Below are positions 1 to 64,000 of a stretch of DNA of 64,000 nt, one piece after another. Position numbers and translations under genes: made by a program. The first letter of the stretch is position 1. Each line of letters starts with the position of its first letter. Source of the stretch: an uncultured Oscillospiraceae bacterium (GTDB lineage: Bacteria > Bacillota > Clostridia > Oscillospirales > Oscillospiraceae). Under the pieces are notes generated by a model. That model worked only from the letters and a program-made list of their open reading frames with translations. It ran no database searches and was not told the DNA's origin. The stretch is taken from contig CANQMW010000002.1 in assembly GCA_947625045.1 (NCBI GenBank), positions 62,001 through 126,000 of the forward strand. Reading direction: 5' to 3'.

Positions 1-52
1 CCTCAGTCAGCGCTTACGCGCTGCCAGCTCCCTTTGCACAAGGGAGCCTAAG
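1..52 (+). repeat. Right half of a MITE-like intergenic repeat
   Basis: The first bases match the right half of a repeat seen in full at 18608-18736, 29569-29685, 37565-37688 and 44031-44153. It shows the CCTCAGTCA motif, a short variable hairpin and the terminal arm CTCCCTTTGCACAAGGGAG. The left half lies outside the window. As at most other copies, the right end sits just before a gene start. Confidence 0.85.
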
Positions 53-84
53 AGGAATTAATTAAATGAGAGGAGATATACATC

Positions 85-306
85 ATGAAAAAGTCATTCA
101 AGCTGGTGGACCTGGACTGCGCCAACTGCGCCCGGAAGATGGAGGACGCCATCAAGAAGCTGGACGGCGTCAACGACGCCACCGTCAGCTTCCTCACCCA
201 GAAGATGACCGTGGACGCGGACGACGGCCGCTTCGACGACATCATGAAGCAGGTGGTCAAGTGCTGCAAGCGGGTGGAGCCCGACTGTGAGATCGTGCTG
301 AAGTGA
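85..306 (+). CDS. Heavy-metal-associated (HMA) domain protein
   Basis: A 73-residue protein that is a single HMA domain (beta-alpha-beta-beta-alpha-beta fold). The metal-binding motif LDCANCARK lies near residues 9-17, with the paired cysteines expected to bind a soft or transition metal ion. The start follows a clear AGGAGATATACATC ribosome site. The stop is 13 bases before a P-type ATPase that lacks any N-terminal HMA domain of its own. The small protein is therefore probably a detached metal-delivery or sensing domain for that pump. Which metal is carried (zinc, cadmium or copper) cannot be told from the motif alone. The cysteine pair near the C-terminus (VKCCKR) could add metal ligands. 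Confidence 0.9.
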   Translation: MKKSFKLVDLDCANCARKMEDAIKKLDGVNDATVSFLTQKMTVDADDGRFDDIMKQVVKCCKRVEPDCEIVLK

Positions 307-319
307 GGAGGCGGGGCCC

Positions 320-2161
320 ATGACCCGGAAGGAGAAAAAGGCCCTGGCCCGCATCCTCGCGGCCGGGGCGCTGCTCATCGCGGTGAGCATCTGGAAGCCG
401 GAGGGCTATATCGCCCTGGCGGCGTATCTGGTGCCCTACGCCGTGGTGGGCTGGGACGTGCTGTGGAAGGCGGTGCGGAACATCGCCCACGGGCAGGTGT
501 TCGACGAGAACTTCCTCATGGCCCTGGCCACCGTGGGGGCCCTGGCCCTGGGGGAGTATTCCGAGGCCGTGGGCGTCATGCTCTTCTACCAGGTGGGCGA
601 GCTGTTCCAGACCCACGCCGTGGGCCAGAGCCGCAAGTCCATCGCCGCCCTCATGGACATCCGCCCGGATACCGCGACCGTAGAGCGGGACGGGGCGTTC
701 GTGGAGGCGGACCCGGAAGAGGTGGCCGTGGGCGACGTCATCCAGGTGAAGCCGGGGGAGAAGGTGCCCCTGGACGGGGTGGTGCTCACCGGCACGTCCA
801 CATTGGACACCGCCGCCCTCACCGGCGAGAGCGTGCCCCGGCGCATAGCCGAGGGGGACGAGATCGTCTCCGGGTGCGTGAACCTGTCGGGCGTGCTCAC
901 CATCCGGGTGACCAAGCCCTTCGGGGAGAGCACCGTGGCGAAGATATTGGAGCTGGTGGAGAACGCCGCCAGCAAGAAGGCCCAGGCGGAGAACTTCATC
1001 ACCCGCTTCGCCCGGGTATACACCCCCGCGGTGGTCATCGGCGCGGTGTGCCTGGCCCTGATCCCGCCGCTGTTCACAGGCGGATGGGCCACCTGGGTCC
1101 ACCGGGCGCTCATCTTCCTGGTCATCAGCTGCCCCTGCGCGCTGGTCATCTCCATCCCCCTGGCCTTCTTCGGGGGCATCGGCGGGGCGTCCCGCCGGGG
1201 CATCCTGGTGAAGGGAGGCAACTATCTGGAAAAGCTGGCCCAGGTGAAGGTGGCCGTGTTCGACAAGACCGGCACCCTCACCAAGGGCGAATTCGAGGTG
1301 GCCGCCGTCCATCCGGCGGCGGGCGTGACGGAGGATATGCTCTTGGAGTCCGCCGCCCTCGCGGAGCAGTACTCCACCCACCCCATCGCCCAGTCCCTCC
1401 TGCGGGCCTATGGCAAGGCCCCGGACCCGGCCCGGGCCGCTGACGTGTCAGAGGTCGCCGGCCAGGGCGTCACCGCCCTGGTGGACGGGGAGAAGGTGGC
1501 CGCCGGCAACCGGCGGCTCATGCAGACCCAGGGCCTGGACGCCCCCGAGGACGGCTGCGCCGGCACGGTGGTCCATGTGGCCCGGGCGGGGCAGTATATG
1601 GGCCATATCCTCATCGCCGACGGGGTGAAAGAGACCACCCCCGCCGCCATCCGGGAGCTGAAAGAGCGGGGCATCCGCACCGTCATGCTCACCGGCGACG
1701 CCCAGGCCGTGGGCGACGCGGTAGGGAAGGAATTGGGCCTGGACGAGGTCCACGGCGGGCTCCTGCCTGGGGACAAGGTGGACCGGCTGGAGGCCATCCT
1801 GGCCCAAAAGGACCCCAAAAGCGCCCTGGCCTATGTGGGCGACGGGGTGAACGACGCGCCGGTCTTAAGCCGGGCGGACGTGGGCGTGGCCATGGGAGCC
1901 ATGGGCTCCGACGCCGCCTTGGAGGCGGCGGACGTGGTGCTCATGGACGACGACCTGGGCAAGCTGGTCCAGGCCATGGACGTGGCCCGCAAGTGCAGCC
2001 GCATCGTGAAGGAGAACATCGTCTTCGCCCTGGGGGTGAAGGGGCTGTTCCTTATCCTGGGTGCCTTTGGCCTGGCCTCCATGTGGGAGGCGGTGTTCGC
2101 CGACGTGGGCGTGGCCGTCATCGCCATCATCAACTCAGGGAGAATGTTACGGACGAAGTAA
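320..2161 (+). CDS. Heavy-metal P1B-type ATPase (ZntA/CadA-like)
   Basis: A 613-residue metal-exporting ATPase of the plasma membrane. Visible motifs are the intramembrane SCPCALVIS (CPC at about residues 271-273), the phosphorylated aspartate in DKTGT (about 315-319), MLTGD and GDGVNDAP (about 507). The TGES actuator motif (LTGESVP) lies ahead of the CPC. The family usually carries one or more N-terminal HMA domains. Here the protein starts directly with membrane segments and the HMA domain is the separate gene just upstream. The CPC motif fits Zn/Cd/Pb or Cu pumps; the subgroup most resembles ZntA/CadA, but substrate is inferred. The start follows GAGGAGGCGGGGCCC. A GC-rich hairpin after the stop probably terminates the two-gene unit. 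Confidence 0.93.
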   Translation: MTRKEKKALARILAAGALLIAVSIWKPEGYIALAAYLVPYAVVGWDVLWKAVRNIAHGQVFDENFLMALATVGALALGEYSEAVGVMLFYQVGELFQTHAVGQSRKSIAALMDIRPDTATVERDGAFVEADPEEVAVGDVIQVKPGEKVPLDGVVLTGTSTLDTAALTGESVPRRIAEGDEIVSGCVNLSGVLTIRVTKPFGESTVAKILELVENAASKKAQAENFITRFARVYTPAVVIGAVCLALIPPLFTGGWATWVHRALIFLVISCPCALVISIPLAFFGGIGGASRRGILVKGGNYLEKLAQVKVAVFDKTGTLTKGEFEVAAVHPAAGVTEDMLLESAALAEQYSTHPIAQSLLRAYGKAPDPARAADVSEVAGQGVTALVDGEKVAAGNRRLMQTQGLDAPEDGCAGTVVHVARAGQYMGHILIADGVKETTPAAIRELKERGIRTVMLTGDAQAVGDAVGKELGLDEVHGGLLPGDKVDRLEAILAQKDPKSALAYVGDGVNDAPVLSRADVGVAMGAMGSDAALEAADVVLMDDDLGKLVQAMDVARKCSRIVKENIVFALGVKGLFLILGAFGLASMWEAVFADVGVAVIAIINSGRMLRTK

Positions 2162-2180
2162 GGGAACATATATATGGAAT

Positions 2181-2214
2181 GGGACCGGCGAGAGCCGGTC
2201 CCGTTTGTTATTCT
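2181..2214 (+). terminator. Hairpin GGGACCGG...CCGGTCCC with T-rich tail
   Basis: Inverted repeat at 2181-2202 followed by GTTTGTTATTCTT. It fits a Rho-independent terminator for the P-type ATPase. Its flank and core are nearly repeated at 2723-2766, on the other side of the small-protein/XRE module. Confidence 0.7.
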
Positions 2215-2378
2215 TCTGTACCTTCGTTCTCTGCGGAGATATATAGCTCCTCTGCCTGAAGAAGCGCGGCTTGGAGCCGTTCCCGCCCTGGCTGGTTTTC
2301 CACCGTCTCTGGCAATAGGTCCAGCGCGTCTGACGCCGCGCCGCATACCAACGCATACATTTTCTTGTAATCCGGCAC
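2208..2378 (-). CDS. Small acidic 'MPDY' family protein (56 aa), unknown function
   Basis: A short gene with a GTG start, preceded on its strand by GAGGTGAGAACGG. The product begins VPDYKKMYAL, has an Ala/Leu/Gln-rich helical middle and ends with QAEELYISAE plus an acidic tail. A second protein encoded at 33601-33753 has the same layout (MPDYEKMYHM ... AEEMYIQAEE). That similarity between two independent loci is the main support that both are real genes. Each is transcribed divergently from a small XRE-type regulator across palindromic operators. No catalytic motif is visible; a helical protein of unknown role, possibly a partner or target of the regulator, is all that can be said. Confidence 0.72.
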   Translation of the reverse strand: MPDYKKMYALVCGAASDALDLLPETVENQPGRERLQAALLQAEELYISAENEGTEE

Positions 2379-2396
2379 CCGTTCTCACCTCACCCA

Positions 2397-2430
2397 AACT
2401 CTTTTGAGTTAATTTTAACTCAAAAGAGTT
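2397..2430. promoter_or_regulatory. Twin 14-bp palindromic operators
   Basis: AACTCTTTTGAGTT (2397-2410) and AACTCAAAAGAGTT (2417-2430) are each perfect palindromes, 20 bp apart, in the divergent gap between the small protein gene and the XRE gene. Two same-face sites in this position are typical of autoregulated XRE repressors. The binding protein is inferred to be the neighbouring XRE product. Confidence 0.7.
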
Positions 2431-2478
2431 AACCTTGTCAAGGATATCTGTCTATCCTCATAACAAGAGGTGAGGCGG

Positions 2479-2721
2479 ATGCGCATAGGCGAAGCGGTAA
2501 AGGAACGGATATTGCAGCTGTGCCGGGAGCGTGACCTGTCTGTCAACAAGCTGTGCACCATGAGCGGCGTCACACAGTCCACGGTGAACAACATCATCAG
2601 CGACCGCAATCACAGCGTGACCGTCTCCACCATCCAAAAGCTATGCGACGGGCTGGGCATATCTATCCAGGACTTTTTCGATTCTCCGTTGTTCAAGGAT
2701 ATTGAACAAGAAATAAAATAA
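2479..2721 (+). CDS. XRE-family helix-turn-helix regulator
   Basis: An 80-residue DNA-binding protein that is essentially one HTH_3/XRE domain. The recognition region is around LSVNKLCTMSGVTQSTVNNI, followed by GISIQDFFDSP, the usual end of this small regulator type. I chose the ATG at 2479 because AGAGGTGAGG sits at proper spacing; a GTG nine bases upstream is also in frame. It is divergent from the small 'MPDY' gene and probably binds the twin palindromes at 2397-2430, repressing one or both genes. A hairpin at 2741-2761 follows the stop. Confidence 0.88.
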   Translation: MRIGEAVKERILQLCRERDLSVNKLCTMSGVTQSTVNNIISDRNHSVTVSTIQKLCDGLGISIQDFFDSPLFKDIEQEIK

Positions 2722-2740
2722 GTGAACACATATATGGAAC

Positions 2741-2768
2741 GGGACCGGCTGGGCCGGTCCCATTTCTA
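2741..2768 (+). terminator. Terminator hairpin after XRE gene
   Basis: GGGACCGGC-TGG-GCCGGTCCC followed by ATTTCTATAT. The hairpin and its left flank (ACATATATGGAACGGGACC) nearly duplicate the terminator at 2181-2202. Confidence 0.75.
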
Positions 2769-2801
2769 TATGTGATTTGTGCCTCGTTTGAGCTTAAGGT
2801 G

Positions 2802-3002
2802 TTAAACAGCGTCCCAGGTCACAAAGCGGTTGTATTCCCGAAGTGTCATGTCAATAGGCTCAATTCCTTTCTCCTTGCAGTATGCAAGGATCCCACGCAC
2901 ATCGACATGCTGCTTGGCATCCGGGAAGAACGACACATATCCTCCTGCGCGGTCAGCTATCTCGTCCAGTTCCCTCAAGTCCTCGCGATCTTTATCCGTC
3001 AT
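2802..3002 (-). CDS. Hypothetical protein, 66 aa
   Basis: I do not recognise this family. The product is soluble, charged and probably helical. It starts MTDKDREDLRELDE and contains GILAYCKEKGIEPIDMTLREY. The ATG at 3002 is preceded by GGAGGTGA at seven bases, better placed than the in-frame GTG at 3008. Codon use matches the neighbours. It lies downstream on the same strand as the YihY-family gene, 45 bases away, so it could be co-transcribed with it. No membrane segment or metal motif is visible. Confidence 0.6.
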   Translation of the reverse strand: MTDKDREDLRELDEIADRAGGYVSFFPDAKQHVDVRGILAYCKEKGIEPIDMTLREYNRFVTWDAV

Positions 3003-3047
3003 GTCCACTCACCTCCAAAGGAGTATCTATCAGATTTTGCACTATTT

Positions 3048-3878
3048 TCAATGCTGTTTGTCCCTCTCCCTTGGCCATTTTTCGATGATGGTGTTGAGCC
3101 AGGCGCCCAGGAAAAGGAGGTAGAGGGAGGCGTACATCCAGAACAGGGAGATGATCACGACGGCGAGGCCGCCGTAGATGCTGTAAAAGCCGAAGCTGGA
3201 CACCGCCCAGGAGTAGATGCGGGAGAAGATGAGCCAGGCCGCCGCGGAGAAGGCCGCGCCGGGCAGCTGCTTTGTATACCGCAGCTCCTTCTGGGGCACG
3301 TGGGTGAAGAGCAGCGCGTTCAGGGCCGTCACGATGAGAAAGAACACGATCTCCCGGCCCCGGATGAGGATGGCCCACAGGTCCGACCACTTGGAGATGA
3401 ATCCGATGGAGGCCAATATCTTCTCCCCGGTGAACAGCAGCACCATGTTGCCCAGGATGATGACCACCAGCGCAGCGGTATAGAGGGCGCCCCGGAGGCG
3501 CCGCAGGAGGAAGCTGCCGTGGGTCCTGCCGTCATAGATGAGCTCCACGGTGCGCATGATGAGGCTGAACACCTTTCCGGCGGACCACAGCTCCACAACG
3601 AGGCCTATGCCGATGGCCGCGGTGGACCCGGCGTACACCCCGTCCACCAGCCGGCCGATGAGCTCCCGGAAGGGCTCCGGCGCGTAGCCCAGCAGGGTGT
3701 CCATCAGCTGCTCCTCGGTGAAGGGCATATAGGGCAGCAGGCCCAGCAGCACCACCAGCAGCGGGCCCAGGGCGAAGAACAGATAATAGGCCCCGCTGGT
3801 GGCGTACAGCCACATGCTGGTCCTGCCGTATTCCCCGGCGGCCCAGCGGAGCTTTTCCATGGCGGGGCTGTCCTTCAT
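3048..3878 (-). CDS. YihY/BrkB-family inner-membrane protein
   Basis: A 276-residue integral membrane protein with about six hydrophobic segments, the family's usual length and topology. The segment patterns YYLFFALGPLLVVLLGLLP near residues 31-49 and VVIISLFWMYASLYLLFLGA near the C-terminus are typical of the YihY/virulence factor BrkB family. Members were once called RNase BN by mistake; the real function is not settled and may involve transport. It lies 87 bases downstream of the Fur-family gene with a terminator-like hairpin between them, so it probably has its own promoter. Confidence 0.88.
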   Translation of the reverse strand: MKDSPAMEKLRWAAGEYGRTSMWLYATSGAYYLFFALGPLLVVLLGLLPYMPFTEEQLMDTLLGYAPEPFRELIGRLVDGVYAGSTAAIGIGLVVELWSAGKVFSLIMRTVELIYDGRTHGSFLLRRLRGALYTAALVVIILGNMVLLFTGEKILASIGFISKWSDLWAILIRGREIVFFLIVTALNALLFTHVPQKELRYTKQLPGAAFSAAAWLIFSRIYSWAVSSFGFYSIYGGLAVVIISLFWMYASLYLLFLGAWLNTIIEKWPRERDKQH

Positions 3879-3902
3879 GGCGTCTTCCTTTCGTCTTTAT
3901 CG

Positions 3903-3928
3903 AAAAAGGCCGCCCAGCGCGGGGCGGC
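3903..3928 (-). terminator. Rho-independent terminator after the Fur-family gene
   Basis: Read on the minus strand, GCCGCCC and GGGCGGC form a stem followed by a run of T (AAAAA at 3903-3907 on the plus strand). It separates the Fur-family gene from the YihY gene. Confidence 0.75.
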
Positions 3929-3965
3929 GTATGGGCTTATTATAGTATGCTTTTCCGGCGGGCGG

Positions 3966-4334
3966 TCATGCCTTTTTCCGGCAGGCGGGGCAGAGGTGGT
4001 AGAGCTTCAGGTCGTAACCGGTGATGTCCTCTCCCAGTTCCAATGCGAAGGGCCGCAGCAGGCCGTCGGGCATGATAAGGTCCTCCACCTTTCCGCACCT
4101 TTCGCACACCAGGTGGGGGTGGGGCCGCCGCTCCCGGTCGTACCGGGCAGGGGCGTCGGGCATTTCAAGCTTGCGTATCTGCCCCTCCCGGACCAGCAGG
4201 CCCAGGTTCCGGTACACGGTGCCCCGGGCCAGAGAGGGCATCTCTGCCCTGGCCAGGTCGTATATCTCCTCTGCCGTCCGGTGCTCCGGCGCGGCCATGA
4301 TGAGGTCGAAGATGAGCTGTCGCTGCCGGGTCAT
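3966..4334 (-). CDS. Fur/PerR-family metal-responsive repressor
   Basis: A 122-residue regulator, slightly short for the family. The N-terminal winged helix includes HRTAEEIYDLARAEMP and GTVYRNLGLLVREG. The C-terminal dimer domain has HPHLVCERCGKVEDL and LCPACRKK, the two CxxC pairs of the structural zinc site common in PerR and Zur. It probably senses peroxide or a metal and represses a small regulon. A palindrome just upstream (4349-4365) is a likely autoregulatory site. Assignment among Fur, PerR and Zur is not possible by eye; PerR is my first guess from size and the paired CxxC. Confidence 0.9.
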   Translation of the reverse strand: MTRQRQLIFDLIMAAPEHRTAEEIYDLARAEMPSLARGTVYRNLGLLVREGQIRKLEMPDAPARYDRERRPHPHLVCERCGKVEDLIMPDGLLRPFALELGEDITGYDLKLYHLCPACRKKA

Positions 4335-4348
4335 AGTCTCACCGCCCT

Positions 4349-4365
4349 TTAGGATTCATTCCTAA
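4349..4365. promoter_or_regulatory. Fur/PerR-box-like palindrome
   Basis: TTAGGA-TTCAT-TCCTAA is an inverted repeat 14 bases upstream of the Fur-family start codon, inside an AT-rich stretch. The position suggests autoregulation; the sequence differs from the classical TGATAAT Fur or TTATAAT PerR core, so the assignment is inferred from position and symmetry. Confidence 0.55.
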
Positions 4366-4461
4366 TTTATTATAACTGTCCCAAGCAGCGTTGTCAACGG
4401 GATACTTTTTAGTCAAAATACACAGTAGAAATCAACAAAAGTATGCTTTTGTTGACAAATA

Positions 4462-4490
4462 TTGACAACACAAAATAGAGACGATATAAT
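4462..4490 (+). promoter_or_regulatory. Sigma-A promoter for the MBOAT operon
   Basis: TTGACA (4462-4467), 17-base spacer, TATAAT (4485-4490): a perfect consensus pair. A second TTGACA lies 10 bases earlier at 4452-4457. Confidence 0.85.
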
Positions 4491-4507
4491 CAAACGCGAT
4501 AAAAATC

Positions 4508-4548
4508 GCAAGAGGGCCCTCTTGCATGCTGTTGTGACCAACAGCATG
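4508..4548 (+). other. Two adjacent perfect stem-loops in the MBOAT leader
   Basis: GCAAGAGGGCCCTCTTGC (4508-4525, an 18-bp palindrome) abuts CATGCTGTTG-TGAC-CAACAGCATG (4525-4548). They sit between the promoter and the start codon and would form two strong hairpins in the leader RNA, or protein sites in DNA. No T-run follows, so they do not look like a simple terminator. Confidence 0.6.
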
Positions 4549-4583
4549 ATAAACCTTAAGGGCCGGGATCGGATGGACCGGAC

Positions 4584-6068
4584 ATGCTGTTCAATTCTTT
4601 ACAATTCCTGATATTCTTCCCGCTGGTGGTATGCGTTTGCTTCGTGCTGCCGAAGAAGGTGCGGTATATCTGGCTGCTCATCGCCAGCTATTATTTTTAT
4701 ATGTGCTGGAACGCCAGGTATGCCCTGCTCCTGCTGGCGTCCACGGTGATAACCTATCTGAGCGGCCTCTATATGGACTCGTTCAAGAAAAAGAAAAAGG
4801 GAAATCCCACCGTGATAAAGTGCAAGAAACTGTGCGTGGCGGTGAGCTTCGCTCTCAACCTGTCCATTTTGTTTTTCTTCAAGTATTTCGATTTTGCCGT
4901 GGACAGCCTGAGCAGGGTCCTGACCCTGGTACATATCCAGCTGAATAAGCCCACGTTCGACGTGTTGCTGCCGGTGGGCATATCGTTTTATACCTTCCAG
5001 GCCCTGAGCTATACCATGGACGTATACCGGGGCGAGATATACGCGGAGAGGAACTTCCTGCGGTACGCGCTGTTCGTGTCCTTCTTCCCCCAGCTGGTGG
5101 CGGGGCCCATTGAGCGGAGCAAGAACCTGCTGCGGCAGCTGTCGGAGGACAGCAGATTCAATTATGACAATGTCCGCACCGGCCTTCTGTGGATGCTGTG
5201 GGGGTACTTTCTGAAGGTGGTCATCTCCGACCGGTGCGCCGTGCTGGTCAACACGGTCTACGGGAACTACGCCGCCTACCAGGGTTTTCAGCTGATCGCT
5301 GCCAACGTGTGCTTCGCGCTGCAGATATACTGCGACTTCATGGGCTACTCCACTATCGCCAAGGGCGCGGCAAAGGTGCTGGGATACGACATCATGGACA
5401 ACTTCCGCCAGCCCTATTTCGCCACGACGGTCAAAGACTTCTGGCGGCGGTGGCATATCTCACTGAGCACCTGGTTCCGGGATTACCTGTACTTCCCCCT
5501 GGGCGGCAGCCGGAAGGGAAAGGTCAGGACCTGGTTCAATCTCATGGTTGTGTTTCTGGTGAGCGGCCTGTGGCACGGGGCCAGCTGGACATTCGTGATG
5601 TGGGGCGGGGTCCACGGTCTGCTCCAGATCATAGAGGGCATTCTCGCGCCGCCCTTCGAGAAACTGTGTGACCGGATGCATGTGCGGCGGGACGTGTTTT
5701 CCTGGCGGGCGCTGGGTGCGGTCAAGACGTTCATCCTGGTGGATGCGGCGTGGGTATTTTTCCGGGCCGACACCATCCAGGCGGCGTTCCAGATATTGAA
5801 AAACTCGCTGAAACTGTCCAATATTGGCCTCATCCTGAACGACGGACTGCTGAAGCTGGGTCTGAACAACAGGAACATGTCTATTCTGGTATTCGCGCTG
5901 ATGATCCTTCTCGCTGTCAGTGTGCTCCAGGAAAAGGGCACAGATGCGGTGACCTGGATAACAAAGCAGAACGCTGTGTTTCGGTATGCGGTCTACTGGA
6001 CAGTGCTGATTCTTATACTCTTCTCTCTGGACATCACGGGCCAGGAATTCATCTACTTCCAGTTCTAG
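4584..6068 (+). CDS. MBOAT-family O-acyltransferase (AlgI/DltB-like)
   Basis: A 494-residue polytopic membrane enzyme. Family signatures are QLVAGPIERS, DFWRRWHISLSTWFRDYLYFP (His about residue 291) and GLWHGASWTF with the near-invariant catalytic His at about residue 331. By analogy with AlgI and PatA it would pass an acyl group, often acetyl, across the membrane to an extracellular glycan. The gene follows a consensus promoter and two leader hairpins. It is 10 bases upstream of an SGNH-like secreted protein, the standard MBOAT/SGNH pairing in which the second protein finishes acyl transfer outside. The glycan acceptor is unknown. Confidence 0.93.
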   Translation: MLFNSLQFLIFFPLVVCVCFVLPKKVRYIWLLIASYYFYMCWNARYALLLLASTVITYLSGLYMDSFKKKKKGNPTVIKCKKLCVAVSFALNLSILFFFKYFDFAVDSLSRVLTLVHIQLNKPTFDVLLPVGISFYTFQALSYTMDVYRGEIYAERNFLRYALFVSFFPQLVAGPIERSKNLLRQLSEDSRFNYDNVRTGLLWMLWGYFLKVVISDRCAVLVNTVYGNYAAYQGFQLIAANVCFALQIYCDFMGYSTIAKGAAKVLGYDIMDNFRQPYFATTVKDFWRRWHISLSTWFRDYLYFPLGGSRKGKVRTWFNLMVVFLVSGLWHGASWTFVMWGGVHGLLQIIEGILAPPFEKLCDRMHVRRDVFSWRALGAVKTFILVDAAWVFFRADTIQAAFQILKNSLKLSNIGLILNDGLLKLGLNNRNMSILVFALMILLAVSVLQEKGTDAVTWITKQNAVFRYAVYWTVLILILFSLDITGQEFIYFQF

Positions 6069-6078
6069 GAGGCGCACC

Positions 6079-7470
6079 ATGAAAATATACACAAAGCTTT
6101 TGGGCAAGTGTATAGCGGTGATGGCACCGCTCGTTTTGCTTTTGGTCTACTTTCCCAACTTTATGATCAATTATATTGATGGCGAGGCGCCGTCCTTCAT
6201 TTGGAACAAAAGGGTCTCCAACACGCCACAGGACAAATATTATGACGTTGTCGTATTGGGCGATTCCGTCTCCAATGCGGCCTATGTGCCGGAAGAGTTA
6301 TCCGACAGCACGATCAATCTCGCCCTGAGCGGGAATGGGCCGCTTGAAAATTACTATACTATGCAAAACTGGCTGGAACACAATGCCCCGCCGAAGATCT
6401 GTTATATCAGCTTTATGGATATTCATTTCCAATCGCTGCCTTCCTTTTGGAAACGGGACATGTATTTTCATCAATTCAGTTTAAAGAACAGTATGGCGAT
6501 GCTTGAGGAAGCGGCTGATGCCGGCAAGACGAAAATATGGAACGAACAGGCTATGTGGGATTTTATATCCTATGAATTATGGCTTCCCAATAAATATATA
6601 ACGGCGTTCATGAACGGGAGTTTCAACCAGCGACGGGCGTCGAATATCGAAAACACAACGTTGACAGCACTTCACGGAGGGCGGTTTATTGGAAGTACGA
6701 CGAAGGAATATTCTCCGGAGACAGATCAGGTTTTTGATACATTCACCGTAAATCCGCTCTATGACCGATACTATAAAAAGCTGATAAAGCTTTGTATCGA
6801 AAACAACATACAGGTCCGCCTCATTCGGCTGCCGATGCCGGAGAACTGTTTGTTTACAGACAAGTATCATGAGACCTTTTATGCCTATTATGACGCGCTG
6901 CAGGAGGAGTACCCAGGGATCACAGTCGACTGGTTCCCGCTTTATGAAAACAGCGATTTCTATGACCGCTGGCACATGAACTCTTACGGCGCCCTGCGCT
7001 TCAGTACGGAACTGAAAAAACTGTACCCGGAGGATTTTGGGGACGAGCCTCTTACTTCGGACCAGATCGCGGGCGTCGACGAATACATCAAGCAGGAGAT
7101 CGATCCGCGACACATCTTCGACTGGGTCGCCGGCCAGGGGTATACGGTGCTCCTGTATGATGATCAAAATATCGTTCCGACTCTGTATGGAGACAAGATC
7201 GACACGGCCGTGTCGGATGTGCCGCTGGCCGTTACGCCGCTGGACGCGGACGGCATCTATGCCGTCACCGACGGAGGCGTGACGGACGTGACCGTTACCC
7301 AGGCGGAGGACGGGACGCTGACGGCCCAATTCCCTGACGGAAAGCCGATGTCTTGGGCGGTGAAGGCCGGCGCCGATATGAGCGTGTTCGTCATCGACGG
7401 TTTTGGCAGAGCGGTCTGTGCCAAATCCTTTAACTATCTGGAGGGCCCGGAGTTCACGCTGATAAGCTGA
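6079..7470 (+). CDS. Membrane-anchored SGNH-like acyltransferase/esterase partner
   Basis: A 463-residue protein with an N-terminal membrane anchor (about residues 9-30). The nucleophile-type block VVVLGDSVSNAAY puts the Ser at about 63, and FYDRWHMNSYGA gives a D-x-x-H pair at about 296/299. Together these fit an SGNH/AlgX-N/DltD-like fold facing the outside. The last 150 residues look like an added domain rich in beta strands and short repeats (TDGGVTDVTVTQAEDG). Pairing with the upstream MBOAT gene suggests it completes O-acylation of an exported polymer. GC content is clearly lower than in the surroundings, especially 6080-6950, which hints at acquisition by transfer. The exact family is not certain. 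Confidence 0.75.
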   Translation: MKIYTKLLGKCIAVMAPLVLLLVYFPNFMINYIDGEAPSFIWNKRVSNTPQDKYYDVVVLGDSVSNAAYVPEELSDSTINLALSGNGPLENYYTMQNWLEHNAPPKICYISFMDIHFQSLPSFWKRDMYFHQFSLKNSMAMLEEAADAGKTKIWNEQAMWDFISYELWLPNKYITAFMNGSFNQRRASNIENTTLTALHGGRFIGSTTKEYSPETDQVFDTFTVNPLYDRYYKKLIKLCIENNIQVRLIRLPMPENCLFTDKYHETFYAYYDALQEEYPGITVDWFPLYENSDFYDRWHMNSYGALRFSTELKKLYPEDFGDEPLTSDQIAGVDEYIKQEIDPRHIFDWVAGQGYTVLLYDDQNIVPTLYGDKIDTAVSDVPLAVTPLDADGIYAVTDGGVTDVTVTQAEDGTLTAQFPDGKPMSWAVKAGADMSVFVIDGFGRAVCAKSFNYLEGPEFTLIS

Positions 7471-7480
7471 AAAAACATAG

Positions 7481-7504
7481 CCCCGGAGGGATATCCCTCC
7501 GGGG
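7481..7504. terminator. Bidirectional terminator between convergent genes
   Basis: CCCCGGAGGG-ATAT-CCCTCCGGGG with A-rich left and T-rich right flanks. It serves the SGNH-like gene on plus and the DUF2461 gene on minus. Confidence 0.85.
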
Positions 7505-7514
7505 CAGGTTTTGT

Positions 7515-8189
7515 TCATATCGTCGTCAGATACTGATAAAGCGGCACCAGGGTCTCATATACGTCCAGCACCCGGTCCAGAAGCTCCTTCCCCGGCGGGT
7601 CGGGCTCGAAATACTCCGTCATGCCCATCTCCACCGAGCGGGCGTTGTACCAGTCATAGAGCAGGGGCCCCGGGTCTCCCTTGGGCTTTTTGTAGACCTC
7701 CCCGTAGCGGTGCAGCTCCGGGTGTTTGTTCAGGGCCTTCACGATGGGCGTCAGCCGCTGGGGGGCCAGGTCGATGCTTTTCCGCCAGCGCTCCAGGAGC
7801 TCCCCCTTCATGTTCCAGCAGCCCATGCCCGCCTCCCAGCTCTTGGCGTCGATGCCGAACCAGAACTGGGGCAGGGGGGTGTATATCTCCCCGGAGAGCC
7901 CCAGGGAGAACCACATGTGCTCCTTGAAGGGCCCCCGACCGAAGAGCCGCCGGGCGTCCCGCCATATGCGGGAGACATGCAGCGCCGGGGCAAGGCCGGG
8001 ATGACGGTCCTCCATGGCCGCCTTCACGTCCTCCGCCAGGGCGTGGATGGGGATATCCAGGCACCGCTCGAAGTCCTCCCGGTGGGCGTTGAACCAGGGC
8101 CGCTCGTTATTGAAGCTGAGCCCCCACAGAAAGTCGGGCAGGTCCTTGGGGAACCCCTCGAAGGGGGGAATGTTCTTGGGCATGGGCAT
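7515..8189 (-). CDS. DUF2461 domain-containing protein
   Basis: A 224-residue cytoplasmic protein that matches the whole DUF2461/TIGR02453 family. The family opening is visible as FEGFPKDLPDFLWGLSFNNE followed by RPWFNAHREDFE, and the middle has HVSRIWRDARR and PQFWFGIDA. The biochemical role of the family is unknown. It stands alone on the minus strand, separated from the upstream CDF gene by a stem-loop. Confidence 0.9.
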   Translation of the reverse strand: MPMPKNIPPFEGFPKDLPDFLWGLSFNNERPWFNAHREDFERCLDIPIHALAEDVKAAMEDRHPGLAPALHVSRIWRDARRLFGRGPFKEHMWFSLGLSGEIYTPLPQFWFGIDAKSWEAGMGCWNMKGELLERWRKSIDLAPQRLTPIVKALNKHPELHRYGEVYKKPKGDPGPLLYDWYNARSVEMGMTEYFEPDPPGKELLDRVLDVYETLVPLYQYLTTI

Positions 8190-8222
8190 TCACCTCGCCT
8201 CCATAATATAACATAAATATAG

Positions 8223-8257
8223 CACACGCGCCGGCGAAAAAACAACCGGCGCGTGTG
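8223..8257 (-). terminator. Stem-loop downstream of the CDF gene
   Basis: CACACGCGCCGG and CCGGCGCGTGTG form a 12-bp perfect stem with an A-rich loop. No clear T-run follows on the minus strand, so it may be a weak terminator or an RNA end protector. Confidence 0.5.
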
Positions 8258-8266
8258 GGCATATGT

Positions 8267-9445
8267 TCAGTTTCTCGGTGCCATATAGTTGTGGTCTATG
8301 TTCAGCTCTACCTCCGCCTCCGGGTACTGCTCCCGGACGATGGCGGCCAGCCGGCGCCGCAGGGCACCCTCGGGGATGGGCACCTCCGGCGGGGCGAAGC
8401 AGTCGAAGCGGACGAGGGTGCGGCCCGCCTCCTGCGATATCTCCAGGTCATGGACCGTGAGGCGGGTGTCCAGGGAGGCCATGCGGCCAATGAGATAGGT
8501 CTGTAGCCGGTTCTCCGGGCTGTCGTCCTGGGAGATGGGGTCCAGCTGGAAGAGGATATGCAGCCCGTCTTTTTCCAGGAACTCCGCCGCCAGGGCCGCC
8601 AGGGCCCGGTGGAGGGTCATGATGTCGTCCTCTGCCGGGAATTCCACGTGGGCGCTGGCATAGCGCCGCCCGGGGCCGTAGTCGTGCAGCAGCAGGTCAT
8701 GGGTGCCCAGCACCCCGGGGCAGGCCAGGATGCGGGCGCGGATGGACTCGATGACCTCCGGCTCGGGCCGCCGGCCCAGCAGGGGGTCCAGGGTGTCCCG
8801 GACGATGCCGCAGCCGCTCCAGAGGATGAAGAGGGCTACCCCCACGCCCAGGTATCCGTCCAGGTCGAAGCCGGTGATGGCGGAGACGCCCATGCCGAAG
8901 AGCACCACGCTTGTGGCGATGGCGTCGTTGCGGCTGTCCATGGCCGTGGCGGCCAGGGTGCCGGAGGATATGCGCTTTCCCGCGTCGGCGTTGAAGGCCA
9001 TCATCCACAGCTTCACCACGATGGACCCGGCCAGCACCAGGGCCATGGGCCAGGAGAACTGGGGCGTCTCGGGGTGCAAGATGCGCGTCACGCCGCTTTT
9101 CAGAAGCTCCAGCCCTGCCAGCAGCACCAGCACCGACACGGTGAGCCCGGCCAGGTACTCATACCGGCCATGGCCGTAGGGGTGTTCCTCGTCCGCGGGC
9201 CGGGCCGCCAGGCGGAACCCCAGCAGGGCCACTACGTTGGAGGCGGCGTCGGAGATATTGTTCACCGCGTCCGCCACGATGGCCACCGACCCGGCGGCCA
9301 GGCCGGTCAAAAGCTTGAAGAGGAACAGCAGGCCGTTGCAGACGATGGCCAATATGCCCGCCAAGCGGCCGTAGGCCGCCCGGACCTCAGGCCGGTCCGT
9401 CCTGTCATAATCCCGTATGAACTTCGCCGCCAGAAGCCGGAACAT
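8267..9445 (-). CDS. Cation diffusion facilitator (CDF) metal exporter
   Basis: A 392-residue proton-coupled divalent-metal exporter. It has about six membrane segments in residues 25-205 and a long soluble C-terminal part. The metal-site helices read VADAVNNISD and TAMDSRNDAIAT, the N/D-rich pattern commonly seen in manganese-type CDF proteins rather than the HxxxD of zinc exporters. HPYGHGRYEYLAGL between segments 2 and 3 is a family hallmark. The soluble end seems to hold two ferredoxin-like units instead of the usual one, accounting for the extra length. A sigma-A type promoter lies at 9475-9504. Manganese as substrate is an inference. Confidence 0.9.
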   Translation of the reverse strand: MFRLLAAKFIRDYDRTDRPEVRAAYGRLAGILAIVCNGLLFLFKLLTGLAAGSVAIVADAVNNISDAASNVVALLGFRLAARPADEEHPYGHGRYEYLAGLTVSVLVLLAGLELLKSGVTRILHPETPQFSWPMALVLAGSIVVKLWMMAFNADAGKRISSGTLAATAMDSRNDAIATSVVLFGMGVSAITGFDLDGYLGVGVALFILWSGCGIVRDTLDPLLGRRPEPEVIESIRARILACPGVLGTHDLLLHDYGPGRRYASAHVEFPAEDDIMTLHRALAALAAEFLEKDGLHILFQLDPISQDDSPENRLQTYLIGRMASLDTRLTVHDLEISQEAGRTLVRFDCFAPPEVPIPEGALRRRLAAIVREQYPEAEVELNIDHNYMAPRN

Positions 9446-9474
9446 CCCGCCGCCCCCTTTCCTGTCTTTTGGTC

Positions 9475-9504
9475 ATGATATGCCCGGAAAAGTTTCTTTG
9501 TCAA
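9475..9504 (-). promoter_or_regulatory. Promoter for the CDF gene
   Basis: On the minus strand TTGACA (9499-9504), 18-base spacer, TATCAT (9475-9480), about 30 bases upstream of the CDF start. Confidence 0.65.
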
Positions 9505-9541
9505 TCCTAACTGCGCCCGGTGCTCCACCCAGTAGAGACAA

Positions 9542-9567
9542 AGCCGGCCACCCGAGGGTGGCCGGCT
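9542..9567 (-). terminator. Terminator of the sigma/DUF4179 operon
   Basis: AGCCGGCCACCC-GAG-GGTGGCCGGCT; on the minus strand the stem is followed by TTGTCTCT. The 305-base gap 9446-9750 otherwise holds only the CDF promoter and a doubtful 23-codon plus-strand frame at 9595-9666. Confidence 0.65.
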
Positions 9568-9750
9568 CTGCAACAAAGAAGAGAGGAGTGAAAAATGAAA
9601 AATGTCGGTGGTGTCATGCCTGCTGTCCGGTCTTGGGGGCGTCGGCTCGCTCCCTTGACCTTGTGACTGTATGATACCGCAACCCTCCCGGGAAGTGGTG
9701 AATAAACTTGTAATGATTTGTAAACAAATGATGAATGGATCATTAACAGC

Positions 9751-10881
9751 TCATGCGCCCGGCAGCGCCAGCTCATGGCCCTGGAAGGTGACGGCGGTCA
9801 CCTCGCCCAGGTCGATGGGCGCGGCGAACTCGTAGCGGGTCACCCGGGCCTGCTGGTTCTCCTCCCAGCCGCAGCCGGAGGCGACGACCTCCGCCTGGCC
9901 GCTGCCGCCGACCAGCTCAATGTCCAGGTCCCAGCCGATGTCGGGGCCGCTCTCCGGGCCCTCGCCCTCGGCGTACTCGCCCTCGTACACGTAGGTGCAC
10001 ACAGCGCCCATGGGGTTGAGCTTCAGGCTGGTGACCGTCACATCCACGTCCTCATATTCTATCTCAAAGCCGTCGTCGTTGTCGATCATGGTCCCCGGCT
10101 CCAAAGTGCCCCGCTCATAGGGCTCGCCGTTTAGGTACTCATGGGCGAACCGGGCCCTGGCGGTGAAGGGCTCCGTTACCAGCTCCATCGCCCCATCCTC
10201 GCCGGGGGTCACGGTGAATTCAAAGACCCAGGGACCGTCCACATAGGTCTCCTCGCCGTCATATCCGTTCGTCAGGCAGTCCACCGTCAGCGTCAGGGGA
10301 TAGGAAAAGTCGATGTCTTGGTCCAGGTATTGGGAGTTGACGGACGTCTCCATGATTTGAGAGAGCGTCTCGTCTGTCCGGTCGAATTGGCTCATCCCGC
10401 CGCCGGTGAACAGGTCCTCCGGCGCCGCCGGGTCGGTGCTGGTGAGCTGGCCGCGCAGGATGGTGTCCACGACCTTTGTCCCCTCATCCTCGGGCCGGGC
10501 GGTCAGGTTCATGAACACACGCTCCCCGTCGGTCATGGCCGAAGCCAGCGTCACGGTCCAGCCGCCGGCGGTGACGGATTGGCCCACGTCCGCGGCGGCC
10601 CGGTCGATGTACTCGATCTGCCCCTCGGTGAGCTCTGTCTGGCTCGCGGAGGCGAACCAGCGCTTGAACCATTCCGCCCCGTCCAGGGCGGCGTAGGCCG
10701 TCGCCCCCAGGGCCAGCACCAGCGCGGCGGCCAGAGCCAATGTGACGACGCGTTTCGTGTATTTATTCGTTCTCATATCCTGCTCCTTTCTCATGGACGC
10801 CTTCACCCGCCCCAGCAGGGCCGGGTCCGGCGCGCCCGGGTCCAGGGCCCGGCGGAGCAGCGCTTCGGTATCAGTTTTCAT
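9751..10881 (-). CDS. DUF4179 domain protein, probable anti-sigma factor
   Basis: A 376-residue protein with a short cytoplasmic N-terminus, one membrane helix (VVTLALAAALVLALGATAYA, about residues 45-64) and a large extracellular beta-rich region. This is the DUF4179 layout found beside ECF sigma factors in Clostridia and Bacilli. Its start overlaps the end of the sigma gene by 11 bases, so the two are translationally coupled. The cytoplasmic 40 residues would be the part that holds the sigma factor. The external signal is unknown. A hairpin at 9542-9567 probably ends the operon. Confidence 0.82.
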   Translation of the reverse strand: MKTDTEALLRRALDPGAPDPALLGRVKASMRKEQDMRTNKYTKRVVTLALAAALVLALGATAYAALDGAEWFKRWFASASQTELTEGQIEYIDRAAADVGQSVTAGGWTVTLASAMTDGERVFMNLTARPEDEGTKVVDTILRGQLTSTDPAAPEDLFTGGGMSQFDRTDETLSQIMETSVNSQYLDQDIDFSYPLTLTVDCLTNGYDGEETYVDGPWVFEFTVTPGEDGAMELVTEPFTARARFAHEYLNGEPYERGTLEPGTMIDNDDGFEIEYEDVDVTVTSLKLNPMGAVCTYVYEGEYAEGEGPESGPDIGWDLDIELVGGSGQAEVVASGCGWEENQQARVTRYEFAAPIDLGEVTAVTFQGHELALPGA

Positions 10882-11386
10882 CCTCGGCCAGTCCTTTCTC
10901 CACCAGCGCCCGGGCCGTATGGAGGCGGCGCTTTACCGTCCCAACAGGCAGGCCCAGCGTCCGGGCGATATCGTTTACCTTCATCTCCATGCCGTAGTAC
11001 AGCGCCAGGGGCAGCCGGTACTTCTCCGGCAGGGCCGCCGCGGCGGCCCGCACCCGTTCCAGCTCCTCCCGGGCCAGGGCTTCCGCCTCCGGCTCGGGCC
11101 CTCCGGCCGCGTCCCGGTCCTCCAGGGGGCCGGTGGGGGCGATGCGGGCCCGGCGGGCGTGCTTTCGCTTCCCGCTCCGCCAGAGGCCGAGGGCGGTGGA
11201 GAAGAGAAAGTTCTTCGGGTCCGCCGCCAGCTTTCCCGGCCGTTCCAGGGCCTTCAAAAAGGTGTCCTGGAAGAGGTCCTCGGCATCCTCCCGGTCAAAG
11301 GCCAGGCTCCGGCAGAAGCGGTACAGCATGGGGCCGTAGGCATCCGCCAGAGCGTCCGTATCCACTTTCGCGCGCAAGCTGTCCAC
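10871..11386 (-). CDS. ECF-type RNA polymerase sigma factor
   Basis: A 171-residue sigma-70 family protein with region 2 (YRFCRSLAFDREDAEDLFQD) and region 4 (LPEKYRLPLALYYGMEMKVN, then IARTLGLPVGTVKRRLHTAR), linked by a charged, Arg/Ala-rich stretch. The start is GTG at 11386, eight or so bases after GGGAGGAGGG; the frame is open further upstream but those codons do not look like protein. It overlaps the downstream DUF4179 gene, its probable anti-sigma. The target promoters are not visible; no duplicate motif was noticed upstream. Confidence 0.88.
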   Translation of the reverse strand: MDSLRAKVDTDALADAYGPMLYRFCRSLAFDREDAEDLFQDTFLKALERPGKLAADPKNFLFSTALGLWRSGKRKHARRARIAPTGPLEDRDAAGGPEPEAEALAREELERVRAAAAALPEKYRLPLALYYGMEMKVNDIARTLGLPVGTVKRRLHTARALVEKGLAEDEN

Positions 11387-11449
11387 GGACGCCCTCCTCC
11401 CGGTGTGTATGCCTGTATATCGCCGCGAAAACGACAAAGGTTCGCTCAG

Positions 11450-11478
11450 TTGACGATTTTTTTGTTCTATGCTATAAT
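11450..11478 (+). promoter_or_regulatory. Promoter for the CNNM/CorC pair
   Basis: TTGACG (11450-11455), 17-base spacer, TATAAT (11473-11478). Confidence 0.8.
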
Positions 11479-11522
11479 AACCAACCGATTTAACTTTGGA
11501 AAGCATGAGGTGGTTTTTCCCG

Positions 11523-12809
11523 ATGGATGATGGCAGTTGGCTGTCTATCCTGTTTCTCATCGCGCTTCTGGGCATGGCCATGTACTTCGCCTTCGCGGAG
11601 ACGGCCTTCGCCTCCGTGTCCAAAAACCGCATCCGCGTCCGCCAGGAGAAGGGGGACGCCCGGGCCAAAAAGGCCATGTGGGTGCTGGACAATTTTGACC
11701 GCGCTATCACCACGATCCTGATCGGCACCAATATCGCCCACCTGACGGCGGCGGCGGTGATGACGGTGCTTGTGACCCATCATTTCGGCATGGGCGCCGT
11801 GGCCTGGGGGACCCTGGTCACGACGTTGATATTGTTCCTCTTCGGGGAGATGCTCCCCAAAACGATAGCGAAAAAATACAGCGAGCGGTTCTGCCTGGGC
11901 ACCGCCGGTTCGCTGTGCTTTTTTATGCACTTTTTCGCCCCGCTGGCGGCGCTGCTCACGGCCATCGGCCAGGGGTTGGCCAAGCTCTCCAAGGGGGAGG
12001 GCGAGGTGTCCGTGACGGAGGACGAGCTCTACGACCTCATCGAGGACATGACCGACGCGGGGAGCCTGGACGAGGACCAGGGGGACCTGGTCCAGTCGGC
12101 GCTGGAATTCGGGGATATCACTGTGGAGCACGTGCTCACCGCCCGGGTGGACATGGCGGCCATCGACGTGGCCTGGCCCGCGGAGAAGGTCATCCAGTTC
12201 ATCCGCTCCCAGCGCCACACCCGCCTGCCCGTCTATGAGGGGCAGGTGGATGACATCATCGGCATATTGCAGATACGAAAGTACATCCGGGCCTGGCTGA
12301 GCCAGGGAGACGGGGTGGACATCCGCAGCCTTCTGGACGTTGCCTACTTCGTGCCCTCCACAACCAAGGTGGACGACCTTCTGCCGGAGCTGAGCCGCAA
12401 CCGCTCCAACATGGCCGTGGTCACGGACCCCTGGGGCGGGACCCTGGGCGTGGTGACCGTGGAGGACATCCTGGAGGAATTGGTGGGCGAGATCTGGGAC
12501 GAGGAGGACGAGGTGGAGGAGCTGTTCCAGCCCATCGGCGGCGGCCGGTACGAGGCCGACGGCCGGCTGGACGTGGACGAGCTATTTGACCGCATGGACT
12601 GGGAGGACCCGGACCATGACGAGGCGCTTATCCACAAGCCCCTGGCCGAGTGGACGTTGGAACACTTCGAGCTCATGCCCCAGCAGCGGGACAGATTCAC
12701 CTACCACGACCTGGAATTCACCGTCTCTGACGTGCGCCAACACCGCATCCGCAAGCTCACCGTGTGCCGCCTGCCCCAGGCGGCGGAGGAAGGGGGCGAG
12801 GCGCAATGA
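11523..12809 (+). CDS. CNNM/CorC-family membrane protein (hemolysin family), copy 1
   Basis: A 428-residue protein of the CNNM/CorC (HlyC) family, linked to magnesium or cobalt efflux and homeostasis. It has the N-terminal DUF21 transmembrane domain (about residues 1-180, with AFAETAFASVSKNRIR and FGEMLPKTIAKKYS). A CBS pair follows (about 190-330, with TRLPVYEGQVDDIIGILQIR), then a C-terminal CorC_HlyC domain. I placed the start at the ATG at 11523 behind GAGGTGG; an upstream TTG at 11496 is in frame but less likely. It overlaps a paralog by four bases (ATGA), so the two form a coupled pair and may act as a heterodimer. Confidence 0.9.
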   Translation: MDDGSWLSILFLIALLGMAMYFAFAETAFASVSKNRIRVRQEKGDARAKKAMWVLDNFDRAITTILIGTNIAHLTAAAVMTVLVTHHFGMGAVAWGTLVTTLILFLFGEMLPKTIAKKYSERFCLGTAGSLCFFMHFFAPLAALLTAIGQGLAKLSKGEGEVSVTEDELYDLIEDMTDAGSLDEDQGDLVQSALEFGDITVEHVLTARVDMAAIDVAWPAEKVIQFIRSQRHTRLPVYEGQVDDIIGILQIRKYIRAWLSQGDGVDIRSLLDVAYFVPSTTKVDDLLPELSRNRSNMAVVTDPWGGTLGVVTVEDILEELVGEIWDEEDEVEELFQPIGGGRYEADGRLDVDELFDRMDWEDPDHDEALIHKPLAEWTLEHFELMPQQRDRFTYHDLEFTVSDVRQHRIRKLTVCRLPQAAEEGGEAQ

Positions 12810-14083
12810 CGGCGTATGTTCTGGCCCTTGTGGTGTGTCTGGCCCTGTCCGGGTTCTTCTCCGCGGCGGAGATGGCCCTGTCCGCCGCCAACCGGCTCCG
12901 GCTGGAGGGCGCGGCGGAAAACGGGAACAAGTCCGCCAAGACCGCCCTGGCCCTGCTGGACGACTTCGACAAGGCCCTGGGCGCCATCCTCATCGGCAAC
13001 AACCTGGTGAACGTGGCGGCCAGCTCTTTGAGCTCTGTCATTGCCATCGGCGTCGCCATGCGCACCGGCGTGACGGACGGCCTGGCCTCCACGGTGGCTA
13101 CGGTGATCGTCACCGTGCTGGTCATCATCTTCGGCGAGACCGTGCCCAAGATATTCGCCCGGAAGAACGCCACCCGCCTGACCCTGGCGGTGGCCGGGCC
13201 CCTGCGGGCGCTGGCTGTTATATTGTCGCCTCTGGTGTGGTGTGCCGTGGGCCTTACACGGCTCATCGGCGGCGCTTTGAAGGGGGAGAGCCCCGAGGAC
13301 GCCCAGGAGGCGGCGGTGGAGGAGCTGCAGTCCATCATCGAGACCGCCCAGGACGAGGCCGTGCTGGACGACGACCGGGGCGAGCTTCTGCAGGCCGCCC
13401 TGGACTTCGGCGACGTGTCCGCCAGCCAGGCCATGACCGCCCGGGTGGACATGATGGCCTTGGATATCGACGACGGCATGGAGAAAATATTGGAAGAGGT
13501 CAGCGACTGCCCCCACTCCCGGCTGCCCGTCTATGAGGGCGACACGGACAACATCATCGGCGTGCTGCACCTCAATACGCTGTACCGGGCCCTGCTGGAT
13601 GGCCCCGATGTGGACATCCGGGCCATCCTCACCGAGCCCTGCTGGGTCTACAAGACCGTGAAACTGCCCGCGGTGCTGGAAATGCTGCGGGAGAAGCAGA
13701 CCCATCTCGCCATCGTCACGGACGAGTACGGCGGCACCGCCGGCGTCATCTCCATGGAGGACGTGCTGGAGTACCTGGTGGGGGATATCTGGGACGAGAC
13801 CGACGAGGTGGAGGAGGAAGTGGTCCAGACCTCCGAGGACAGCTGGGAGCTGGACGGCGACCTGCCCATCGGGGACTTTTTGGAGCTGGTGGACCTGGAC
13901 GGCGAGGGGTTCGACTTTGAGAGCGAGACCGTGGGCGGCTGGGTCATGGAGCTCATGGAGGGCTACGCCTCCGCCGGCAGCGCCGTGACCTATGAGGACC
14001 TGAATATCATGGTCCTGGAGGCCGACGACAAGCGGGTGGAAAAGGTCCGGGTCACCCGGAGCAAGCCCGCGGGGAAGGAATAA
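12806..14083 (+). CDS. CNNM/CorC-family membrane protein, copy 2
   Basis: A 425-residue paralog of the preceding gene with the same three parts: DUF21 membrane domain (SGFFSAAEMALSAANRLRLE, FGETVPKIFARKNA), CBS pair (SRLPVYEGDTDNIIGVLHLN, then a second CBS including DEYGGTAGVISMEDVLEYLV) and C-terminal CorC_HlyC domain. The start ATG at 12806 shares bases with the stop of copy 1. Both copies are acidic between CBS and the C-terminal domain. Function in divalent-cation homeostasis is inferred from family. Confidence 0.9.
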   Translation: MTAYVLALVVCLALSGFFSAAEMALSAANRLRLEGAAENGNKSAKTALALLDDFDKALGAILIGNNLVNVAASSLSSVIAIGVAMRTGVTDGLASTVATVIVTVLVIIFGETVPKIFARKNATRLTLAVAGPLRALAVILSPLVWCAVGLTRLIGGALKGESPEDAQEAAVEELQSIIETAQDEAVLDDDRGELLQAALDFGDVSASQAMTARVDMMALDIDDGMEKILEEVSDCPHSRLPVYEGDTDNIIGVLHLNTLYRALLDGPDVDIRAILTEPCWVYKTVKLPAVLEMLREKQTHLAIVTDEYGGTAGVISMEDVLEYLVGDIWDETDEVEEEVVQTSEDSWELDGDLPIGDFLELVDLDGEGFDFESETVGGWVMELMEGYASAGSAVTYEDLNIMVLEADDKRVEKVRVTRSKPAGKE

Positions 14084-14089
14084 AAGGAC

Positions 14090-14467
14090 ATGATGGAAGA
14101 GGTCATCCGCCGGTACTTCCGCGCGTGGCTGGATAAGGACATCGAGGCCGTCAGAGACACGTTTTCCGATGACGCGGTATACAGTGAGTGCTACGGCCCG
14201 GAATACCGGGGCCTGGCTCAGATCCTGCAATGGTTCGGGGATTGGAACCAGCGGGGCCGGGTCCTGGAGTGGTCGGTGAAACGGGTGCTGGAGAAAGACC
14301 GCACCGCCGTGGCGGAATGGTATTTCAGGTGCGAATACGACGGCGTGACCGATGGGTTCGACGGGGTCACGATCGCCGATTTTGACGAAAACGGAAAGAT
14401 CGCGAAGCTGTGCGAGTTCCAGTCCAAAGCGGAGCACTGCTGTCCGTATGGGAGTGTGGACCAATGA
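14090..14467 (+). CDS. SnoaL-like / NTF2-fold protein
   Basis: A 125-residue protein that fits the small alpha+beta barrel SnoaL-like fold: an opening helix (VIRRYFRAWLDKDIEAVRDT), then FSDDAVYSECYGP, a WF-rich middle and a final beta sheet ending FDENGKIAKLCEFQSKAEH. Such proteins bind small molecules or act as isomerases; no specific reaction can be assigned. It starts six bases after the second CNNM gene and overlaps the RhuM gene by four bases. Confidence 0.8.
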   Translation: MMEEVIRRYFRAWLDKDIEAVRDTFSDDAVYSECYGPEYRGLAQILQWFGDWNQRGRVLEWSVKRVLEKDRTAVAEWYFRCEYDGVTDGFDGVTIADFDENGKIAKLCEFQSKAEHCCPYGSVDQ

Positions 14468-15432
14468 ACAGTGAGCATTTGATTATCTTTAAGACCGACG
14501 ACGGCGCCGTATCTCTGGATGTCCGCATGGACGAGGATACGGTCTGGCTCACGCTGGACCAGATGGCAGCACTGTTTGACAAGGCCCGCTCTACTATTAA
14601 TGAACACGTTTTAAACATCTACGCTGAGGGAGAACTCACAGAAGCAGAATCAAAAAGAAAAATCGGGAATACCGATTTTTCTACCAAGCCGACGAATTAC
14701 TATAATCTAGACGTGATCATCTCTGTCGGATACCGGGTCAAGTCCCTGCGGGGCACCCAGTTCCGCCAGTGGGCCACGAAGCGGTTGAATGAATATATCC
14801 GCAAGGGCTTCACGCTGGATGATGAGCGGTTGAAAAACGGCGGCGGACGATACTTCCGGGAGCTGCTCCAGCGTGTCCGGGACATTCGTTCCAGCGAGCG
14901 GAATCTTTACCAACAGGTCACGGACATTTACGCGACGGCTATCGATTATGATCCCTGCGCTGAACTGACACGGGAATTTTTTGCCACGGTGCAGAACAAG
15001 ATGCACTACGCTGCCAATCAGCACACCGCGGCGGAGATCATCTTCCAGCGTTCGGACAGCGAAAAGCCCCTGGTTGGCATGACCAACTTCAAGGGCCGCT
15101 ATGTCACCAAGGGCGATGTCCGTATTGCTAAAAATTATTTGACAGAAAAAGAATTACAGGTGCTCAATCTGCTCGTCTCGCAGTTTCTGGACTACGCCGA
15201 GCTGCAGGCGTTGGAAGAGCACGCCATGACCATGCAGGACTGGGCGGATGAGCTGGACCGGCAGCTGCTGGGCAACCGCCGTCCTCTTTTGGAGGGCAAG
15301 GGTAGCATCTCTCATCAGGAGGCAGTTCAAAAAGCGGAGCGGGAATTTGAGCTGTATCGGGCACGGGAGATGAAGCAGCTGGAAAGCGATTTTGACCGGG
15401 CCGTCAAGGAACTGTCCAATAAAAAGCAATAA
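14464..15432 (+). CDS. RhuM-family protein (virulence RhuM)
   Basis: A 322-residue protein of the RhuM family. Conserved blocks are TVWLTLDQMAALFDKARSTI, DVIISVGYRVKSLRGTQFRQ followed by WATKRLNEYIRKGF, and LTREFFATVQNKMHYAANQH followed by TAAEII. The family is named from a Salmonella pathogenicity-island gene and is common in mobile and defence-type regions; its activity is unknown, though the N-terminus resembles phage antirepressor (KilA/Bro-like) DNA-binding parts. The ATG at 14464 overlaps the stop of the SnoaL-like gene, hence the shorter start chosen. Codon use around 14570-14720 is AT-richer than the neighbours, fitting acquisition by transfer. Confidence 0.88.
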   Translation: MNSEHLIIFKTDDGAVSLDVRMDEDTVWLTLDQMAALFDKARSTINEHVLNIYAEGELTEAESKRKIGNTDFSTKPTNYYNLDVIISVGYRVKSLRGTQFRQWATKRLNEYIRKGFTLDDERLKNGGGRYFRELLQRVRDIRSSERNLYQQVTDIYATAIDYDPCAELTREFFATVQNKMHYAANQHTAAEIIFQRSDSEKPLVGMTNFKGRYVTKGDVRIAKNYLTEKELQVLNLLVSQFLDYAELQALEEHAMTMQDWADELDRQLLGNRRPLLEGKGSISHQEAVQKAEREFELYRAREMKQLESDFDRAVKELSNKKQ

Positions 15433-15450
15433 TGCCCTCACAACAAGGAA

Positions 15451-15485
15451 AGAGCCCGGAGCGATGCTCCGGGCTCTCGTATTTA
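15451..15485. terminator. Terminator between RhuM and rpmB
   Basis: AGAGCCCGGAGC-GAT-GCTCCGGGCTCT followed by CGTATTT. It lies between convergent genes and may serve both. Confidence 0.8.
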
Positions 15486-15492
15486 CGGAAAA

Positions 15493-15681
15493 TCAAACGG
15501 CGCGCTGGACCTTGCCGCTGCGCAGGCAGCGGGTGCAGACATACACATGCTGGGGCTTTCCGTCCACGACCGCCTTCACGCGCTTTACGTTGGGCTTCCA
15601 CATGCGGTTGGAACGCCGGTGGGAGTGGCTGACCTTGATGCCGAAAGTCACGCCTTTTCCGCAAACCTCACATTTTGCCAT
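15493..15681 (-). CDS. rpmB: 50S ribosomal protein L28
   Basis: A 62-residue ribosomal protein of the large subunit. It starts MAKCEVCGKGVTFG and has the usual HSHRRSNRMWKPNVK block and a second cysteine pair YVCTRC, so it is the zinc-binding (C+) form of L28. It is transcribed alone, on the minus strand, from a promoter at 15723-15751. Confidence 0.97.
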   Translation of the reverse strand: MAKCEVCGKGVTFGIKVSHSHRRSNRMWKPNVKRVKAVVDGKPQHVYVCTRCLRSGKVQRAV

Positions 15682-15722
15682 CGTAATCAGCTCCTTCCTG
15701 CTGTCCGGCGGACAGCCTCAAT

Positions 15723-15751
15723 ATAATAACAGAGCCTAAGACAAAATGCAA
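15723..15751 (-). promoter_or_regulatory. Promoter for rpmB
   Basis: On the minus strand TTGCAT (15746-15751), 17-base spacer, TATTAT (15723-15728). On the plus strand, TATAAT at 15829-15834 probably serves hprK, though no good -35 element accompanies it. Confidence 0.6.
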
Positions 15752-15854
15752 GCATTTTTTTCGCGGGAGGGAAAAACTTGAAAAAATCCGGCGGGAACGA
15801 TTGCGCCGGTGGGTGTTCTGTATTAAAATATAATAGACATAAACTGCAAAGGAT

Positions 15855-16805
15855 GTGGTCGCCTTGGAGAAGAAATACTTTGTGGACCTGAAGGAGCTGG
15901 CGCAGGAGCATAACCTGAAAGTGGTATACGCCGCCCCGGACTATGACACCATGCGCATCGGCTCTGTGGATATAAACCGGCCCGGCATCCAGCTGATGGG
16001 CTATCTGGAGCACTTCGACGACACCCGCATCCAGGTCATCGGCCGGAGCGAGAACGCCATGATGGAGGAGCAGGACCACCAGCAGCGGGTGGCGGGCTTC
16101 GCCGCCATCATGAGCCGGCGGGTGCCGGCGGTGATCGTGGCCCACGACGAGGTGGTGCTGCCCGAGTGCCTGGAGATGGCCCAGAAGTACGGCGTGAGCC
16201 TTCTCGCCACCGACATGGACACGTCGGAGTTCTCCGCCCGGCTCATCCACTCCCTGCGCTACCACCTGGCCCCCCGGGAGACCATCCACGGGGTGCTTAT
16301 GGAGGTCTACGGCGAGGGCATGCTCATCATCGGCGACAGCGGCGTGGGCAAGTCGGAGACGGCTCTCGGCCTTTTGAAGCAGGGCCACCGGCTCATCGCC
16401 GACGACGCGGTGGAGATCCTGCGCACATCCTCCTTCCACCTGGAGGGCCGCTCCCCCTCCATCATCAAGCACTTCATGGAGCTGCGGGGCATCGGCGTCA
16501 TCAACGTGCCCAGCGTGTTTGGCATCGGCGCGGTGAAGCCCTCCTGCCAGATCGACCTGGTGGTGCAGATGGAGATATGGAACGAGACGAAGCACTATGA
16601 CCGCCTGGGCCTGGATACCCGGACCACGGAATATCTGGGCGTGGATGTGCCCCTGGTGACCATCCCGGTGCGGCCCGGCCGGAACCTGGCCGTCATATTG
16701 GAGATCGCGGCCATGACCAACCGGCAGAAGAAGACCGGCTACAACGCCGCCGAGGACCTGGCCCGCCGGGTGGACGAGAGCGTAGACCTTGGACTGGCAT
16801 TTTAA
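15855..16805 (+). CDS. hprK: HPr kinase/phosphorylase
   Basis: A 316-residue enzyme that phosphorylates and dephosphorylates Ser46 of HPr, the master switch of carbon catabolite control in Firmicutes. The C-terminal kinase domain has the Walker A motif GDSGVGKSE (about residues 160-168), LIADDAVEI and the signature LRGIGVINVPSVFGIGA, including the K3 loop region near VRPGRNLAVI. The N-terminal half is the MurF-like domain. Start may be GTG at 15855 or TTG at 15864. It heads a run hprK-murB-rapZ-whiA common in Clostridia, although here RapZ and WhiA come without the usual YvcK gene. Confidence 0.96.
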   Translation: MVALEKKYFVDLKELAQEHNLKVVYAAPDYDTMRIGSVDINRPGIQLMGYLEHFDDTRIQVIGRSENAMMEEQDHQQRVAGFAAIMSRRVPAVIVAHDEVVLPECLEMAQKYGVSLLATDMDTSEFSARLIHSLRYHLAPRETIHGVLMEVYGEGMLIIGDSGVGKSETALGLLKQGHRLIADDAVEILRTSSFHLEGRSPSIIKHFMELRGIGVINVPSVFGIGAVKPSCQIDLVVQMEIWNETKHYDRLGLDTRTTEYLGVDVPLVTIPVRPGRNLAVILEIAAMTNRQKKTGYNAAEDLARRVDESVDLGLAF

Positions 16806-16852
16806 ATCTGACCTGATCCGCCGCCCCGGCGGCGAACTCTGCGAGGTTTATA

Positions 16853-17758
16853 GTGAATTATAAAACGTTACTCAACGACATACGCATCGCCCTGCCCGGG
16901 CTGGACCTGCGGGAGGATGAGCCCATGGCGGAGCACTGCTCCTTCCGCATCGGCGGCCCGGCGGCGGCCATGGCCCTGCCCCGGTCGGCCCGGGAGCTGG
17001 AGGCGCTCTGCCGCCTGCTGCGGGAGAAGGGGGTAAAACCCCTTCTCATCGGCAACGGCACCAACATCCTGCCCCCGGACAGGGGGCTGGACCGGTTCGT
17101 CGTCGCCACCTGCCCCGGCGCGGGGGAGGTCTTGGTGGACGGCACCGCCGTCACGGCGGACTGCGGCGCCACATTGGCCGCGGCGGCCATGGCCGCCGCG
17201 GAGGCGGGGCTCACAGGCCTGGAATTTGCCCACGGCATCCCCGGCAGCGTGGGGGGCGGCGTGGTGATGAACGCCGGCGCCTACGGCGGGGAGCTGAAGG
17301 ATGCAGTACAGCGTACTGAGTACCTGGACGAGGACCTTGTCCCCCGTACGGCCCAGGGCGCGGAGCACGATTTTTCCTACCGGCACAGCGCCTTTTCGGG
17401 CCGGGAGGCAGTCATTTTGCGCACCACGTTTTCCCTGGCGCCCGGGGATAAGGAGGCCATCCAGGGGCGGATGCGGGAGCTGGCGGCGAAGCGCCGGGCC
17501 AGCCAGCCCCTGGATATGCCCTCGGCGGGCAGCACCTTCAAGCGGCCTGCGGGCGGCTATGCCGCTGCCCTCATCGACGAGGCGGGGCTGAAGGGCTTCT
17601 CCGTCGGCGGGGCCCAGGTGTCGGAAAAGCACGCCGGGTTCGTGGTGAACGCGGGCGGCGCCACCTGTGGGGATGTACTCAGGCTCATGGAGCACATCCA
17701 AAAGACCGTCCTGGCCCGCAGCGGCATAGCCCTGGAGCCGGAAGTGCTGGTGCTGTAA
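16853..17758 (+). CDS. murB: UDP-N-acetylenolpyruvoylglucosamine reductase
   Basis: A 301-residue FAD/NADPH enzyme that makes UDP-MurNAc, the second committed step of peptidoglycan precursor synthesis. The FAD-binding region has CSFRIGGPAAAM and LIGNGTNILPPD; the type II MurB signature GIPGSVGGGVVMNAGAYGGE is complete; SAGSTFKRPAG carries the catalytic serine and EPEVLVL the final glutamate. GTG start. It is followed after three bases by rapZ. Confidence 0.96.
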   Translation: MNYKTLLNDIRIALPGLDLREDEPMAEHCSFRIGGPAAAMALPRSARELEALCRLLREKGVKPLLIGNGTNILPPDRGLDRFVVATCPGAGEVLVDGTAVTADCGATLAAAAMAAAEAGLTGLEFAHGIPGSVGGGVVMNAGAYGGELKDAVQRTEYLDEDLVPRTAQGAEHDFSYRHSAFSGREAVILRTTFSLAPGDKEAIQGRMRELAAKRRASQPLDMPSAGSTFKRPAGGYAAALIDEAGLKGFSVGGAQVSEKHAGFVVNAGGATCGDVLRLMEHIQKTVLARSGIALEPEVLVL

Positions 17759-17761
17759 GAC

Positions 17762-18607
17762 ATGGAATTTCTCATCATAACGGGCCTCTCCGGCGCGGGC
17801 AAGAGCCGGGCGGCGGACATATGCGAGGACCTGGGCTATTACTGCGTGGACAACCTGCCGGCGGCGCTGGCGGGCCGGTTCGCGGCACTGTGCCTGGCCA
17901 CCCGGGGCCGGTACGAGCGGGTGGCTCTGGTGATGGACGCCCGGAGCGTCACGGACTGCGCGGAGCTCATCGGCGCGCTGGAGGAACTGAAGAGCTTGGA
18001 CTGCCGGGTGCGGATGCTCTATCTGGAGGCGGACACGGACACCCTCATCCGCCGGTACAAGGAATCCCGTCGGCCCCATCCTTTGGGAGAGCAGGGCCTG
18101 ACCATTGCCCAGGCCGTGGAGCGGGAGCGGGCGTTCCTCGCGCCCCTGCGGGCCCGGGCGGACCATATCATCACCACCGACGCGGGGTCCCTGAACCAAT
18201 TGAAAGCGCAGATGTGCCGGTGCCTGGGCCAGCGGGAGGGCTCCTTCGCCGTGACGGTCATGAGCTTCGGCTTCAAGCGGGGCCTGCCCCCGGAGGCGGA
18301 CCTGGTGTTCGACGTGCGGTGCCTGCCCAACCCCTACTATGAGCCGGACCTGGCGGACCTGACCGGCCTGGACGGGCCGGTGCGGGACTATGTGTTTAGG
18401 TCCGGGGACGCCCAGGCGCTGCTTACCAAGCTCACGGACCTGCTGGCGCTGACCATCCCCCTGTTCGAGGCGGACCGGCGGGAGCTCACCGTGGCGGTGG
18501 GCTGCACCGGGGGCCGCCACCGGAGCGTGGCCATGGCCCAGGCCCTGGGGGAGGCCTTGCAGGACAAAGCCGCCGTGACGGTGTTCCATCGGGAACTGGG
18601 AAGCTGA
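17762..18607 (+). CDS. rapZ: RapZ/YvcJ nucleotide-binding protein
   Basis: A 281-residue cytoplasmic protein of the RapZ (RNase adaptor)/YvcJ family. The N-terminal P-loop is GLSGAGKSR (about residues 8-16), with VDNLPAAL shortly after. The C-terminal half has the family signatures SFGFKRGLPPEADLVFDVR and GCTGGRHRSVAMA, thought to bind amino-sugar ligands. In Firmicutes the gene usually travels with yvcK and whiA and affects cell-wall and competence functions; here whiA follows after a repeat element. Confidence 0.95.
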   Translation: MEFLIITGLSGAGKSRAADICEDLGYYCVDNLPAALAGRFAALCLATRGRYERVALVMDARSVTDCAELIGALEELKSLDCRVRMLYLEADTDTLIRRYKESRRPHPLGEQGLTIAQAVERERAFLAPLRARADHIITTDAGSLNQLKAQMCRCLGQREGSFAVTVMSFGFKRGLPPEADLVFDVRCLPNPYYEPDLADLTGLDGPVRDYVFRSGDAQALLTKLTDLLALTIPLFEADRRELTVAVGCTGGRHRSVAMAQALGEALQDKAAVTVFHRELGS

Positions 18608-18736
18608 AAAGCCTCCCCTGTGCAAGGGGAGGTGCCGAGCGGAGCGAGGCGGAGGGGTTGTCAGACAGCAGTAGACGACAATCCCTCAGTCACCGCCTGA
18701 CGGCGGCGACAGCTCCCTTTGCACAAGGGAGCCTTA
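18608..18736 (+). repeat. MITE-like intergenic repeat
   Basis: Complete copy: left arm GCCTCCCCTGTGCAAGGGGA, variable hairpin GCCGAGCGGAGCGAGGC, GGAGGGGTTGTCAGAC, CAATCCCTCAGTCA, a second variable hairpin, right arm CTCCCTTTGCACAAGGGAGCC. Both arms are hairpins and together form imperfect terminal inverted repeats. Lies between rapZ and whiA. Confidence 0.9.
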
Positions 18737-18764
18737 AGAAGTGTGTAAAGCACGGAGAGAATAC

Positions 18765-19667
18765 ATGAGCTTTTCATCGGAGGTAAAAACGGAGCTGTGC
18801 CGGGCGGAGGTGAACCGCCGGTGCTGCGCCCTGGCGGAGGCCTACGGGGTGCTGCTGTACGCCAACAGCTTCTCCCTGAGCCAGGTCCGGGTCATGACGG
18901 AGAGCGGCGCCTTCGCCGCCCGGCTGCCCCGGCTTTTTCGCCGTGCCTTCGGGCTGGACTTCGACGTGCTGCCCCCGGAGGGGGCAGAGGGCAAGCGGTC
19001 CTTTCTCATCACGGACCCGGCGAAGCTCCGGGCCGTCTTCGCCGCCTTCGGCTATGACCCAGATAAGGCCTTGTCCCACCATATAAACCTGGCCGTAGTG
19101 GAGCAGGAGTGCGACCGGGTGTCCTTCCTGCGGGGGGCGTTCCTGGCCGGCGGCAGCGTCACGGATCCTCACCGCAGCTACCACATGGAGCTGGCCACCG
19201 GCCATGAGAGCGTGTGCCGGGAGACCCACGCCCTGCTTCTTGAGATGGGCTTCGAGCCCCGGGACGCGGTGCGGGGCCGGACATGGATCACGTACTTTAA
19301 GCGCAGCGAGGCCATCGAGGACCTGCTGGTGACCATGGGGGCCAGCGTGGCCGCCATGGGCATGATGGAGGCCAAGGCGGAAAAGCACATGGCCAACGCC
19401 ATGAACCGGCTCACCAACTGCGACATGGCCAACGCCGACAAGATCACCGTCTCCGCGGCGGAGCAGCTGGCGGCCATCCGGGCCATCGAGGCGGGGCCCG
19501 GGCTGGACGCCCTGCCCCAGGCATTGCAGGAGACGGCGCTGCTGCGCATCGCGAACCCCGCCGGCAGCCTTTCGGACCTTGCCCAATTGGCGTATCCCCC
19601 CGTGACGAAAAGCTGCATGAACCACCGGCTCCGCAAGCTCATGGAGCTGAGCCGGACCCTGGAATGA
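18765..19667 (+). CDS. whiA: WhiA-family DNA-binding protein
   Basis: A 300-residue protein with an N-terminal LAGLIDADG-homing-endonuclease-like domain (FLRGAFLAGGSVTDPHRSYH) and a C-terminal helix-turn-helix region (LSDLAQLAYPPVTKSCMNHR then LRKL). In actinomycetes WhiA controls sporulation; in Firmicutes it influences cell division and wall synthesis. I chose the ATG at 18765 (MSFSSEVKTEL, the conserved start) over an upstream in-frame codon that lies within repeat-derived sequence. dnaE follows after nine bases. Confidence 0.96.
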   Translation: MSFSSEVKTELCRAEVNRRCCALAEAYGVLLYANSFSLSQVRVMTESGAFAARLPRLFRRAFGLDFDVLPPEGAEGKRSFLITDPAKLRAVFAAFGYDPDKALSHHINLAVVEQECDRVSFLRGAFLAGGSVTDPHRSYHMELATGHESVCRETHALLLEMGFEPRDAVRGRTWITYFKRSEAIEDLLVTMGASVAAMGMMEAKAEKHMANAMNRLTNCDMANADKITVSAAEQLAAIRAIEAGPGLDALPQALQETALLRIANPAGSLSDLAQLAYPPVTKSCMNHRLRKLMELSRTLE

Positions 19668-19676
19668 GGATCAAAA

Positions 19677-22600
19677 ATGAGCTTCGTACATCTTCATGTA
19701 CACAGTGAATACAGCCTTCTGGACGGGGCCTGCCGGGTCGGCGAGATGGCGCAGTACGCCAAAGAGCTGGGCCAGGAGGCCCTGGCCGTCACCGACCACG
19801 GGGTCATGTACGGCGTGGTGGAATTCTACAAGGCCTGCCGGGACGCGGGGATCAAGCCCATCATCGGCTGCGAGGTCTACGTGGCCCCCCGGGGCTATAC
19901 AGACAAGGAGGCGGGGCTGGACAACCGCTACTCCCACCTCATCCTCCTGTGCCGGAACGAGACGGGGTACCACAACCTCTGCCGGATGGTGAGCGAGGCC
20001 TTTGTGAACGGCTTTTATATCCGCCCCCGCATCGACTGGGACATGCTCCATGAACACGCCCAGGGGCTCATATGCCTGTCGGCGTGCCTCGCCGGGGACA
20101 TCCCCCAGAAGATCGTGGGCGGCCAGTACGAGGCCGCCAAGGCCCGGGCATTGGAGCTTTCGGAGCTCTTCGGCCCCGACGGGTTTTATTTGGAGCTGCA
20201 GGACCACGGCATCGCCGACGAGCGCCGGGCCGCCCAGGGGCTCATCCGCATCCACCAGGAGACGGGCATCCCCCTGGCGGTCACCAACGACGCCCACTAT
20301 CTGCGCAAGGACGACGCCTACATCCAGGACATCCTCATGTGTGTGCAGACGGGCAAGAAGGTGGACGACCCGGACAGGATGCGCTTCGAGGGCCAGGAGA
20401 TGTATCTCAAGAGCGAGGAGGAGATGCGCGCGCTCTTCCCCGACTTCCCCGAGGCCTATGACAACACCGTCAAGATAGCAGAACTTTGTAACTTCGACTT
20501 CGAGTTCGGCCATTACCACCTGCCTCAGTTCCAGCTCCCGGCGGGGGAGACGGACAGCTTTGCATATCTTAAGAAGCTCTGCTATGAGGGCCTTGCCGAG
20601 CGCAAGCCCGGCTGCGGGGAGGAGTATGCCCGGCAGCTGGAATATGAGCTGGGGGTCATCTCCCAGATGGGGTTCGTGGACTACTTCCTCATCGTGTGGG
20701 ACTTCCGGAACTATGCCCGCACCCGGGGCGTCCCCACCGGCCCGGGCCGGGGCTCCGCCGCCGGGAGCCTTGTGAGCTACGTGCTGCATATCACCGACGT
20801 GGACCCCATCAAGTACAGCCTGTTCTTTGAGCGGTTTTTGAACCCCGAGCGGGTGACCATGCCGGATATCGACATCGACTTCGGCGACGAGCGCCGGGGC
20901 GAGGTCATCGACTATGTGCGCCGGAAATACGGCGCGGACAACGTGGCCCAGATCGTCACCTTCGGCACCATGGCCGCCCGGGCGTCCATCCGGGACGTGG
21001 GCCGGGTGCTGGACGTGGGCTACGCCGAGACGGACGCGGTGGCAAAGCAGGTGCCCTTCGCCCCGAAGATCACCCTGGACGAGGCCATGCGCCTTTCCCG
21101 GCCCCTCAAGGAGATGTACGAGACCGACGAAAAGGTGCGGGACCTCATCGACACCGCCCGCCGTTTGGAGGGCATGCCCCGCAACGCCTCCACCCACGCC
21201 TCCGGCGTGGTCATCACCGCCCGGCCCCTCACCGACTATCTGCCCCTGGCCCGCACCGATGAGGCGGTGGTGTGCCAGTTCGACATGGTCACCGTGGAGC
21301 AGCTGGGCCTTCTCAAGATGGACTTTCTGGGCCTGCGGAACCTGACCGTCATGGACGACGCTGCCCGGCTCATCCGCCGGTATGTGCCGGACTTCCGGGT
21401 GGACGCCATCCCCGAGGATGATGAGGAGACCTACCGGATGCTCTCCGAGGGCCGCACCAGCGGCGTGTTCCAGCTGGAATCCGCGGGCATGACCGGCGTG
21501 TGCACGGGCCTGAAGCCCCGGTCCATCGAGGATATCACCGCCGTCATCGCCCTGTACCGGCCCGGGCCCATGGCCTCCATCCCCCGGTTTCTGGAGTGCG
21601 CCTCGGACCCCTCCCATGTGACCTATAAGCATGAGCTTTTGCGCCCCATCCTGGACGTGACATACGGCTGCATCGTCTACCAGGAGCAGGTGCTGGACAT
21701 CTTCCGGAAGCTGGCGGGCTTCTCCCTGGGCCAGGCGGACATGATACGCCGGGCCATGTCGAAGAAAAAGCACAGCGTCATCGACGCCGAGCGGAAGGCC
21801 TTCGTCTACGGCGACCCCGCGCGAAACATCGCCGGGTGCCTCGCCAACGGAGTACCGGAGGACATCGCCAACAGCATATACGACGAGATCATCGACTTCG
21901 CCTCCTACGCCTTCAACAAGGCCCACGCGGTGGTGTACGCCATCGTGGCCTACCGGACCGCGTGGATGAAGTGCCACTGGCCCAAGGAATACATGGCCGC
22001 GCTGATGACCAGCGTGCTGGGTTCCTCCGCCAAGGTAGCGGAGTATACGGCCGCCTGCAAGGCCATGGGCATCGACGTGCTGCCCCCGGACGTGAACGAG
22101 TCCGACGCGGACTTTTCTGTGGCGGGCCCCAACATCCGCTACGGCCTGGCGGCCATCAAAAACGTGGGCGTGGGCTTCGTGGAGCAGCTCAAAGCCGAGC
22201 GGGAGGCGGGAGGACCCTTCACCGCCTTCGACGAGTTCTGCCGCCGGATGTACGGAAAAGAGCTGAACCGAAAACCGGTGGAGAGCCTCATCCAGGCCGG
22301 GGCCTTCGACTCCATGGGCTACAAGCGCAAGGCCCTCCTGCAGGTGCTGGACAAGGTCCTGAACGGCGTGAATTCCGCCGGCCGGCGGAATCTGGAGGGC
22401 CAGTTCGACCTGTTCTCCATGGACACGGAGGAGGAGCCCGTCTCCACATTGGAGCTGCCCGATGTGGAGGAATTCTCCGTGCGGGAGAAGCTGGCCATGG
22501 AGAAGGCCGTCACCGGCCTTTATATGAGCGGCCACCCCATGGACGACTACGCGGACACGGTGCAAAAGCTGGGCGCCGCGCCCATGGGTGCCATTCTGGA

Positions 22601-23213
22601 GGACTTTACCCAGGAGGACGGCCCCCGGCAGTACCGGGACGGCCAGAACGTGATCCTGGCGGGGGTGGTGTCCGCCGTCCGGACCCGGAGCACGAAAAAC
22701 AACACCCTCATGAGCTACGTGACATTGGAGGACCGGTCCGGGTCCATGGAGATGCTGGCCTTCCAGCGGGCCCTGGACCAGGGAGGGGCGTACCTCAAAG
22801 AGGGGGAGGCGGTGTGCTGCACCGGGCGGCTGTCCGTCCGGGAGGACAAGCCCCCTCAGCTCATGCTGGACGGGGCCTACCCCCTGGACGACATGACCGA
22901 CAGCACCGTCGCCGCGGTGAAGAACGCCGCGAAAGACGGGGGCTATGCGGGCCGCCGGGCCCCCATGCAGGCGCAGGCCCCCGCCGCGCCCTCTCAGGAA
23001 AGCGGGCGGAAGCTGTGGGTGAAGGTGCCCGGTCAGGGCCATCCGGCGTTCAACCATATCAAGCTGGTGCTGAACATGTTCCCCGGCACGGAGAGCATGG
23101 TGGTCTACTTCGAGGACACGAAAAAGCGCGTGGGCGCCAAATGCGTCATCCACCCGGCCCTTATTGAGGAGCTCCAGGAGCTCCTGGGGGCGGAGAACGT
23201 GGTGGTCAAATAA
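19677..23213 (+). CDS. dnaE: DNA polymerase III alpha subunit
   Basis: A 1178-residue replicative or lagging-strand polymerase. The N-terminal PHP domain starts FVHLHVHSEYSLLDGA (residues 2-17). The C-family polymerase catalytic block has PGRGSAAGSLVSY and PDIDIDFGDERR with the catalytic aspartates at about 397-401. A helix-hairpin-helix region and OB domain (VILAGVVSAVRTRSTKNN, YVTLEDRSGSMEMLAF) follow. Length and order match DnaE1/DnaE3-type enzymes of Firmicutes, which usually also own PolC. The hflX frame starts shortly after its stop. Confidence 0.97.
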   Translation: MSFVHLHVHSEYSLLDGACRVGEMAQYAKELGQEALAVTDHGVMYGVVEFYKACRDAGIKPIIGCEVYVAPRGYTDKEAGLDNRYSHLILLCRNETGYHNLCRMVSEAFVNGFYIRPRIDWDMLHEHAQGLICLSACLAGDIPQKIVGGQYEAAKARALELSELFGPDGFYLELQDHGIADERRAAQGLIRIHQETGIPLAVTNDAHYLRKDDAYIQDILMCVQTGKKVDDPDRMRFEGQEMYLKSEEEMRALFPDFPEAYDNTVKIAELCNFDFEFGHYHLPQFQLPAGETDSFAYLKKLCYEGLAERKPGCGEEYARQLEYELGVISQMGFVDYFLIVWDFRNYARTRGVPTGPGRGSAAGSLVSYVLHITDVDPIKYSLFFERFLNPERVTMPDIDIDFGDERRGEVIDYVRRKYGADNVAQIVTFGTMAARASIRDVGRVLDVGYAETDAVAKQVPFAPKITLDEAMRLSRPLKEMYETDEKVRDLIDTARRLEGMPRNASTHASGVVITARPLTDYLPLARTDEAVVCQFDMVTVEQLGLLKMDFLGLRNLTVMDDAARLIRRYVPDFRVDAIPEDDEETYRMLSEGRTSGVFQLESAGMTGVCTGLKPRSIEDITAVIALYRPGPMASIPRFLECASDPSHVTYKHELLRPILDVTYGCIVYQEQVLDIFRKLAGFSLGQADMIRRAMSKKKHSVIDAERKAFVYGDPARNIAGCLANGVPEDIANSIYDEIIDFASYAFNKAHAVVYAIVAYRTAWMKCHWPKEYMAALMTSVLGSSAKVAEYTAACKAMGIDVLPPDVNESDADFSVAGPNIRYGLAAIKNVGVGFVEQLKAEREAGGPFTAFDEFCRRMYGKELNRKPVESLIQAGAFDSMGYKRKALLQVLDKVLNGVNSAGRRNLEGQFDLFSMDTEEEPVSTLELPDVEEFSVREKLAMEKAVTGLYMSGHPMDDYADTVQKLGAAPMGAILEDFTQEDGPRQYRDGQNVILAGVVSAVRTRSTKNNTLMSYVTLEDRSGSMEMLAFQRALDQGGAYLKEGEAVCCTGRLSVREDKPPQLMLDGAYPLDDMTDSTVAAVKNAAKDGGYAGRRAPMQAQAPAAPSQESGRKLWVKVPGQGHPAFNHIKLVLNMFPGTESMVVYFEDTKKRVGAKCVIHPALIEELQELLGAENVVVK

Positions 23214-23294
23214 CATGCAAGCGAGGACAAAACCATTCAGGATACGACGGTAAAAAAGGAACGGGCCGCGCTGGCAGGGCTGGCGGCGGCCAGC

Positions 23295-24506
23295 ATGGAC
23301 GCCTCCGAGCGCAGCGACGATGTCTCCATGGACGAGCTGTGGAGGCTCGCGGAGACGGCCGGGGCCGAGCCGGTGGGCGCGGTGCTCCAGACCCGGGACA
23401 AGCCGGACCCCCACAGCTTTCTGGGGATGGGCAAGGTGCAGGAGCTCAAGGACCTGGTGCAGAACGAGGGGTGCGACCTCGTCATGTTCGACAATGACCT
23501 GACCCCCTCCCAGGCGCGGGTATTGGAGGAAGCCCTGGGGGTACGGGTGCTGGACCGGACGGGCCTCATCCTGGACATCTTCGCCCAGAGGGCCAGGACG
23601 AGAGAGGGCAAGCTGCAGGTGGAGCTGGCCCAGTATAAATATCTCCTGCCCCGGCTCACGGGCATGTGGACCCACTTAAAGCGCCAGGCGGGCACATCCG
23701 CCCCCATCGGCACCCGGGGCCCCGGCGAGACCCAGCTGGAGACGGACCGGCGGCACATCCGCCGGCGCATCCAGAAGCTCTCGGAGGAGCTGGAGCAGGT
23801 GCGCCGGGTGCGGGGCACCCAGCGGCGGAAGCGGGAGAGAAACGCCGTGCCCGTGGCGGCCCTGGTGGGCTATACCAACGCAGGGAAGAGCACCCTTTTG
23901 AATACCCTCACTGGCGACTGCATCCAGACCGGGGACCGGCTCTTCGACACCCTGGACACCACCACCCGGCGGCTGGACCTGCCCGAGGGGGGCCAGGCCC
24001 TTCTCTCCGACACGGTGGGCTTTATCCGAAAGCTGCCCACGGAGCTGGTGGACGCGTTCAAGGCTACCCTGGAGGAACTTACCTACGCGGACCTTCTCCT
24101 GCACGTCATCGACATCTCCAACCCGGACTGGGAGACCCAGGCACGGGTGGTGGACGACCTCATCGAAAAGCTGGGCGCGGGGCAGACGCCCTGCCTGCGG
24201 GTATATAATAAGTGCGACGCCTATGTGGGCCGCCTGCCGGCGGGCCAGGACGAGGTATGCGTCTGCGCCCGGACCGGGGAGGGCACCCCGGAACTGCTGT
24301 TCGCCGTGGGGCGGAAGCTGAACGGGGACATGGCAAGGGTGGAGCTGCATGTGCCCTACGAAAGGGCGGGGCTCATCGAGCAGCTGCGCCGGGAGGCAAG
24401 CGTCCTGGACGTGCGGTATACGGACGAGGGCGCGGAGGTGCTGGCCGTAGTGCGGCCGGCCATGCGTGACGCGGTGCGGCCCTATGAGGTAGAGAGCCAT
24501 GGGTGA
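23295..24506 (+). CDS. hflX: GTPase HflX (5' end uncertain)
   Basis: A ribosome-associated GTPase that splits or rescues stalled 70S ribosomes. The HflX domain includes DPHSFLGMGKVQELK and GTRGPGETQLETDRRHIRRR; the G domain has GYTNAGKSTLLN (about residues 192-203), DTLDTTTRRLDLP and NKCDAY. The first ATG in frame (23295) has no clear ribosome site. The frame is open back to the dnaE stop and encodes a natural-looking extension (TVKKERAALAGL) that matches the usual N-terminus. An ATT at 23235 behind GCGAGGACAAAACC, or a one-base shift after the ATG at 23215, would restore it. So this entry gives the minimum extent. Confidence 0.9.
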   Translation: MDASERSDDVSMDELWRLAETAGAEPVGAVLQTRDKPDPHSFLGMGKVQELKDLVQNEGCDLVMFDNDLTPSQARVLEEALGVRVLDRTGLILDIFAQRARTREGKLQVELAQYKYLLPRLTGMWTHLKRQAGTSAPIGTRGPGETQLETDRRHIRRRIQKLSEELEQVRRVRGTQRRKRERNAVPVAALVGYTNAGKSTLLNTLTGDCIQTGDRLFDTLDTTTRRLDLPEGGQALLSDTVGFIRKLPTELVDAFKATLEELTYADLLLHVIDISNPDWETQARVVDDLIEKLGAGQTPCLRVYNKCDAYVGRLPAGQDEVCVCARTGEGTPELLFAVGRKLNGDMARVELHVPYERAGLIEQLRREASVLDVRYTDEGAEVLAVVRPAMRDAVRPYEVESHG

Positions 24507-25122
24507 GCGCATGCGCCTATGTGGCTATGGCACGGGCCAGTACGAGGAAAAGCGCTCCCGGTTCATCGGGGAGATATTCCCCGTGTCCGGCGAGGACGAA
24601 GCCCGGGAGAATCTCGCGAAGGTCAAAAAGAAATACCCCGACGCCCGGCACCACTGCTGGGCCTGGGTCATGCCCGACGGGGCATGCCGCTGGTCCGACG
24701 ACGGGGAGCCCGGCGGCACCGCGGGCGGGCCCATGGCGGCGGTGCTGAAGGGCGCGGATGTCTACGGCGCGCTGTGCGTGGTAACGCGGTACTTCGGCGG
24801 CACCCTTTTGGGCAGCGGCGGGCTGGTGCGGGCCTATTCCAAGGCGGCGAGCCTGGCCCTGGCCGACGCCGGCACCGAGCCGGACCCGGAGACGCAGCTT
24901 TTGACCATCGCCTGCCCCTGGGACAGCGTGGACCGGGTACACCGGCTCATCCGGGAGTATGAGGGGGAGCTCACGGACAGCGACTATGCCTCCGACCCGG
25001 AGCGGGCCCGCCTCACCGTGCGGCTTTTGGCTGACCGGGCGGAGGAATTGGCCCGGCGGGTCACCGACGCCACCGGCGGGCGGGGGATGGCGGCGCTGCA
25101 GGGACAGGAAGGGATTTCGTAA
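24499..25122 (+). CDS. yigZ: YigZ/IMPACT (UPF0029) family protein
   Basis: A 207-residue protein of the YigZ/YvyE family. The N-terminal UPF0029 domain has EKRSRFIGEIFPV, ARHHCWAWVMPDG, DDGEPGGTAGGPM and RYFGGTLLGSGGLVRAYSKA, and a C-terminal DUF1949 ferredoxin-like domain follows. Eukaryotic relatives (IMPACT) bind Gcn1; the bacterial role is unsettled. It overlaps hflX by eight bases. Its last codons overlap the first operator-like repeat of the peptide cassette (25120-25150). Confidence 0.93.
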   Translation: MGERMRLCGYGTGQYEEKRSRFIGEIFPVSGEDEARENLAKVKKKYPDARHHCWAWVMPDGACRWSDDGEPGGTAGGPMAAVLKGADVYGALCVVTRYFGGTLLGSGGLVRAYSKAASLALADAGTEPDPETQLLTIACPWDSVDRVHRLIREYEGELTDSDYASDPERARLTVRLLADRAEELARRVTDATGGRGMAALQGQEGIS

Positions 25123-25190
25123 AAGTCAGGTTTGGTTACCAAAATGTCAGGGCCGGCGCGTTGAAGGCGCCGACCCTGACATGTTAAAAT
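25120..25190 (+). promoter_or_regulatory. Peptide-cassette promoter A with 21-bp-spaced direct repeats
   Basis: TAAAAGTCAG (GTCAG at 25125-25129) and AAAATGTCAG (GTCAG at 25146-25150) are direct repeats exactly 21 bp apart. Ten bases later comes TTGAAG (25161-25166), then an 18-base spacer and TAAAAT (25185-25190). The same layout recurs at 26611-26680. Two direct repeats two helix turns apart, just upstream of a weak -35, is the typical layout for LytTR-type response regulators of bacteriocin genes. A dyad GTCAGGG...CCCTGAC (25146-25180) overlaps the -35. Confidence 0.65.
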
Positions 25191-25309
25191 CTTAAAGGAA
25201 AAATTTTCGTTCCGGCTGGCCCTTTTGGCCCGGTGGAACGTATAAAGAGACAGTGAGACGACGCGAAGCGCGTTTCAAATAGAAAAGCATGAAAGAGGAG
25301 GAGCATCCA

Positions 25310-25612
25310 ATGAACGAGGAAATGATCGCGAAGCTGAAAAAGGCGAAGTCCGCGGAGGACGTCATCGCCATCGCGAAGGAGTACGGCAAGGAGCTGGCGC
25401 TGGAGCAGGCCAAGGCCCTGCTGGACCGGGTGAAGGGCGCCGAGCTGTCCGACGACGCCCTGGGCGCCGTCGCCGGAGGGAGCATCCACGATGCCCGCGT
25501 CCCCGATCCCCGCCGTCTTGGCGATCCCCTCCTTGCGAGCTACTATTTGCGCTCTTCGGCAGCACCGGAACAAACAACAGTAGAGGACGCGGCTGACCCC
25601 CATAACTGGTGA
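25310..25612 (+). CDS. Nif11-like double-glycine precursor peptide A
   Basis: A 100-residue peptide precursor. Residues 1-57 form a leader of the Nif11-like type: MNEEMIAKLKKAKSAEDVIA, then IAKEYGKELALEQAKALLDR, ending ELSDDALGAVAGG, the usual double-glycine cleavage site. The start (25310) follows AGAGGAGGAGCATCCA. The remaining 43 residues are charged and end DPHNW. Shifting by one base at the GGAGGGAGC junction instead gives a 33-residue core (ASTMPASPIPAVLAIPSLRA...) with stronger GC bias at third positions, so a frameshift at the leader/core border is possible. It faces a 290 aa protein gene across a shared terminator. A near-duplicate gene lies at 26805-27047. No transporter or known maturation enzyme is in the window. 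Confidence 0.8.
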   Translation: MNEEMIAKLKKAKSAEDVIAIAKEYGKELALEQAKALLDRVKGAELSDDALGAVAGGSIHDARVPDPRRLGDPLLASYYLRSSAAPEQTTVEDAADPHNW

Positions 25613-25619
25613 AAAGCGG

Positions 25620-25647
25620 CGCGGCCCCCTCAGACGAGGGGGCCGCG
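25620..25647. terminator. Shared terminator between peptide A and its convergent partner
   Basis: CGCGGCCCCCT-CAGACG-AGGGGGCCGCG, lying eight bases after the peptide stop and three bases after the stop of the minus-strand gene. Confidence 0.8.
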
Positions 25648-25650
25648 TCC

Positions 25651-26523
25651 TTACGTCTCCCGATAATAGAAATTCATCGTCAGCCGGTCCCGGCCGTCCA
25701 GGGCCAGGGCCAGGATGGGGCAATAAAACCGGGGATGGGCGTCGTCCCAGGCCATCAGCTCCCCGATCTGCCGGAGCAGCCGGGGGTCCTGTTCCCTCCC
25801 GAACGCCTCCGCCAGGCCTTGGTAGAGGAATATCGGACCGGTGATGTAAATTTTATATTTCCGCTCCCCGGTGAGCCAGTAGTCCGTCCCCACCATGCAC
25901 ACGTCTCCGCCGCAGCAGCCCAGCACGTCCCGGACCAGGGGGCAGAGGCGCTCTATGGCGGGTATGCCGCTCTGCGCCAGCCAGGTCAGGAAGTAGCCGC
26001 TGTCGTAGCGGCCCAGCCGCGACGGCGTGGAGACGTCCTTATGCCGGCGGCAGAGATAGTGGTATTTCAGGGCGGTGACCCGGTCGTCCTCAGAGACGAA
26101 GCCCAGAAAGTGCATGCCGGCCAGGGGAAACGCCCGCGCGTCGCATATGGGCATGGCGGCCAGGGTCCTGATCTCGCTCTCCCGCCGGGAAAATATGCCG
26201 AAGTGGTCCCTCAGCCAGACGAAGAGGGCCTCCATATTCTCGTTGGTGCGTCTTTTGAGGCTGATGTCATAGCGGTACCGCCGGCGGCCGCCGGTGTCCT
26301 CCGCCAGGGTCAGGAAGCGGATCATGTCCCGTTCCCGGAGAAGGCCGAGGAGAGAGGACGGCCGCCCCTCGCTGAGAGTGCGGGTGTAGTCATCCTTATA
26401 GTAGAGCTTGACGAGCGGCTCTTCCCCGCCGAGGTTGACGCCCAGATAATCCACCCGCTTTTGGGCATAGTCCTCACTGTGCCGGGCTATGAAATCGTCC
26501 AGTTTCTCTGACCAGTCCGCCAT
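25651..26523 (-). CDS. Cassette protein A (290 aa), unknown; possible ABBA-like fold
   Basis: I do not recognise a family with confidence. The soluble 290-residue protein begins MADWSEKLDDFIARHSEDYA. It shows repeated beta hairpins separated by helices, each ending in a similar short motif: KLYYK (39-43), RYRYD (82-86), KYHYL (153-157), KYKIY (222-226) and NFYYRE (284-289). This repetition with Lys/Asn and Tyr at strand ends loosely recalls ABBA prenyltransferases (DMATS, cyanobactin F enzymes), in which such residues hold the prenyl diphosphate. That is a hypothesis only. Its paralog at 27364-28230 is roughly 70 percent identical by eye. Convergence with a Nif11-like peptide in both copies suggests it acts on, or protects against, the peptide. 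Promoter at 26559-26587. Confidence 0.75.
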   Translation of the reverse strand: MADWSEKLDDFIARHSEDYAQKRVDYLGVNLGGEEPLVKLYYKDDYTRTLSEGRPSSLLGLLRERDMIRFLTLAEDTGGRRRYRYDISLKRRTNENMEALFVWLRDHFGIFSRRESEIRTLAAMPICDARAFPLAGMHFLGFVSEDDRVTALKYHYLCRRHKDVSTPSRLGRYDSGYFLTWLAQSGIPAIERLCPLVRDVLGCCGGDVCMVGTDYWLTGERKYKIYITGPIFLYQGLAEAFGREQDPRLLRQIGELMAWDDAHPRFYCPILALALDGRDRLTMNFYYRET

Positions 26524-26558
26524 GAGAGCACCGCCTTTCCATGAATAGAACTGCCCCT

Positions 26559-26587
26559 ACCTTAAAGTTTTCCGCCCGGTCTGTCAA
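26559..26587 (-). promoter_or_regulatory. Promoter of cassette protein A
   Basis: On the minus strand TTGACA (26582-26587), 17-base spacer, TAAGGT (26559-26564). The same element precedes cassette protein B at 28262-28290. Confidence 0.7.
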
Positions 26588-26610
26588 TGGCGCGGGGTGG
26601 GGGGATTTCG

Positions 26611-26680
26611 TAAAAGTCAGGTTTGATTCCGAAAACGTCAGAACCTGCGGATTGAAGATACCAGCGCGGCGTGATAAAGT
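26611..26680 (+). promoter_or_regulatory. Peptide-cassette promoter B with 21-bp-spaced direct repeats
   Basis: GTCAG cores at 26616-26620 and 26637-26641 (21 bp apart) in TAAAAGTCAG and AAAACGTCAG, ten bases, TTGAAG (26652-26657), 17-base spacer, TAAAGT (26675-26680). A 24-bp stretch (26602-26625 region) is identical to 25111-25134, including the last codons of yigZ, which marks the left end of the duplicated unit. Confidence 0.68.
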
Positions 26681-26804
26681 TAAATAAGCGAAATACGAAA
26701 GGTTTTGGCCCTTTTGGCCGGCCGGAACGTATAAAGAGACGGAGCACGCAATGGGGAGACGACGCGAAGCGCGTTTCAAATACATTTTAAGAAGGAGACA
26801 CACC

Positions 26805-27047
26805 ATGAACGAGAAAATGCTGAAAGAGCTCCTGGGGGGGGGTAAGACTCCTGAAGAAGTGGTCGCCATCGCGAAGGAGCACGGCAAGGAACTGACCTTG
26901 GAGCAGGCGCAGGCCCTGTTGGACCGGGTGAAGAACTCCGTGACCGGCGAACTGTCCGAAGACGACCTGGAGGCTGTCGCCGGGGGCGTCCAAGGTGCCG
27001 TTGACGTTGTCAAGGAATGGATGGGCTCCACCTTTTTTGGAGTGTAA
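26805..27047 (+). CDS. Nif11-like double-glycine precursor peptide B
   Basis: An 80-residue precursor paralogous to peptide A. The 61-residue leader runs MNEKMLKELLGGGKTPEEVV, then AIAKEHGKELTLEQAQALLD, ending ELSEDDLEAVAGG. The core after the double glycine is only 19 residues, VQGAVDVVKEWMGSTFFGV, hydrophobic and aromatic with no Cys. The start follows GAAGGAGACACACC. The leader is better conserved with peptide A than the core, the normal pattern for ribosomally made peptides. Its 5' untranslated region shares several blocks with that of peptide A. It converges on cassette protein B, with a MITE-like repeat in between. Confidence 0.82.
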   Translation: MNEKMLKELLGGGKTPEEVVAIAKEHGKELTLEQAQALLDRVKNSVTGELSEDDLEAVAGGVQGAVDVVKEWMGSTFFGV

Positions 27048-27056
27048 TTCCAAACT

Positions 27057-27096
27057 ATGACAAGGGGCTGCCGCATCCGCGGCAGCTCCTTGTCAT
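27057..27096 (+). terminator. Terminator-like hairpin after peptide B
   Basis: ATGACAAGG-G-GCTGCCGC-ATCC-GCGGCAGC-T-CCTTGTCAT: a long stem of about 17 bp, ten bases after the peptide stop. No clear T-run. Confidence 0.65.
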
Positions 27097-27102
27097 ATGA
27101 TA

Positions 27103-27330
27103 TGCCTCCCCTGTGCAAGGGGAGGTGGGCGGCGATAGCCGCTCGGAGGGGTTGTAAAACGACAATCCCTCAGTCACCTCGTTGGAGCACGCGCTGCCAG
27201 GTCTCCCTTTGCCGCAAGCGGCAAAGCTCGAATGGCCCGCGGCTCCTCCTCTCCCCACGCGACCCGCTTGCGCTGGGCTCGCGTGGGGGCCCCGTCGGCG
27301 GCGACAGCCCCCTTTACACAAGGGGGCCCT
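27103..27330 (+). repeat. Enlarged MITE-like repeat with internal insertion
   Basis: Left arm GCCTCCCCTGTGCAAGGGGA, GGAGGGGTTGT and AATCCCTCAGTCA are present, but the right part is expanded. A truncated right arm (27204-27213) is followed by about 90 bases that include GCCGCAAGCGGC and CCCACGCGA...TCGCGTGGG-like dyads. The right arm then resumes as CCCCCTTTACACAAGGGGGC. It fills most of the 316-base gap between peptide B and cassette protein B. Confidence 0.75.
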
Positions 27331-27363
27331 CCAAGCAGAGCTCCCCCGACTGGGAGAGCATCC

Positions 27364-28230
27364 TTATGTCTCCCGGTAATAGAAATTGATGGTCAGCCGG
27401 TCCTGGTCGTCCAGGGCCAGGGCCAGACCCACGCAGTAAAACCGGCGGCGGGCGTCGTCCCAGGCCATCAGCTCTTCGAGCTGCCGGAGCAGCCGGGGGT
27501 CCTGTTCCTTCCCGAACACCTCTGCCAGACCCTGGTAGAGGAACACCGGGTCGATGACGTAAATTTTGTACTTTCGCTCCCCGGTGAGCCAGTAGTCCGT
27601 CCCCGCCATGAACACGTGCCCGCCGCAGCGGCCGAGCACGTCCCGGACCAGGGGGCAGAGGCGCTGAAAGACGGGTATGCCGCTTTGCTCCAGACAGGAC
27701 AGATAGTAGTCGTCGGGGAAATGGCCCCGCAGGGAGGAGAGGTCCTTCTGCATCCAGCAGAGATAGTGGCATTTCAGGGCGGTGACCTGGCCGGCCTGGT
27801 CGATGAAGCCCAGAAAGTGCATGGCGGCCAGACGGAATTCCTCCTCACTGTATACCCGCATAGCGGCCAGCTTTCTGATTTCGTCCTCCCGCTGGGAGAA
27901 CACGGCGACGTGTTCCTTCAGCCAGGCGAAAAGTACCTCCATGTTCTCGTCAGTGCGGCGTTTAAGGCCGATGTCATAGCGGAACCGCTGGCAGTCGCCC
28001 GTGTCCTCCGCCAGGGTGAGAAAGTTTATCATATCCCGCTCCCGCAGAAGGTCAATGAGGGAAGATTGCCGTCCCTCGCTGCGGGCGCTGGTATAGTCAT
28101 TTTTGTAGTATATCTTGAACAGCGGTTCTTCTCCGCCGATATTGACGCCCAGATAATCCACCCGCTTTTGGGCATAGTCCTCGCTGTGTTGTGCCACGAA
28201 TCCGTCCAGTTTCTCATGCCAGTCCGCCAT
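27364..28230 (-). CDS. Cassette protein B (288 aa), paralog of cassette protein A
   Basis: A 288-residue paralog of the 25651-26523 product. The best conserved parts are EDYAQKRVDYLGVN at the start, LLRERDMI, FLTLAEDTG, the strand-end motifs KIYYK, RFRYD and KYKIY, GTDYWLTGE, FLYQGLAE, EQDPRLLRQ and the C-terminal RLTINFYYRET. Differences cluster at residues 112-175. The upstream region, including TTGACA-17-TAAAGT and GAGAGCACCGCCTTTCCAT, is also conserved with copy A, so gene and promoter were duplicated together. Function is unknown; see copy A for the ABBA-like speculation. Confidence 0.75.
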   Translation of the reverse strand: MADWHEKLDGFVAQHSEDYAQKRVDYLGVNIGGEEPLFKIYYKNDYTSARSEGRQSSLIDLLRERDMINFLTLAEDTGDCQRFRYDIGLKRRTDENMEVLFAWLKEHVAVFSQREDEIRKLAAMRVYSEEEFRLAAMHFLGFIDQAGQVTALKCHYLCWMQKDLSSLRGHFPDDYYLSCLEQSGIPVFQRLCPLVRDVLGRCGGHVFMAGTDYWLTGERKYKIYVIDPVFLYQGLAEVFGKEQDPRLLRQLEELMAWDDARRRFYCVGLALALDDQDRLTINFYYRET

Positions 28231-28261
28231 GAGAGCACCGCCTTTCCATAGAGCTTATCCT

Positions 28262-28290
28262 ACTTTAAAGCCCTCTGCCCCGTCTGTCAA
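28262..28290 (-). promoter_or_regulatory. Promoter of cassette protein B
   Basis: On the minus strand TTGACA (28285-28290), 17-base spacer, TAAAGT (28262-28267). Confidence 0.72.
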
Positions 28291-28312
28291 CCGTGCGGTG
28301 GCAGACATCACG

Positions 28313-28343
28313 TAAACGTCAGGTTTGACCGCGAAAACGTCAG
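28313..28343. promoter_or_regulatory. Third copy of the 21-bp-spaced direct repeat, without peptide gene
   Basis: TAAACGTCAG (GTCAG 28318-28322) and AAAACGTCAG (GTCAG 28339-28343), 21 bp apart, with GGTTTGACC between them as in the other two copies. The TTGAAG/TAAA promoter and precursor gene do not follow; AT-rich sequence and a terminator do. It looks like the remnant right boundary of the tandem array. Confidence 0.65.
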
Positions 28344-28405
28344 GGAGAACATAAAAAATATTTTTTCAAAAGAAAAAGGGAAAAAGCAAAAATGCGGCGT
28401 ATAAG

Positions 28406-28437
28406 GGTATTGCAAAGTGATTTGCGATACCTTTTTT
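28406..28437 (+). terminator. Rho-independent terminator upstream of dgt
   Basis: GGTATTGCAAA-GTGA-TTTGCGATACC followed by TTTTTT. It closes the accessory island and would stop read-through into dgt, or act as an attenuator in the dgt leader. Confidence 0.8.
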
Positions 28438-28450
28438 ACATATCGGGGGT

Positions 28451-29458
28451 ATGGTCATGCCCAGCTTTCGGGAGATACGCCAGCAGCAGGAGGCGCTGAT
28501 CATCGGGCCCTATGGGACGCTTTCCGTGAACAGCAGGGGCCGGCCCGTGCCGGAGCCGGAGGACGAGGTGCGCACCTGCTTCCAGCGGGACGTGGACCGG
28601 GTGACTCACTCCAAGGCCTTCCGCCGTCTGCGCCATAAGACCCAGGTGTTCCTGCGGCCCGAGGGGGACCACTACCGCACCCGCCTGACCCATACCCTGG
28701 AGGTGGCCCGCATCGCCCGGACCATCGCCCGGGCACTGGCCCTCAACGAGGACCTGACCGAGGCCATCGCCCTGGGCCACGACCTGGGCCATACCCCCTT
28801 CGGCCACGCCGGGGAGCGGGCCCTGCGGGACATCACAGGGGGCTTTCACCACTACGAGCAGAGCCTGCGGGTAGTGGACAAGCTGGAGAAGGAGGGCCAG
28901 GGCCTCAATCTCTGCCAGGAGACCCGCATGGGCATCCTGAACCACACCACCGGCGCGCCCAAGGATACCGTGGAGGCGGACGTGGTGCGCCTGGCGGACC
29001 ATATCGCCTATCTGAACCACGACCTGGACGACGCGGAGCGGGCGGGCATCGTGCTGGCCACGGACGTGCCCCTCATCATCCGCACCCGGGTGGGCACCCG
29101 CAACTCCCAGCGCATCAACGCCATGGTCACGGACGCCATCGTGTCCAGCGGCCAGGGCAGGGTGGGGTTCTCCCCGGATATGGAGGAGGCCTATAAGGCC
29201 TTCGAGGAGTTCATGTACGCCGCGGTGTACCACAACCCCACCGCCAAGGGGGAGGAGTCCAAGGTGAAGGGCATCCTGGGGCCCATCATGGAGTACTACG
29301 GCAAGTGCCCGGACAAGCTGCCCGCGGAGTACCGGGCCATCGCCGATAAAGAGGGCGTGGGCGTGGCCGTGACGGACTATGTGTCCGGCATGACCGACAG
29401 CTTCGCCATCTATACGTTTGAGGACCTGTTCATCCCGGCCAGCTGGTCGGTGAAGTAA
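28451..29458 (+). CDS. dgt: dGTP triphosphohydrolase-like HD protein
   Basis: A 335-residue HD-domain enzyme that cleaves dNTPs to nucleosides and triphosphate. It has the N-terminal FRRLRHKTQVFL and RTRLTHTLEVARIAR (metal His), then the HD pair in GHDLGHTPFGHAGE (His/Asp about 110-111), and a later VRLADHIAYLNHDLDDA with the last metal aspartate. It is the short bacterial form. The usual Firmicute order dgt-dnaG-rpoD is kept here, with a repeat between dgt and dnaG. ATG at 28451 or 28457. Confidence 0.94.
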   Translation: MVMPSFREIRQQQEALIIGPYGTLSVNSRGRPVPEPEDEVRTCFQRDVDRVTHSKAFRRLRHKTQVFLRPEGDHYRTRLTHTLEVARIARTIARALALNEDLTEAIALGHDLGHTPFGHAGERALRDITGGFHHYEQSLRVVDKLEKEGQGLNLCQETRMGILNHTTGAPKDTVEADVVRLADHIAYLNHDLDDAERAGIVLATDVPLIIRTRVGTRNSQRINAMVTDAIVSSGQGRVGFSPDMEEAYKAFEEFMYAAVYHNPTAKGEESKVKGILGPIMEYYGKCPDKLPAEYRAIADKEGVGVAVTDYVSGMTDSFAIYTFEDLFIPASWSVK

Positions 29459-29568
29459 AGGGCCGCGTGGTGCCAGGGCGGCCTCGCCCGACAGGGCCCC
29501 TCCCGCTAAAGTTCGCTACGCTCACCGAGCGCGTGCGGGGCACTGCCGGTTCTCGCCGCCCGTCGGGT

Positions 29569-29685
29569 AAAAGCCTCCCCTGTGCAAGGGGAGGGGGACC
29601 GCACGAAGTGCGGTGGAGGGGTTGTCAGACAATCCCCCAGTCAGCGCTTGCGCGCTGCCAGCCCCCTTTGCACAAGGGGGCCTTA
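29569..29685 (+). repeat. MITE-like intergenic repeat
   Basis: Compact full copy with left arm GCCTCCCCTGTGCAAGGGGA, hairpin GACCGCACGAAGTGCGGT, GGAGGGGTTGTCAGAC, CAATCCCCCAGTCA, hairpin GCGCTTGCGCGC and right arm CCCCCTTTGCACAAGGGGGCC. The preceding 29459-29568 contains no gene that I can support. Confidence 0.9.
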
Positions 29686-29716
29686 TGAGAAGAAATAAAA
29701 AAGGAGGTGACCGCGG

Positions 29717-31456
29717 ATGGCGTTTCCGGAGACATTCATCGAGGAACTGAAGGAGCGCAACGACATCGTGGACGTGGTCGGCTCCTATGTGCCGCTGACG
29801 AAAAAAAGCGGCGGCAGCCTCTTCGGCCTGTGCCCCTTCCACAACGAAAAGACCCCCTCCTTTTCCGTCAACCAGGGGATGCAGATCTACCACTGCTTCG
29901 GCTGCGGCAAGGGCGGCGGCGTGGTCAACTTCATCATGGAGATCGAAAACCTCTCCTACCCGGACGCGGTGCGGTTCCTGGCCAAGCGGGCGGGGATGGA
30001 GGTGCCCGAGGACACCTATGACCCCCGCCGGGGCCGGCGGGAGCGGATGCTCCAGCTGAACCGGGAGGCGGCGCGGTTCTTCCGCGCCCAGCTCTTAGCC
30101 CCCACGGGCGCGGCGGGACAGGCCTATGTGCGCAGGCGGGGCATCGTGAAGATGGTCAACCCCTTCGGCCTGGGCTATGCCCCGGACAGCTGGCAGGCCC
30201 TGACCGACGCCATGACCGCCAAGGGCTATACCCACGAGGAGCTGGTGGACGCGGGGCTGGCCCGGGTGGGAAAGTCCGGCGGGCTTTACGACTACTTCCG
30301 TGACCGGCTCATGTTTCCCGTCATCGACGTGCGGGGCAACGTCATAGGCTTTTCGGGACGCATTTTGGGGGACGGGGAGCCCAAGTACCTCAACAGTCCC
30401 GACACCTTGGTCTACAGCAAGAGCCGGAGCCTTTTCGCCCTGAATCTGGCTAAAAAGTCCAAAAGCGGATATATTCTTCTCGCGGAGGGAAATATAGACG
30501 TTGTCAGCCTCCATCAGGCGGGGTTCGACAGTGCCGTGGCAAGCTTGGGCACCTCTCTCACGCCGGAACAGGCCCGGCTGATGGCGAGCTACACCACCCG
30601 TGTGGTCATCGCCTACGACGCCGACGCCGCCGGCCAAAAGGCCGCCCAGCGGGCCATCGGCATATTGCAGCCGTTGGACCTGAAGATCAACGTGGTAAAG
30701 ATACCCGGCGCCAAGGACCCGGACGAGTTCATCCAGGCCAACGGCCCGGATAAGTTCCGCCAGCTCATCGAGCGCAGCGGCAACCAGACGGAATACCGCC
30801 TGGAGGAGACCGCCGCCCAGTTCGATCTGAAGACCGACGACGGCCGGCTGGGTTACCTGAAAGCCGCCGCGAAGCTGATCGCCTCCCTGCCGGGGAGCGT
30901 GGAGCGGGAGATATACGGCATGCGGGCCGCGGAGAAGGCGGATGTGTCCAGGGATGCCTTCATGCTGGAGGTGGAGAAGGTCCGGCGGCAGAATGCCTCC
31001 GCCGCCCGGAAAAAGCGGGAGCGGGAAGCCGCCGCGCCCCTGCGCGCGGCCCAGCCGGCGGACCGGAGCCTGCGGTATCAGAATGTGCCCAGCGCCGTGG
31101 CGGAGGAAGGCGTGCTGAATCTTCTATGCCGGTTCCCGGAGCAGTTCCGTGATCTGCCGCTGGGCAAAGAGGACTTCACCAGCCCCGCCCTGGGCGGACT
31201 ATACGAGGCCATATACGCCCAGGCCCGGGCCGGGGGCGGCTTTTCGGCGGCGGTGCTGGAGCAGAACTTCTCCCCGGAGGAGATGGCCCTGCTGACGGGG
31301 ATACTACAGCGGGATGAGATATCCGCCGCGGCCGCGGAGCAGGCCATGGGCGACTACATAAAAAAGATACGCGCGGAAAAAGACAAAACGGCTCCGGGAG
31401 ATGACCTGCGGGCCTACGCGGAAAAGCTGAAACGAACGAAAGGGTATGGTTCATAA
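29717..31456 (+). CDS. dnaG: DNA primase
   Basis: A 579-residue primase that lays RNA primers at the replication fork. The N-terminal CHC2 zinc finger is complete (C39 and H42 in CPFHNEK, C60 and C63 in CFGCGKGG). The TOPRIM catalytic core follows, with [16 protein letters not shown] and [11 protein letters not shown]. The C-terminal DnaB-binding region is more variable and ends in a lysine-rich tail. A near-perfect AAGGAGGTGA ribosome site precedes the ATG. The rpoD start is two bases after the stop. Confidence 0.97.
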
Positions 31457-31458
31457 GG

Positions 31459-32916
31459 ATGGCTGCACAGAAAAAGAAAGCAACGGAAGAGACCGCCGCC
31501 CCCCTGGCGGAGGAGACCGCTCCGGTGACGGAGACCGCCGCCCCCGTGGAGGCGGAGGCCAAGCCCGCCAAAAAGAAGACGGCGAAGAAAGCCGCGGCGG
31601 CGAAAGTCCCGGCTGAGGAGACGGCCCCCGTGGCGGAAGTATCCGCCGAGGCGGCGCCTGTGGAGGAAGTCCCCGCGGAGCCTGCCCCCAAGAAAAAGTC
31701 CCGGAAAAAGGCCGCGCCTTCTGAGGAGCCCGCCGCCGAAAAGCCGGAAGAGGCCGCCGCTTCGGAGCAGCCCGCCCATGAGAAGACCAACGAGGAGAAG
31801 ATCGCCGAGCTCATCGAAAAGGGCAAAAAGGCCGGCAAGCTCACCAGCAAGGAGCTTAGCGACGTGCTGGACAACATGGGTCTCACCCCCGACGAGGTGG
31901 ACGCCGTCTACGACCAGCTGGAGGACTTGGGCATCGAGACCGCCGGGGACGAGTTCCTGCCGCCCCTGGAGGACGACGCTCTGCCCGAGCTGGAGGAACT
32001 GGACGAACTGGAAGAGCTGGAGGACCTGGAGATCGGCGAGGTGGCCGAGGAGGAGATCGTGGACACGGACGCCGTGGCCGAGAGCTTCTCTACCGACGAC
32101 CCGGTGCGCATGTATCTCAAGGAGATCGGCAAGGTGCCCCTGCTGACCCCGGAGGAGGAGGTAGCCCTGGCCGCCCGCATGGCCGAGGGGGACGAGGAAG
32201 CCAAGCGCCGCATGGCCGAGGCAAACCTGCGCCTGGTGGTATCCATCGCCAAGCGCTACGTGGGCCGGGGCATGCTCTTCCTGGACCTCATCCAGGAGGG
32301 CAACCTGGGCCTCATCAAAGCCGTGGAGAAGTTCGACTACACCAAGGGCTACAAGTTCTCCACCTACGCCACCTGGTGGATCCGCCAGGCCATCACCCGG
32401 GCCATCGCCGACCAGGCCCGGACCATCCGCATCCCCGTGCACATGGTGGAGACCATCAATAAGGTCATCCGCGTCTCCCGGCAGCTCCTCCAGGAGCTGG
32501 GCCATGACCCCTCCGCCGAGGAGATCGCCGAGGAGATGAACATCCCCGCCGACAAAGTCCGGGAGATCCTGAAGATCGCCCAGGAGCCCGTGAGTCTGGA
32601 GACGCCCATCGGCGAGGAGGAGGACTCCCACCTTGGCGACTTCATCGAGGACGAGGGTGCCTCCGAGCCCTCCGAGGCCGCCAGCTTCACGCTGCTGAAG
32701 GAGCAGCTCATGAACGTGCTGGACACCCTGACCCCCCGGGAGAAGAAGGTGCTGGAGCTGCGCTTCGGCATCCTGGACGGCCGCACCCGCACCCTGGAGG
32801 AGGTGGGCAAGGAGTTCCAGGTCACCCGGGAGCGCATCCGCCAGATCGAGGCCAAGGCCCTGCGCAAGCTCCGCCACCCCTCCCGGTCGAAAAAGCTGAG
32901 AGACTTCCTCAACTGA
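31459..32916 (+). CDS. rpoD: Primary RNA polymerase sigma factor RpoD/SigA
   Basis: A 485-residue housekeeping sigma factor. Region 1.2 begins about residue 213 ([20 protein letters not shown]). Region 2 has [39 protein letters not shown] and [19 protein letters not shown]. Regions 3 and 4 end with [20 protein letters not shown]. The first 110 residues are an unusual low-complexity tail rich in Ala, Glu, Pro and Lys (repeats of EETAPV and [11 protein letters not shown] type), longer than in most Firmicute SigA proteins. It lies directly behind dnaG, as in the classical macromolecular-synthesis operon. Confidence 0.97.
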
Positions 32917-32948
32917 ACCGGGACGAAAACAAACTGACCGCGCCGGAC

Positions 32949-32977
32949 TTGACAGACTGGTCCGGCGCGGCTATAAT
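32949..32977 (+). promoter_or_regulatory. Perfect consensus promoter for a candidate small RNA
   Basis: TTGACA (32949-32954), 17-base spacer, TATAAT (32972-32977). The dyad CGCGCCGGACT...GGTCCGGCGCG (32940-32970) overlaps the -35 and spacer and may be the rpoD terminator or an operator. No protein gene follows on this strand for over 600 bases. Confidence 0.82.
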
Positions 32978-32983
32978 AGGCAT

Positions 32984-33076
32984 ATAAAAGGGCGCTGTGA
33001 CAAGCGGTTAGTCCTGTTGGGTTAGGATTCTAAAGAAAGAACCGTCACCGGCCAGGGTGGCGGTTCGTCCTTCTTA
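32984..33076 (+). ncRNA. Candidate small RNA, convergent and antisense to the 27-aa ORF
   Basis: A transcript starting about 32984 from the consensus promoter would run some 90 bases and end at the hairpin GAACCGTCACC-N6-GGTGGCGGTTC followed by GTCCTTCTT. It carries no good ORF. Its last 30 or so bases are complementary to the 3' end of the minus-strand peptide gene at 33045-33128. GCGGTTAGTC (33004-33013) is also complementary to that mRNA's leader (33155-33164). This is the arrangement of type I antitoxin RNAs such as RatA or SR4. Confidence 0.5.
33039..33066. terminator. Bidirectional terminator inside overlapping 3' ends
   Basis: GAACCGTCACC (33039-33049) pairs with GGTGGCGGTTC (33056-33066). 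T-rich sequence follows on both strands (GTCCTTCTT on plus, TTTCTTTAG on minus). The stop codon of the small peptide lies in the stem. Confidence 0.7.
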
Positions 33077-33128
33077 CAGTCAACGTTATCGTATATCTTC
33101 CGATATGTAACGTCAGCGTAATAGGCAT
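33045..33128 (-). CDS. 27-aa basic peptide, possible type I toxin-like product
   Basis: A 27-residue product: MPITLTLHIGRYTITLT followed by the basic tail VRRTNRHPGR. The alternating hydrophobic/polar first part suggests an amphipathic strand and the C-terminus is strongly positive. The ribosome site AAAGGGGGTGAGG is strong but lies next to a GNRA-type hairpin (CCCC-GAAA-GGGG, 33138-33149) that could hide it. Farther upstream a UUCG-type hairpin (33185-33198) makes the leader highly structured. Strong ribosome site, tight leader structure and a convergent RNA together resemble type I toxin mRNAs, but the peptide matches no toxin family I know, and could be simply a small conserved protein. 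Confidence 0.5.
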   Translation of the reverse strand: MPITLTLHIGRYTITLTVRRTNRHPGR

Positions 33129-33137
33129 ACGCCTCAC

Positions 33138-33198
33138 CCCCTTTCGGGGAGTGTGACTAACCGCCTGCCGTTGTACAGCGCCCTGGTGCCGAAGCACC
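33138..33198 (-). promoter_or_regulatory. Structured leader of the 27-aa ORF
   Basis: Two tetraloop hairpins on the minus strand: GGTGC-TTCG-GCACC (33185-33198) and CCCC-GAAA-GGGG (33138-33149), the second next to the ribosome site. Between them GACTAACCGC on the plus strand (33155-33164) is the inverted copy of 33004-33013. A possible -10 TATGAT lies upstream (33208-33213 region). Confidence 0.5.
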
Positions 33199-33222
33199 AA
33201 AAGCAGGATATCATACCTGCGC

Positions 33223-33260
33223 AAAAAAGACAAGCCCCGGGACCGCGGTCCCGGGGCTTG
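33223..33260 (-). terminator. Perfect 30-bp palindrome terminator of the second XRE gene
   Basis: Positions 33231-33260 are a perfect palindrome with core CGGGACCGCGGTCCCG, followed on the minus strand by TCTTTTTTG. A hairpin with the same core lies at 33763-33778 beyond the partner gene. Confidence 0.85.
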
Positions 33261-33264
33261 CTTG

Positions 33265-33474
33265 TCAGTGCTTGGGGCGTTTTTCCCGCTCTGCGATGTA
33301 GTCGCAGCTCACGCCGTAAAAATCAGCCAGACGGATGATGAAAGAGAAGGGCGGTTCCCGCTTTCCCTGCTCATAGTTGGTGTAAGTGGTCTTATGCATG
33401 CCCAGCTGTTGGGCCAGCTTTACCTGGGTCAGGTCGGCGTCCTCCCGCAGGTCCCGTATCCTTCTGTAGTACAG
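33265..33474 (-). CDS. XRE-family regulator with probable CTG start
   Basis: A 69-residue helix-turn-helix protein: (M)YYRRIRDLREDADLTQVKLA, then QQLGMHKTTYTNYEQGKREP and IIRLADFYGVSCDYIAERE. Homologs of this type begin with MYYRRIRDLRED. The frame is closed by TGA 21 bases upstream of that point and offers no ATG, GTG or TTG. CTG at 33474 sits seven bases after GGGGAGGG, so a CTG start is the simplest reading; a damaged start is the alternative. The gene is divergent from the small 'MPDY' protein gene across three operator-like repeats and ends in a strong terminator. Confidence 0.78.
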   Translation of the reverse strand: MYYRRIRDLREDADLTQVKLAQQLGMHKTTYTNYEQGKREPPFSFIIRLADFYGVSCDYIAEREKRPKH

Positions 33475-33517
33475 ACGCCATCCCTCCCCTCAATGTGGAT
33501 GGTTTTATTATGCCTTA

Positions 33518-33589
33518 ATACAACGAATGATGTTGACAAAATACAACAAACGATGTATTACTTTGTTTCAAATACAACGTTTGATGTAT
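33518..33589. promoter_or_regulatory. Three operator repeats over a consensus promoter
   Basis: ATACAACGAATGATGTTG (33518-33535), ATACAACAAACGATGTAT (33541-33558) and ATACAACGTTTGATGTAT (33572-33589) are imperfect palindromes at 23- and 31-bp steps. They overlap the plus-strand promoter TTGACA (33533-33538), 17 bases, TATTAC (33556-33561). Binding by the divergent XRE protein, repressing the small gene, is the natural inference. Confidence 0.78.
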
Positions 33590-33600
33590 GGAGGCGCGAG

Positions 33601-33753
33601 ATGCCGGACTACGAAAAGATGTATCACATGTTGTTCAATGCCATCACGGATGCATTGGAGGAATGGAAGGAAAAAGCGCCGGATGCGGCTGCAGAGAGAT
33701 TACGGCAGGCGCAGTGCGATGCGGAAGAGATGTATATCCAGGCGGAAGAGTGA
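33601..33753 (+). CDS. Small acidic 'MPDY' family protein (50 aa), unknown function
   Basis: A 50-residue helical protein, MPDYEKMYHMLFNAITDALE in the first part and AEEMYIQAEE at the end. It parallels the product of 2208-2378 in start, length, helix pattern and terminal tyrosine motif. The ATG follows GGAGGCGCG. Expression is set by a promoter covered by three operator repeats. No enzymatic motif is visible. The pairing with an XRE gene in both copies indicates a stable two-gene module. Confidence 0.78.
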   Translation: MPDYEKMYHMLFNAITDALEEWKEKAPDAAAERLRQAQCDAEEMYIQAEE

Positions 33754-33762
33754 AATGTCCCC

Positions 33763-33778
33763 CGGGACCGCGGTCCCG
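33763..33778 (+). terminator. Hairpin after the small 'MPDY' gene
   Basis: CGGGACCGCGGTCCCG, flanked by CCCC and AGGG, the same core as 33238-33253 on the other side of the module. The tail TTGTTTTCT is moderately T-rich. Confidence 0.6.
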
Positions 33779-33839
33779 AGGGCAAGTTGTTTTCTCCGCC
33801 CAAATCATGAACAAATTACAAATTATAATCCCTGGGCCC

Positions 33840-33893
33840 TTGACATACACTGAAAGACGTGGTAAATTAGCACTCGGAAAGAAAGAGTGCTAG
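33840..33893 (+). promoter_or_regulatory. Heat-shock promoter with CIRCE operator
   Basis: TTGACA (33840-33845), 17-base spacer, TAAATT (33863-33868). The CIRCE element TTAGCACTC-N9-GAGTGCTAG (33867-33893) starts at the -10, so HrcA binding would block transcription of its own operon. Confidence 0.95.
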
Positions 33894-33925
33894 CACCGGT
33901 GAGCCGGGAATGCCAGGAGGCGCGC

Positions 33926-35014
33926 ATGGACCTGAGCGATCGGAAAAAGCGCATACTGACCGCCGTAGTGGAGGGTTACATCGCCACCGCCGAGCCGGTG
34001 GGCTCCAAGCATTTGGCGGAGCAGATCGGCTGTTCCTCCGCCACCATCCGCAACGAGATGAGCGAGCTGACAACCATGGGCTACCTGGAGCAGCCCCACA
34101 CCAGCGCGGGGCGGGTCCCCTCCCCGGCGGGCTACCGGCTGTATGTCAACGAGCTGATGGAGAAGCAGAAGCTCACCGAGGCGGAGACCGCTGCCATCAA
34201 CGAAAAGCTGGCCCGGAAGGACGAGCAGATCGAAAAGCTCATGGCGGAGGTGGGGCAGCTCACCAGCTCCATGACCCAGTACCCGGCTTACGCCCTGACC
34301 ATGAAGCCGCCGGTGGCGGTGAAGCGCTTCGACTTCATCTATGTGGACCAGAACACCTTTATTGTTGTGGCGCTGCTGACCGACAACATGGTGAAGAACA
34401 AGCTCATCCACCTGCCCTTCTCTGTCCACCAGGAGCAGATCACCACGCTCTCGGCCCTCTTCAACGCCAACTTCACCGGCGTGACGGACCGGGAGATCAC
34501 CGAGTCCATCATCCGCTCCACGGAGCGGGCCGCGGGAGACACCTACGGTCTGGTCGCGGTGGTGGCCAGCTTCACTATGGAGTGCCTGGCGGCGGCGAGG
34601 ACGGCCCCTGTGGGGATAGCCGGAGCCTCCCGGCTGTTGAATCAGCCGGAGTACCGGGACCCGGACAAGGCCCACGCCCTGATGAATTTCATCGCCGACG
34701 GAAGCCGCCTTGTGGACGATCTGCCCCCCGCGGGCATGGGCGCCGACGGCATCCGGGTGACCATCGGACCGGAGAACCTGGCGGAGGAGCTCAAGGACTC
34801 CAGCGTGGTCATGGCCTCCTACGACGCCGGAGACGGCATGCGGGGCTACATCGGCGTGGTTGGCCCCACGAGAATGGACTATTCCGGCGTGGCCGCCAAG
34901 CTGAGCTACATCGCCGCGGGATTGAGCCGGCTGCTGGCAGGCACCGACGCCCCGGCGGGCCTGGATAACAAACTGGTTTTGAAGGAAAGTGAACACCATG
35001 AGCAAGAAGGATGA
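33926..35014 (+). CDS. hrcA: Heat-inducible transcription repressor HrcA
   Basis: A 362-residue repressor of the class I heat-shock genes. The N-terminal winged helix has TAEPVGSKHLAEQIGCSSAT and the signature MGYLEQPHTSAGRVPSPAGY. The GAF-like inducer domain and the C-terminal YSGVAAKLSYIAAGLSRLL follow. Start at 33926 is set by CCAGGAGGCGCGC; the longer frame runs through the CIRCE element and is excluded. It overlaps the start region of grpE by 17 bases. Confidence 0.97.
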   Translation: MDLSDRKKRILTAVVEGYIATAEPVGSKHLAEQIGCSSATIRNEMSELTTMGYLEQPHTSAGRVPSPAGYRLYVNELMEKQKLTEAETAAINEKLARKDEQIEKLMAEVGQLTSSMTQYPAYALTMKPPVAVKRFDFIYVDQNTFIVVALLTDNMVKNKLIHLPFSVHQEQITTLSALFNANFTGVTDREITESIIRSTERAAGDTYGLVAVVASFTMECLAAARTAPVGIAGASRLLNQPEYRDPDKAHALMNFIADGSRLVDDLPPAGMGADGIRVTIGPENLAEELKDSSVVMASYDAGDGMRGYIGVVGPTRMDYSGVAAKLSYIAAGLSRLLAGTDAPAGLDNKLVLKESEHHEQEG

Positions 35015-35552
35015 GAAAAAGAACAAGCCCCAGCAGCCCGAGGAGCCCAAGGCGGAAGAGGTAAAGACCGAGGAAGCCAAGCCTGCCGAAGAGCCGGCTC
35101 CCGAGGAGAAGAAGCCCAGCGAGGCGGACGCTCTGAAGGCCAGCCTTGCCGAGGCCAACGACAAGTACCTTCGCATGCTGGCGGAGTACGATAACTACCG
35201 CCGCCGCAGCCAGAAGGAGCGGGAGAGCATCTACGCCGACGTGCGGGCGGACACGGTGAAGAAGTTCCTGCCGGTGTATGACAACCTGGCCCGGGCCATC
35301 CAGCACGAGACCGACGAGGAGACCCGCAAGGGCGTGGAGGGCATCTTCAACCAGCTCAAGGCCATATTGGAGGGCTTGGGGGTCACGGAGATCGAGACCG
35401 TGGGCAAGAAGTTCGACGCCAACCTCCATGACGCGCTGCTGCACATCGAGGACGAAAAATACGGCGAGGGCGAGATCGTCCTGGAGCTGGAAAAGGGCTT
35501 CAAGCTGGGCGACAAGGTCATCCGCTTCGCCAAGGTCCAGGTGGCAAACTAA
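34998..35552 (+). CDS. grpE: Nucleotide exchange factor GrpE
   Basis: A 184-residue co-chaperone that releases ADP from DnaK. The first 45 residues are a low-complexity K/E/P-rich tail (EEPKAEEVKTEEAKPAEEPA), followed by the long dimer helix (KASLAEANDKYLRMLAEYDN) and the C-terminal beta wing (VGKKFDANLHDALLHIEDE ... VIRFAKVQVAN). ATG at 34998 is preferred to the GTG nine bases earlier. Confidence 0.96.
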   Translation: MSKKDEKKNKPQQPEEPKAEEVKTEEAKPAEEPAPEEKKPSEADALKASLAEANDKYLRMLAEYDNYRRRSQKERESIYADVRADTVKKFLPVYDNLARAIQHETDEETRKGVEGIFNQLKAILEGLGVTEIETVGKKFDANLHDALLHIEDEKYGEGEIVLELEKGFKLGDKVIRFAKVQVAN

Positions 35553-35622
35553 AATCGCATACCCGTCCCGAGGGGACATGAAGATATAAACTGAGAATTC
35601 ATCATACAGGAGGAACATCACA

Positions 35623-37476
<1,854 letters not shown>

Positions 37477-37483
37477 GAAGCAC

Positions 37484-37515
37484 GGTGGGCGCGGTCACTC
37501 CGCGCCCACCATTGA
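37484..37515 (+). terminator. Terminator after dnaK
   Basis: GGTGGGCGCGG-TCACT-CCGCGCCCACC (37484-37510) followed by ATTG and A-rich repeat sequence; the stem is strong but the T-run poor, so partial read-through to dnaJ is likely. Confidence 0.65.
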
Positions 37516-37688
37516 AAAAGCCTCCCCTGTGTAAGGGGAGGTGCCGAGCGAAGAAAAAACCACCAAGCCTCCCCTGTGCAAGGGGAGGGGGACCGCACGA
37601 AGTGCGGTGGAGGGGTTGTCAGACCCTGGAGAACAATCCCTCAGTCACGGCTTCGCCGTGCCAGCTCCCTTTGCACAAGGGAGCCTAA
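37516..37688 (+). repeat. MITE-like repeat, truncated copy followed by full copy
   Basis: 37516-37552 is a left-arm fragment (GCCTCCCCTGTGTAAGGGGA) broken after GTGCCGAGCGAAG. 37565-37688 is a full copy whose right arm is CTCCCTTTGCACAAGGGAGCC. The arrangement suggests one element inserted into another. It separates dnaK from dnaJ. Confidence 0.9.
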
Positions 37689-37704
37689 GAGGTAGTGATT
37701 TTAT

Positions 37705-38829
37705 ATGGCAGACAAACGGGATTATTATGAGGTCCTGGGGCTGAAAAAGGGCGCCACGGACGAGGAGATCAAAAAAGCATACCGCCAGGCCGCCAAGGCC
37801 AACCACCCGGACCTGCACCCCGGCGACAAGGCCGCGGAGGCCCGGTTCAAGGAGGCCAACGAGGCCTATGCCGTGCTGTCCGACCCGGACAAGAAGGCCA
37901 AGTACGACCAGTTCGGCTTTGCCGGCGTGGATCCCAGCTATGGCGCGGGCGCCGGCGGTTTCACCGGGGACTTTGGGGACCTGGGAGACATCTTTGGGGA
38001 CATCTTCGGCGGCTTCGGGGGCTTCGGCGGATTTGGCGGCGCGCGCCAGCAGAACCGCACCGGCCCCCGCCGGGGGGAGAACCTGCGGGTGAGGCTGGCC
38101 ATCTCCTTTGAGGAGGCGGCCTTCGGCTGCAAGAAGGACATAAACGTCACCAAGGTGGACCCCTGCCTGGACTGCAAGGGCACCGGCTGCGCCCCCGGCA
38201 CCACGCCGGAGGTATGCCCCGACTGCCGGGGCAGCGGTACGGTCATGCGCCAGCAGCGCACCCCCTTCGGCATGATGCAGTCCACCGGCCCCTGCCCCAA
38301 GTGCGGCGGCACGGGACGCATCATCCACTCCCCCTGCGCCAAGTGCCGGGGCGCCGGGTCCATCCGGGCCCAGCGGAAACTGAACGTGTCCATCCCCGCG
38401 GGCATCGACGACGGGGAGACCGTGTCCCTCCGGGGCCAGGGCAACGCCGGAGCCAACGGCGGGCCCGCCGGGGATCTTCTGGTGACGGTCCAGGTCCGGC
38501 CCAGCCCCACCTTCCGGCGGGATGGGACCAATCTCTATACCACCGCCTCCATCAGCTTCGTCCAGGCGGCCCTGGGCACGGAGATACAGGTGCCCACCCT
38601 GGACGGCGAGGTGAGCCTGAACATACCCGAGGGCACCCAGACGGGCAGCGTGTTCCGCCTGCGGGGCAAGGGCGTGCCCAGCCTGCGCACGGGGCTCAAG
38701 GGCGACCAGTTCGTGACCGTGGACCTGACCACCCCCAAGAACATGAACCGCCGGCAGAAGGAGCTTTTGCAGGAATTCGCGGACATCGCGGGGGAGAAGA
38801 CGGGCGGCAAAAAGAAAAAGCGGTTTTAA
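37705..38829 (+). CDS. dnaJ: Chaperone DnaJ (Hsp40)
   Basis: A 374-residue type I J-protein. The J domain has DYYEVLGLKKGATDEEIKKA with HPD at about residues 33-35. A Gly/Phe-rich linker follows (GGFGGFGGFGGARQQN). The zinc region carries four CxxCxGxG-type repeats (CLDCKGTGC, CPDCRGSG, CPKCGGTG, CAKCRGAG), then the client-binding barrel. It delivers unfolded clients to DnaK. The ribosome site is weak (AAGAGGTAG), possibly because the repeat was inserted just upstream. Confidence 0.97.
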   Translation: MADKRDYYEVLGLKKGATDEEIKKAYRQAAKANHPDLHPGDKAAEARFKEANEAYAVLSDPDKKAKYDQFGFAGVDPSYGAGAGGFTGDFGDLGDIFGDIFGGFGGFGGFGGARQQNRTGPRRGENLRVRLAISFEEAAFGCKKDINVTKVDPCLDCKGTGCAPGTTPEVCPDCRGSGTVMRQQRTPFGMMQSTGPCPKCGGTGRIIHSPCAKCRGAGSIRAQRKLNVSIPAGIDDGETVSLRGQGNAGANGGPAGDLLVTVQVRPSPTFRRDGTNLYTTASISFVQAALGTEIQVPTLDGEVSLNIPEGTQTGSVFRLRGKGVPSLRTGLKGDQFVTVDLTTPKNMNRRQKELLQEFADIAGEKTGGKKKKRF

Positions 38830-38852
38830 AAAGCGAACATTCTCTTGATTTT

Positions 38853-38884
38853 TACCGGGGACATTGCAGTGTCCCCGGTTTTGG
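38853..38884 (+). terminator. Terminator after dnaJ
   Basis: ACCGGGGACA-TTGCAG-TGTCCCCGGT followed by TTTGG. Directly after it, TATATAAT may be the -10 of the next gene. Confidence 0.85.
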
Positions 38885-38935
38885 TATATAATACCTGTAT
38901 CTGACCATTTAAAAAGCACAGAAAAGGTAACCCAT

Positions 38936-40816
38936 ATGACGGTGCGCGATATGATAAACAATCTGACGATCATCTTCCCGCTGGCGGTGGCTCTGGGGAT
39001 ACTGCTGTGGTACCTGCGCTGGGCGGCCATCCACCGCCGGGCGGCTCTGGCCGCGCCGGAGGGGGAGCGCCCGGCCCCGGACCGGGCCATGAAGAAGGCG
39101 GACTGGCTGGTGCTGGCCGCCCTGACGGCGGTGTGGGCCGTCATAGCCTTCTTCGGCCTGGGCTCTACCAAGGCGCCCCAGACCTTCCTCCACTTCGAGC
39201 AGGGCAATACCTACGCCCAATTGGAGCTGGCCGAGCCCCAGTACATCACCTCCATACGGTATTATTCGGGTCTGTGCACCGAGCCCTATGAGCTCCAGTT
39301 CTCCCTGGACGGGGAGGAATGGGAGACCCAGATGAAGGAGGACTTCACCTCCGGCATGACCCAGGAGTACACCCAGCTGTTCCGCTGGAACGACGCCTAT
39401 CTCAACGCCGACCGGGGGCCGGTGCGGTTCATCCGCATCATCTCCGGCGGGGAGGAATACCTGGGGGAGATAGCCGTTTACGGCGAGGACGGGCTTTTGC
39501 TGGATGCCGGGGCGATCACCGCCGCCCCGGGCTGCGAGATGCTCCTGGACGAGCAGGACGTGATACCCGCCGCCTACAGCTACGAAAACGGCACCTACTT
39601 CGACGAGATATACTTTGCCCGCACGGCCCTGGAGCACATCCAAGAGCGCTGGCCCTATGAGATCACCCACCCGCCCCTGGGCAAGATGATACTCGCCATC
39701 GGCATCCGGCTGTTCGGCATGACGCCCTTCGGCTGGCGGTTCATGGGGACGCTCTTCGGCGTGCTGATGCTGCCGGCGCTGTATCTGCTTTTAAAGCGCA
39801 TGTTCGGGTATCTCGCCGCGGCGGCCTGCGGCAGCGCGGTGTTCGCCTTCGACTTCATGCACTTCGTCCAGCCCCGCCTGGCCACCATCGACTCCTACGC
39901 GGTGTTCTTCATCATCCTGATGAACCTCTTCATGTACCTCTGGCTCACGGAGCCGCCGGAGAAGGAGAAGAGGCGGCTTTTGTGGCTGGGCCTCGCGGGC
40001 CTCTCCTTTGGCCTGGGCGCGGCCAGCAAGTGGATATGCATCTACGCCGGCGCGGGCCTGGGGGTGCTGTGGGCCGTCTACTGGGTCATGCGCTATGTCC
40101 GGGAGAGAAGAGATAAGGAGAAGAAGGCGGTGCGGCGGGCGTTCCTCCACAACGTGGGCTGGTGCCTCATCTTCTTCGTGCTGGTTCCCTGCGCGGTATA
40201 TTATTGCAGCTACTGGGCCTACGGTCCCAGCCAGGGGGCGGACGGGCCCTTCCGCTGGTTCAGCCCCAAGTACATGAAGGTAGTGCTGGACAACCAGACC
40301 TATATGTGGAACTATCACTCCGGCCTGGAATCCACCCACCCCTATTCCTCCAAGTGGTACCAGTGGCTGTTCGACGTGCGGCCCATCCTCTACTACATGG
40401 ACAATCCCGGCGCCGGGACCACCATCCGCTTCGCCTCCTTCAACAGCCCCATCGTCGCCTGGGGCGGCCTGGCCGCCATGGCGGGCATGGGGTGGCTGGC
40501 CGTAAAGGAGAAGGACGAGCGGGCCATATTCATCCTCATCGGGTACCTGGCCAACCTCCTGCCCTGGGTGCTGGTGAGCCGGCTCACCTTCGCCTATCAC
40601 TACTTCCCCTGCACAGTGTTCCTGGTGCTTGCCATCAGCTACATCTTCGCGGACCTATGTCAAAAAGACCCCCATTGGAAGGCCTCGGTGGGGGGCTTCA
40701 CGGCGGCCTGCATCGCGCTCTTCTGCCTGTTCTATCCCGTGCTGGCCGGCACAGAGGTGAGCGAACAGTATTGCGCAGTATTTTTGAGGTGGTTTAAAGA
40801 CACATGGCCGTTTTAG
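38936..40816 (+). CDS. PMT-family (GT-C) membrane glycosyltransferase with discoidin-like insert
   Basis: A 626-residue multi-pass protein. After two membrane helices (about 10-25 and 55-75) comes a roughly 140-residue beta-rich segment (TYAQLELAEPQYITSIRYYS, LQFSLDGEEWE, FIRIISGGEEYLGEIAVYGE) that looks like an F5/8-type discoidin domain. The PMT-like GT-C core follows, with FDEIYFARTALEHIQ, the sequence YEITHPPLGKMILAIGI and about eight more helices. The family moves sugars from polyprenyl-phosphate donors to proteins or glycans on the outside. The ATG at 38936 follows GAAAAGGTAACCCAT. The end overlaps the next gene by 13 bases. Confidence 0.87.
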   Translation: MTVRDMINNLTIIFPLAVALGILLWYLRWAAIHRRAALAAPEGERPAPDRAMKKADWLVLAALTAVWAVIAFFGLGSTKAPQTFLHFEQGNTYAQLELAEPQYITSIRYYSGLCTEPYELQFSLDGEEWETQMKEDFTSGMTQEYTQLFRWNDAYLNADRGPVRFIRIISGGEEYLGEIAVYGEDGLLLDAGAITAAPGCEMLLDEQDVIPAAYSYENGTYFDEIYFARTALEHIQERWPYEITHPPLGKMILAIGIRLFGMTPFGWRFMGTLFGVLMLPALYLLLKRMFGYLAAAACGSAVFAFDFMHFVQPRLATIDSYAVFFIILMNLFMYLWLTEPPEKEKRRLLWLGLAGLSFGLGAASKWICIYAGAGLGVLWAVYWVMRYVRERRDKEKKAVRRAFLHNVGWCLIFFVLVPCAVYYCSYWAYGPSQGADGPFRWFSPKYMKVVLDNQTYMWNYHSGLESTHPYSSKWYQWLFDVRPILYYMDNPGAGTTIRFASFNSPIVAWGGLAAMAGMGWLAVKEKDERAIFILIGYLANLLPWVLVSRLTFAYHYFPCTVFLVLAISYIFADLCQKDPHWKASVGGFTAACIALFCLFYPVLAGTEVSEQYCAVFLRWFKDTWPF

Positions 40817-41622
40817 TCGATTATCACTGCCATACGGATATATCCCTGGACAGCCGGGCAAAGTACCTGGACATGGTCATGGCGGAGTACGCCGCCGGGG
40901 TGCGGTGGCTGTGCATCACGGACCACTGCGACACGGTGGACTGGCGGACGCTGGACTTCCATCCGGAGTGCCGCACTGTGGCCCAAAGGGAGCTGGAGGC
41001 CTATGAGGCGGCGAAGGACCGCGTCCCTGAGGATATGCATCTTCGCATGGGCATGGAGCTGGCCGAGCTCATCTTCCACCCGGAGCTGGTGGAGGAGCTG
41101 TCCAGTCCTCCATGGCTGGATTTTATCCTGGGCTCCTACCATATCACCCGGGAGCACGGGGACTTCCATGAGCAGGACTACCGGGACCCGGCCTTCTGCA
41201 GAGAGCTCACGGACATCTACCTCAGGGACCTGCAGTGGGTGGCGGACTTAAACTATTTTGACGTGATGGCCCATATCGGCTACTTCCGCCGGTATGCCTC
41301 CTGGCAGGGGGTGGACACGGGCCTCACGCTCAAAGAACACGGGGACCGCATCGAGAATATCCTGAAGACCATCATCCAAAACGGCAAGGGCATCGAGATC
41401 AACTGCTCCGGCCTGCGGGACGGGGTGGGTCCCTTCCCCTCGGAGGAGATACTGAAGCTCTACAAGTCCCTGGGGGGCGAGATCGTCACCGTGGGCTCCG
41501 ACGCCCACCGGCCGGAGGACGCGGCCAAGTGCGTGGACATAGGCCAGCAGGTACTGAAAGCCTGCGGCTTCAAATACGTCGCCGTGTTCACCAAACGCAA
41601 GCCTGAATTCATCCCCATCTGA
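40804..41622 (+). CDS. PHP-family histidinol-phosphatase-like protein
   Basis: A 272-residue PHP-domain phosphatase resembling HisJ/HisK-type histidinol phosphatases. Metal-binding motifs are DYHCHTDISLDS near the N-terminus, ITDHCDTVDW, the glutamate in GMELAEL, DFILGSYHITREHG, and the late GSDAHRPEDAA. No other his genes are nearby, so the substrate may be a different phosphomonoester. It overlaps the PMT-type gene upstream and is followed by rpiB after 16 bases. Confidence 0.88.
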   Translation: MAVLVDYHCHTDISLDSRAKYLDMVMAEYAAGVRWLCITDHCDTVDWRTLDFHPECRTVAQRELEAYEAAKDRVPEDMHLRMGMELAELIFHPELVEELSSPPWLDFILGSYHITREHGDFHEQDYRDPAFCRELTDIYLRDLQWVADLNYFDVMAHIGYFRRYASWQGVDTGLTLKEHGDRIENILKTIIQNGKGIEINCSGLRDGVGPFPSEEILKLYKSLGGEIVTVGSDAHRPEDAAKCVDIGQQVLKACGFKYVAVFTKRKPEFIPI

Positions 41623-41638
41623 AAAGGAGAGGAACATC

Positions 41639-42073
41639 ATGATCGCTATCGCATCGGACCACGCGGGCTATGCCCTGAAGGGCATGCTCATCGACCATCT
41701 CAAGGAGCGGGGCGTCCCCGTGGAGGACCTGGGCTGCGGCGGCGAGCCGGTGGACTATCCCCTGTACGCCGACAAGCTCTGCCGGGCCATCGTGGAGGGG
41801 AAGTATGAGCGAGGCATCCTGGTCTGCGGCACGGGCATCGGCATGTCCATCGCCGCCAACAAGATACCCGGCATCCGGGCGGCCCTGTGCGGGGACTGCT
41901 TCTCCGCGGAGATGAGCCGTCAGCACAACGACGCCAACGTCCTGTGCCTGGGCGGGCGCGTGGTGGGCCCGGAGCTTGCCAAGCGCATCGTGGACACCTA
42001 TCTGGACACGGGCTTCTCCAACGGGGAGAGCCACATCCGGCGTATCGGCCAGATACGCGACTTGGAGAAATAA
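41639..42073 (+). CDS. rpiB: Ribose-5-phosphate isomerase B
   Basis: A 144-residue RpiB/LacA-type isomerase interconverting ribose 5-phosphate and ribulose 5-phosphate in the pentose phosphate pathway. Signature motifs are IAIASDHAGYALK, DYPLYADKLC, GILVCGTGIGMSIAANK with the catalytic Cys, and RQHNDANVLCLGGRVVG. A good GGAGAGGAACATC ribosome site precedes it. The next gene begins right after its stop. Confidence 0.96.
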   Translation: MIAIASDHAGYALKGMLIDHLKERGVPVEDLGCGGEPVDYPLYADKLCRAIVEGKYERGILVCGTGIGMSIAANKIPGIRAALCGDCFSAEMSRQHNDANVLCLGGRVVGPELAKRIVDTYLDTGFSNGESHIRRIGQIRDLEK

Positions 42074-43198
42074 ATGCCCTACCGTCCCAAGGACATATAC
42101 AGGGGCCGCCGGAAATTCAAGGTGCCCCTGAACATATTCCTGTTCGTGCTGGCGCTGCTTCTGGTCGGCGCCGTGTCGCTGTTCTACTTTTTGCAGCAGT
42201 ACGCGGTGTATGATGACGAGGGAGCGCACCTGGAGCTGCCCTTCGGCAGGGAGAAGGAGGAGCAGGTCCCGGAGGAGGACCCCGCCGCCATCACGCCGGA
42301 GCCCACCTTCGAGCCGGTGCCCGTGGAGGTCATATGGGAGGACCCGGACTTCGAGGACGTGGACATGGGCGGCTGGGAGGATTTAAAGCCCATCCACGGC
42401 CGGTTCATATCCCTGAACGACGTGATGAGCGGGAACCTCACCTCCGCGGTGGCCTCCGTGACCGACGGGGACTACTATAACGCCGCCGTCTTCCAGATGA
42501 AGGACGCCAGCGGCCAGCTGGCCTGGTCCTCCGTGGCGCCCACCGCCGTGTCCTACGGCACCTCCGGCACCGCGGACGTGTCCGAGGCCATCGACGCCCT
42601 CCACGGGGCGGGAAAGACCGCCGTGGCGCAGATCAGCTGCTTCACCGATACCCTCCTGGCCCAGCGGGACTGGCCCGTGGCGCTGATGAAGGACGGCATG
42701 ACCTACCGGGACGACAGCGGCCGGTACTGGGTGGACCCCTATAACCCCACCGTGCGGACCTATATCACGGACCTGGCGAAAGAGCTTTCCTCCATGGGCT
42801 TCGACGAGATCGTCCTGGCGGACCTGGAGCACCCCATGACCGACTCGGAGACGGGCTTTACCTACACCACGGAGCTTCGCACCAGCCCCGACCCGGTGGT
42901 GGCCGTGTGCCAGATGGGCCGGCGGGTTGCCCAGGCCTTGGAGGGGACGGGCACGGCGGTGTCCGTGCGCCTCAATGACGCCAGTCTCCGCCAGGGGCTG
43001 GGAAGCCGGACCGGGCAGGACATCCCCATCTTCTGGCGGCTGTTCGCGAGACTGTACTGCCCCACCAGCCCCGAGGTCCTGGCAAACGACATGGAGATGG
43101 CCATCGACAAGATGAACGATGGCGACGCCGGCGTGCGGTTCGTGCCCGTCATGGGCCTGGTCCCCGAGGTGGGGGACTCCTACGTCATCACAAGTTAA
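42074..43198 (+). CDS. Membrane-anchored DUF4015/putative glycoside hydrolase-like protein
   Basis: A 374-residue protein with one N-terminal membrane helix (PLNIFLFVLALLLVGAVSLF, about residues 18-37). A Pro/Glu-rich linker follows (about 55-95), then a TIM-barrel-like domain with SEAIDALHGAGKTAVAQISC, WVDPYNPTVRTYITDLAKEL and GFDEIVLADLEHP. The last motifs match the DUF4015 'putative glycosyl hydrolase' family, usually exported. It would act on the cell surface; substrate unknown. It immediately follows rpiB and precedes a terminator. Confidence 0.82.
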   Translation: MPYRPKDIYRGRRKFKVPLNIFLFVLALLLVGAVSLFYFLQQYAVYDDEGAHLELPFGREKEEQVPEEDPAAITPEPTFEPVPVEVIWEDPDFEDVDMGGWEDLKPIHGRFISLNDVMSGNLTSAVASVTDGDYYNAAVFQMKDASGQLAWSSVAPTAVSYGTSGTADVSEAIDALHGAGKTAVAQISCFTDTLLAQRDWPVALMKDGMTYRDDSGRYWVDPYNPTVRTYITDLAKELSSMGFDEIVLADLEHPMTDSETGFTYTTELRTSPDPVVAVCQMGRRVAQALEGTGTAVSVRLNDASLRQGLGSRTGQDIPIFWRLFARLYCPTSPEVLANDMEMAIDKMNDGDAGVRFVPVMGLVPEVGDSYVITS

Positions 43199-43210
43199 GA
43201 TATAATTCTA

Positions 43211-43247
43211 TACCGCCCCGTCCCGGATGGGATAGGGCGGTATTTTT
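43211..43247 (+). terminator. Rho-independent terminator
   Basis: TACCGCCC (43211-43218) pairs with GGGCGGTA (43235-43242), followed by TTTTTG. It closes the PMT-hisJ-rpiB-DUF4015 operon. Confidence 0.85.
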
Positions 43248-43290
43248 GCGGGCAAGCTAAAAATATGTGCAAGAATTTTATATAAATTGC

Positions 43291-43319
43291 TTGACAAAGT
43301 TTATATAGCGCGGTAGAAT
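43291..43319 (+). promoter_or_regulatory. Promoter of the RHH gene
   Basis: TTGACA (43291-43296), 17-base spacer, TAGAAT (43314-43319). ATTTTATATAAAT lies just before it and may form an operator with TTTATATA in the spacer. Confidence 0.75.
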
Positions 43320-43337
43320 ATTTACGAGGTGAGAGAT

Positions 43338-43988
43338 ATGAAGAAGACCCTGTACAGCCTGATGCTCTCCGACGACGTGGTCCGGGCGGTGGACGCCCTG
43401 GCCCACCGGATGGGAACCAACCGCTCGGCCCTGGTGAACCAGATATTGGCCGAGTACACGGACATGGTGACGCCGGAGCGCCGGGTCCAGGACATCTTCC
43501 GCCAGATCGGGGAGATATTGGGCGCGGACACGGACCTGGTGCCCTTCGTGGCCCCCAACGCCATGACCATGAGCATGAAGTCCAGCCTCCAGTACCGCTA
43601 CCGGCCCACGGTGAAGTACTCCGTGGAGCTGTACCGGGACAGGGAGGAGGCCTTGGGGGAGCTTTCGGTGGTGTTCCGCACCCAGTCCAGGGAGCTCTTA
43701 GACGCCATGGGGGATTTCTTCCGGCTGTGGAAGCAGGTGGAGGATGAGCTCATCGCCCCCCACAAGAGCTACGAGACCGACTACGCCCTCTATCCGGGGC
43801 GCTTCACCCGCACCATCGCCCTGCCGGGCCGGCGGGACTACGCCACCGGCGACGTGGCCGCGGCCATCAGCGCCTATGTGCAGCTTTTTGACCGGCTCAT
43901 GAAGGGGTATCTGGCGGGGAACATGGCCCCCCGGGACGTGGAGAGCGAGTATCTTGATTGGCTGCGCGCGGGGAATACGATATTGTAA
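43338..43988 (+). CDS. Ribbon-helix-helix domain protein, 216 aa
   Basis: The first 45 residues look like an Arc/CopG-type ribbon-helix-helix DNA-binding domain (KKTLYSLMLSDDVVRAVDAL then AHRMGTNRSALVNQILAEYT). The rest has no family I recognise; it is mixed alpha/beta with QYRYRPTVKYSVELY and a C-terminal helical part ending EYLDWLRAGNTIL. The start at 43338 follows GAGGTGAGAGAT. It has its own promoter and is followed by a repeat and clpB. A transcription factor sensing an unknown ligand is the best guess. Confidence 0.75.
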   Translation: MKKTLYSLMLSDDVVRAVDALAHRMGTNRSALVNQILAEYTDMVTPERRVQDIFRQIGEILGADTDLVPFVAPNAMTMSMKSSLQYRYRPTVKYSVELYRDREEALGELSVVFRTQSRELLDAMGDFFRLWKQVEDELIAPHKSYETDYALYPGRFTRTIALPGRRDYATGDVAAAISAYVQLFDRLMKGYLAGNMAPRDVESEYLDWLRAGNTIL

Positions 43989-44030
43989 TGTTGGCCGCCC
44001 TCGCCAATCCGACGCCCGGCGGGAACCGGC

Positions 44031-44153
44031 AAAAAGCCTCCCCTGTGCAAGGGGAGGTGCCGAGCGACAGCGAGGCGGAGGGGTTGTACGCCGGAGAACG
44101 ATCCCCCAGTCAGCGCTTTGCGCTGACAGCCCCCTTTGCACAAGGGGGCCTAA
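44031..44153 (+). repeat. MITE-like intergenic repeat
   Basis: Full copy with left arm GCCTCCCCTGTGCAAGGGGA, hairpin GCCGAGCGACAGCGAGGC, GGAGGGGTTGT, ATCCCCCAGTCA, hairpin GCGCTTTGCGC and right arm CCCCCTTTGCACAAGGGGGCC. Lies just upstream of clpB. Confidence 0.9.
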
Positions 44154-44185
44154 GCAGTAATGATCATAAAAGGAAGTGACCTGTT

Positions 44186-46780
44186 ATGAACAGCGACAAG
44201 CTGACACAGAAGACCATAGAGACCATCAACAACGCCACCGCCATGGCCCGGGAAAACGACAACCAGTACGTCACGGCGGAACACCTATTCTACGCCCTGG
44301 TAGACGCGGATGGGGGGCTCATCCCCACCCTCTTCGGCCGCATGGGCGTGGACTGCGACGGCGTCCTGGCGGCCCTGGACAACACCATCGGGAAGCTGCC
44401 CAGGGTCCAGGGGGCCCAGAGCGTGTACCCCTCCAATGAGTTCGGTAAAATTATAGATTTCGCCCAGAAGGTGGCGGCCCAGCTCAAGGACGAGTACGTG
44501 TCCGTGGAGCACCTGATGCTGGGCATATTCGCCCACCCCACCCCCGCCATCCGGGACATTTTGCGGCAGTATAACGTGACGAAGGACGGCTTCACCGCGG
44601 AGCTTGCCAAGGTCAAGACCGGCCATGTCACCACCGACAGCCCGGAGGACACCTACGACGCCCTGGAAAAGTACGGCACGGACCTGGTCCAGCGGGCCAG
44701 GGACAACGAGCTGGACCCGGTCATCGGCCGGGACACGGAGATACGAAACGTCATCCGTATCCTCTCCCGGAAGACCAAGAATAACCCGGTGCTCATCGGC
44801 GAGCCAGGCGTGGGCAAGACCGCCATCGCCGAGGGCCTTGCCCAGCGCATCGTCCGGGGGGACGTGCCCGAGGGGCTGAAGGACAAGACCGTATTTTCTC
44901 TCGATATGGGCGCTCTCGTGGCCGGGGCCAAGTACCGGGGCGAGTTTGAGGAGCGGCTAAAGGCCGTGCTGGAGGAGATCGCGAAGAGCGAGGGGAAGAT
45001 CCTGCTCTTCATCGACGAGCTGCACACCATCGTGGGCGCCGGCAAGACCGAGGGCAGCATGGACGCGGGCAACCTTTTAAAGCCCATGCTGGCCCGGGGG
45101 CAGCTGCACTGCATCGGCGCCACTACATTGGACGAGTACAGAAAATATATCGAAAAGGACGCGGCCCTGGAGAGAAGGTTCCAGCCCGTGCTGGTGGCCG
45201 AGCCCACGGTGGAGGACACCATCTCCATCCTTCGGGGCCTCAAGGAGCGCTACGAGATATACCACGGCGTGCGCATCCATGACGCGGCCCTGGTAGCGGC
45301 GGCGACCTTGTCCAACCGGTATATCACCGACCGGTTCCTGCCGGACAAGGCCATCGACCTGGTGGACGAGGCCTGCGCCCTCATCCGCACGGAGATAGAC
45401 TCCATGCCCTCGGAGCTGGACGACGTGCGCCGGCGCATCATGCAGATGGAGATCGAGGAGATGGCCCTCAAGAAGGAGACGGACCGCCTGAGCCAGGACC
45501 GGCTTGAAAAGCTCCGCCAGGAGCTGGCCGCCGAGAAGGAGACCTTCGCGGAGATGAAGGCCCGCTGGGAGGCAGAGAAGGCGGACGTGGACGCGGTGAA
45601 GGGGCTGAAGGCCGAGATCGAGCGCCAGACCGCCGACATGGAGCGGGCCCAGCAGAACTATGAGTATGAAAAGGCCGCCCGGCTCAAGTATGAGACCATC
45701 CCGGCGCTGCAAAAGAAACTGGTCGAGGCGGAGGCCGCGCCCCACAAGAGCGAGAGCCTTGTGCAGGACGCGGTGACCGAGGAGGAGATCGCCGGCATCG
45801 TGGCCCGCTGGACGGGCATCCCCGTGGCCCGGCTCATGGAGGGCGAGCGGGAGAAGCTGCTGCATCTGGAGGACATTTTGCACCGGCGGGTGGTGGGCCA
45901 GGACGAGGCGGTGCGCCTTGTCACCGAGGCCATACTGCGCTCCCGGGCGGGCATCGCGGACCCCAACAGGCCCATCGGCTCCTTCCTCTTCCTGGGCCCC
46001 ACCGGCGTGGGCAAGACGGAGCTTGCCAAGAGCCTGGCCCAGGCCCTCTTCGACGACGAGAAGAGCATGGTCCGCATCGACATGACCGAGTACATGGAGA
46101 AGTTCTCCGTCTCCCGGCTCATCGGCGCCCCTCCGGGGTACGTGGGCTATGACGAGGGCGGCCAGCTCACCGAGGCGGTGCGCCGCCGGCCCTATAGCGT
46201 GGTCCTCTTCGACGAGGTGGAAAAAGCCCACCCGGACGTGTTCAACATCCTGCTGCAAATTCTCGACGACGGGCGCATCACCGACTCTCAGGGCCGGACG
46301 GTGGACTTTAAAAACACCGTCATCATCCTCACCTCCAACCTGGGAAGCCCCTACCTTCTGGAAGGCATCGGCCCGGACGGGGACATCACGGCCGAGGCGA
46401 AGGCCGCCGTCATGGGCGAGCTGCAGCGCTCTTTCCGGCCGGAATTTTTGAACCGGCTGGACGAGATGGTGTTCTTCAAGCCACTGACGAAGGAGAACCT
46501 CACCGGCATCATCGCTATCCTCACCGACAGCCTGCGGCAGCGGCTGGCGGACAAGGGCCTGGGCCTGGAATTCACCCCCGCGGCCACCGAGCTCATCATC
46601 GACCGGGGCTTCGACCCGGTGTACGGCGCGAGACCGCTCAAGCGGTATCTGCAAAGCGCCGCCGAGACCCTCATCGCCAAGAAACTGCTCTCCGGGGACA
46701 TCCCCGCCGGGGCCACCCTGACGGTGGACGTGGCCAACGGCGAGCTCACCTGCCTTACGCGGGACATCGCAGAAGCATAA
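44186..46780 (+). CDS. clpB: ATP-dependent disaggregase ClpB
   Basis: An 864-residue Hsp100 chaperone that pulls proteins out of aggregates with DnaK/DnaJ. The Clp-N repeats occupy residues 1-150 (ITEHLF-type [29 protein letters not shown]). AAA domain 1 has GEPGVGKT (about 205-212) and [20 protein letters not shown]. The coiled-coil middle domain is present (about 405-525), distinguishing it from ClpC. AAA domain 2 has GPTGVGKT (about 604-611) and a complete sensor/arginine region. ATG at 44186 follows AAAAGGAAGTGACCTGTT. No CIRCE lies upstream. Confidence 0.97.
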
Positions 46781-46790
46781 AAATACGACC

Positions 46791-46828
46791 CGCCGCGGGG
46801 ATATTCCCCGCGGCGGTGTTGCGTTTTG
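46791..46828 (+). terminator. Terminator after clpB
   Basis: CGCCGCGGGG-ATATT-CCCCGCGGCG followed by GTGTTGCGTTTT. The tail overlaps the next promoter's -35. Confidence 0.85.
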
Positions 46829-46847
46829 GGCAAGGACATGGTATACT
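46819..46847 (+). promoter_or_regulatory. Promoter of the ABC-F gene
   Basis: TTGCGT (46819-46824), 17-base spacer, TATACT (46842-46847). The transcript would have a leader of about 230 bases. Confidence 0.75.
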
Positions 46848-46879
46848 TTGTTCAATCGATAATGATTTGAGGTGAAAAG

Positions 46880-46900
46880 ATGATCAACACTTCCTGCTGA
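46880..46900 (+). CDS. Leader peptide MINTSC (upstream ORF)
   Basis: ATG-ATC-AAC-ACT-TCC-TGC-TGA, preceded by GAGGTGAAAAG at ideal spacing. It is the only short frame in the leader with a strong ribosome site. Such leader peptides control ABC-F and erm genes by antibiotic-induced ribosome stalling. It is followed at once by inverted repeats and an intrinsic-terminator-like hairpin. Confidence 0.65.
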   Translation: MINTSC

Positions 46901-46906
46901 CAGCGT

Positions 46907-47068
46907 GGCATGACGGGCTTACCATAGGCCCGGCGGCGGAGGCCGCCGTTTCGTCATGCCGGCCTTGCGGGGAGCGGCATTCTTTTCATCCGAAATCAGC
47001 GGCATAGGCGATGACTATGCCCTCCGTCGGCTGTGGGAGCGTTCTCCCGCGGCCGATATTTTACTTTT
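46907..47068 (+). promoter_or_regulatory. Ribosome-mediated attenuator of the ABC-F gene
   Basis: Stems: GGCATGACG (46907-46915) with CGTCATGCC (46952-46960), enclosing GGCGGC-GGAG-GCCGCC (46932-46947); GGCATA with TATGCC (47001-47021); and GGCTGTGGGAG-CGTT-CTCCCGCGGCC (47029-47054) followed by GATATTTTACTTTT. The last is a terminator-like hairpin 17 bases before the ABC-F start region. Together with the leader peptide this looks like drug-induced antitermination. Confidence 0.65.
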
Positions 47069-47084
47069 GGGAGGGCATGACTTT

Positions 47085-48572
47085 ATGGCATTGATAGACG
47101 TTTCTGACCTGTCCTTCGCCTATGGCGGAGGCTACGACTACATCTTCCGGCATGTGAGCTTTCAGCTGGACACCAACTGGCGTCTGGGCTTCACTGGCCG
47201 CAACGGCCGGGGAAAGACCACTTTTCTGCAGCTGCTCATGGGCCGGTATGAGTACCAGGGGACCATCACGGCCCCGGTGGAATTTGAGTATTTTCCCTAT
47301 CCAGTGCCGGACCCGGACGCGGACACCGCCGTCGTATTGGAGGCGGTGTGTCCGGACGCGCCGGCATGGAAACTGCGGCGGGAGCTGGCGGCCCTGGACG
47401 TGGAGGAGGGCATTTTGTACCGGCCTTTTTCCACGCTGTCCAATGGGGAGCGCACCAAGGCGCTGCTGGCGGCCATGTTCCTGCGGGAGAACGCTTTCCT
47501 GCTCATCGACGAGCCCACCAACCATCTGGATATGCGGGGCCGGGAAAAGGTGAGCGCCTACCTGCGGCGGAAAAAAGGATTCATCCTGGTCAGCCACGAC
47601 CGGGCCTTCCTGGACGGGTGCGTGGACCATATCCTGTCCATCAACCGGGCGGATATCCAGGTGTGCCGGGGGGACTTCTCCACCTGGTGGGAGAATAAGC
47701 AGAACCAGGACGAGTTTGAACTGGCGGAGAACGAAAAGCTGAAGAAGGAGATAAAGCGCCTGCAAACCACCGCCCGGGAGAAGGCCGGCTGGTCTGACGC
47801 GGCGGAGCGGAGCAAGACGGGGATCGACCGGAACAAGGTGGACAACATCAAGGGCTGGGCGCCCAAGCAGGGGGCCAAAGCCAAGAAGCAGATGAGCCGC
47901 GCCAAGGCCATCCAGGCCCGGCAGCAGCGGGCGGTGGAGGAGAAGTCGAAGCTGTTGAAAAACATCGAGAGCGCTGAGGACCTGAAGCTGGCGCCGCTTG
48001 CGTGGCACAGCCCCCGGCTGGCGCTGCTGCGGGACCTCACGGTGGACTACGGCGAAGGGCCGGTGTGCCCGTCCGTCTCGTTCACCGTGGAGCGGGGGGA
48101 CCGGATCGCCCTTATCGGCCGCAACGGCGCGGGCAAGTCCAGCCTCCTGAAGCTCATCTGCGGGGAGGACGTCCCCTATACCGGCGTGCTGGGGCGGGGA
48201 AGCGGTCTGCGGATATCCTATGTGCCCCAGGACACGGCGGGTCTGGCGGGGCGTCTGGCGGACTACGCCGACCAGTGCGGCGTCGACGGGGACCTGTTCC
48301 GGGCGATACTGCGCAAGCTGGACTTCGACCGGGGACAGTTCGACAAGGACATGGGCGACTATTCCGCCGGGCAGAAGAAAAAGGTGCTCATCGCCCGCAG
48401 CCTCTGCCAGCAGGCCCATCTGTACGTGTGGGACGAGCCCATGAACTATATCGACGTGCTCAGCCGCATGCAGATCGAGCAGCTTATCCTGCGGGCCCGG
48501 CCGACGCTGGTGTTCGTGGAGCACGATCGGGCCTTCTGCGAAAGGATCGCCACAAAGACGGTGGACCTGTAA
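47085..48572 (+). CDS. ABC-F ribosomal protection protein (Lsa-like)
   Basis: A 495-residue cytosolic protein with two ATP-binding cassettes and no membrane domain. Cassette 1: GRNGRGKTTFLQLL, LSNGERTKALLAAM, LLIDEPTNHLDM. Interdomain linker about 190-300, long and charged as in antibiotic-resistance ABC-F proteins. Cassette 2: GRNGAGKSSLLKLI, YSAGQKKKVLIARSL, YVWDEPMNYID. The asymmetrical second Walker B region (MNYID) and overall size match the Lsa/Vga-type group, which protects ribosomes from lincosamides, streptogramin A and pleuromutilins. The exact drug range is not predictable. ATG at 47085 follows GGGAGGG. The leader-peptide attenuator supports drug induction. Confidence 0.88.
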   Translation: MALIDVSDLSFAYGGGYDYIFRHVSFQLDTNWRLGFTGRNGRGKTTFLQLLMGRYEYQGTITAPVEFEYFPYPVPDPDADTAVVLEAVCPDAPAWKLRRELAALDVEEGILYRPFSTLSNGERTKALLAAMFLRENAFLLIDEPTNHLDMRGREKVSAYLRRKKGFILVSHDRAFLDGCVDHILSINRADIQVCRGDFSTWWENKQNQDEFELAENEKLKKEIKRLQTTAREKAGWSDAAERSKTGIDRNKVDNIKGWAPKQGAKAKKQMSRAKAIQARQQRAVEEKSKLLKNIESAEDLKLAPLAWHSPRLALLRDLTVDYGEGPVCPSVSFTVERGDRIALIGRNGAGKSSLLKLICGEDVPYTGVLGRGSGLRISYVPQDTAGLAGRLADYADQCGVDGDLFRAILRKLDFDRGQFDKDMGDYSAGQKKKVLIARSLCQQAHLYVWDEPMNYIDVLSRMQIEQLILRARPTLVFVEHDRAFCERIATKTVDL

Positions 48573-48575
48573 TAA

Positions 48576-48606
48576 GTATCGGGAGAGCATATCGCTCTCC
48601 CGGTAT
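48576..48606. terminator. Bidirectional terminator between ABC-F and MFS genes
   Basis: GTATCGGGAGAGC-ATATC-GCTCTCCCGGTAT, between convergent stop codons. Confidence 0.75.
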
Positions 48607-48620
48607 CCGGTCTATGCCTA

Positions 48621-49772
48621 TTATCGGAAATACCGCCGGCAGAAGATGGCCGCGGCCAGGGCGCAGAGGATACACACCGCCCCGCCAAGCCAAAACGCCC
48701 CGTCCAGGGAGATGTCCGCCGCCCGGCCCAGGATGAGGGTGCTCCCGGCGGCCACGGCCTCGTCCAGCACCGCGTAGATGCTCAGCTCCGTGGCCCGGTC
48801 AGCGGTGTTCACCTGCCGGTTCCACACCTGGTTCATGAGGGGGCTCACGAGAGCATAGGCGCCTTCCATGAGGAGGATGCACCCCACGGAGAGGACCGCC
48901 GAGCGGGTCAGCGTCAGGGCGGCGCAGGCCGCGCCCGTCAGCAGGAATGCCCCCAGCACCGAGCGGCTCCGGCCCAGTTTATCGGTGAAGCGCTGGGAGA
49001 ACGCGCCGGCCATGGATACCGCCGACACGGCGATGTAGACCAAGCCCATGGCCCGGCTGGACATGCCGCACCGGAGGTACTGGTTCTGGCTGAGCCAGGT
49101 GCACACCGTGCTGAGCGCCACGCCGTACAGCGCCCAGCAGACCACCAGGAGCAAAAAACGCCCCTGGCGCAATGTGGCGCCCAGCAGTCGGAAAAAGGCC
49201 CGCACCGGTGCCCGCCGCTCCCTCTCCGGGGGCCGGACCTCGGTGAGAAATGCCGTGAGCGCCGCCGCCAAGGCATAGGCAGCGAGGGTGGCGAGAGCCG
49301 CCAGGGCGCAGTCATCGGCCATGAAGAGGGAAAAGACCCCGGCGCTCAGGAGAAGCCCCGCGGTGCCCCAGGCGCCGGACCGGCCAAAGACCTTCTGGCT
49401 GTCCCCGTCGCCGCAGGAAAGGTACAGTATGCTCTCGTCCACCCCGGACAGGGCGGCGACGGATATGCTTAAGAGCATCCGTTCCCAGAAAAAGTCCATG
49501 AAGCTGTCCGCCCACCAGAAGATGAATTTCGACAGCGCGTACACGCCGCAGCCGGCGAGCATGGTCTTTTTGTAGCCGATCCGGTCGGCGATAATGCCCC
49601 AGGGAAGCTCCATGACCAGGGACAGAAGGAAGGATATGCTCTCGATGAGGGCGATCTGCCCCAGGGTCAGGCCCCGGGCCTGCCGGTACAGGGAGGCCAC
49701 GGGGGCGTAAAACACCATGCCCTGCAAAAAAGACACAGCGTAAAGGATACGGATATTGCGTTGATTTTTCAT
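48621..49772 (-). CDS. MFS-family efflux transporter
   Basis: A 383-residue major facilitator with about 11-12 membrane helices. The loop 2-3 motif reads GIIADRIGYKKTML and the second-half equivalent is RFTDKLGRSRSVLG. It resembles small drug-type MFS exporters. It is convergent with the ABC-F gene and has a long leader with a terminator-like hairpin and a four-codon frame (49817-49872), so both neighbouring genes appear regulated by attenuation, consistent with antibiotic efflux. The substrate is unknown. Confidence 0.85.
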   Translation of the reverse strand: MKNQRNIRILYAVSFLQGMVFYAPVASLYRQARGLTLGQIALIESISFLLSLVMELPWGIIADRIGYKKTMLAGCGVYALSKFIFWWADSFMDFFWERMLLSISVAALSGVDESILYLSCGDGDSQKVFGRSGAWGTAGLLLSAGVFSLFMADDCALAALATLAAYALAAALTAFLTEVRPPERERRAPVRAFFRLLGATLRQGRFLLLVVCWALYGVALSTVCTWLSQNQYLRCGMSSRAMGLVYIAVSAVSMAGAFSQRFTDKLGRSRSVLGAFLLTGAACAALTLTRSAVLSVGCILLMEGAYALVSPLMNQVWNRQVNTADRATELSIYAVLDEAVAAGSTLILGRAADISLDGAFWLGGAVCILCALAAAIFCRRYFR

Positions 49773-49816
49773 GATATTCAGACCTCAAAACAGAAATGAT
49801 CGAGCCCAAATGGGCG

Positions 49817-49872
49817 CAAAAAGCCCACGGAAACACGGCAAGCCGAAGCCTGCCTCATTATCCGTGGGTCAT
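49817..49872 (-). promoter_or_regulatory. Attenuator-like hairpin and MTHG leader frame of the MFS gene
   Basis: On the minus strand a tiny frame ATG-ACC-CAC-GGA-TAA (49858-49872) overlaps the left half of a stem CCCACGG...CCGTGGG (49824-49868). The stem encloses GGCAGGC-TTCG-GCTTGCC and is followed by CTTTTTG. A ribosome on the mini-frame would open the terminator. The ribosome site for MTHG is poor, so this is weaker than the ABC-F case. Confidence 0.5.
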
Positions 49873-49946
49873 TCTGTTTTTAAGATCGAAATGCCATGTC
49901 AAAACTACCTCGCGCAGGACATTATACGCTCGCGTCTAAGCCTCTG

Positions 49947-50927
49947 TCAACCCAGGCTCCGGGCCTTTTTCAGTGCCCGGACGTCGCTGCCCACGAAGGA
50001 CAGTACCTGATATTCCCCCTCCAGCCGGGAGACGATGGGCGCCGGGTACCGGGCCGCCATCTGCTCCGCGGTGAGGTTGGTGCTGATGATGGTGCTCTTC
50101 CGGGCCGTCAGCCGGGTGTTGATAAGCGTATAGAGGGCGCTGACGGACGGGGAATTGACGCTTTCCGTGCCCAGGTCGTCCAATATGAGCAGGTCGCAGC
50201 CCTCCATGCGCCGGACCATATTTTGGGCCTCCTCGTCGGCGTCGTAGCCCCGGGCGTCGTGATAGGCGTCCATGGCCGCCACGGCGGTCTCGTACACTAC
50301 GGAGAAATCTCTTTTGGCTACCTCCCGGGCGATGCAGGCGGACAAAAACGTCTTGCCAAGACCCGTCCCACCCCGGAAGAGCAGGTCCATGTGCCCCCGG
50401 CCGAAGCTGCGGGCATAGTCTTTACACAGGCCGTAGACCGTCTCCATCTGGGCCCGGGGGGATACCCCGGAGACCGGGTCGGGCCGGTCGTCGTAGTAGC
50501 TCAGGTCGAAGTCGCCGAAGCTCTCGTTCTCCGCCGTCAGCAGGGCGGACAGGTCCCGGACCCGGGCCTTCTCGTAGAGCGTCTTAAGGCACTCGCACAT
50601 CCGGCCCTCCACGTAGCCCGTGTCCCGGCAGCGGGGGCAGTCCCACGCCCCGTCCAGAAAGTCCATGGGCCAGCCGTTGGCGGTCAGAAGCTCCGCCCGC
50701 CGGGCCTGCAGTTCCAGGCTCCGGGCCCGCAGGGCGTCCAGGGAGCCTCTGCCGTTCATGACGCCCGCGGCGGCCTTCGGCACCAGGGCCGCGATGTCCG
50801 CGTCCAGCTTTCGCAGCTCGGGGACCTTGGCGTAGGCCTGCTCATGGCGCTGCCTATCTGTGCGCAGGGCCAGGCGGCGGATATTTTCTTTTTCCTCTCT
50901 GGCCTGGGCCAGCAGTCTCCCGTCCAT
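49947..50927 (-). CDS. DnaC/DnaI-type helicase-loader ATPase
   Basis: A 326-residue AAA+ protein. The N-terminal half has a coiled-coil stretch and a zinc-ribbon-like CPRCRDTGYVEGRMCEC (about residues 95-111), as in DnaI. The ATPase has FRGGTGLGKTFLSACIAREV (Walker A about 187-194), LLILDDLGTE (Walker B) and a sensor arginine region STNLTAEQM. It probably loads the DnaB helicase during replication start, working with the DnaD-domain protein encoded just upstream (10-base gap). Confidence 0.9.
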   Translation of the reverse strand: MDGRLLAQAREEKENIRRLALRTDRQRHEQAYAKVPELRKLDADIAALVPKAAAGVMNGRGSLDALRARSLELQARRAELLTANGWPMDFLDGAWDCPRCRDTGYVEGRMCECLKTLYEKARVRDLSALLTAENESFGDFDLSYYDDRPDPVSGVSPRAQMETVYGLCKDYARSFGRGHMDLLFRGGTGLGKTFLSACIAREVAKRDFSVVYETAVAAMDAYHDARGYDADEEAQNMVRRMEGCDLLILDDLGTESVNSPSVSALYTLINTRLTARKSTIISTNLTAEQMAARYPAPIVSRLEGEYQVLSFVGSDVRALKKARSLG

Positions 50928-50937
50928 GCTCTCTCCT

Positions 50938-51870
50938 TTAGCTGTTCGTCAGCTTTTCCCGTATCTTCCGCATCCGCTCCAGCTCCCCGGCGTCCGGGGC
51001 GGCGGGGGCGGCGCCTCTCCGCCCGGCGGGCGTCTTCCGGTCGCCCTTCTCTATCTCGGGGACGGTGTGCAGGCCCTTTTTATGCCAGGAATTGACGATA
51101 GAGTCCATGTATTTCCAATTAAGCTGTCCTGTGTTGGTGACGGTCCTGTCCGCCGCCAGGGCCAGCGCCTCCGGGCCAAAGCCCATGTCTATCCAGGCGG
51201 CGATGTACTTCCTCTCTGTGGGAGCCAGTTCCCTGTCCCGGATGCCCATGGCCCGCTGGATCTCCCTGGCCAGGCTCCGGCGCTGCTCCTGTTCCTCAAG
51301 CCAGCTCTCCGCCTGCTCGTAGGTCATGAGTTCCCTGTCGAACCAGGCGTAGGCCTCCCGCTCGATGACGGAGAAGCCCAGGTGCTTCTCCGCGCCGTAG
51401 CGCCGGTCGTGCTCCTGCTTGCAGTGGTGTATGAGCAGCATGATCACGTCCGCGGGCAGGCCCAGATCGTCGTATATGCCGAAGAGCTTTTTAAGGTCCG
51501 TGGAAGAAAGCACCCTTCCCAGGGTGGTCTGGGTCTCCTCCACCAGGGCCTGGAACGCCGGGTCCGACTGGCTCCGCCGGACCACGTCCGCCGCCCGGTA
51601 TTCCGGGGGCTCCCGGTCCGGCAGGGGCTTTGTATCTCCCCCGGACAGCAGGCCCATGCCCTCCAGCTTCATGGCAAGCGCCTGGATGCGCCGCGCCGAC
51701 AGGCGCAGCTCCGCCGCGGCCCGGGAAACGTCCAGCGCCCCGCCGTTTTTCAGGATGTGCAGGTAGAGGAGCGCCGCGTCCCCGTCGCCGGACTCCAAAA
51801 GCCGGTCCGCGTGCTGCCGGGGCACCGCCAGCAGGGCGGGGCAGTTCAGTTTTAGCTTACCGTCGTCCAT
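50938..51870 (-). CDS. DnaD-domain replication protein
   Basis: A 310-residue protein with an N-terminal winged-helix-like part (LDVSRAAAELRLSARRIQAL) and two DnaB_2/DnaD-type domains (residues about 115-190 with FGIYDDLGLPADVIMLLIHH, and about 200-260 with APTERKYIAAWIDMGFGPEA, LNWKYMDSIVNSWHKKGLHT). The tail is basic. I chose ATG at 51870 behind AAGGACG; the longer frame upstream runs through the promoter and does not look coding. With the downstream DnaC-like gene it forms a primosome operon driven by 51915-51943. Confidence 0.9.
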   Translation of the reverse strand: MDDGKLKLNCPALLAVPRQHADRLLESGDGDAALLYLHILKNGGALDVSRAAAELRLSARRIQALAMKLEGMGLLSGGDTKPLPDREPPEYRAADVVRRSQSDPAFQALVEETQTTLGRVLSSTDLKKLFGIYDDLGLPADVIMLLIHHCKQEHDRRYGAEKHLGFSVIEREAYAWFDRELMTYEQAESWLEEQEQRRSLAREIQRAMGIRDRELAPTERKYIAAWIDMGFGPEALALAADRTVTNTGQLNWKYMDSIVNSWHKKGLHTVPEIEKGDRKTPAGRRGAAPAAPDAGELERMRKIREKLTNS

Positions 51871-51914
51871 AAGTGAACGTCCTTGTCTCTTTGGTGTAAA
51901 GTCCTCAACTAAGT

Positions 51915-51943
51915 AGTATAACAGAACTGACCGGCTGTGACAA
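51915..51943 (-). promoter_or_regulatory. Promoter of the dnaD-dnaC operon
   Basis: On the minus strand TTGTCA (51938-51943), 17-base spacer, TATACT (51915-51920). Confidence 0.8.
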
Positions 51944-51946
51944 GTT

Positions 51947-51975
51947 TTGCTTGTTTGGCCCGAACATGGTATACT
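51947..51975 (+). promoter_or_regulatory. Promoter of the PHP phosphoesterase gene
   Basis: TTGCTT (51947-51952), 17-base spacer, TATACT (51970-51975). It is back to back with the dnaD promoter. Confidence 0.7.
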
Positions 51976-51998
51976 GACAAAAAAGGGAGGGCGCGCCG

Positions 51999-52868
51999 AT
52001 GAAGGGAAACGTTGACCTGCATATCCACACCACGGCCTCGGACGGGACATATACGCCCCGCCAGGCGGTGGAGCTTGCCCATACGCTCGGCCTCGCCGCT
52101 ATCGCGGTGACCGACCACGACACGGCCGCGGGCGTGCCCGAGGCCATGGCCGCCGGGGCGGCGCTGGGGGTGGAGGTCATCCCCGGGGTGGAGATGAACG
52201 CCCGGTACCGGGACAAGGGCGTGCACATCGTGGGGCTCTTTATAGACCCCGCCGCGGAGAGCGTCCGCGCCGCCATGGCTTTCGCCGTCCGGGCCCGGGA
52301 TGAACGAAACGAAAAGATCATCGCCGCCATGGCCGCGGACGGGTTCGATATCACCGTTGACGGCCTGCGCAAGTTATACCCCGGGGCGGTGCTGGGCCGG
52401 CCCCACATCGCCCAGTGGATCGCGGACAGCGGCTTCGCCCCCACCGTGGACGACGCCTTCCGTGTGTATCTGGGAAAGCGGGGGCGCTACTACATCCCCC
52501 GGGCGCGGATGGAACTGCCCGAAGCGGTGCGGGCCATCCGGGAGGCCGGGGGCCTCGCGGTGGCGGCCCATCCCCTCCAATACGGCTGGGAGGGGGCGGA
52601 CCTGGAGGCCTTCCTGCGGGCGGCCAAAGACGCCGGGTGCGGGGCCATGGAGGTGTGGTATCCCGGCTATTCGGAGGAAGAGCGGGCCATGCTCCTGGAC
52701 CTGGCGGACCGCCTGGGCCTGACGCCCTCCGGGGGCAGCGACTTTCATGGGACCCGCAAGCTCCACATCGCCATGGGCACCGGGAAGGATGGGGACCTGG
52801 CGGTACCTTATGAGGTGCTGGAAGGCCTCAAGACGGCCCGGGCGGCGAATTTATTACAAAGACCTTAA
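51999..52868 (+). CDS. PHP-domain phosphoesterase (TrpH/YciV-like)
   Basis: A 289-residue PHP metalloenzyme. Motifs are VDLHIHTTASDGTYTPRQAV at the N-terminus, AVTDHDTAAGVPEAM, the metal glutamate in VIPGVEMNAR, AVAAHPLQYGW and a final GGSDFHGTRK. This pattern matches the TrpH/YciV family (3',5'-nucleoside bisphosphate phosphatase, also reported as a 5'-3' RNase). Start follows GGGAGGGCGCGCCG. It stands alone behind its own promoter. Confidence 0.9.
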   Translation: MKGNVDLHIHTTASDGTYTPRQAVELAHTLGLAAIAVTDHDTAAGVPEAMAAGAALGVEVIPGVEMNARYRDKGVHIVGLFIDPAAESVRAAMAFAVRARDERNEKIIAAMAADGFDITVDGLRKLYPGAVLGRPHIAQWIADSGFAPTVDDAFRVYLGKRGRYYIPRARMELPEAVRAIREAGGLAVAAHPLQYGWEGADLEAFLRAAKDAGCGAMEVWYPGYSEEERAMLLDLADRLGLTPSGGSDFHGTRKLHIAMGTGKDGDLAVPYEVLEGLKTARAANLLQRP

Positions 52869-52883
52869 TTTGGGGATTTATAC

Positions 52884-52912
52884 TTGTTTTATGGGCAGAT
52901 GTTGTTTATAAT
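52884..52912 (+). promoter_or_regulatory. Promoter of the U32-maf-mre operon
   Basis: TTGTTT (52884-52889), 17-base spacer, TATAAT (52907-52912). Confidence 0.7.
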
Positions 52913-52959
52913 ATAGTGGCCTATACAGTTTTTTCAGTCATCGTATCATGTGAGGAACT

Positions 52960-55059
52960 ATGCTTGAGCTTTTAGCCCCCGCCGGGAGCACCGAGGCGGT
53001 CATCGCCGCGGTGCAGAGCGGGGCGGACACAGTATATATGGGCGACGCGCTCACGGCCCCGGGCAAAAGCGGACGGGACCTGGACCGGGAGGGCCTGGCC
53101 AGGAGCATCCGCTACTGCCGCCTCAGGGGCTGCCGGGCCGCGGTGTCTGTCGGCGGGCTCTGCACCGACGAGAGCATGGGCCGGGCCCTGGACCTGGCCG
53201 TATTCGCCGCGAAGGAGGGCGCGGACGCCCTCGTCGTCCGGGACATCGGCCTCATCGGCGCGCTGCGCCGGGTGCTGCCGGATACGCCCCTGTGGGGGGA
53301 TATCCGCCTGGCCGCCAGCAGCCTGGAGGGCGTGACGGCCGCCGCCGCCATGGGTCTTTCCCGGGTGGCGCTGGCCCCGGAGCTGTCCGCCGAGCAGCTG
53401 GCCGTCATCGCCCGGGCCGCCCCTATAGAAACGGCGGTGTGCGTCCACGGGCCGGTGTGCGTGGCCCACGGGGGACGCTGCTACATAGGCGCGCTGGCCC
53501 ACGAGCACCGCAGCGACAGCTGCATGAACTGCACCGAGCCCTGCCGGGGCCGGTTCTCCCTGGGCGGGCGGATGGACGAGCGGCCGCTGTCCATGGCGGA
53601 CGTGTGCCTCATAGACCATTTGGAGGGCCTGGAGGCGGTGGGCGTTGCCTGCGCTTTCATCGAGGGCCGGAGCCGGACGCCGGAGTATGTGGCCTATGTG
53701 ACGCGCCTCTACGCCCGGGCCATCCGGGAGCGGGTGATGCCCTCCGACGAGGAGCGGGAGACCCTGCGCGCCGTGTTCTCCTCCGGCGCCCTCACGGACA
53801 GCTGGTTCACCGGGGAGCCGGGACCGGATATGTTCGCCCTGCCGGAGATAAAGCCGGACCGGGCCGCGGCCCGGACGGCCGCCGAGGTGCGCAAGGGCTA
53901 TATGAACGGGGAGCTGCGCCGGGTGCCGGTGAAGTTTTACGCGGTGATGGAGCAGGGCAAGAAGGCCCTGTTCGCCGTGGAGGACGGCATGGGCCGCCGG
54001 GCGGCCTACCGGGGCTATGAGCCCCTGGACATGGGCCGTCAGGGCATATCCGAGGGCCGGGTGCGGGAGATCCTCTACCGCACGGGGGGCACCCCCTTTT
54101 ACTGCACCGAGGCCAACTGCGCCATCGGGGCCGGCTTGGACTACCCCGACGAGGCGGTGGAGGAGGCCCGGAAGGCCCTTTTGGCGGACCTGGCGGACAA
54201 GACACGGGAGGCCGCGCCCATCCGGGAGGGGGAGCGCCCGGCCATGCCGGAGACTATCCCGCCCCAGGGCCCGCCCAAGCTCATCATCCAGGTGACCAAC
54301 GAAAATCAGCTCACGGCGGAGCTGGCCGCTGAGGGGCCGGACCTCTTATACGTCCCCGCGGAGCTCTTAGCCGCGGGCACGGCGGGCATAGAGCCCTTCT
54401 TGGCCCGGGGCACCCGCATCGCGGCGGTGCTGCCGGCGGTGGTGTCCGAGGCGGAAAAGCCGGAGCTGCGGGAGCTTCTGGAGACCTTGAAGGCCCGGGG
54501 CATAACGGAAGTGCTGGCCGGGGACCTGGGGCTTCTGGCCGCCGCGGGGCAGGCGGGCATGGCCGTGCGGGGGGACTTCGGTCTCAACGTGGCCAACTCC
54601 TGGACGCTGGACCGGCTGGGCCGTGCGGGCTTTCAGTCCGTGACTGTGTCCTGCGAGCTGTCCGCCCGGCAGATCGCCGCCATGGCGAAATCTGCCCCCA
54701 CGGAGATGATCGTCTACGGCCGGGTGCCGGTGATGGTGACGGACCACTGCCTCATCCGCAACAGCGCGGGACGGTGCTCCTGCTCCACCCCCACCAGCAT
54801 GTCCGACGTGTTCGGCGGCGTGTACCCGGTGGCGAAGGAATTCGGCTGCCGGAACACGGTCTATGACGCGCGAAAGATATTCCTGGCCGACCACCCGGAG
54901 GTGTATACCGGCATAGGCCTCTGGGGCCTTCGGCTCCTTTTCACGGCGGAGAGCCCCCGGGAGTGCCTGCTGGTGACGAAGCGTTACAAGGCCATGAACG
55001 ACTATGTGCCCATCAACGCCAGCCGGGGCGCCTATCAGAAGGGAGCGCTATGGATCTGA
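52960..55059 (+). CDS. U32-family peptidase/RlhA-like protein
   Basis: A 699-residue protein. Residues 1-250 form the U32 TIM-barrel-like domain (LELLAPAGSTEAVIAAVQSG, ADTVYMG) with the U32 signature around CVHGPVCVAHGGRCYIGALA and SCMNCTEPCRGRF, whose cysteines suggest a metal cofactor. A DUF3656 region follows, and a second barrel-like half ends NSAGRCSCSTPTSMSD. The two-domain form resembles E. coli RlhA/YdcP, which hydroxylates 23S rRNA; protease activity is doubtful for this group. It overlaps maf by ten bases. Confidence 0.88.
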   Translation: MLELLAPAGSTEAVIAAVQSGADTVYMGDALTAPGKSGRDLDREGLARSIRYCRLRGCRAAVSVGGLCTDESMGRALDLAVFAAKEGADALVVRDIGLIGALRRVLPDTPLWGDIRLAASSLEGVTAAAAMGLSRVALAPELSAEQLAVIARAAPIETAVCVHGPVCVAHGGRCYIGALAHEHRSDSCMNCTEPCRGRFSLGGRMDERPLSMADVCLIDHLEGLEAVGVACAFIEGRSRTPEYVAYVTRLYARAIRERVMPSDEERETLRAVFSSGALTDSWFTGEPGPDMFALPEIKPDRAAARTAAEVRKGYMNGELRRVPVKFYAVMEQGKKALFAVEDGMGRRAAYRGYEPLDMGRQGISEGRVREILYRTGGTPFYCTEANCAIGAGLDYPDEAVEEARKALLADLADKTREAAPIREGERPAMPETIPPQGPPKLIIQVTNENQLTAELAAEGPDLLYVPAELLAAGTAGIEPFLARGTRIAAVLPAVVSEAEKPELRELLETLKARGITEVLAGDLGLLAAAGQAGMAVRGDFGLNVANSWTLDRLGRAGFQSVTVSCELSARQIAAMAKSAPTEMIVYGRVPVMVTDHCLIRNSAGRCSCSTPTSMSDVFGGVYPVAKEFGCRNTVYDARKIFLADHPEVYTGIGLWGLRLLFTAESPRECLLVTKRYKAMNDYVPINASRGAYQKGALWI

Positions 55060-55616
55060 TACTGGCCTCGGCTTCCCCCAGACGGCGGGAGCTGATGGGA
55101 TATTTCGGCCTGCCCTTCGATATCGTCCCCGCCGCGGGACCGGAGACGCCCCCCGCCGGGGCGGACGCCGCCCATACGGCGGAAGCACTGGCCCTGGCCA
55201 AGGCGAAAGAGATAGCGGAGAGCCGCCCCGGCGCCGTGGTCATCGGCGCGGACACGGTGGTGGAGATCGAGGGCGTCATATTGGGCAAGCCCAAGGATGA
55301 AGAAGACGCGAAGCGGATGCTGCGGATGCTCTCCGGCCGGGAGCACCGGGTGTATACGGGCCTCGCGGTCATATATGGGGACAAAACAGAGAGCTGTGCC
55401 GAGTGTACGCGGGTGCATTTCCGGCCCATGACCGAAGCGGAGATCGACGATTACATCGCTACCGGCGAGTCCATGGACAAGGCCGGCGCCTACGGCTATC
55501 AGGGCCGGGCGGGCCAGTATATCCGGGGCATAGAGGGGGACTTTTTCAACGTGGTGGGTCTGCCCCTGTGCCGGCTGGGACTTATGCTTGCAAAAATAGG
55601 AGTCAAGCTGCATTGA
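55050..55616 (+). CDS. maf: Maf-type nucleoside triphosphate pyrophosphatase
   Basis: A 188-residue house-cleaning enzyme that hydrolyses modified or canonical dTTP/UTP. The signature LILASASPRRRELMGYFGLP is at the N-terminus, with GADTVVEIEGVILGKPKDEE in the middle and the catalytic-side MDKAGAYGYQGRAG late. ATG at 55050 lies within the end of the U32 gene behind AGAAGGGAGCGCT. The usual Firmicute neighbours mreC and mreD follow. Confidence 0.96.
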   Translation: MDLILASASPRRRELMGYFGLPFDIVPAAGPETPPAGADAAHTAEALALAKAKEIAESRPGAVVIGADTVVEIEGVILGKPKDEEDAKRMLRMLSGREHRVYTGLAVIYGDKTESCAECTRVHFRPMTEAEIDDYIATGESMDKAGAYGYQGRAGQYIRGIEGDFFNVVGLPLCRLGLMLAKIGVKLH

Positions 55617-56461
55617 AGGAATACCTGAAAAAATACGGTCTGCGGATCGGGGCGGCGGTATTGGCCGTGGTGCTGGTGGTGGTCTTGGCCACCGCGCTGC
55701 TGCATGGCCGGGCCGGGCTCATGTCCAATCTGACCGGCGCCATCGCCAGCCCCGTGGGCCAGGCGGCCTCCGCCGCCGTGGAGTGGATCGAGGGCATATA
55801 CGGCTATATCTACAAATACGATCAGCTGGTGGCGGAGAACAACTCCCTCCGGGCCCAGCTGGCCCAGGCCCAGCAGGCGGCCATCGATGTGACCCAGTAT
55901 CAGGAGGAGAACAAGAGCCTCAGAAACGTCCTGAACTTCGCGGAGAAGCACGAGGACTACGTGATGGAGCCGGCCAAGATCACCGAGTGGTCCAGCTCCA
56001 ACTGGGAGAGCTCTTTCCGCATCTCCAAGGGCTCCGACAACGCCGCAAACCCCATCGAGGCGGGCGACTGTGTGGTCACGGAGTACGGCGCCCTGGTGGG
56101 CCAGGTCATCGAGGTGGGCGACAGCTGGAGCACGGTGCGCACCCTGGTAGACTCCAGCATCGACGTGGGCGCCCTGGTGGGCGAGGCCGGCGCGGTGGGC
56201 ATGTGCGTGGGCGACTTCGCCCTCATGCAGGACGACCTGCTGCGGCTGACCTACCTCTCCGAGAACGCCCAGCTGGTGGAGGGGGAGGCGGTGCTGACCT
56301 CCGGCCGCGGCTCCATCCCCCAGGGATTGGTCATCGGCTACATCAGCCAGGTCTTATCCGAGGGCAACGGACAGTCCCTCTACGGCGTGGTGGAGCCGGC
56401 CTGTGACCTGGGCAGCCTCTCCCAGGTGTACATCATCACGGACTTCACCATCCAGGAGTAA
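55613..56461 (+). CDS. mreC: Rod-shape-determining protein MreC
   Basis: A 282-residue bitopic protein. One membrane helix (about residues 10-27), a coiled coil (LVAENNSLRAQLAQAQQAAI ... EENKSLRNVLNF) and the extracellular double beta-barrel domain are visible, ending QVYIITDFTIQE. The start is TTG at 55613, eight bases after AGGAG and overlapping the maf stop codon; the longer open frame lies inside maf. It scaffolds the elongation machinery with MreD and the following PBP2. Confidence 0.93.
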   Translation: MKEYLKKYGLRIGAAVLAVVLVVVLATALLHGRAGLMSNLTGAIASPVGQAASAAVEWIEGIYGYIYKYDQLVAENNSLRAQLAQAQQAAIDVTQYQEENKSLRNVLNFAEKHEDYVMEPAKITEWSSSNWESSFRISKGSDNAANPIEAGDCVVTEYGALVGQVIEVGDSWSTVRTLVDSSIDVGALVGEAGAVGMCVGDFALMQDDLLRLTYLSENAQLVEGEAVLTSGRGSIPQGLVIGYISQVLSEGNGQSLYGVVEPACDLGSLSQVYIITDFTIQE

Positions 56462-56464
56462 GAC

Positions 56465-57016
56465 ATGCTTTTAGACCTGATCGACTTATCCAAGCTGCGC
56501 CGGGCCATCGTGTACGGCCTTGTGCTGGCGGGGCTGTTCATATTGCAGGACCTGATCGTGGCCCGCGTCCCCCTGTTCGGGGTGCGCGCGCTGCTCGTCC
56601 CAGCGGCGGTGACGGCCATCGGCCTTTTCGAGGGCGGCATCTGGGGCGGGGTCATCGGTCTCGTGGCCGGATACTTCGCCGACATGGCCACAGGCCACGT
56701 GATATTGTTCACTGTCCTGCTCCCGGCGGCGGGCTTTTTATCCGGCGCGCTGGGAAAGTTCATGCTCCACAAGGGCTTCATGTCCTATATGACCCTGGCG
56801 CTTCTGGTGCTGGCTGTCGCGGCCTTCTGCCAGATGTTCCGGTTTTTGTTCCTCCTGGACGCCGACGCCAAGACCTTCCACAGCCTGTATCTGGGCGGGT
56901 CCTCCGCCTGGCGGGTGCTGCGCACGGGGCTTGTACAGACCCTGTGGAGCCTGGTGTGGGCCGTGCCCATCTACTTCCCCTGCAAGCTCATCGCCTCCAA
57001 GCCCATGGGCCGGTAA
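56465..57016 (+). CDS. mreD: Rod-shape-determining protein MreD
   Basis: A 183-residue membrane protein with about five helices and little soluble sequence, as usual for MreD. Segments include AIVYGLVLAGLFILQDLIVA, GGVIGLVAGYFADMATGHVI and TLALLVLAVAAFCQMFRFLF. Identification rests on this topology and on its position between mreC and a class B PBP. Confidence 0.9.
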   Translation: MLLDLIDLSKLRRAIVYGLVLAGLFILQDLIVARVPLFGVRALLVPAAVTAIGLFEGGIWGGVIGLVAGYFADMATGHVILFTVLLPAAGFLSGALGKFMLHKGFMSYMTLALLVLAVAAFCQMFRFLFLLDADAKTFHSLYLGGSSAWRVLRTGLVQTLWSLVWAVPIYFPCKLIASKPMGR

Positions 57017-57035
57017 CGGCCAAGAAAGGTTCCCC

Positions 57036-59129
57036 ATGAAAAAGCTCATAAGTCCCGGACGGCTGGTGTTTCTGGGTATCCTGGTGGCCGCGGTCCTGGG
57101 CATATTCTTCACAAAGCTATATATGCTGCAGATCGTGGAGGGCAACGCCAACTATGAGGCCAGCACCAACTCCATCATGTCTACCGAGACGGTCATCGCC
57201 GCCCGGGGCAACATCATGGACCGGTACGGCCGCCTGCTGGTATCCAACCGCAACTGCAATAACCTCCTCATAGACGTGGACGAGCTCTTTTACTCGGGCC
57301 TTGACGACAACGAGATCAACGCCGCCATACTGCAGATGTGCCGGCTCATCGAATCCAACGGCGACCACTACAACGACGAGCTGCCCATCACTACCAACAC
57401 CCCCTGGGAGTTCACAAGCATGTCTTCCACCCAGGCCCAGCTTCTGAACGCCTGGCTGGACGCCAAGGGCCTGCCCCGGAGCGCCACCGCCGTGGAGGTC
57501 ATGGCCCGCATGCGCACCCGCTACGGCATCGACGGCAACTACTCCGCCGAGGAGATGCGCATCATCGCCTCCGTGCGCTATTCCATCAACGTCCGCTACG
57601 ACATCAACACGTCGGACTACATCTTCGCCCAGGACGTGAACATCAACACCATCACCTCCCTCATGGAGGCGGACCTGCCCGGCTTCGACGTGCAGGTCAG
57701 CTACATCCGCGAGTACAACACCTCCTACGCCCCCCATCTGCTGGGCTACACCGGCCTCATGGACGCGGAGGATTACAAGAAATACAAGGACAAGGGCTAC
57801 CCCATGAACGCCACCATCGGCAAGTCCGGCATCGAGGCGGCCTTTGAGGACTATCTCCACGGCGTGGACGGCGAGGCGGAGATCACCCGCACCAGCGAGG
57901 GCGTAGTGACCCGCACCGTGTATACGAAGGTGCCCCAGCCGGGGAACAATATCTATATCACCATCGACAGCGAGCTGCAGGGCGCGGCGGAGACCGCATT
58001 GGCGACCTATATCGAGAACGCCAACACCGAGACGGAGCGCAGCAACCAGCAGGCCGAGGCCAACGGAAAGCTCTCGGAGATACGGGAGCTGATCACCGGC
58101 GGGGCGCTGGTGGCCCTGGACGTGAACACCGGCGAGCCCCTGTGCATCGCCAGCTACCCCTCCTATAACCTGGAGACCTTCTGGGACGACGTAGACGAGC
58201 TGATGCACGACAAGACGAACCCCCTGGTGAACCGGGCCCTGTCGGGCCTTTACTCCCCCGGGTCCACCTGGAAGCCCTGCATGGCCGTGGCGGCCCTGAC
58301 GGAGGGCTTCATCGACGGCAAGACCCAGTTCAACTGCACCGGCATCTTCAACAAGTACATCGACGCGGGCTACGCCCCCGGCTGTACCGGCGGGCCCCAC
58401 GGCCAGCTGACGGTGGATCAGGCCCTGACATGGAGCTGTAACTTTTTCTTCTTCTCGGTGGGCGACATGATCACCATCAAGAACATCGACAAGTACGCCG
58501 CCCTCTTCGGCCTGGGCGAGCCCACGGGCATCGAGCTGGCCGAGGCCAGCGGCCGGGTCTCCTCCCCGGAGTACAAGGCCCAGCTTTACGCCGGCCGGCG
58601 GGACGCGGCCTGGTACGCGGCGGACACCCTCCTGGCCTCCATCGGCCAGGGCCTCACCGGCGTCACGCCCCTGCAGCTGGCCCGGTACTGCGCGGCCATC
58701 GCCAACGGCGGCAATGTATATAGCTGCTCGCTTCTAAAGTCCGCGTCCAGCTATGACTACTCCGAGAGCGTCTACGAGCGGGAGCCGGAGGTCATGAGCG
58801 AGGTCAAGAGCGGCCAGTATGTGTGGGACCTGGTCCACGAGGGCATGCGGGGCGTGGTCACCCGGGGCACGGCCGTCAGCCAGTTCTACGGCTTCCCCTA
58901 CACCGTGGCCGCCAAGACCGGCACCACCGAGACCGGCAACGCCACCAACGACGCCTTCTTCATCTGCTACGCCCCCTATGAAAAGCCGGAGGTAGCGGTG
59001 GCGGTGGCCATCGAGAACGGCTCCAGGGGCGCGAACCTGGGCAACATCGCCCGGGAGATGCTGCAATATTACTTCGAATTCAAGCAGAGCACACAACAGA
59101 CGGAAAACGAGCTGACCATGCTGCACTGA
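57036..59129 (+). CDS. mrdA: Class B penicillin-binding protein (PBP2/MrdA type)
   Basis: A 697-residue transpeptidase that cross-links peptidoglycan during elongation. A single N-terminal membrane helix (about 9-28) is followed by the PBP dimer domain. The catalytic domain carries the three penicillin-binding motifs: S410-T-W-K413 in YSPGSTWKP, S467-C-N469 in WSCNFFF, and K627-T-G in AAKTGTTETGN. The start at 57036 follows AAGAAAGGTTCCCC; the longer frame lies inside mreD. Position after mreCD supports the PBP2 rather than divisome role. Confidence 0.94.
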   Translation: MKKLISPGRLVFLGILVAAVLGIFFTKLYMLQIVEGNANYEASTNSIMSTETVIAARGNIMDRYGRLLVSNRNCNNLLIDVDELFYSGLDDNEINAAILQMCRLIESNGDHYNDELPITTNTPWEFTSMSSTQAQLLNAWLDAKGLPRSATAVEVMARMRTRYGIDGNYSAEEMRIIASVRYSINVRYDINTSDYIFAQDVNINTITSLMEADLPGFDVQVSYIREYNTSYAPHLLGYTGLMDAEDYKKYKDKGYPMNATIGKSGIEAAFEDYLHGVDGEAEITRTSEGVVTRTVYTKVPQPGNNIYITIDSELQGAAETALATYIENANTETERSNQQAEANGKLSEIRELITGGALVALDVNTGEPLCIASYPSYNLETFWDDVDELMHDKTNPLVNRALSGLYSPGSTWKPCMAVAALTEGFIDGKTQFNCTGIFNKYIDAGYAPGCTGGPHGQLTVDQALTWSCNFFFFSVGDMITIKNIDKYAALFGLGEPTGIELAEASGRVSSPEYKAQLYAGRRDAAWYAADTLLASIGQGLTGVTPLQLARYCAAIANGGNVYSCSLLKSASSYDYSESVYEREPEVMSEVKSGQYVWDLVHEGMRGVVTRGTAVSQFYGFPYTVAAKTGTTETGNATNDAFFICYAPYEKPEVAVAVAIENGSRGANLGNIAREMLQYYFEFKQSTQQTENELTMLH

Positions 59130-59167
59130 GGCATGGGAGGCGTACACATATGTTTAGGAGGAACGGC

Positions 59168-59578
59168 ATGAATATCGCACTGATGGCCCACGACGGAAAG
59201 AAGGAATTGATGGTCCAGTTCTGTATCGCCTACTGCGGCATTTTGGCGGAACACACCATCGTCGCCACCAACACCACCGGCAAGCTGGTCAGCGAAGCCA
59301 CGGGCCTGCCCATCGAGCTGTACATGAACTCGTCCCAGGGCGGCGTACAGCAGATCGGCGCCCGCATCGCCTACAACGAGATAGACCTGGTCCTGTTTTT
59401 CGCGGACCCCTACCACCCGGAGCTGTTCGGCCCGGTGAACGAGATCGCCCTTCTCTGCGCCAGCCACAACATCCCCTTCGCCTCCAACATGGCGACGGCG
59501 GAGGTGCTGGTCCAGGGCCTGCGCCGGGGCGACTTCGCCTGGCGCGACATCGTCAACCCCAAGAACAAGAAGAAATAA
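59168..59578 (+). CDS. mgsA: Methylglyoxal synthase
   Basis: A 136-residue enzyme converting dihydroxyacetone phosphate to methylglyoxal, a bypass of lower glycolysis. Motifs are NIALMAHDGKKELMVQFC, ATNTTGKLVSEATGL, the phosphate-binding GGVQQIGARIAYNEIDLVLF then FADPYHPE, and the final helix with IPFASNMATAEVLVQGL. ATG at 59168 is chosen because AGGAGG lies just before it, inside the longer frame. Confidence 0.96.
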   Translation: MNIALMAHDGKKELMVQFCIAYCGILAEHTIVATNTTGKLVSEATGLPIELYMNSSQGGVQQIGARIAYNEIDLVLFFADPYHPELFGPVNEIALLCASHNIPFASNMATAEVLVQGLRRGDFAWRDIVNPKNKKK

Positions 59579-59639
59579 GAAGAGAATGGAAAGAAGAGGC
59601 GGCAGCCTGTTTGGCTGCCGCCATCCATGAGGAACGACT

Positions 59640-60977
59640 ATGGAACGCATCAAGCCCCGGACCCTGTCCGGGTTTATGGAGCTGCTGCCCGGGCCCCAGG
59701 CACAGATGGACGCCGTCATGCAGGTGCTGCGGGATACCTACGCCCTGTACGGCTTTACCGCCATCGACACCCCCGCCATCGAGGCGGCGGAGGTGCTGCT
59801 GGCCAAGGGCGGCGGCGAGACGGAAAAGCAGATATACCGCTTCATGAAAGGGGACCATGACCTGGCCCTCCGGTTCGACCTGACCGTGCCTTTGGCCAAG
59901 TACGTGGCCATGCACTACGGGGAGCTGGCCTTCCCCTTCCGCCGCTGCCAGATCGGCAAGGTCTATCGGGGCGAGCGGAGCCAGCGGGGCCGGTTCCGGG
60001 AGTTCTACCAGGCGGACATCGACGTCATCGGCGACGGGAGTCTGGATATCGCCAACGACGCGGAGATGCCGGCGGTGATATGTGAAGTGTTCCGCCGGCT
60101 TGGCATCGAGCGGTTCTGCATCCGCATCAATAACCGGAAGATTTTGAACGGGCTGTTCGCGTACCTGGGCGTGGGGGACCGGGCCGGGGCGGTGATGACC
60201 GCCGTGGACAAGCTGGAGAAGATCGGCCGGGACAAGGTGGCGGGGCTGCTCGAAGGGCTGGGCATGACCGCGGCCGCGGCGGCGGAGCTTTTGGATGTGC
60301 TGGCGTCCGATGACCCCATGGGGACCCTGGCGGCCCTCGCCGGGAAGAATGAGACCTTGGATGCTGGTATATCCGAGCTCAAGGCCGTCACCGGCCTGCT
60401 GCCCACCTTGGGCGTGCCGGACGACAAGTGGCGGGTGGACCTGACCATCGCCCGGGGCTTGGACTACTACACCGGCACGGTGTATGAGACCCAGCTTCTG
60501 GACCATCCGGAGGTGGGAAGCGTGTGCTCCGGCGGGCGCTATGACGACCTGGCGGGGTATTATACCGACAAAAAGCTGCCCGGCGTGGGCCTCTCCATCG
60601 GCGTGACGCGGCTTTTCTACATCCTCCAGGAGCAGGGGCTTTTGAATGAGGACCTGCCCACCGCCCCCTGCGACGCGCTGGTGATCCCCCTGGGGGAGGA
60701 CATGGGCTACGCCATGGCCTGTGCCACCGTTTTGCGCCAGGCGGGCGTGCGGACCCAGGTGTATACGGAAAAGAAAAAGACCAAGGCCAAGTTCGCCTAC
60801 GCGGACAAGCTGGCCGTGCCCTACGCCGTGGTTGTGGGCGGTGACGAGGAAGCCAGCGGCACCGTGGGGCTCAAGGACCTGCGGGCGGGGGGCCAGGTGA
60901 CCGTGTCCGCCGCCGAGGCCGCCGATATCATAAAAAAGAGCATAGCCAGGCACGTGAAGCCTGTGAAGGGAGAGTAA
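59640..60977 (+). CDS. hisS: Histidyl-tRNA synthetase (LRFDLTVP type)
   Basis: A 445-residue class II synthetase. Motif 1/2 region LALRFDLTVPLAKYVAMHYG, motif 2 VYRGERSQRGRFREFYQAD, the histidine-binding block RGLDYYTGTVYETQ, motif 3 GVGLSIGVTRLF, and a C-terminal anticodon-binding domain are all present. The form LRFDLTVPLA and RGLDYYTGTVYE is commoner in eukaryotic/archaeal-type HisRS than in the E. coli type (LRPEGTA). It is not HisZ because the histidine and ATP motifs and the anticodon domain are intact. A 10-bp hairpin (59600-59625) lies before it. aspS follows after seven bases. Confidence 0.93.
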   Translation: MERIKPRTLSGFMELLPGPQAQMDAVMQVLRDTYALYGFTAIDTPAIEAAEVLLAKGGGETEKQIYRFMKGDHDLALRFDLTVPLAKYVAMHYGELAFPFRRCQIGKVYRGERSQRGRFREFYQADIDVIGDGSLDIANDAEMPAVICEVFRRLGIERFCIRINNRKILNGLFAYLGVGDRAGAVMTAVDKLEKIGRDKVAGLLEGLGMTAAAAAELLDVLASDDPMGTLAALAGKNETLDAGISELKAVTGLLPTLGVPDDKWRVDLTIARGLDYYTGTVYETQLLDHPEVGSVCSGGRYDDLAGYYTDKKLPGVGLSIGVTRLFYILQEQGLLNEDLPTAPCDALVIPLGEDMGYAMACATVLRQAGVRTQVYTEKKKTKAKFAYADKLAVPYAVVVGGDEEASGTVGLKDLRAGGQVTVSAAEAADIIKKSIARHVKPVKGE

Positions 60978-60984
60978 AGAGACT

Positions 60985-62763
60985 ATGACACAAATGCGCA
61001 CCCATACCTGCGGCGAGCTGCGTCTTTCCGACGCGGGGAAGCAGGTGAAGATCGTCGGCTGGATGGAGAACGTCCGGGAGGTGGGCTCTGCCCTGGCCTT
61101 CGCGGTCATCCGGGACTTTTACGGCACCACCCAGGTGGTGGCTGAGACCGAGGATATGGTGAAGGCCTTCCGGGCCATCACCAAGGAGAGCACCGTCTCC
61201 GTCACCGGCACGGTCCGGGAGCGGGACAACAAAAACCCCAAGATACCCACCGGCGATATCGAGGTGGTCCCCCAGGCCGTGGAGGTGCTGGGCCGGTGCC
61301 ACTATAACGAGCTGCCCTTTGAGATAAACCGCAGCCGGGAGGCGGATGAGACATTGCGGCTCAAGTACCGGTATCTCGACCTTCGCAATCCCGCGGTGAA
61401 GAAGAACATCATCCTCCGCTGCAATGTGGTGGCGGCGCTTCGCAGCGCCATGCTGGCCCATGACTTCCTGGAGATCACCACCCCCATCCTGACCGCCTCC
61501 AGTCCGGAGGGGGCCCGGGACTACCTGGTGCCCGCCCGGAAGCATCCCGGCAAGTTCTACGCCCTGCCCCAGGCGCCCCAGCAGTTCAAGCAGCTTTTGA
61601 TGACCTCCGGCTTCGACCGGTACTTCCAGATCGCCCCCTGCTTCCGGGACGAGGACGCCCGGGGCGACCGCTCCCCCGGTGAGTTCTACCAGCTGGATAT
61701 GGAGATGGCCTTCGCCAGCCAGGAGGACGTGTTCGCCGTCATCGAGGACGTGCTGCCGCCCATCTTCGCCAAGTACGGCACCTACGACATCGCCTCCAAG
61801 CCGCCTTTTAAGCGCATCAGCTTCAACGACGCCATGGAGACCTACGGCACCGACAAGCCGGACCTGCGCATCGACCTGACCGTGAAGGATATGACCGACC
61901 TGGCCCATGGCACCGAGGGCTTTGAGCCCTTCGCCCAGGCGAAGACCGTGAAGCTGGTGCCCTGCACCGGCGCGGAGCTCACCCGCAAGCAGATAGACAA
62001 GCTCTGCGACGACATCGCCGTCCAGTCCGGCAAAAAGCCCTACTGGGTGCGCATGGATGAAAATGGCGCCCTGGTGGGCGGCGTGGCCAAGTTCCTTGTG
62101 GGCCATGAGGAGGAGCTGAAGGCTCTCGGTATGGCTCCCGGCGCACTGGGCGTCATCGCCGCGGGCACGAAGGACGAGGCCCGAAAGACCGCCGGCGTGG
62201 CGGTGAAGATGCTGGGCGCGGCCGTGCCCGGCCATATGGATGAAAAGCGCTACGAGTTCTGCTGGATCGTGGACTTCCCCATGTTCGAGATCGGGGAGGA
62301 GTCCGGCGAGCTTGAGTTCTGCCACAACCCCTTCTCCATGCCCAACGGCGGCCTGGAGGTCCTGGAAAAGGCGGAAAAGGGCGAGGTGGACCCCCTGGAC
62401 ATCTACGCCTATCAGTATGACCTGGTGTGCAACGGCGTGGAGCTCTCCTCCGGCGCGGTGCGGAACCACGACCCCGACATCATGGTCAAGGCCTTTGAGA
62501 TGGTGGGCCTGGGGGAGGCCGACGTGAAGGCCAAGTTCCCCGCCATGTACAACGCCTTCTGCTACGGCGCGCCCCCTCACGCGGGCATCGCTCCGGGCGT
62601 GGACCGCATGGTCATGCTCCTGGCCGGCGAGCCCTCCATCCGGGAGATCATCCCCTTCCCCATGAACAAGAACGCCCAGGACGTGATGATGGACGCCCCC
62701 TCCGCCGTGGAGCAAAAGCAGCTGGACGAACTGCATATCGCGGTCGTCGGGGTAGAGGAGTAA
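60985..62763 (+). CDS. aspS: Aspartyl-tRNA synthetase
   Basis: A 592-residue bacterial-type AspRS. The N-terminal OB anticodon domain has VKIVGWMENVREVGSALAFA, and LRLKYRYLDLRNPAVKKNII leads into motif 1. Motif 2 is FQIAPCFRDEDARGDRSPGE, followed by FYQLDMEM. The bacterial insertion (GAD) domain is present at about 290-410, and motif 3 is GIAPGVDRMVMLLAGEPSIR. Whether it is discriminating or also charges tRNA-Asn is not resolved here. It forms the standard hisS-aspS pair of Firmicutes. Confidence 0.97.
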   Translation: MTQMRTHTCGELRLSDAGKQVKIVGWMENVREVGSALAFAVIRDFYGTTQVVAETEDMVKAFRAITKESTVSVTGTVRERDNKNPKIPTGDIEVVPQAVEVLGRCHYNELPFEINRSREADETLRLKYRYLDLRNPAVKKNIILRCNVVAALRSAMLAHDFLEITTPILTASSPEGARDYLVPARKHPGKFYALPQAPQQFKQLLMTSGFDRYFQIAPCFRDEDARGDRSPGEFYQLDMEMAFASQEDVFAVIEDVLPPIFAKYGTYDIASKPPFKRISFNDAMETYGTDKPDLRIDLTVKDMTDLAHGTEGFEPFAQAKTVKLVPCTGAELTRKQIDKLCDDIAVQSGKKPYWVRMDENGALVGGVAKFLVGHEEELKALGMAPGALGVIAAGTKDEARKTAGVAVKMLGAAVPGHMDEKRYEFCWIVDFPMFEIGEESGELEFCHNPFSMPNGGLEVLEKAEKGEVDPLDIYAYQYDLVCNGVELSSGAVRNHDPDIMVKAFEMVGLGEADVKAKFPAMYNAFCYGAPPHAGIAPGVDRMVMLLAGEPSIREIIPFPMNKNAQDVMMDAPSAVEQKQLDELHIAVVGVEE

Positions 62764-62788
62764 TATTCGCCGCGAAGCCGCGCACCAC

Positions 62789-62938
62789 TTAAGGCTCCCT
62801 TGTGCAAAGGGAGCTGGCTCCGGCGATAGCCGGAGACTGAGGGATTGTTGCCACAGGCCGGGGTGTTTTCCAAGACTGGCAACAACCCCTCCGAGCCGCC
62901 TTACGGCGGCCCACCTCCCCTTGCACAGGGGAGGCTTT
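62789..62938 (-). repeat. MITE-like intergenic repeat, inverted orientation
   Basis: The only copy read on the minus strand: it begins AAGGCTCCCTTGTGCAAAGG, then TGACTGAGGGATTG-type sequence (ACTGAGGGATTGT), ACAACCCCTCCGAG, hairpin GCCGCCTTACGGCGGC and CCTCCCCTTGCACAGGGGAGG. The spacer between halves is longer than in other copies. Lies between aspS and the comM-like gene. Confidence 0.88.
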
Positions 62939-62964
62939 GCCTGTAACGAAAGGAGGAACCGCCC

Positions 62965-64000
62965 ATGTATTCTCGCATACGTTCCCTTGGCATCAAAGGA
63001 ATAGGGGGCTACGAGGTGGAGCTGGAGACCTCCATCTCCTCCGGCCTGCCCAGGCTTGACATGGTGGGCCTGCCCGACGCCGCCGTGAAGGAGGCCGCCG
63101 ACCGGGTCCGGGCCGCGGTGAAGCACAACGGCTGGGACTTTCCGGTGAGCCGCATCACGGTTAATCTCGCCCCGGCGGACACGAAAAAGGCCGGCACGGT
63201 CTATGACATGCCGGTGCTGCTGGGCATTCTCACCGCCTCGGGGCAGATCAAGGCCCCCCGGGCGGACGACATGTTTTTCGGCGAGCTGTCCCTGACGGGG
63301 CAGCTCCGGCCCGTTTCCGGGGCGCTGCCCATGGCCCTGGCCGCAGAGGCGGCGGGGGCAAAGCGCCTGTTCGTACCCAAGGACAACGCCGCGGAGGCGG
63401 CCTTTGCCCAGGGCTTGGAGGTATACCCGGTGGAGGACGTGCGCAAGCTTGCCGCCTTCCTGGCCGGGGAGGGGGACATGACCCCCGCCGCCCCCGGCGT
63501 CATCCGCCCGGGCGCCGCGCCTGTGCCGGACTTTTTTGAGGTCAAGGCCCAGGAGAACGTGAAGCGGGCCCTGGAGGTGGCCGCCGCGGGCGGCCACAAC
63601 GTGCTCATGGTGGGCCCGCCGGGAGCGGGCAAGAGCATGCTTGCCAAGCGCCTGCCTGGCATATTGCCGGACATGAGCCGGGAGGAGGCGCTGCGCACCA
63701 CGGCCATATGGTCCGTGGCGGGGCTCACCACCGCCGCTGACCCCATCGTGGGCCGCCGGCCCTTCCGGGCGCCCAACCAGACCGCCTCCCGCCAGGCCTT
63801 GGCCGGGGGCGCGGATTTAAAGCCCGGGGAGATGAGCCTGGCCCACAACGGGGTGCTGTTTCTCGATGAGCTGCCGGAATTTCACCGGGACGTGCTGGAC
63901 CTGCTGCGCCAGCCCCTGGAGGACGGGGAGATCACCGTCTCCCGGGCCTCCGGCTCCGTCACCTACCCCAGCCGGTTCATGCTGGTGTGCGCCATGAACC
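62965..64000 (+). CDS. comM: YifB/ComM-family Mg-chelatase-like AAA ATPase (3' truncated by window)
   Basis: The first 345 codons of a ComM/YifB protein. The N-terminal Lon-protease-like ChlI domain begins [20 protein letters not shown] with [20 protein letters not shown]. The AAA part has [20 protein letters not shown] (Walker A), [16 protein letters not shown] and [20 protein letters not shown] (Walker B). ComM is a branch-migration helicase in natural transformation. The frame is open to the window end. AAAGGAGGAACCGCCC precedes the ATG. Confidence 0.93.

Follow-up and report, generated by a model that had tools for sequence, protein, structure and literature searches.

A duplicated cassette of Nif11-type precursor peptides and proteins with a predicted prenyltransferase fold in gut Oscillospiraceae

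The closest precedent for the locus described here is MppC/MppE. MppC from Moorena producens is an ABBA prenyltransferase requiring a Nif11-like leader, and for this reason the statement in the first-pass annotation of our locus, that no described system has its layout, proves too strong (PMC12715784). The two systems have in common a soluble ABBA-type prenyltransferase (here a predicted one), a Nif11-like leader and a core Trp, which is the acceptor in MppC/MppE (PMC12715784). However, in MppC/MppE the core is first macrocyclised by LanM and the host is a cyanobacterium, whereas here most cores lack Cys, the relatives are gut Oscillospiraceae bins, and an isopentenyl diphosphate (IPP) isomerase gene, idi, is linked; MppC is set apart from our proteins, P0001 and P0002, by its description and not by its sequence. 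The members of the cyanobactin F-family (KgpF, PagF, PatF, and LimF) are also about 290 aa long, and their crystal structures match the fold predicted here, but their substrates are processed cores that no longer bear a leader (PMC12715784), and prenyltransferase sequence models match neither P0001 nor nine aligned relatives. RiPP tryptophan prenylation is likewise found in the Bacillota, in PalQ/PalX of Paenibacillus alvei (PMC10853753) and in ComQ/ComX of Bacillus. In PalX the leader is of the NHLP type and a C-terminal Trp is conserved (PMC10853753), as in the P0003 type of our precursors, but PalQ and ComQ are members of the isoprene-synthase superfamily and not ABBA barrels. Finally, the NHLP/Nif11 (N11P) and NHLM systems share with our locus the leader family and the TIGR03796/TIGR03797 exporter (Haft 2010, PMC2887384); different from our case, the tailoring known from those systems is of the TOMM or lanthionine kind, and here the exporter lies on another contig. 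The word "prenyl" is absent from the text of that paper. Neither prenylated RiPPs with Nif11 leaders, in Firmicutes, Oscillospiraceae, or gut bacteria, nor phase-variable bacteriocin or precursor genes of this kind surfaced in a literature search that had subscription papers mostly outside its reach.

The window, i.e., the whole stretch of 64,000 nucleotides analysed, from an uncultured Oscillospiraceae bacterium, contains two cassette units of about 1.5 to 1.7 kb each, with a repeat-to-repeat spacing of 1491 and 1702 bp (Table 1). Their 300-nt blocks are 87% and 75% alike, and a 27-nt untranslated block is identical in the two, which bears out the plan read in the first-pass annotation, namely, a duplicated unit with direct repeats in which a precursor faces a gene for a protein of 290 or 288 aa. 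The convergent proteins, 71% identical, have the lengths that had been given, as do the cores, with 43 and 19 residues following Gly-Gly; the TTGACA promoters of the convergent genes, placed with a pattern derived from the second of them, and strong terminator-like hairpins between peptide and convergent gene are likewise present in both units. We consider it likely that the locus is the duplicated cassette of a prenylated-RiPP system, in which new ABBA prenyltransferases would modify Nif11 cores, with a donor, export, LytTR control, and a poly-G tract as further parts.

Table 1. Features of the duplicated cassette (positions in the window)
Feature	Position	Strand	Basis
LytTR-type direct repeat 1, GTCAG units at 21-bp spacing	25119..25150	+	genome pattern search
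Candidate promoter of precursor 1, TTGAAG-18-TAAAAT, 10 bp past repeat; score tied with another pair	25161..25190	+
Conserved 35-bp 5' element (...GGAACGTATAAAGAGAC), common to double-glycine peptide loci	25217..25251	+	sequence comparison
Nif11-type precursor A (P0003), 100 aa; 43-aa core ends ...TVEDAADPHNW	25310..25612	+	family match
Terminator-like hairpin between convergent genes	25618..25648	.	folding, z -6.2
ABBA-fold prenyltransferase-like protein 1 (P0001), 290 aa	25651..26523	-	predicted structure, Foldseek
Candidate promoter of P0001 gene, TTGACA-17-TAAGGT	26556..26587	-
LytTR-type direct repeat 2	26610..26641	+	genome pattern search
Candidate promoter of precursor 2, TTGAAG-17-TAAAGT, 10 bp past repeat	26652..26680	+
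5' element, second copy	26706..26740	+
Nif11-type precursor B (P0004), 80 aa; 19-aa core, one Trp	26805..27047	+	family match
Nine-G run in P0004 leader codons	26834..26842	+
Terminator-like hairpin between convergent genes	27056..27097	.	folding, z -9.1
ABBA-fold prenyltransferase-like protein 2 (P0002), 288 aa	27364..28230	-	fold inferred, 71% identity to P0001
Candidate promoter of P0002 gene, TTGACA-17-TAAAGT	28259..28290	-
LytTR-type direct repeat 3, ~27 bp upstream of P0002 promoter, reversed relative to P0002 gene	28312..28343	+

Both peptides exceed the gathering score of Pfam Nif11 (PF07862; 27.1 bits for P0003 and 25.0 bits for P0004 against 23.8) and fall just under the cut-off of NCBIfam TIGR03798 for the Nif11 leader (25.7 and 31.9 bits against 32.3). 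The leader matches Nif11 in these searches, and not a non-peptide protein family, which the first-pass annotation had named as contrary evidence. The double-glycine site is V-A-G-G in both precursors, with the G-G invariant across 13 aligned precursors. Cys is absent from 24 of 26 distinct cores and from those of P0003 and P0004; the lanthipeptide reading was rejected because the core Cys for lanthionine is missing, and no LanM was seen by eye beside the loci. Trp occurs in 24 of the 26 distinct cores, with exactly one Trp in 23. A hand count, with five fragments left out, gave a core Trp in 14/14 precursors adjacent to an enzyme gene versus 14/17 others; the supposition that Trp is confined to enzyme-adjacent precursors fails on the latter figure.

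As for the convergent proteins, the 290-aa family gave chance-level matches or none against PDB sequences (single and profile searches), Pfam, NCBIfam, PHROGs, and PADLOC, and no prenyltransferase sequence model of Pfam or NCBIfam was among the matches of 10 members at E<=10. The AlphaFold models of two members, built on alignments of eight sequences, present five alpha-beta-beta-alpha units in a ten-strand barrel, and all of the matches listed by Foldseek against the PDB and by VIA-align were prenyltransferases, aromatic or peptide, with Foldseek TM-scores of about 0.4 to 0.6. The mean pLDDT was only 64.6 and 60.6 in two of the five AF2 models of P0001 and 63.9 to 66.6 in four of the five models of the protein of locus L048. 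The first-pass annotation had spoken of a protein of unknown family, which holds for the sequence but not for the predicted fold, and had proposed a modifying enzyme, an immunity factor, or a receptor; the models and the Foldseek matches favor the modifying enzyme and make it specific as an ABBA-fold prenyltransferase. The models suggest that P0001 and P0002 are previously unrecognised enzymes with a prenyltransferase fold, hinting at isoprene tails on peptides. No viral contig encodes a relative, and when the model was searched against viral structures, two nameless entries reached E<=0.001, their TM-scores being 0.37 and 0.42.

Even among members sharing as little as 47% identity, the second strands keep invariant K, R, Y, or H at alternating positions, and these basic and Tyr residues may correspond to the diphosphate-binding barrel lining of known enzymes. 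The invariance speaks against a reading to which we give little credence, namely, that the barrel has been kept and catalysis lost, with the proteins serving as immunity factor, chaperone, or receptor for the peptides. An immunity gene could be arranged in this way, convergent with the peptide gene and under its own promoter, and the missing Pfam and NCBIfam matches would agree with such a role, but two subgroup members of the family run codirectional with the precursor, and idi co-occurs exactly with the enzyme, as described below.

Of 400 genomes surveyed in the taxonomic family, 3 contain the enzyme family, and these belong to a single genus; it was found in 1 of 391 genomes of the class, which is the window's own, and in 6 of 35 congeneric genomes. 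All 10 intact copies adjoin Nif11 precursors, across several genomic sites and orientations; the survey thus showed a rare family kept beside precursors, and not the wide distribution without peptide genes that had been named as evidence against a functional link. It appears unlikely, then, that the ABBA-fold prenyltransferases have a small aromatic metabolite as their substrate (indole, tryptophan, phenol, or quinone), with the peptide genes placed beside them by a mobile or regulatory cassette common to both. The best structural matches, CdpNPT, AtaPT, and DMATS, are indeed small-molecule indole/aromatic prenyltransferases, and P0001 and P0002 seem to have their own promoters; against this, besides the constant adjacency, no other small-molecule biosynthetic gene was seen by eye to recur in the neighbor gene lists of the enzyme copies, and every adjacent precursor carries a core Trp, even if most of the others do too.

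IPP isomerase (idi) makes DMAPP, the presumed prenyl donor. A type I IPP isomerase-like idi occurs in 6 of the 35 congeneric genomes, exactly the six that bear the enzyme. Double-glycine-peptide or exporter genes surround each of the seven idi loci; an eighth match, in G294 C28, has the same letters as the beginning of the C13 piece, so that the two are parts of a single gene split between contigs. When the presence of the enzyme is mapped on an RpoD tree covering 30 of the 35 genomes, it needs just two changes, and therefore its co-occurrence with idi amounts to at most two independent events. IPP isomerase was the best NCBIfam model for all six idi proteins scanned; four of them pass the TIGR02150 cut-off of 105.8, the copy of the window's genome scoring 105.6, and none passes the NF002995 cut-off of 127. 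The window's genome has its idi on a different contig, and the encoded protein misses the two NCBIfam cut-offs by 0.2 and 2.8 bits. Contrary to the claim that no known exporter is present, which does not hold at genome scale, contig C34 carries an NHLM ABC1 and ABC2 pair, with a peptidase-ABC (TIGR03796) and a partner ABC (TIGR03797) both over cut-off; a profile search found no NHLM transporter over cut-off in genomes G294 and G803.

The exporter and the LytTR control resemble those of class II bacteriocin regulons, two of the 26 distinct cores are without Trp, one of which (SIRNPRFAMAVYV) adjoins a LytTR regulator, and genomes G799 and G327 have Nif11 precursors with neither enzyme nor idi. 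These observations would fit Nif11 peptides that leave the cell through NHLM without modification, as class II bacteriocins or signals, with enzyme and idi incidental. We nonetheless regard this reading as very improbable, since it leaves unexplained both the exact co-occurrence of idi with the enzyme and the placement of idi inside precursor or exporter operons.

According to the prenylation reading, which we prefer, P0001 and P0002 would form a new sequence family within the soluble ABBA (PT-barrel) prenyltransferases and use an allylic diphosphate donor, most simply DMAPP made by the type I IPP isomerase that the linked idi would encode. The helical leader would probably be recognised by the enzyme in an MppC-like manner, and the prenyl group would be attached to the core of the Nif11-type precursor, most likely at the single Trp. 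Cleavage after Gly-Gly and export would then fall to the C39 peptidase of the NHLM transporter, whose genes are on the other contig; the exported product, a prenylated linear peptide, may act as a bacteriocin or as a ComX-like signal. Somewhat more doubtfully, the whole could be a phase-variable, LytTR-controlled arsenal of linear Trp-prenylated peptides in gut Clostridia, with a leader-dependent, non-cyanobacterial ABBA lineage, uncyclised Nif11 precursors, idi in the regulon, export in trans, and ComX-like signals or bacteriocins as products. If true, RiPP tryptophan prenylation in Bacillota would have a second enzyme fold, different from that of ComQ and PalQ, and lipidated peptides would be placed in mammalian gut bacteria; two natural enzyme/precursor pairs of a leader-bearing, apparently cyclisation-free prenylation system would be available in one genome, and idi inside precursor or exporter operons would serve as a genomic marker for seeking more such systems.

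The nine-G run in the P0004 leader is the sole run of at least seven G or C in the 64-kb window. Among related gene copies, the tract varies from G7 to G10 and shifts the frame, with three of 10 copies in frame and seven out, and in the out-of-frame copies leader and core stay open. The dN/dS ratio is 0 to 0.36 in three of four out-of-frame pairs, i.e., C45/C5 (dS 0.326, dN 0.073), G793 C4/G811 C36 (five synonymous and zero non-synonymous changes), and C45/G793 C4 (dS 0.738, dN 0.262), whereas weak constraint is seen in the fourth, G803/G799 (0.70), and in the in-frame/out-of-frame pairs with G793 C9 (0.72 and 0.85). Judged from its sequence, the tract probably confers phase variation on P0004-type leaders: replication slippage would switch individual precursors on and off, and a slippery poly-G in a RiPP leader would let the cell vary its peptide output. 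Metagenome bins of gut Oscillospiraceae are the source of all seven related loci whose origin is named, so that tract lengths could include assembly error; with the predominance of out-of-frame copies and the weakly constrained pairs, this lends some weight to the less likely reading of these copies as dead genes or assembly errors, against which stand the open leaders and cores, the three constrained pairs, and the uniqueness of the run in the window.

The 21-bp-spaced direct repeat of the first-pass annotation was substantiated by a pattern search of the genome, which gave nine matches (two overlapping) at up to three mismatches and none for the backwards-pattern control. The distance from repeat to TTGANN box is 10 bp at 15 of 20 sites examined and 9 bp at one, the other four being dgt-side sites without a box; in the window, no TTGAAG box follows repeat 3 towards dgt. 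Direct repeats with a 21-bp period about 10 bp upstream of the -35 box, as at these loci, are the LytTR regulon geometry of a published account (PMC6193735). By sequence and spacing, the direct repeats are candidate LytTR-type control elements; lying 10 bp upstream of TTGAAG-like candidate promoters, they would, if bound by LytTR, join the precursors, idi, and a LytTR response regulator in one regulon.

The structured leader that had been proposed stood in part: the 91-nt 5' leader of unit 1 does not stand out against shuffles (z -0.40), whereas a small hairpin forms within the 27-nt block common to both units. Folding of the 5' regions covered unit 1, where a significant hairpin (z -6.7) further upstream overlaps the promoter, and an Rfam search over positions 24900-28600 gave no match up to E 0.1. 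The reading of the GGAACGTATAAAGAGAC element as a -10 region was dropped because a better promoter lies 10 bp past the repeat, while the element itself lies 83-87 bp past it at seven loci (twice in the window and in L042, L044, L045, L046, and L098) and farther away in L048, L093, and L028.

In the window the genes run in the order yigZ, P0003 (precursor A), P0001 on the minus strand, P0004 (precursor B), P0002 on the minus strand and dgt, the names yigZ and dgt having been assigned by eye. Self-comparison of the window bore out the duplication proposed in the first-pass annotation, the two units being real duplicates of each other; P0001 and P0002 are 71% identical. Both precursors lie above the Pfam threshold for the Nif11 domain and slightly below the cut-off of the NCBIfam leader model. 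The family of P0001 and P0002 is predicted, with little room for doubt, to have the ABBA prenyltransferase fold, and it probably prenylates peptides.

A prenylated RiPP combining an ABBA enzyme with a Nif11 leader is already a known kind. MppC, a cyanobacterial ABBA enzyme, is reported to geranylate a core Trp and to require its Nif11-like leader (PMC12715784), and PalQ of Paenibacillus, related to isoprene synthases, to have an NHLP precursor as its substrate, acting there on the C-terminal Trp (PMC10853753). The scope given in a 2026 review comprises eukaryotic, cyanobactin and trans-IDS-like peptide prenyltransferases (PMC13290415), and our literature searches found no ABBA peptide prenyltransferase from gut Firmicutes. 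What looks new here is the sequence family, the host, the lack of cyclisation signs, the linked idi (type I IPP isomerase-like) gene and the slippery leader.

Of 400 genomes sampled from the taxonomic family, 3 carry the enzyme family; the counts are 1 of 391 for the class sample (the window's own genome) and 6 of 35 for the genus. All 10 intact copies adjoin Nif11 precursors, as do both broken copies (G294, G803). The intact ones are spread over G000 (the window's own genome), G216 and G811 with two apiece, G793 with three and G803 with one. Nif11 precursors of this kind were present in 8 of the 35 genus genomes, including all six with the enzyme; at locus L048 idi, precursor, enzyme and precursor follow one another on one strand. 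Since an RpoD tree of 30 of the 35 genus genomes assigns the enzyme to two clades with 2 changes, its distribution reflects two lineages and not six independent events. The sister of one clade, G799, has a Nif11 precursor, and neither enzyme nor idi was found in it.

Among the 26 distinct and partly homologous Nif11 cores at all loci collected, a script counted one Trp in 23, two in one and none in two, while Cys is absent from 24; the 13 aligned leaders are all without Trp. The Trp contexts vary (C-terminal ...DPxNW, EWxGSLFGK, DWGYVDEQ, NQWKPE and others). Trp is a putative acceptor residue, and we consider this assignment fairly likely. Restriction of Trp to enzyme-adjacent precursors was rejected, as a hand count over 31 full precursors gave Trp in 14/14 adjacent versus 14/17 other ones, which leaves two readings, an enzyme working in trans or a different reason for Trp. 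The same loci, from the window's genome and relatives, also encode short-leader double-glycine peptides, a family that is large and dispersed (L025, L029, L032-L037, L096, L108, L109), whose 72 distinct cores contain Cys in 67 and lack Trp in 25; Trp makes up 3.7% of residues in Nif11 cores versus 2.4% in these. Many are zinc-ribbon-like by eye (CxxC...CPxC), and many of their genes sit behind a GGAACGTATAAAGAGAC element. In several cases a double-glycine peptide gene has immediately upstream of it a very large protein (~1600-2200 aa) that by eye is a Sel1-repeat-like lipoprotein.

IPP isomerase was the best NCBIfam model for all six idi products scanned; the Pfam assignment is NUDIX. Of the six, four passed the TIGR02150 cut-off of 105.8 (109.2, 108.8, 115.2, 113.3) and two, including the copy of the window's genome, missed it (105.6, 101.8); none passed that of NF002995. 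In the genus, matches with E<1e-20 are present in all six enzyme-bearing genomes and in no other, the sole further match being weak (G813, E 8e-5, 37% identity over residues 39-96), and 10 of the other 397 genomes of the family sample have one. Five of the seven idi loci adjoin Nif11 precursors (G000 C23, G216 C23, G294 C13, G803 C59, G803 C21), and two (G793, G811) lie downstream of an NHLM peptidase-ABC exporter with its short-leader peptides. In two genomes a 420-432 aa protein, resembling by eye a condensation/acyltransferase domain, stands between NHLM peptides and idi; the window's genome has it too, close to a Nif11 precursor. On contig C23, idi is followed by a remnant of a precursor 5' UTR and then by a serine-recombinase-like gene (by eye), an arrangement that loss or displacement of a precursor/enzyme cassette could leave.

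The NHLM pair on contig C34, which is followed by short-leader peptides, scored 952.9 bits for TIGR03796 (cut-off 853.3) and 751.1 for TIGR03797 (709.4); leader and exporter families are as defined in PMC2887384. TIGR03796 exceeded its cut-off in 13/35 genus genomes versus 0/14 control genomes, G294 and G803 not being among the former.

With up to 3 mismatches allowed, the LytTR-type direct repeat (GTCAG units at a 21-bp spacing) matches the genome at 9 places, two of them overlapping, versus 0 for a control pattern. The spacing analysis covered 20 sites, several orthologous, drawn from the window plus ten further loci; it excluded an overlapping C15 copy and others that are weaker or further (e.g., L047, L096, L098). 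For 15 of these 20 sites, exactly 10 bp separate the repeat from a TTGANN box, and a TAAAAT-like box follows after another 17-18 bp (at two of them another promoter pair ties in score); at one site the distance is 9 bp. The TTGA box is absent at the four dgt-side sites, one of which (L046) does have a TTCAAA pair, a weak one, at that 10-bp distance. Many single promoter scores do not exceed those of shuffled sequence (P reaching 0.47 among the 16 sites), so the weight rests on the constant spacing; the geometry (10 bp to the promoter box, 12-bp gap) agrees with that described in PMC6193735. Genes behind such sites include precursors, idi (L098) and a LytTR regulator; on contig C61 a LytTR response regulator, itself preceded by the repeat, adjoins a Nif11 precursor.

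P0004-type leaders carry a G run at codons 10-13, which in P0004 is nine long, in frame, and the sole run of at least seven G or C in the window. Across ten gene copies in six genomes its length is 7-10; three are in frame (P0004, G216 C3, G216 C23) and seven out of frame (G000 C45, G216 C5, G793 C9, G793 C4, G811 C36, G803 C21, G799 C68), with leader and core past the run still open. Four out-of-frame pairs gave dS 0.326 and dN 0.073 (C45/C5), five synonymous and no non-synonymous differences (G793 C4/G811 C36), dS 0.738 and dN 0.262 (C45/G793 C4), and dS 0.221 and dN 0.155 (G803/G799); G793 C9 set against an in-frame copy, in two pairs, gave dS 0.259 and dN 0.186, and dS 0.212 and dN 0.181. 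Constraint is therefore clear in some pairs and weak in others. Tract lengths and open frames form the pattern that phase variation would leave, although metagenome bins may hide assembly error, and on balance we lean towards phase variation.

Some further observations concern the repeat and the intergenic regions. Two genomes encode Nif11 precursors with an identical 13-residue core, SIRNPRFAMAVYV, a candidate autoinducing peptide; these precursors adjoin a LytTR response regulator whose promoter bears the same repeats, the regulator's reading frame in L093 looking truncated. At L030, L029 and L043, LytTR-type repeats followed by an equally spaced promoter lie ahead of genes of the AIM24 and sodium:dicarboxylate-symporter families (by Pfam) and of genes that by eye encode MATE-like proteins and lipoproteins. 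Short, repeated G+C-rich intergenic elements in the window resemble a small dispersed repeat.

Coordinates of additional features in the window and at related loci
Feature	Location	Strand	Basis
Sel1-repeat-like lipoproteins	L025:5108-10051; L029:307-6786; L036:6947-12427		by eye
Precursor with SIRNPRFAMAVYV core	L028:1547-1780	-	
Precursor with SIRNPRFAMAVYV core	L093:9340-9573	+	
420-432 aa protein, between NHLM peptides and idi	L108:5799-7097; L109:3936-5198		by eye
420-432 aa protein, near Nif11 precursor	L027:2476-3774		by eye
Precursor 5' UTR remnant	L025:12427-12472		
G+C-rich elements (CCTCCCCTGTGCAAGGGGAGG and similar)	window 27104-27133; 27298-27339; 29573-29602; 29652-29693
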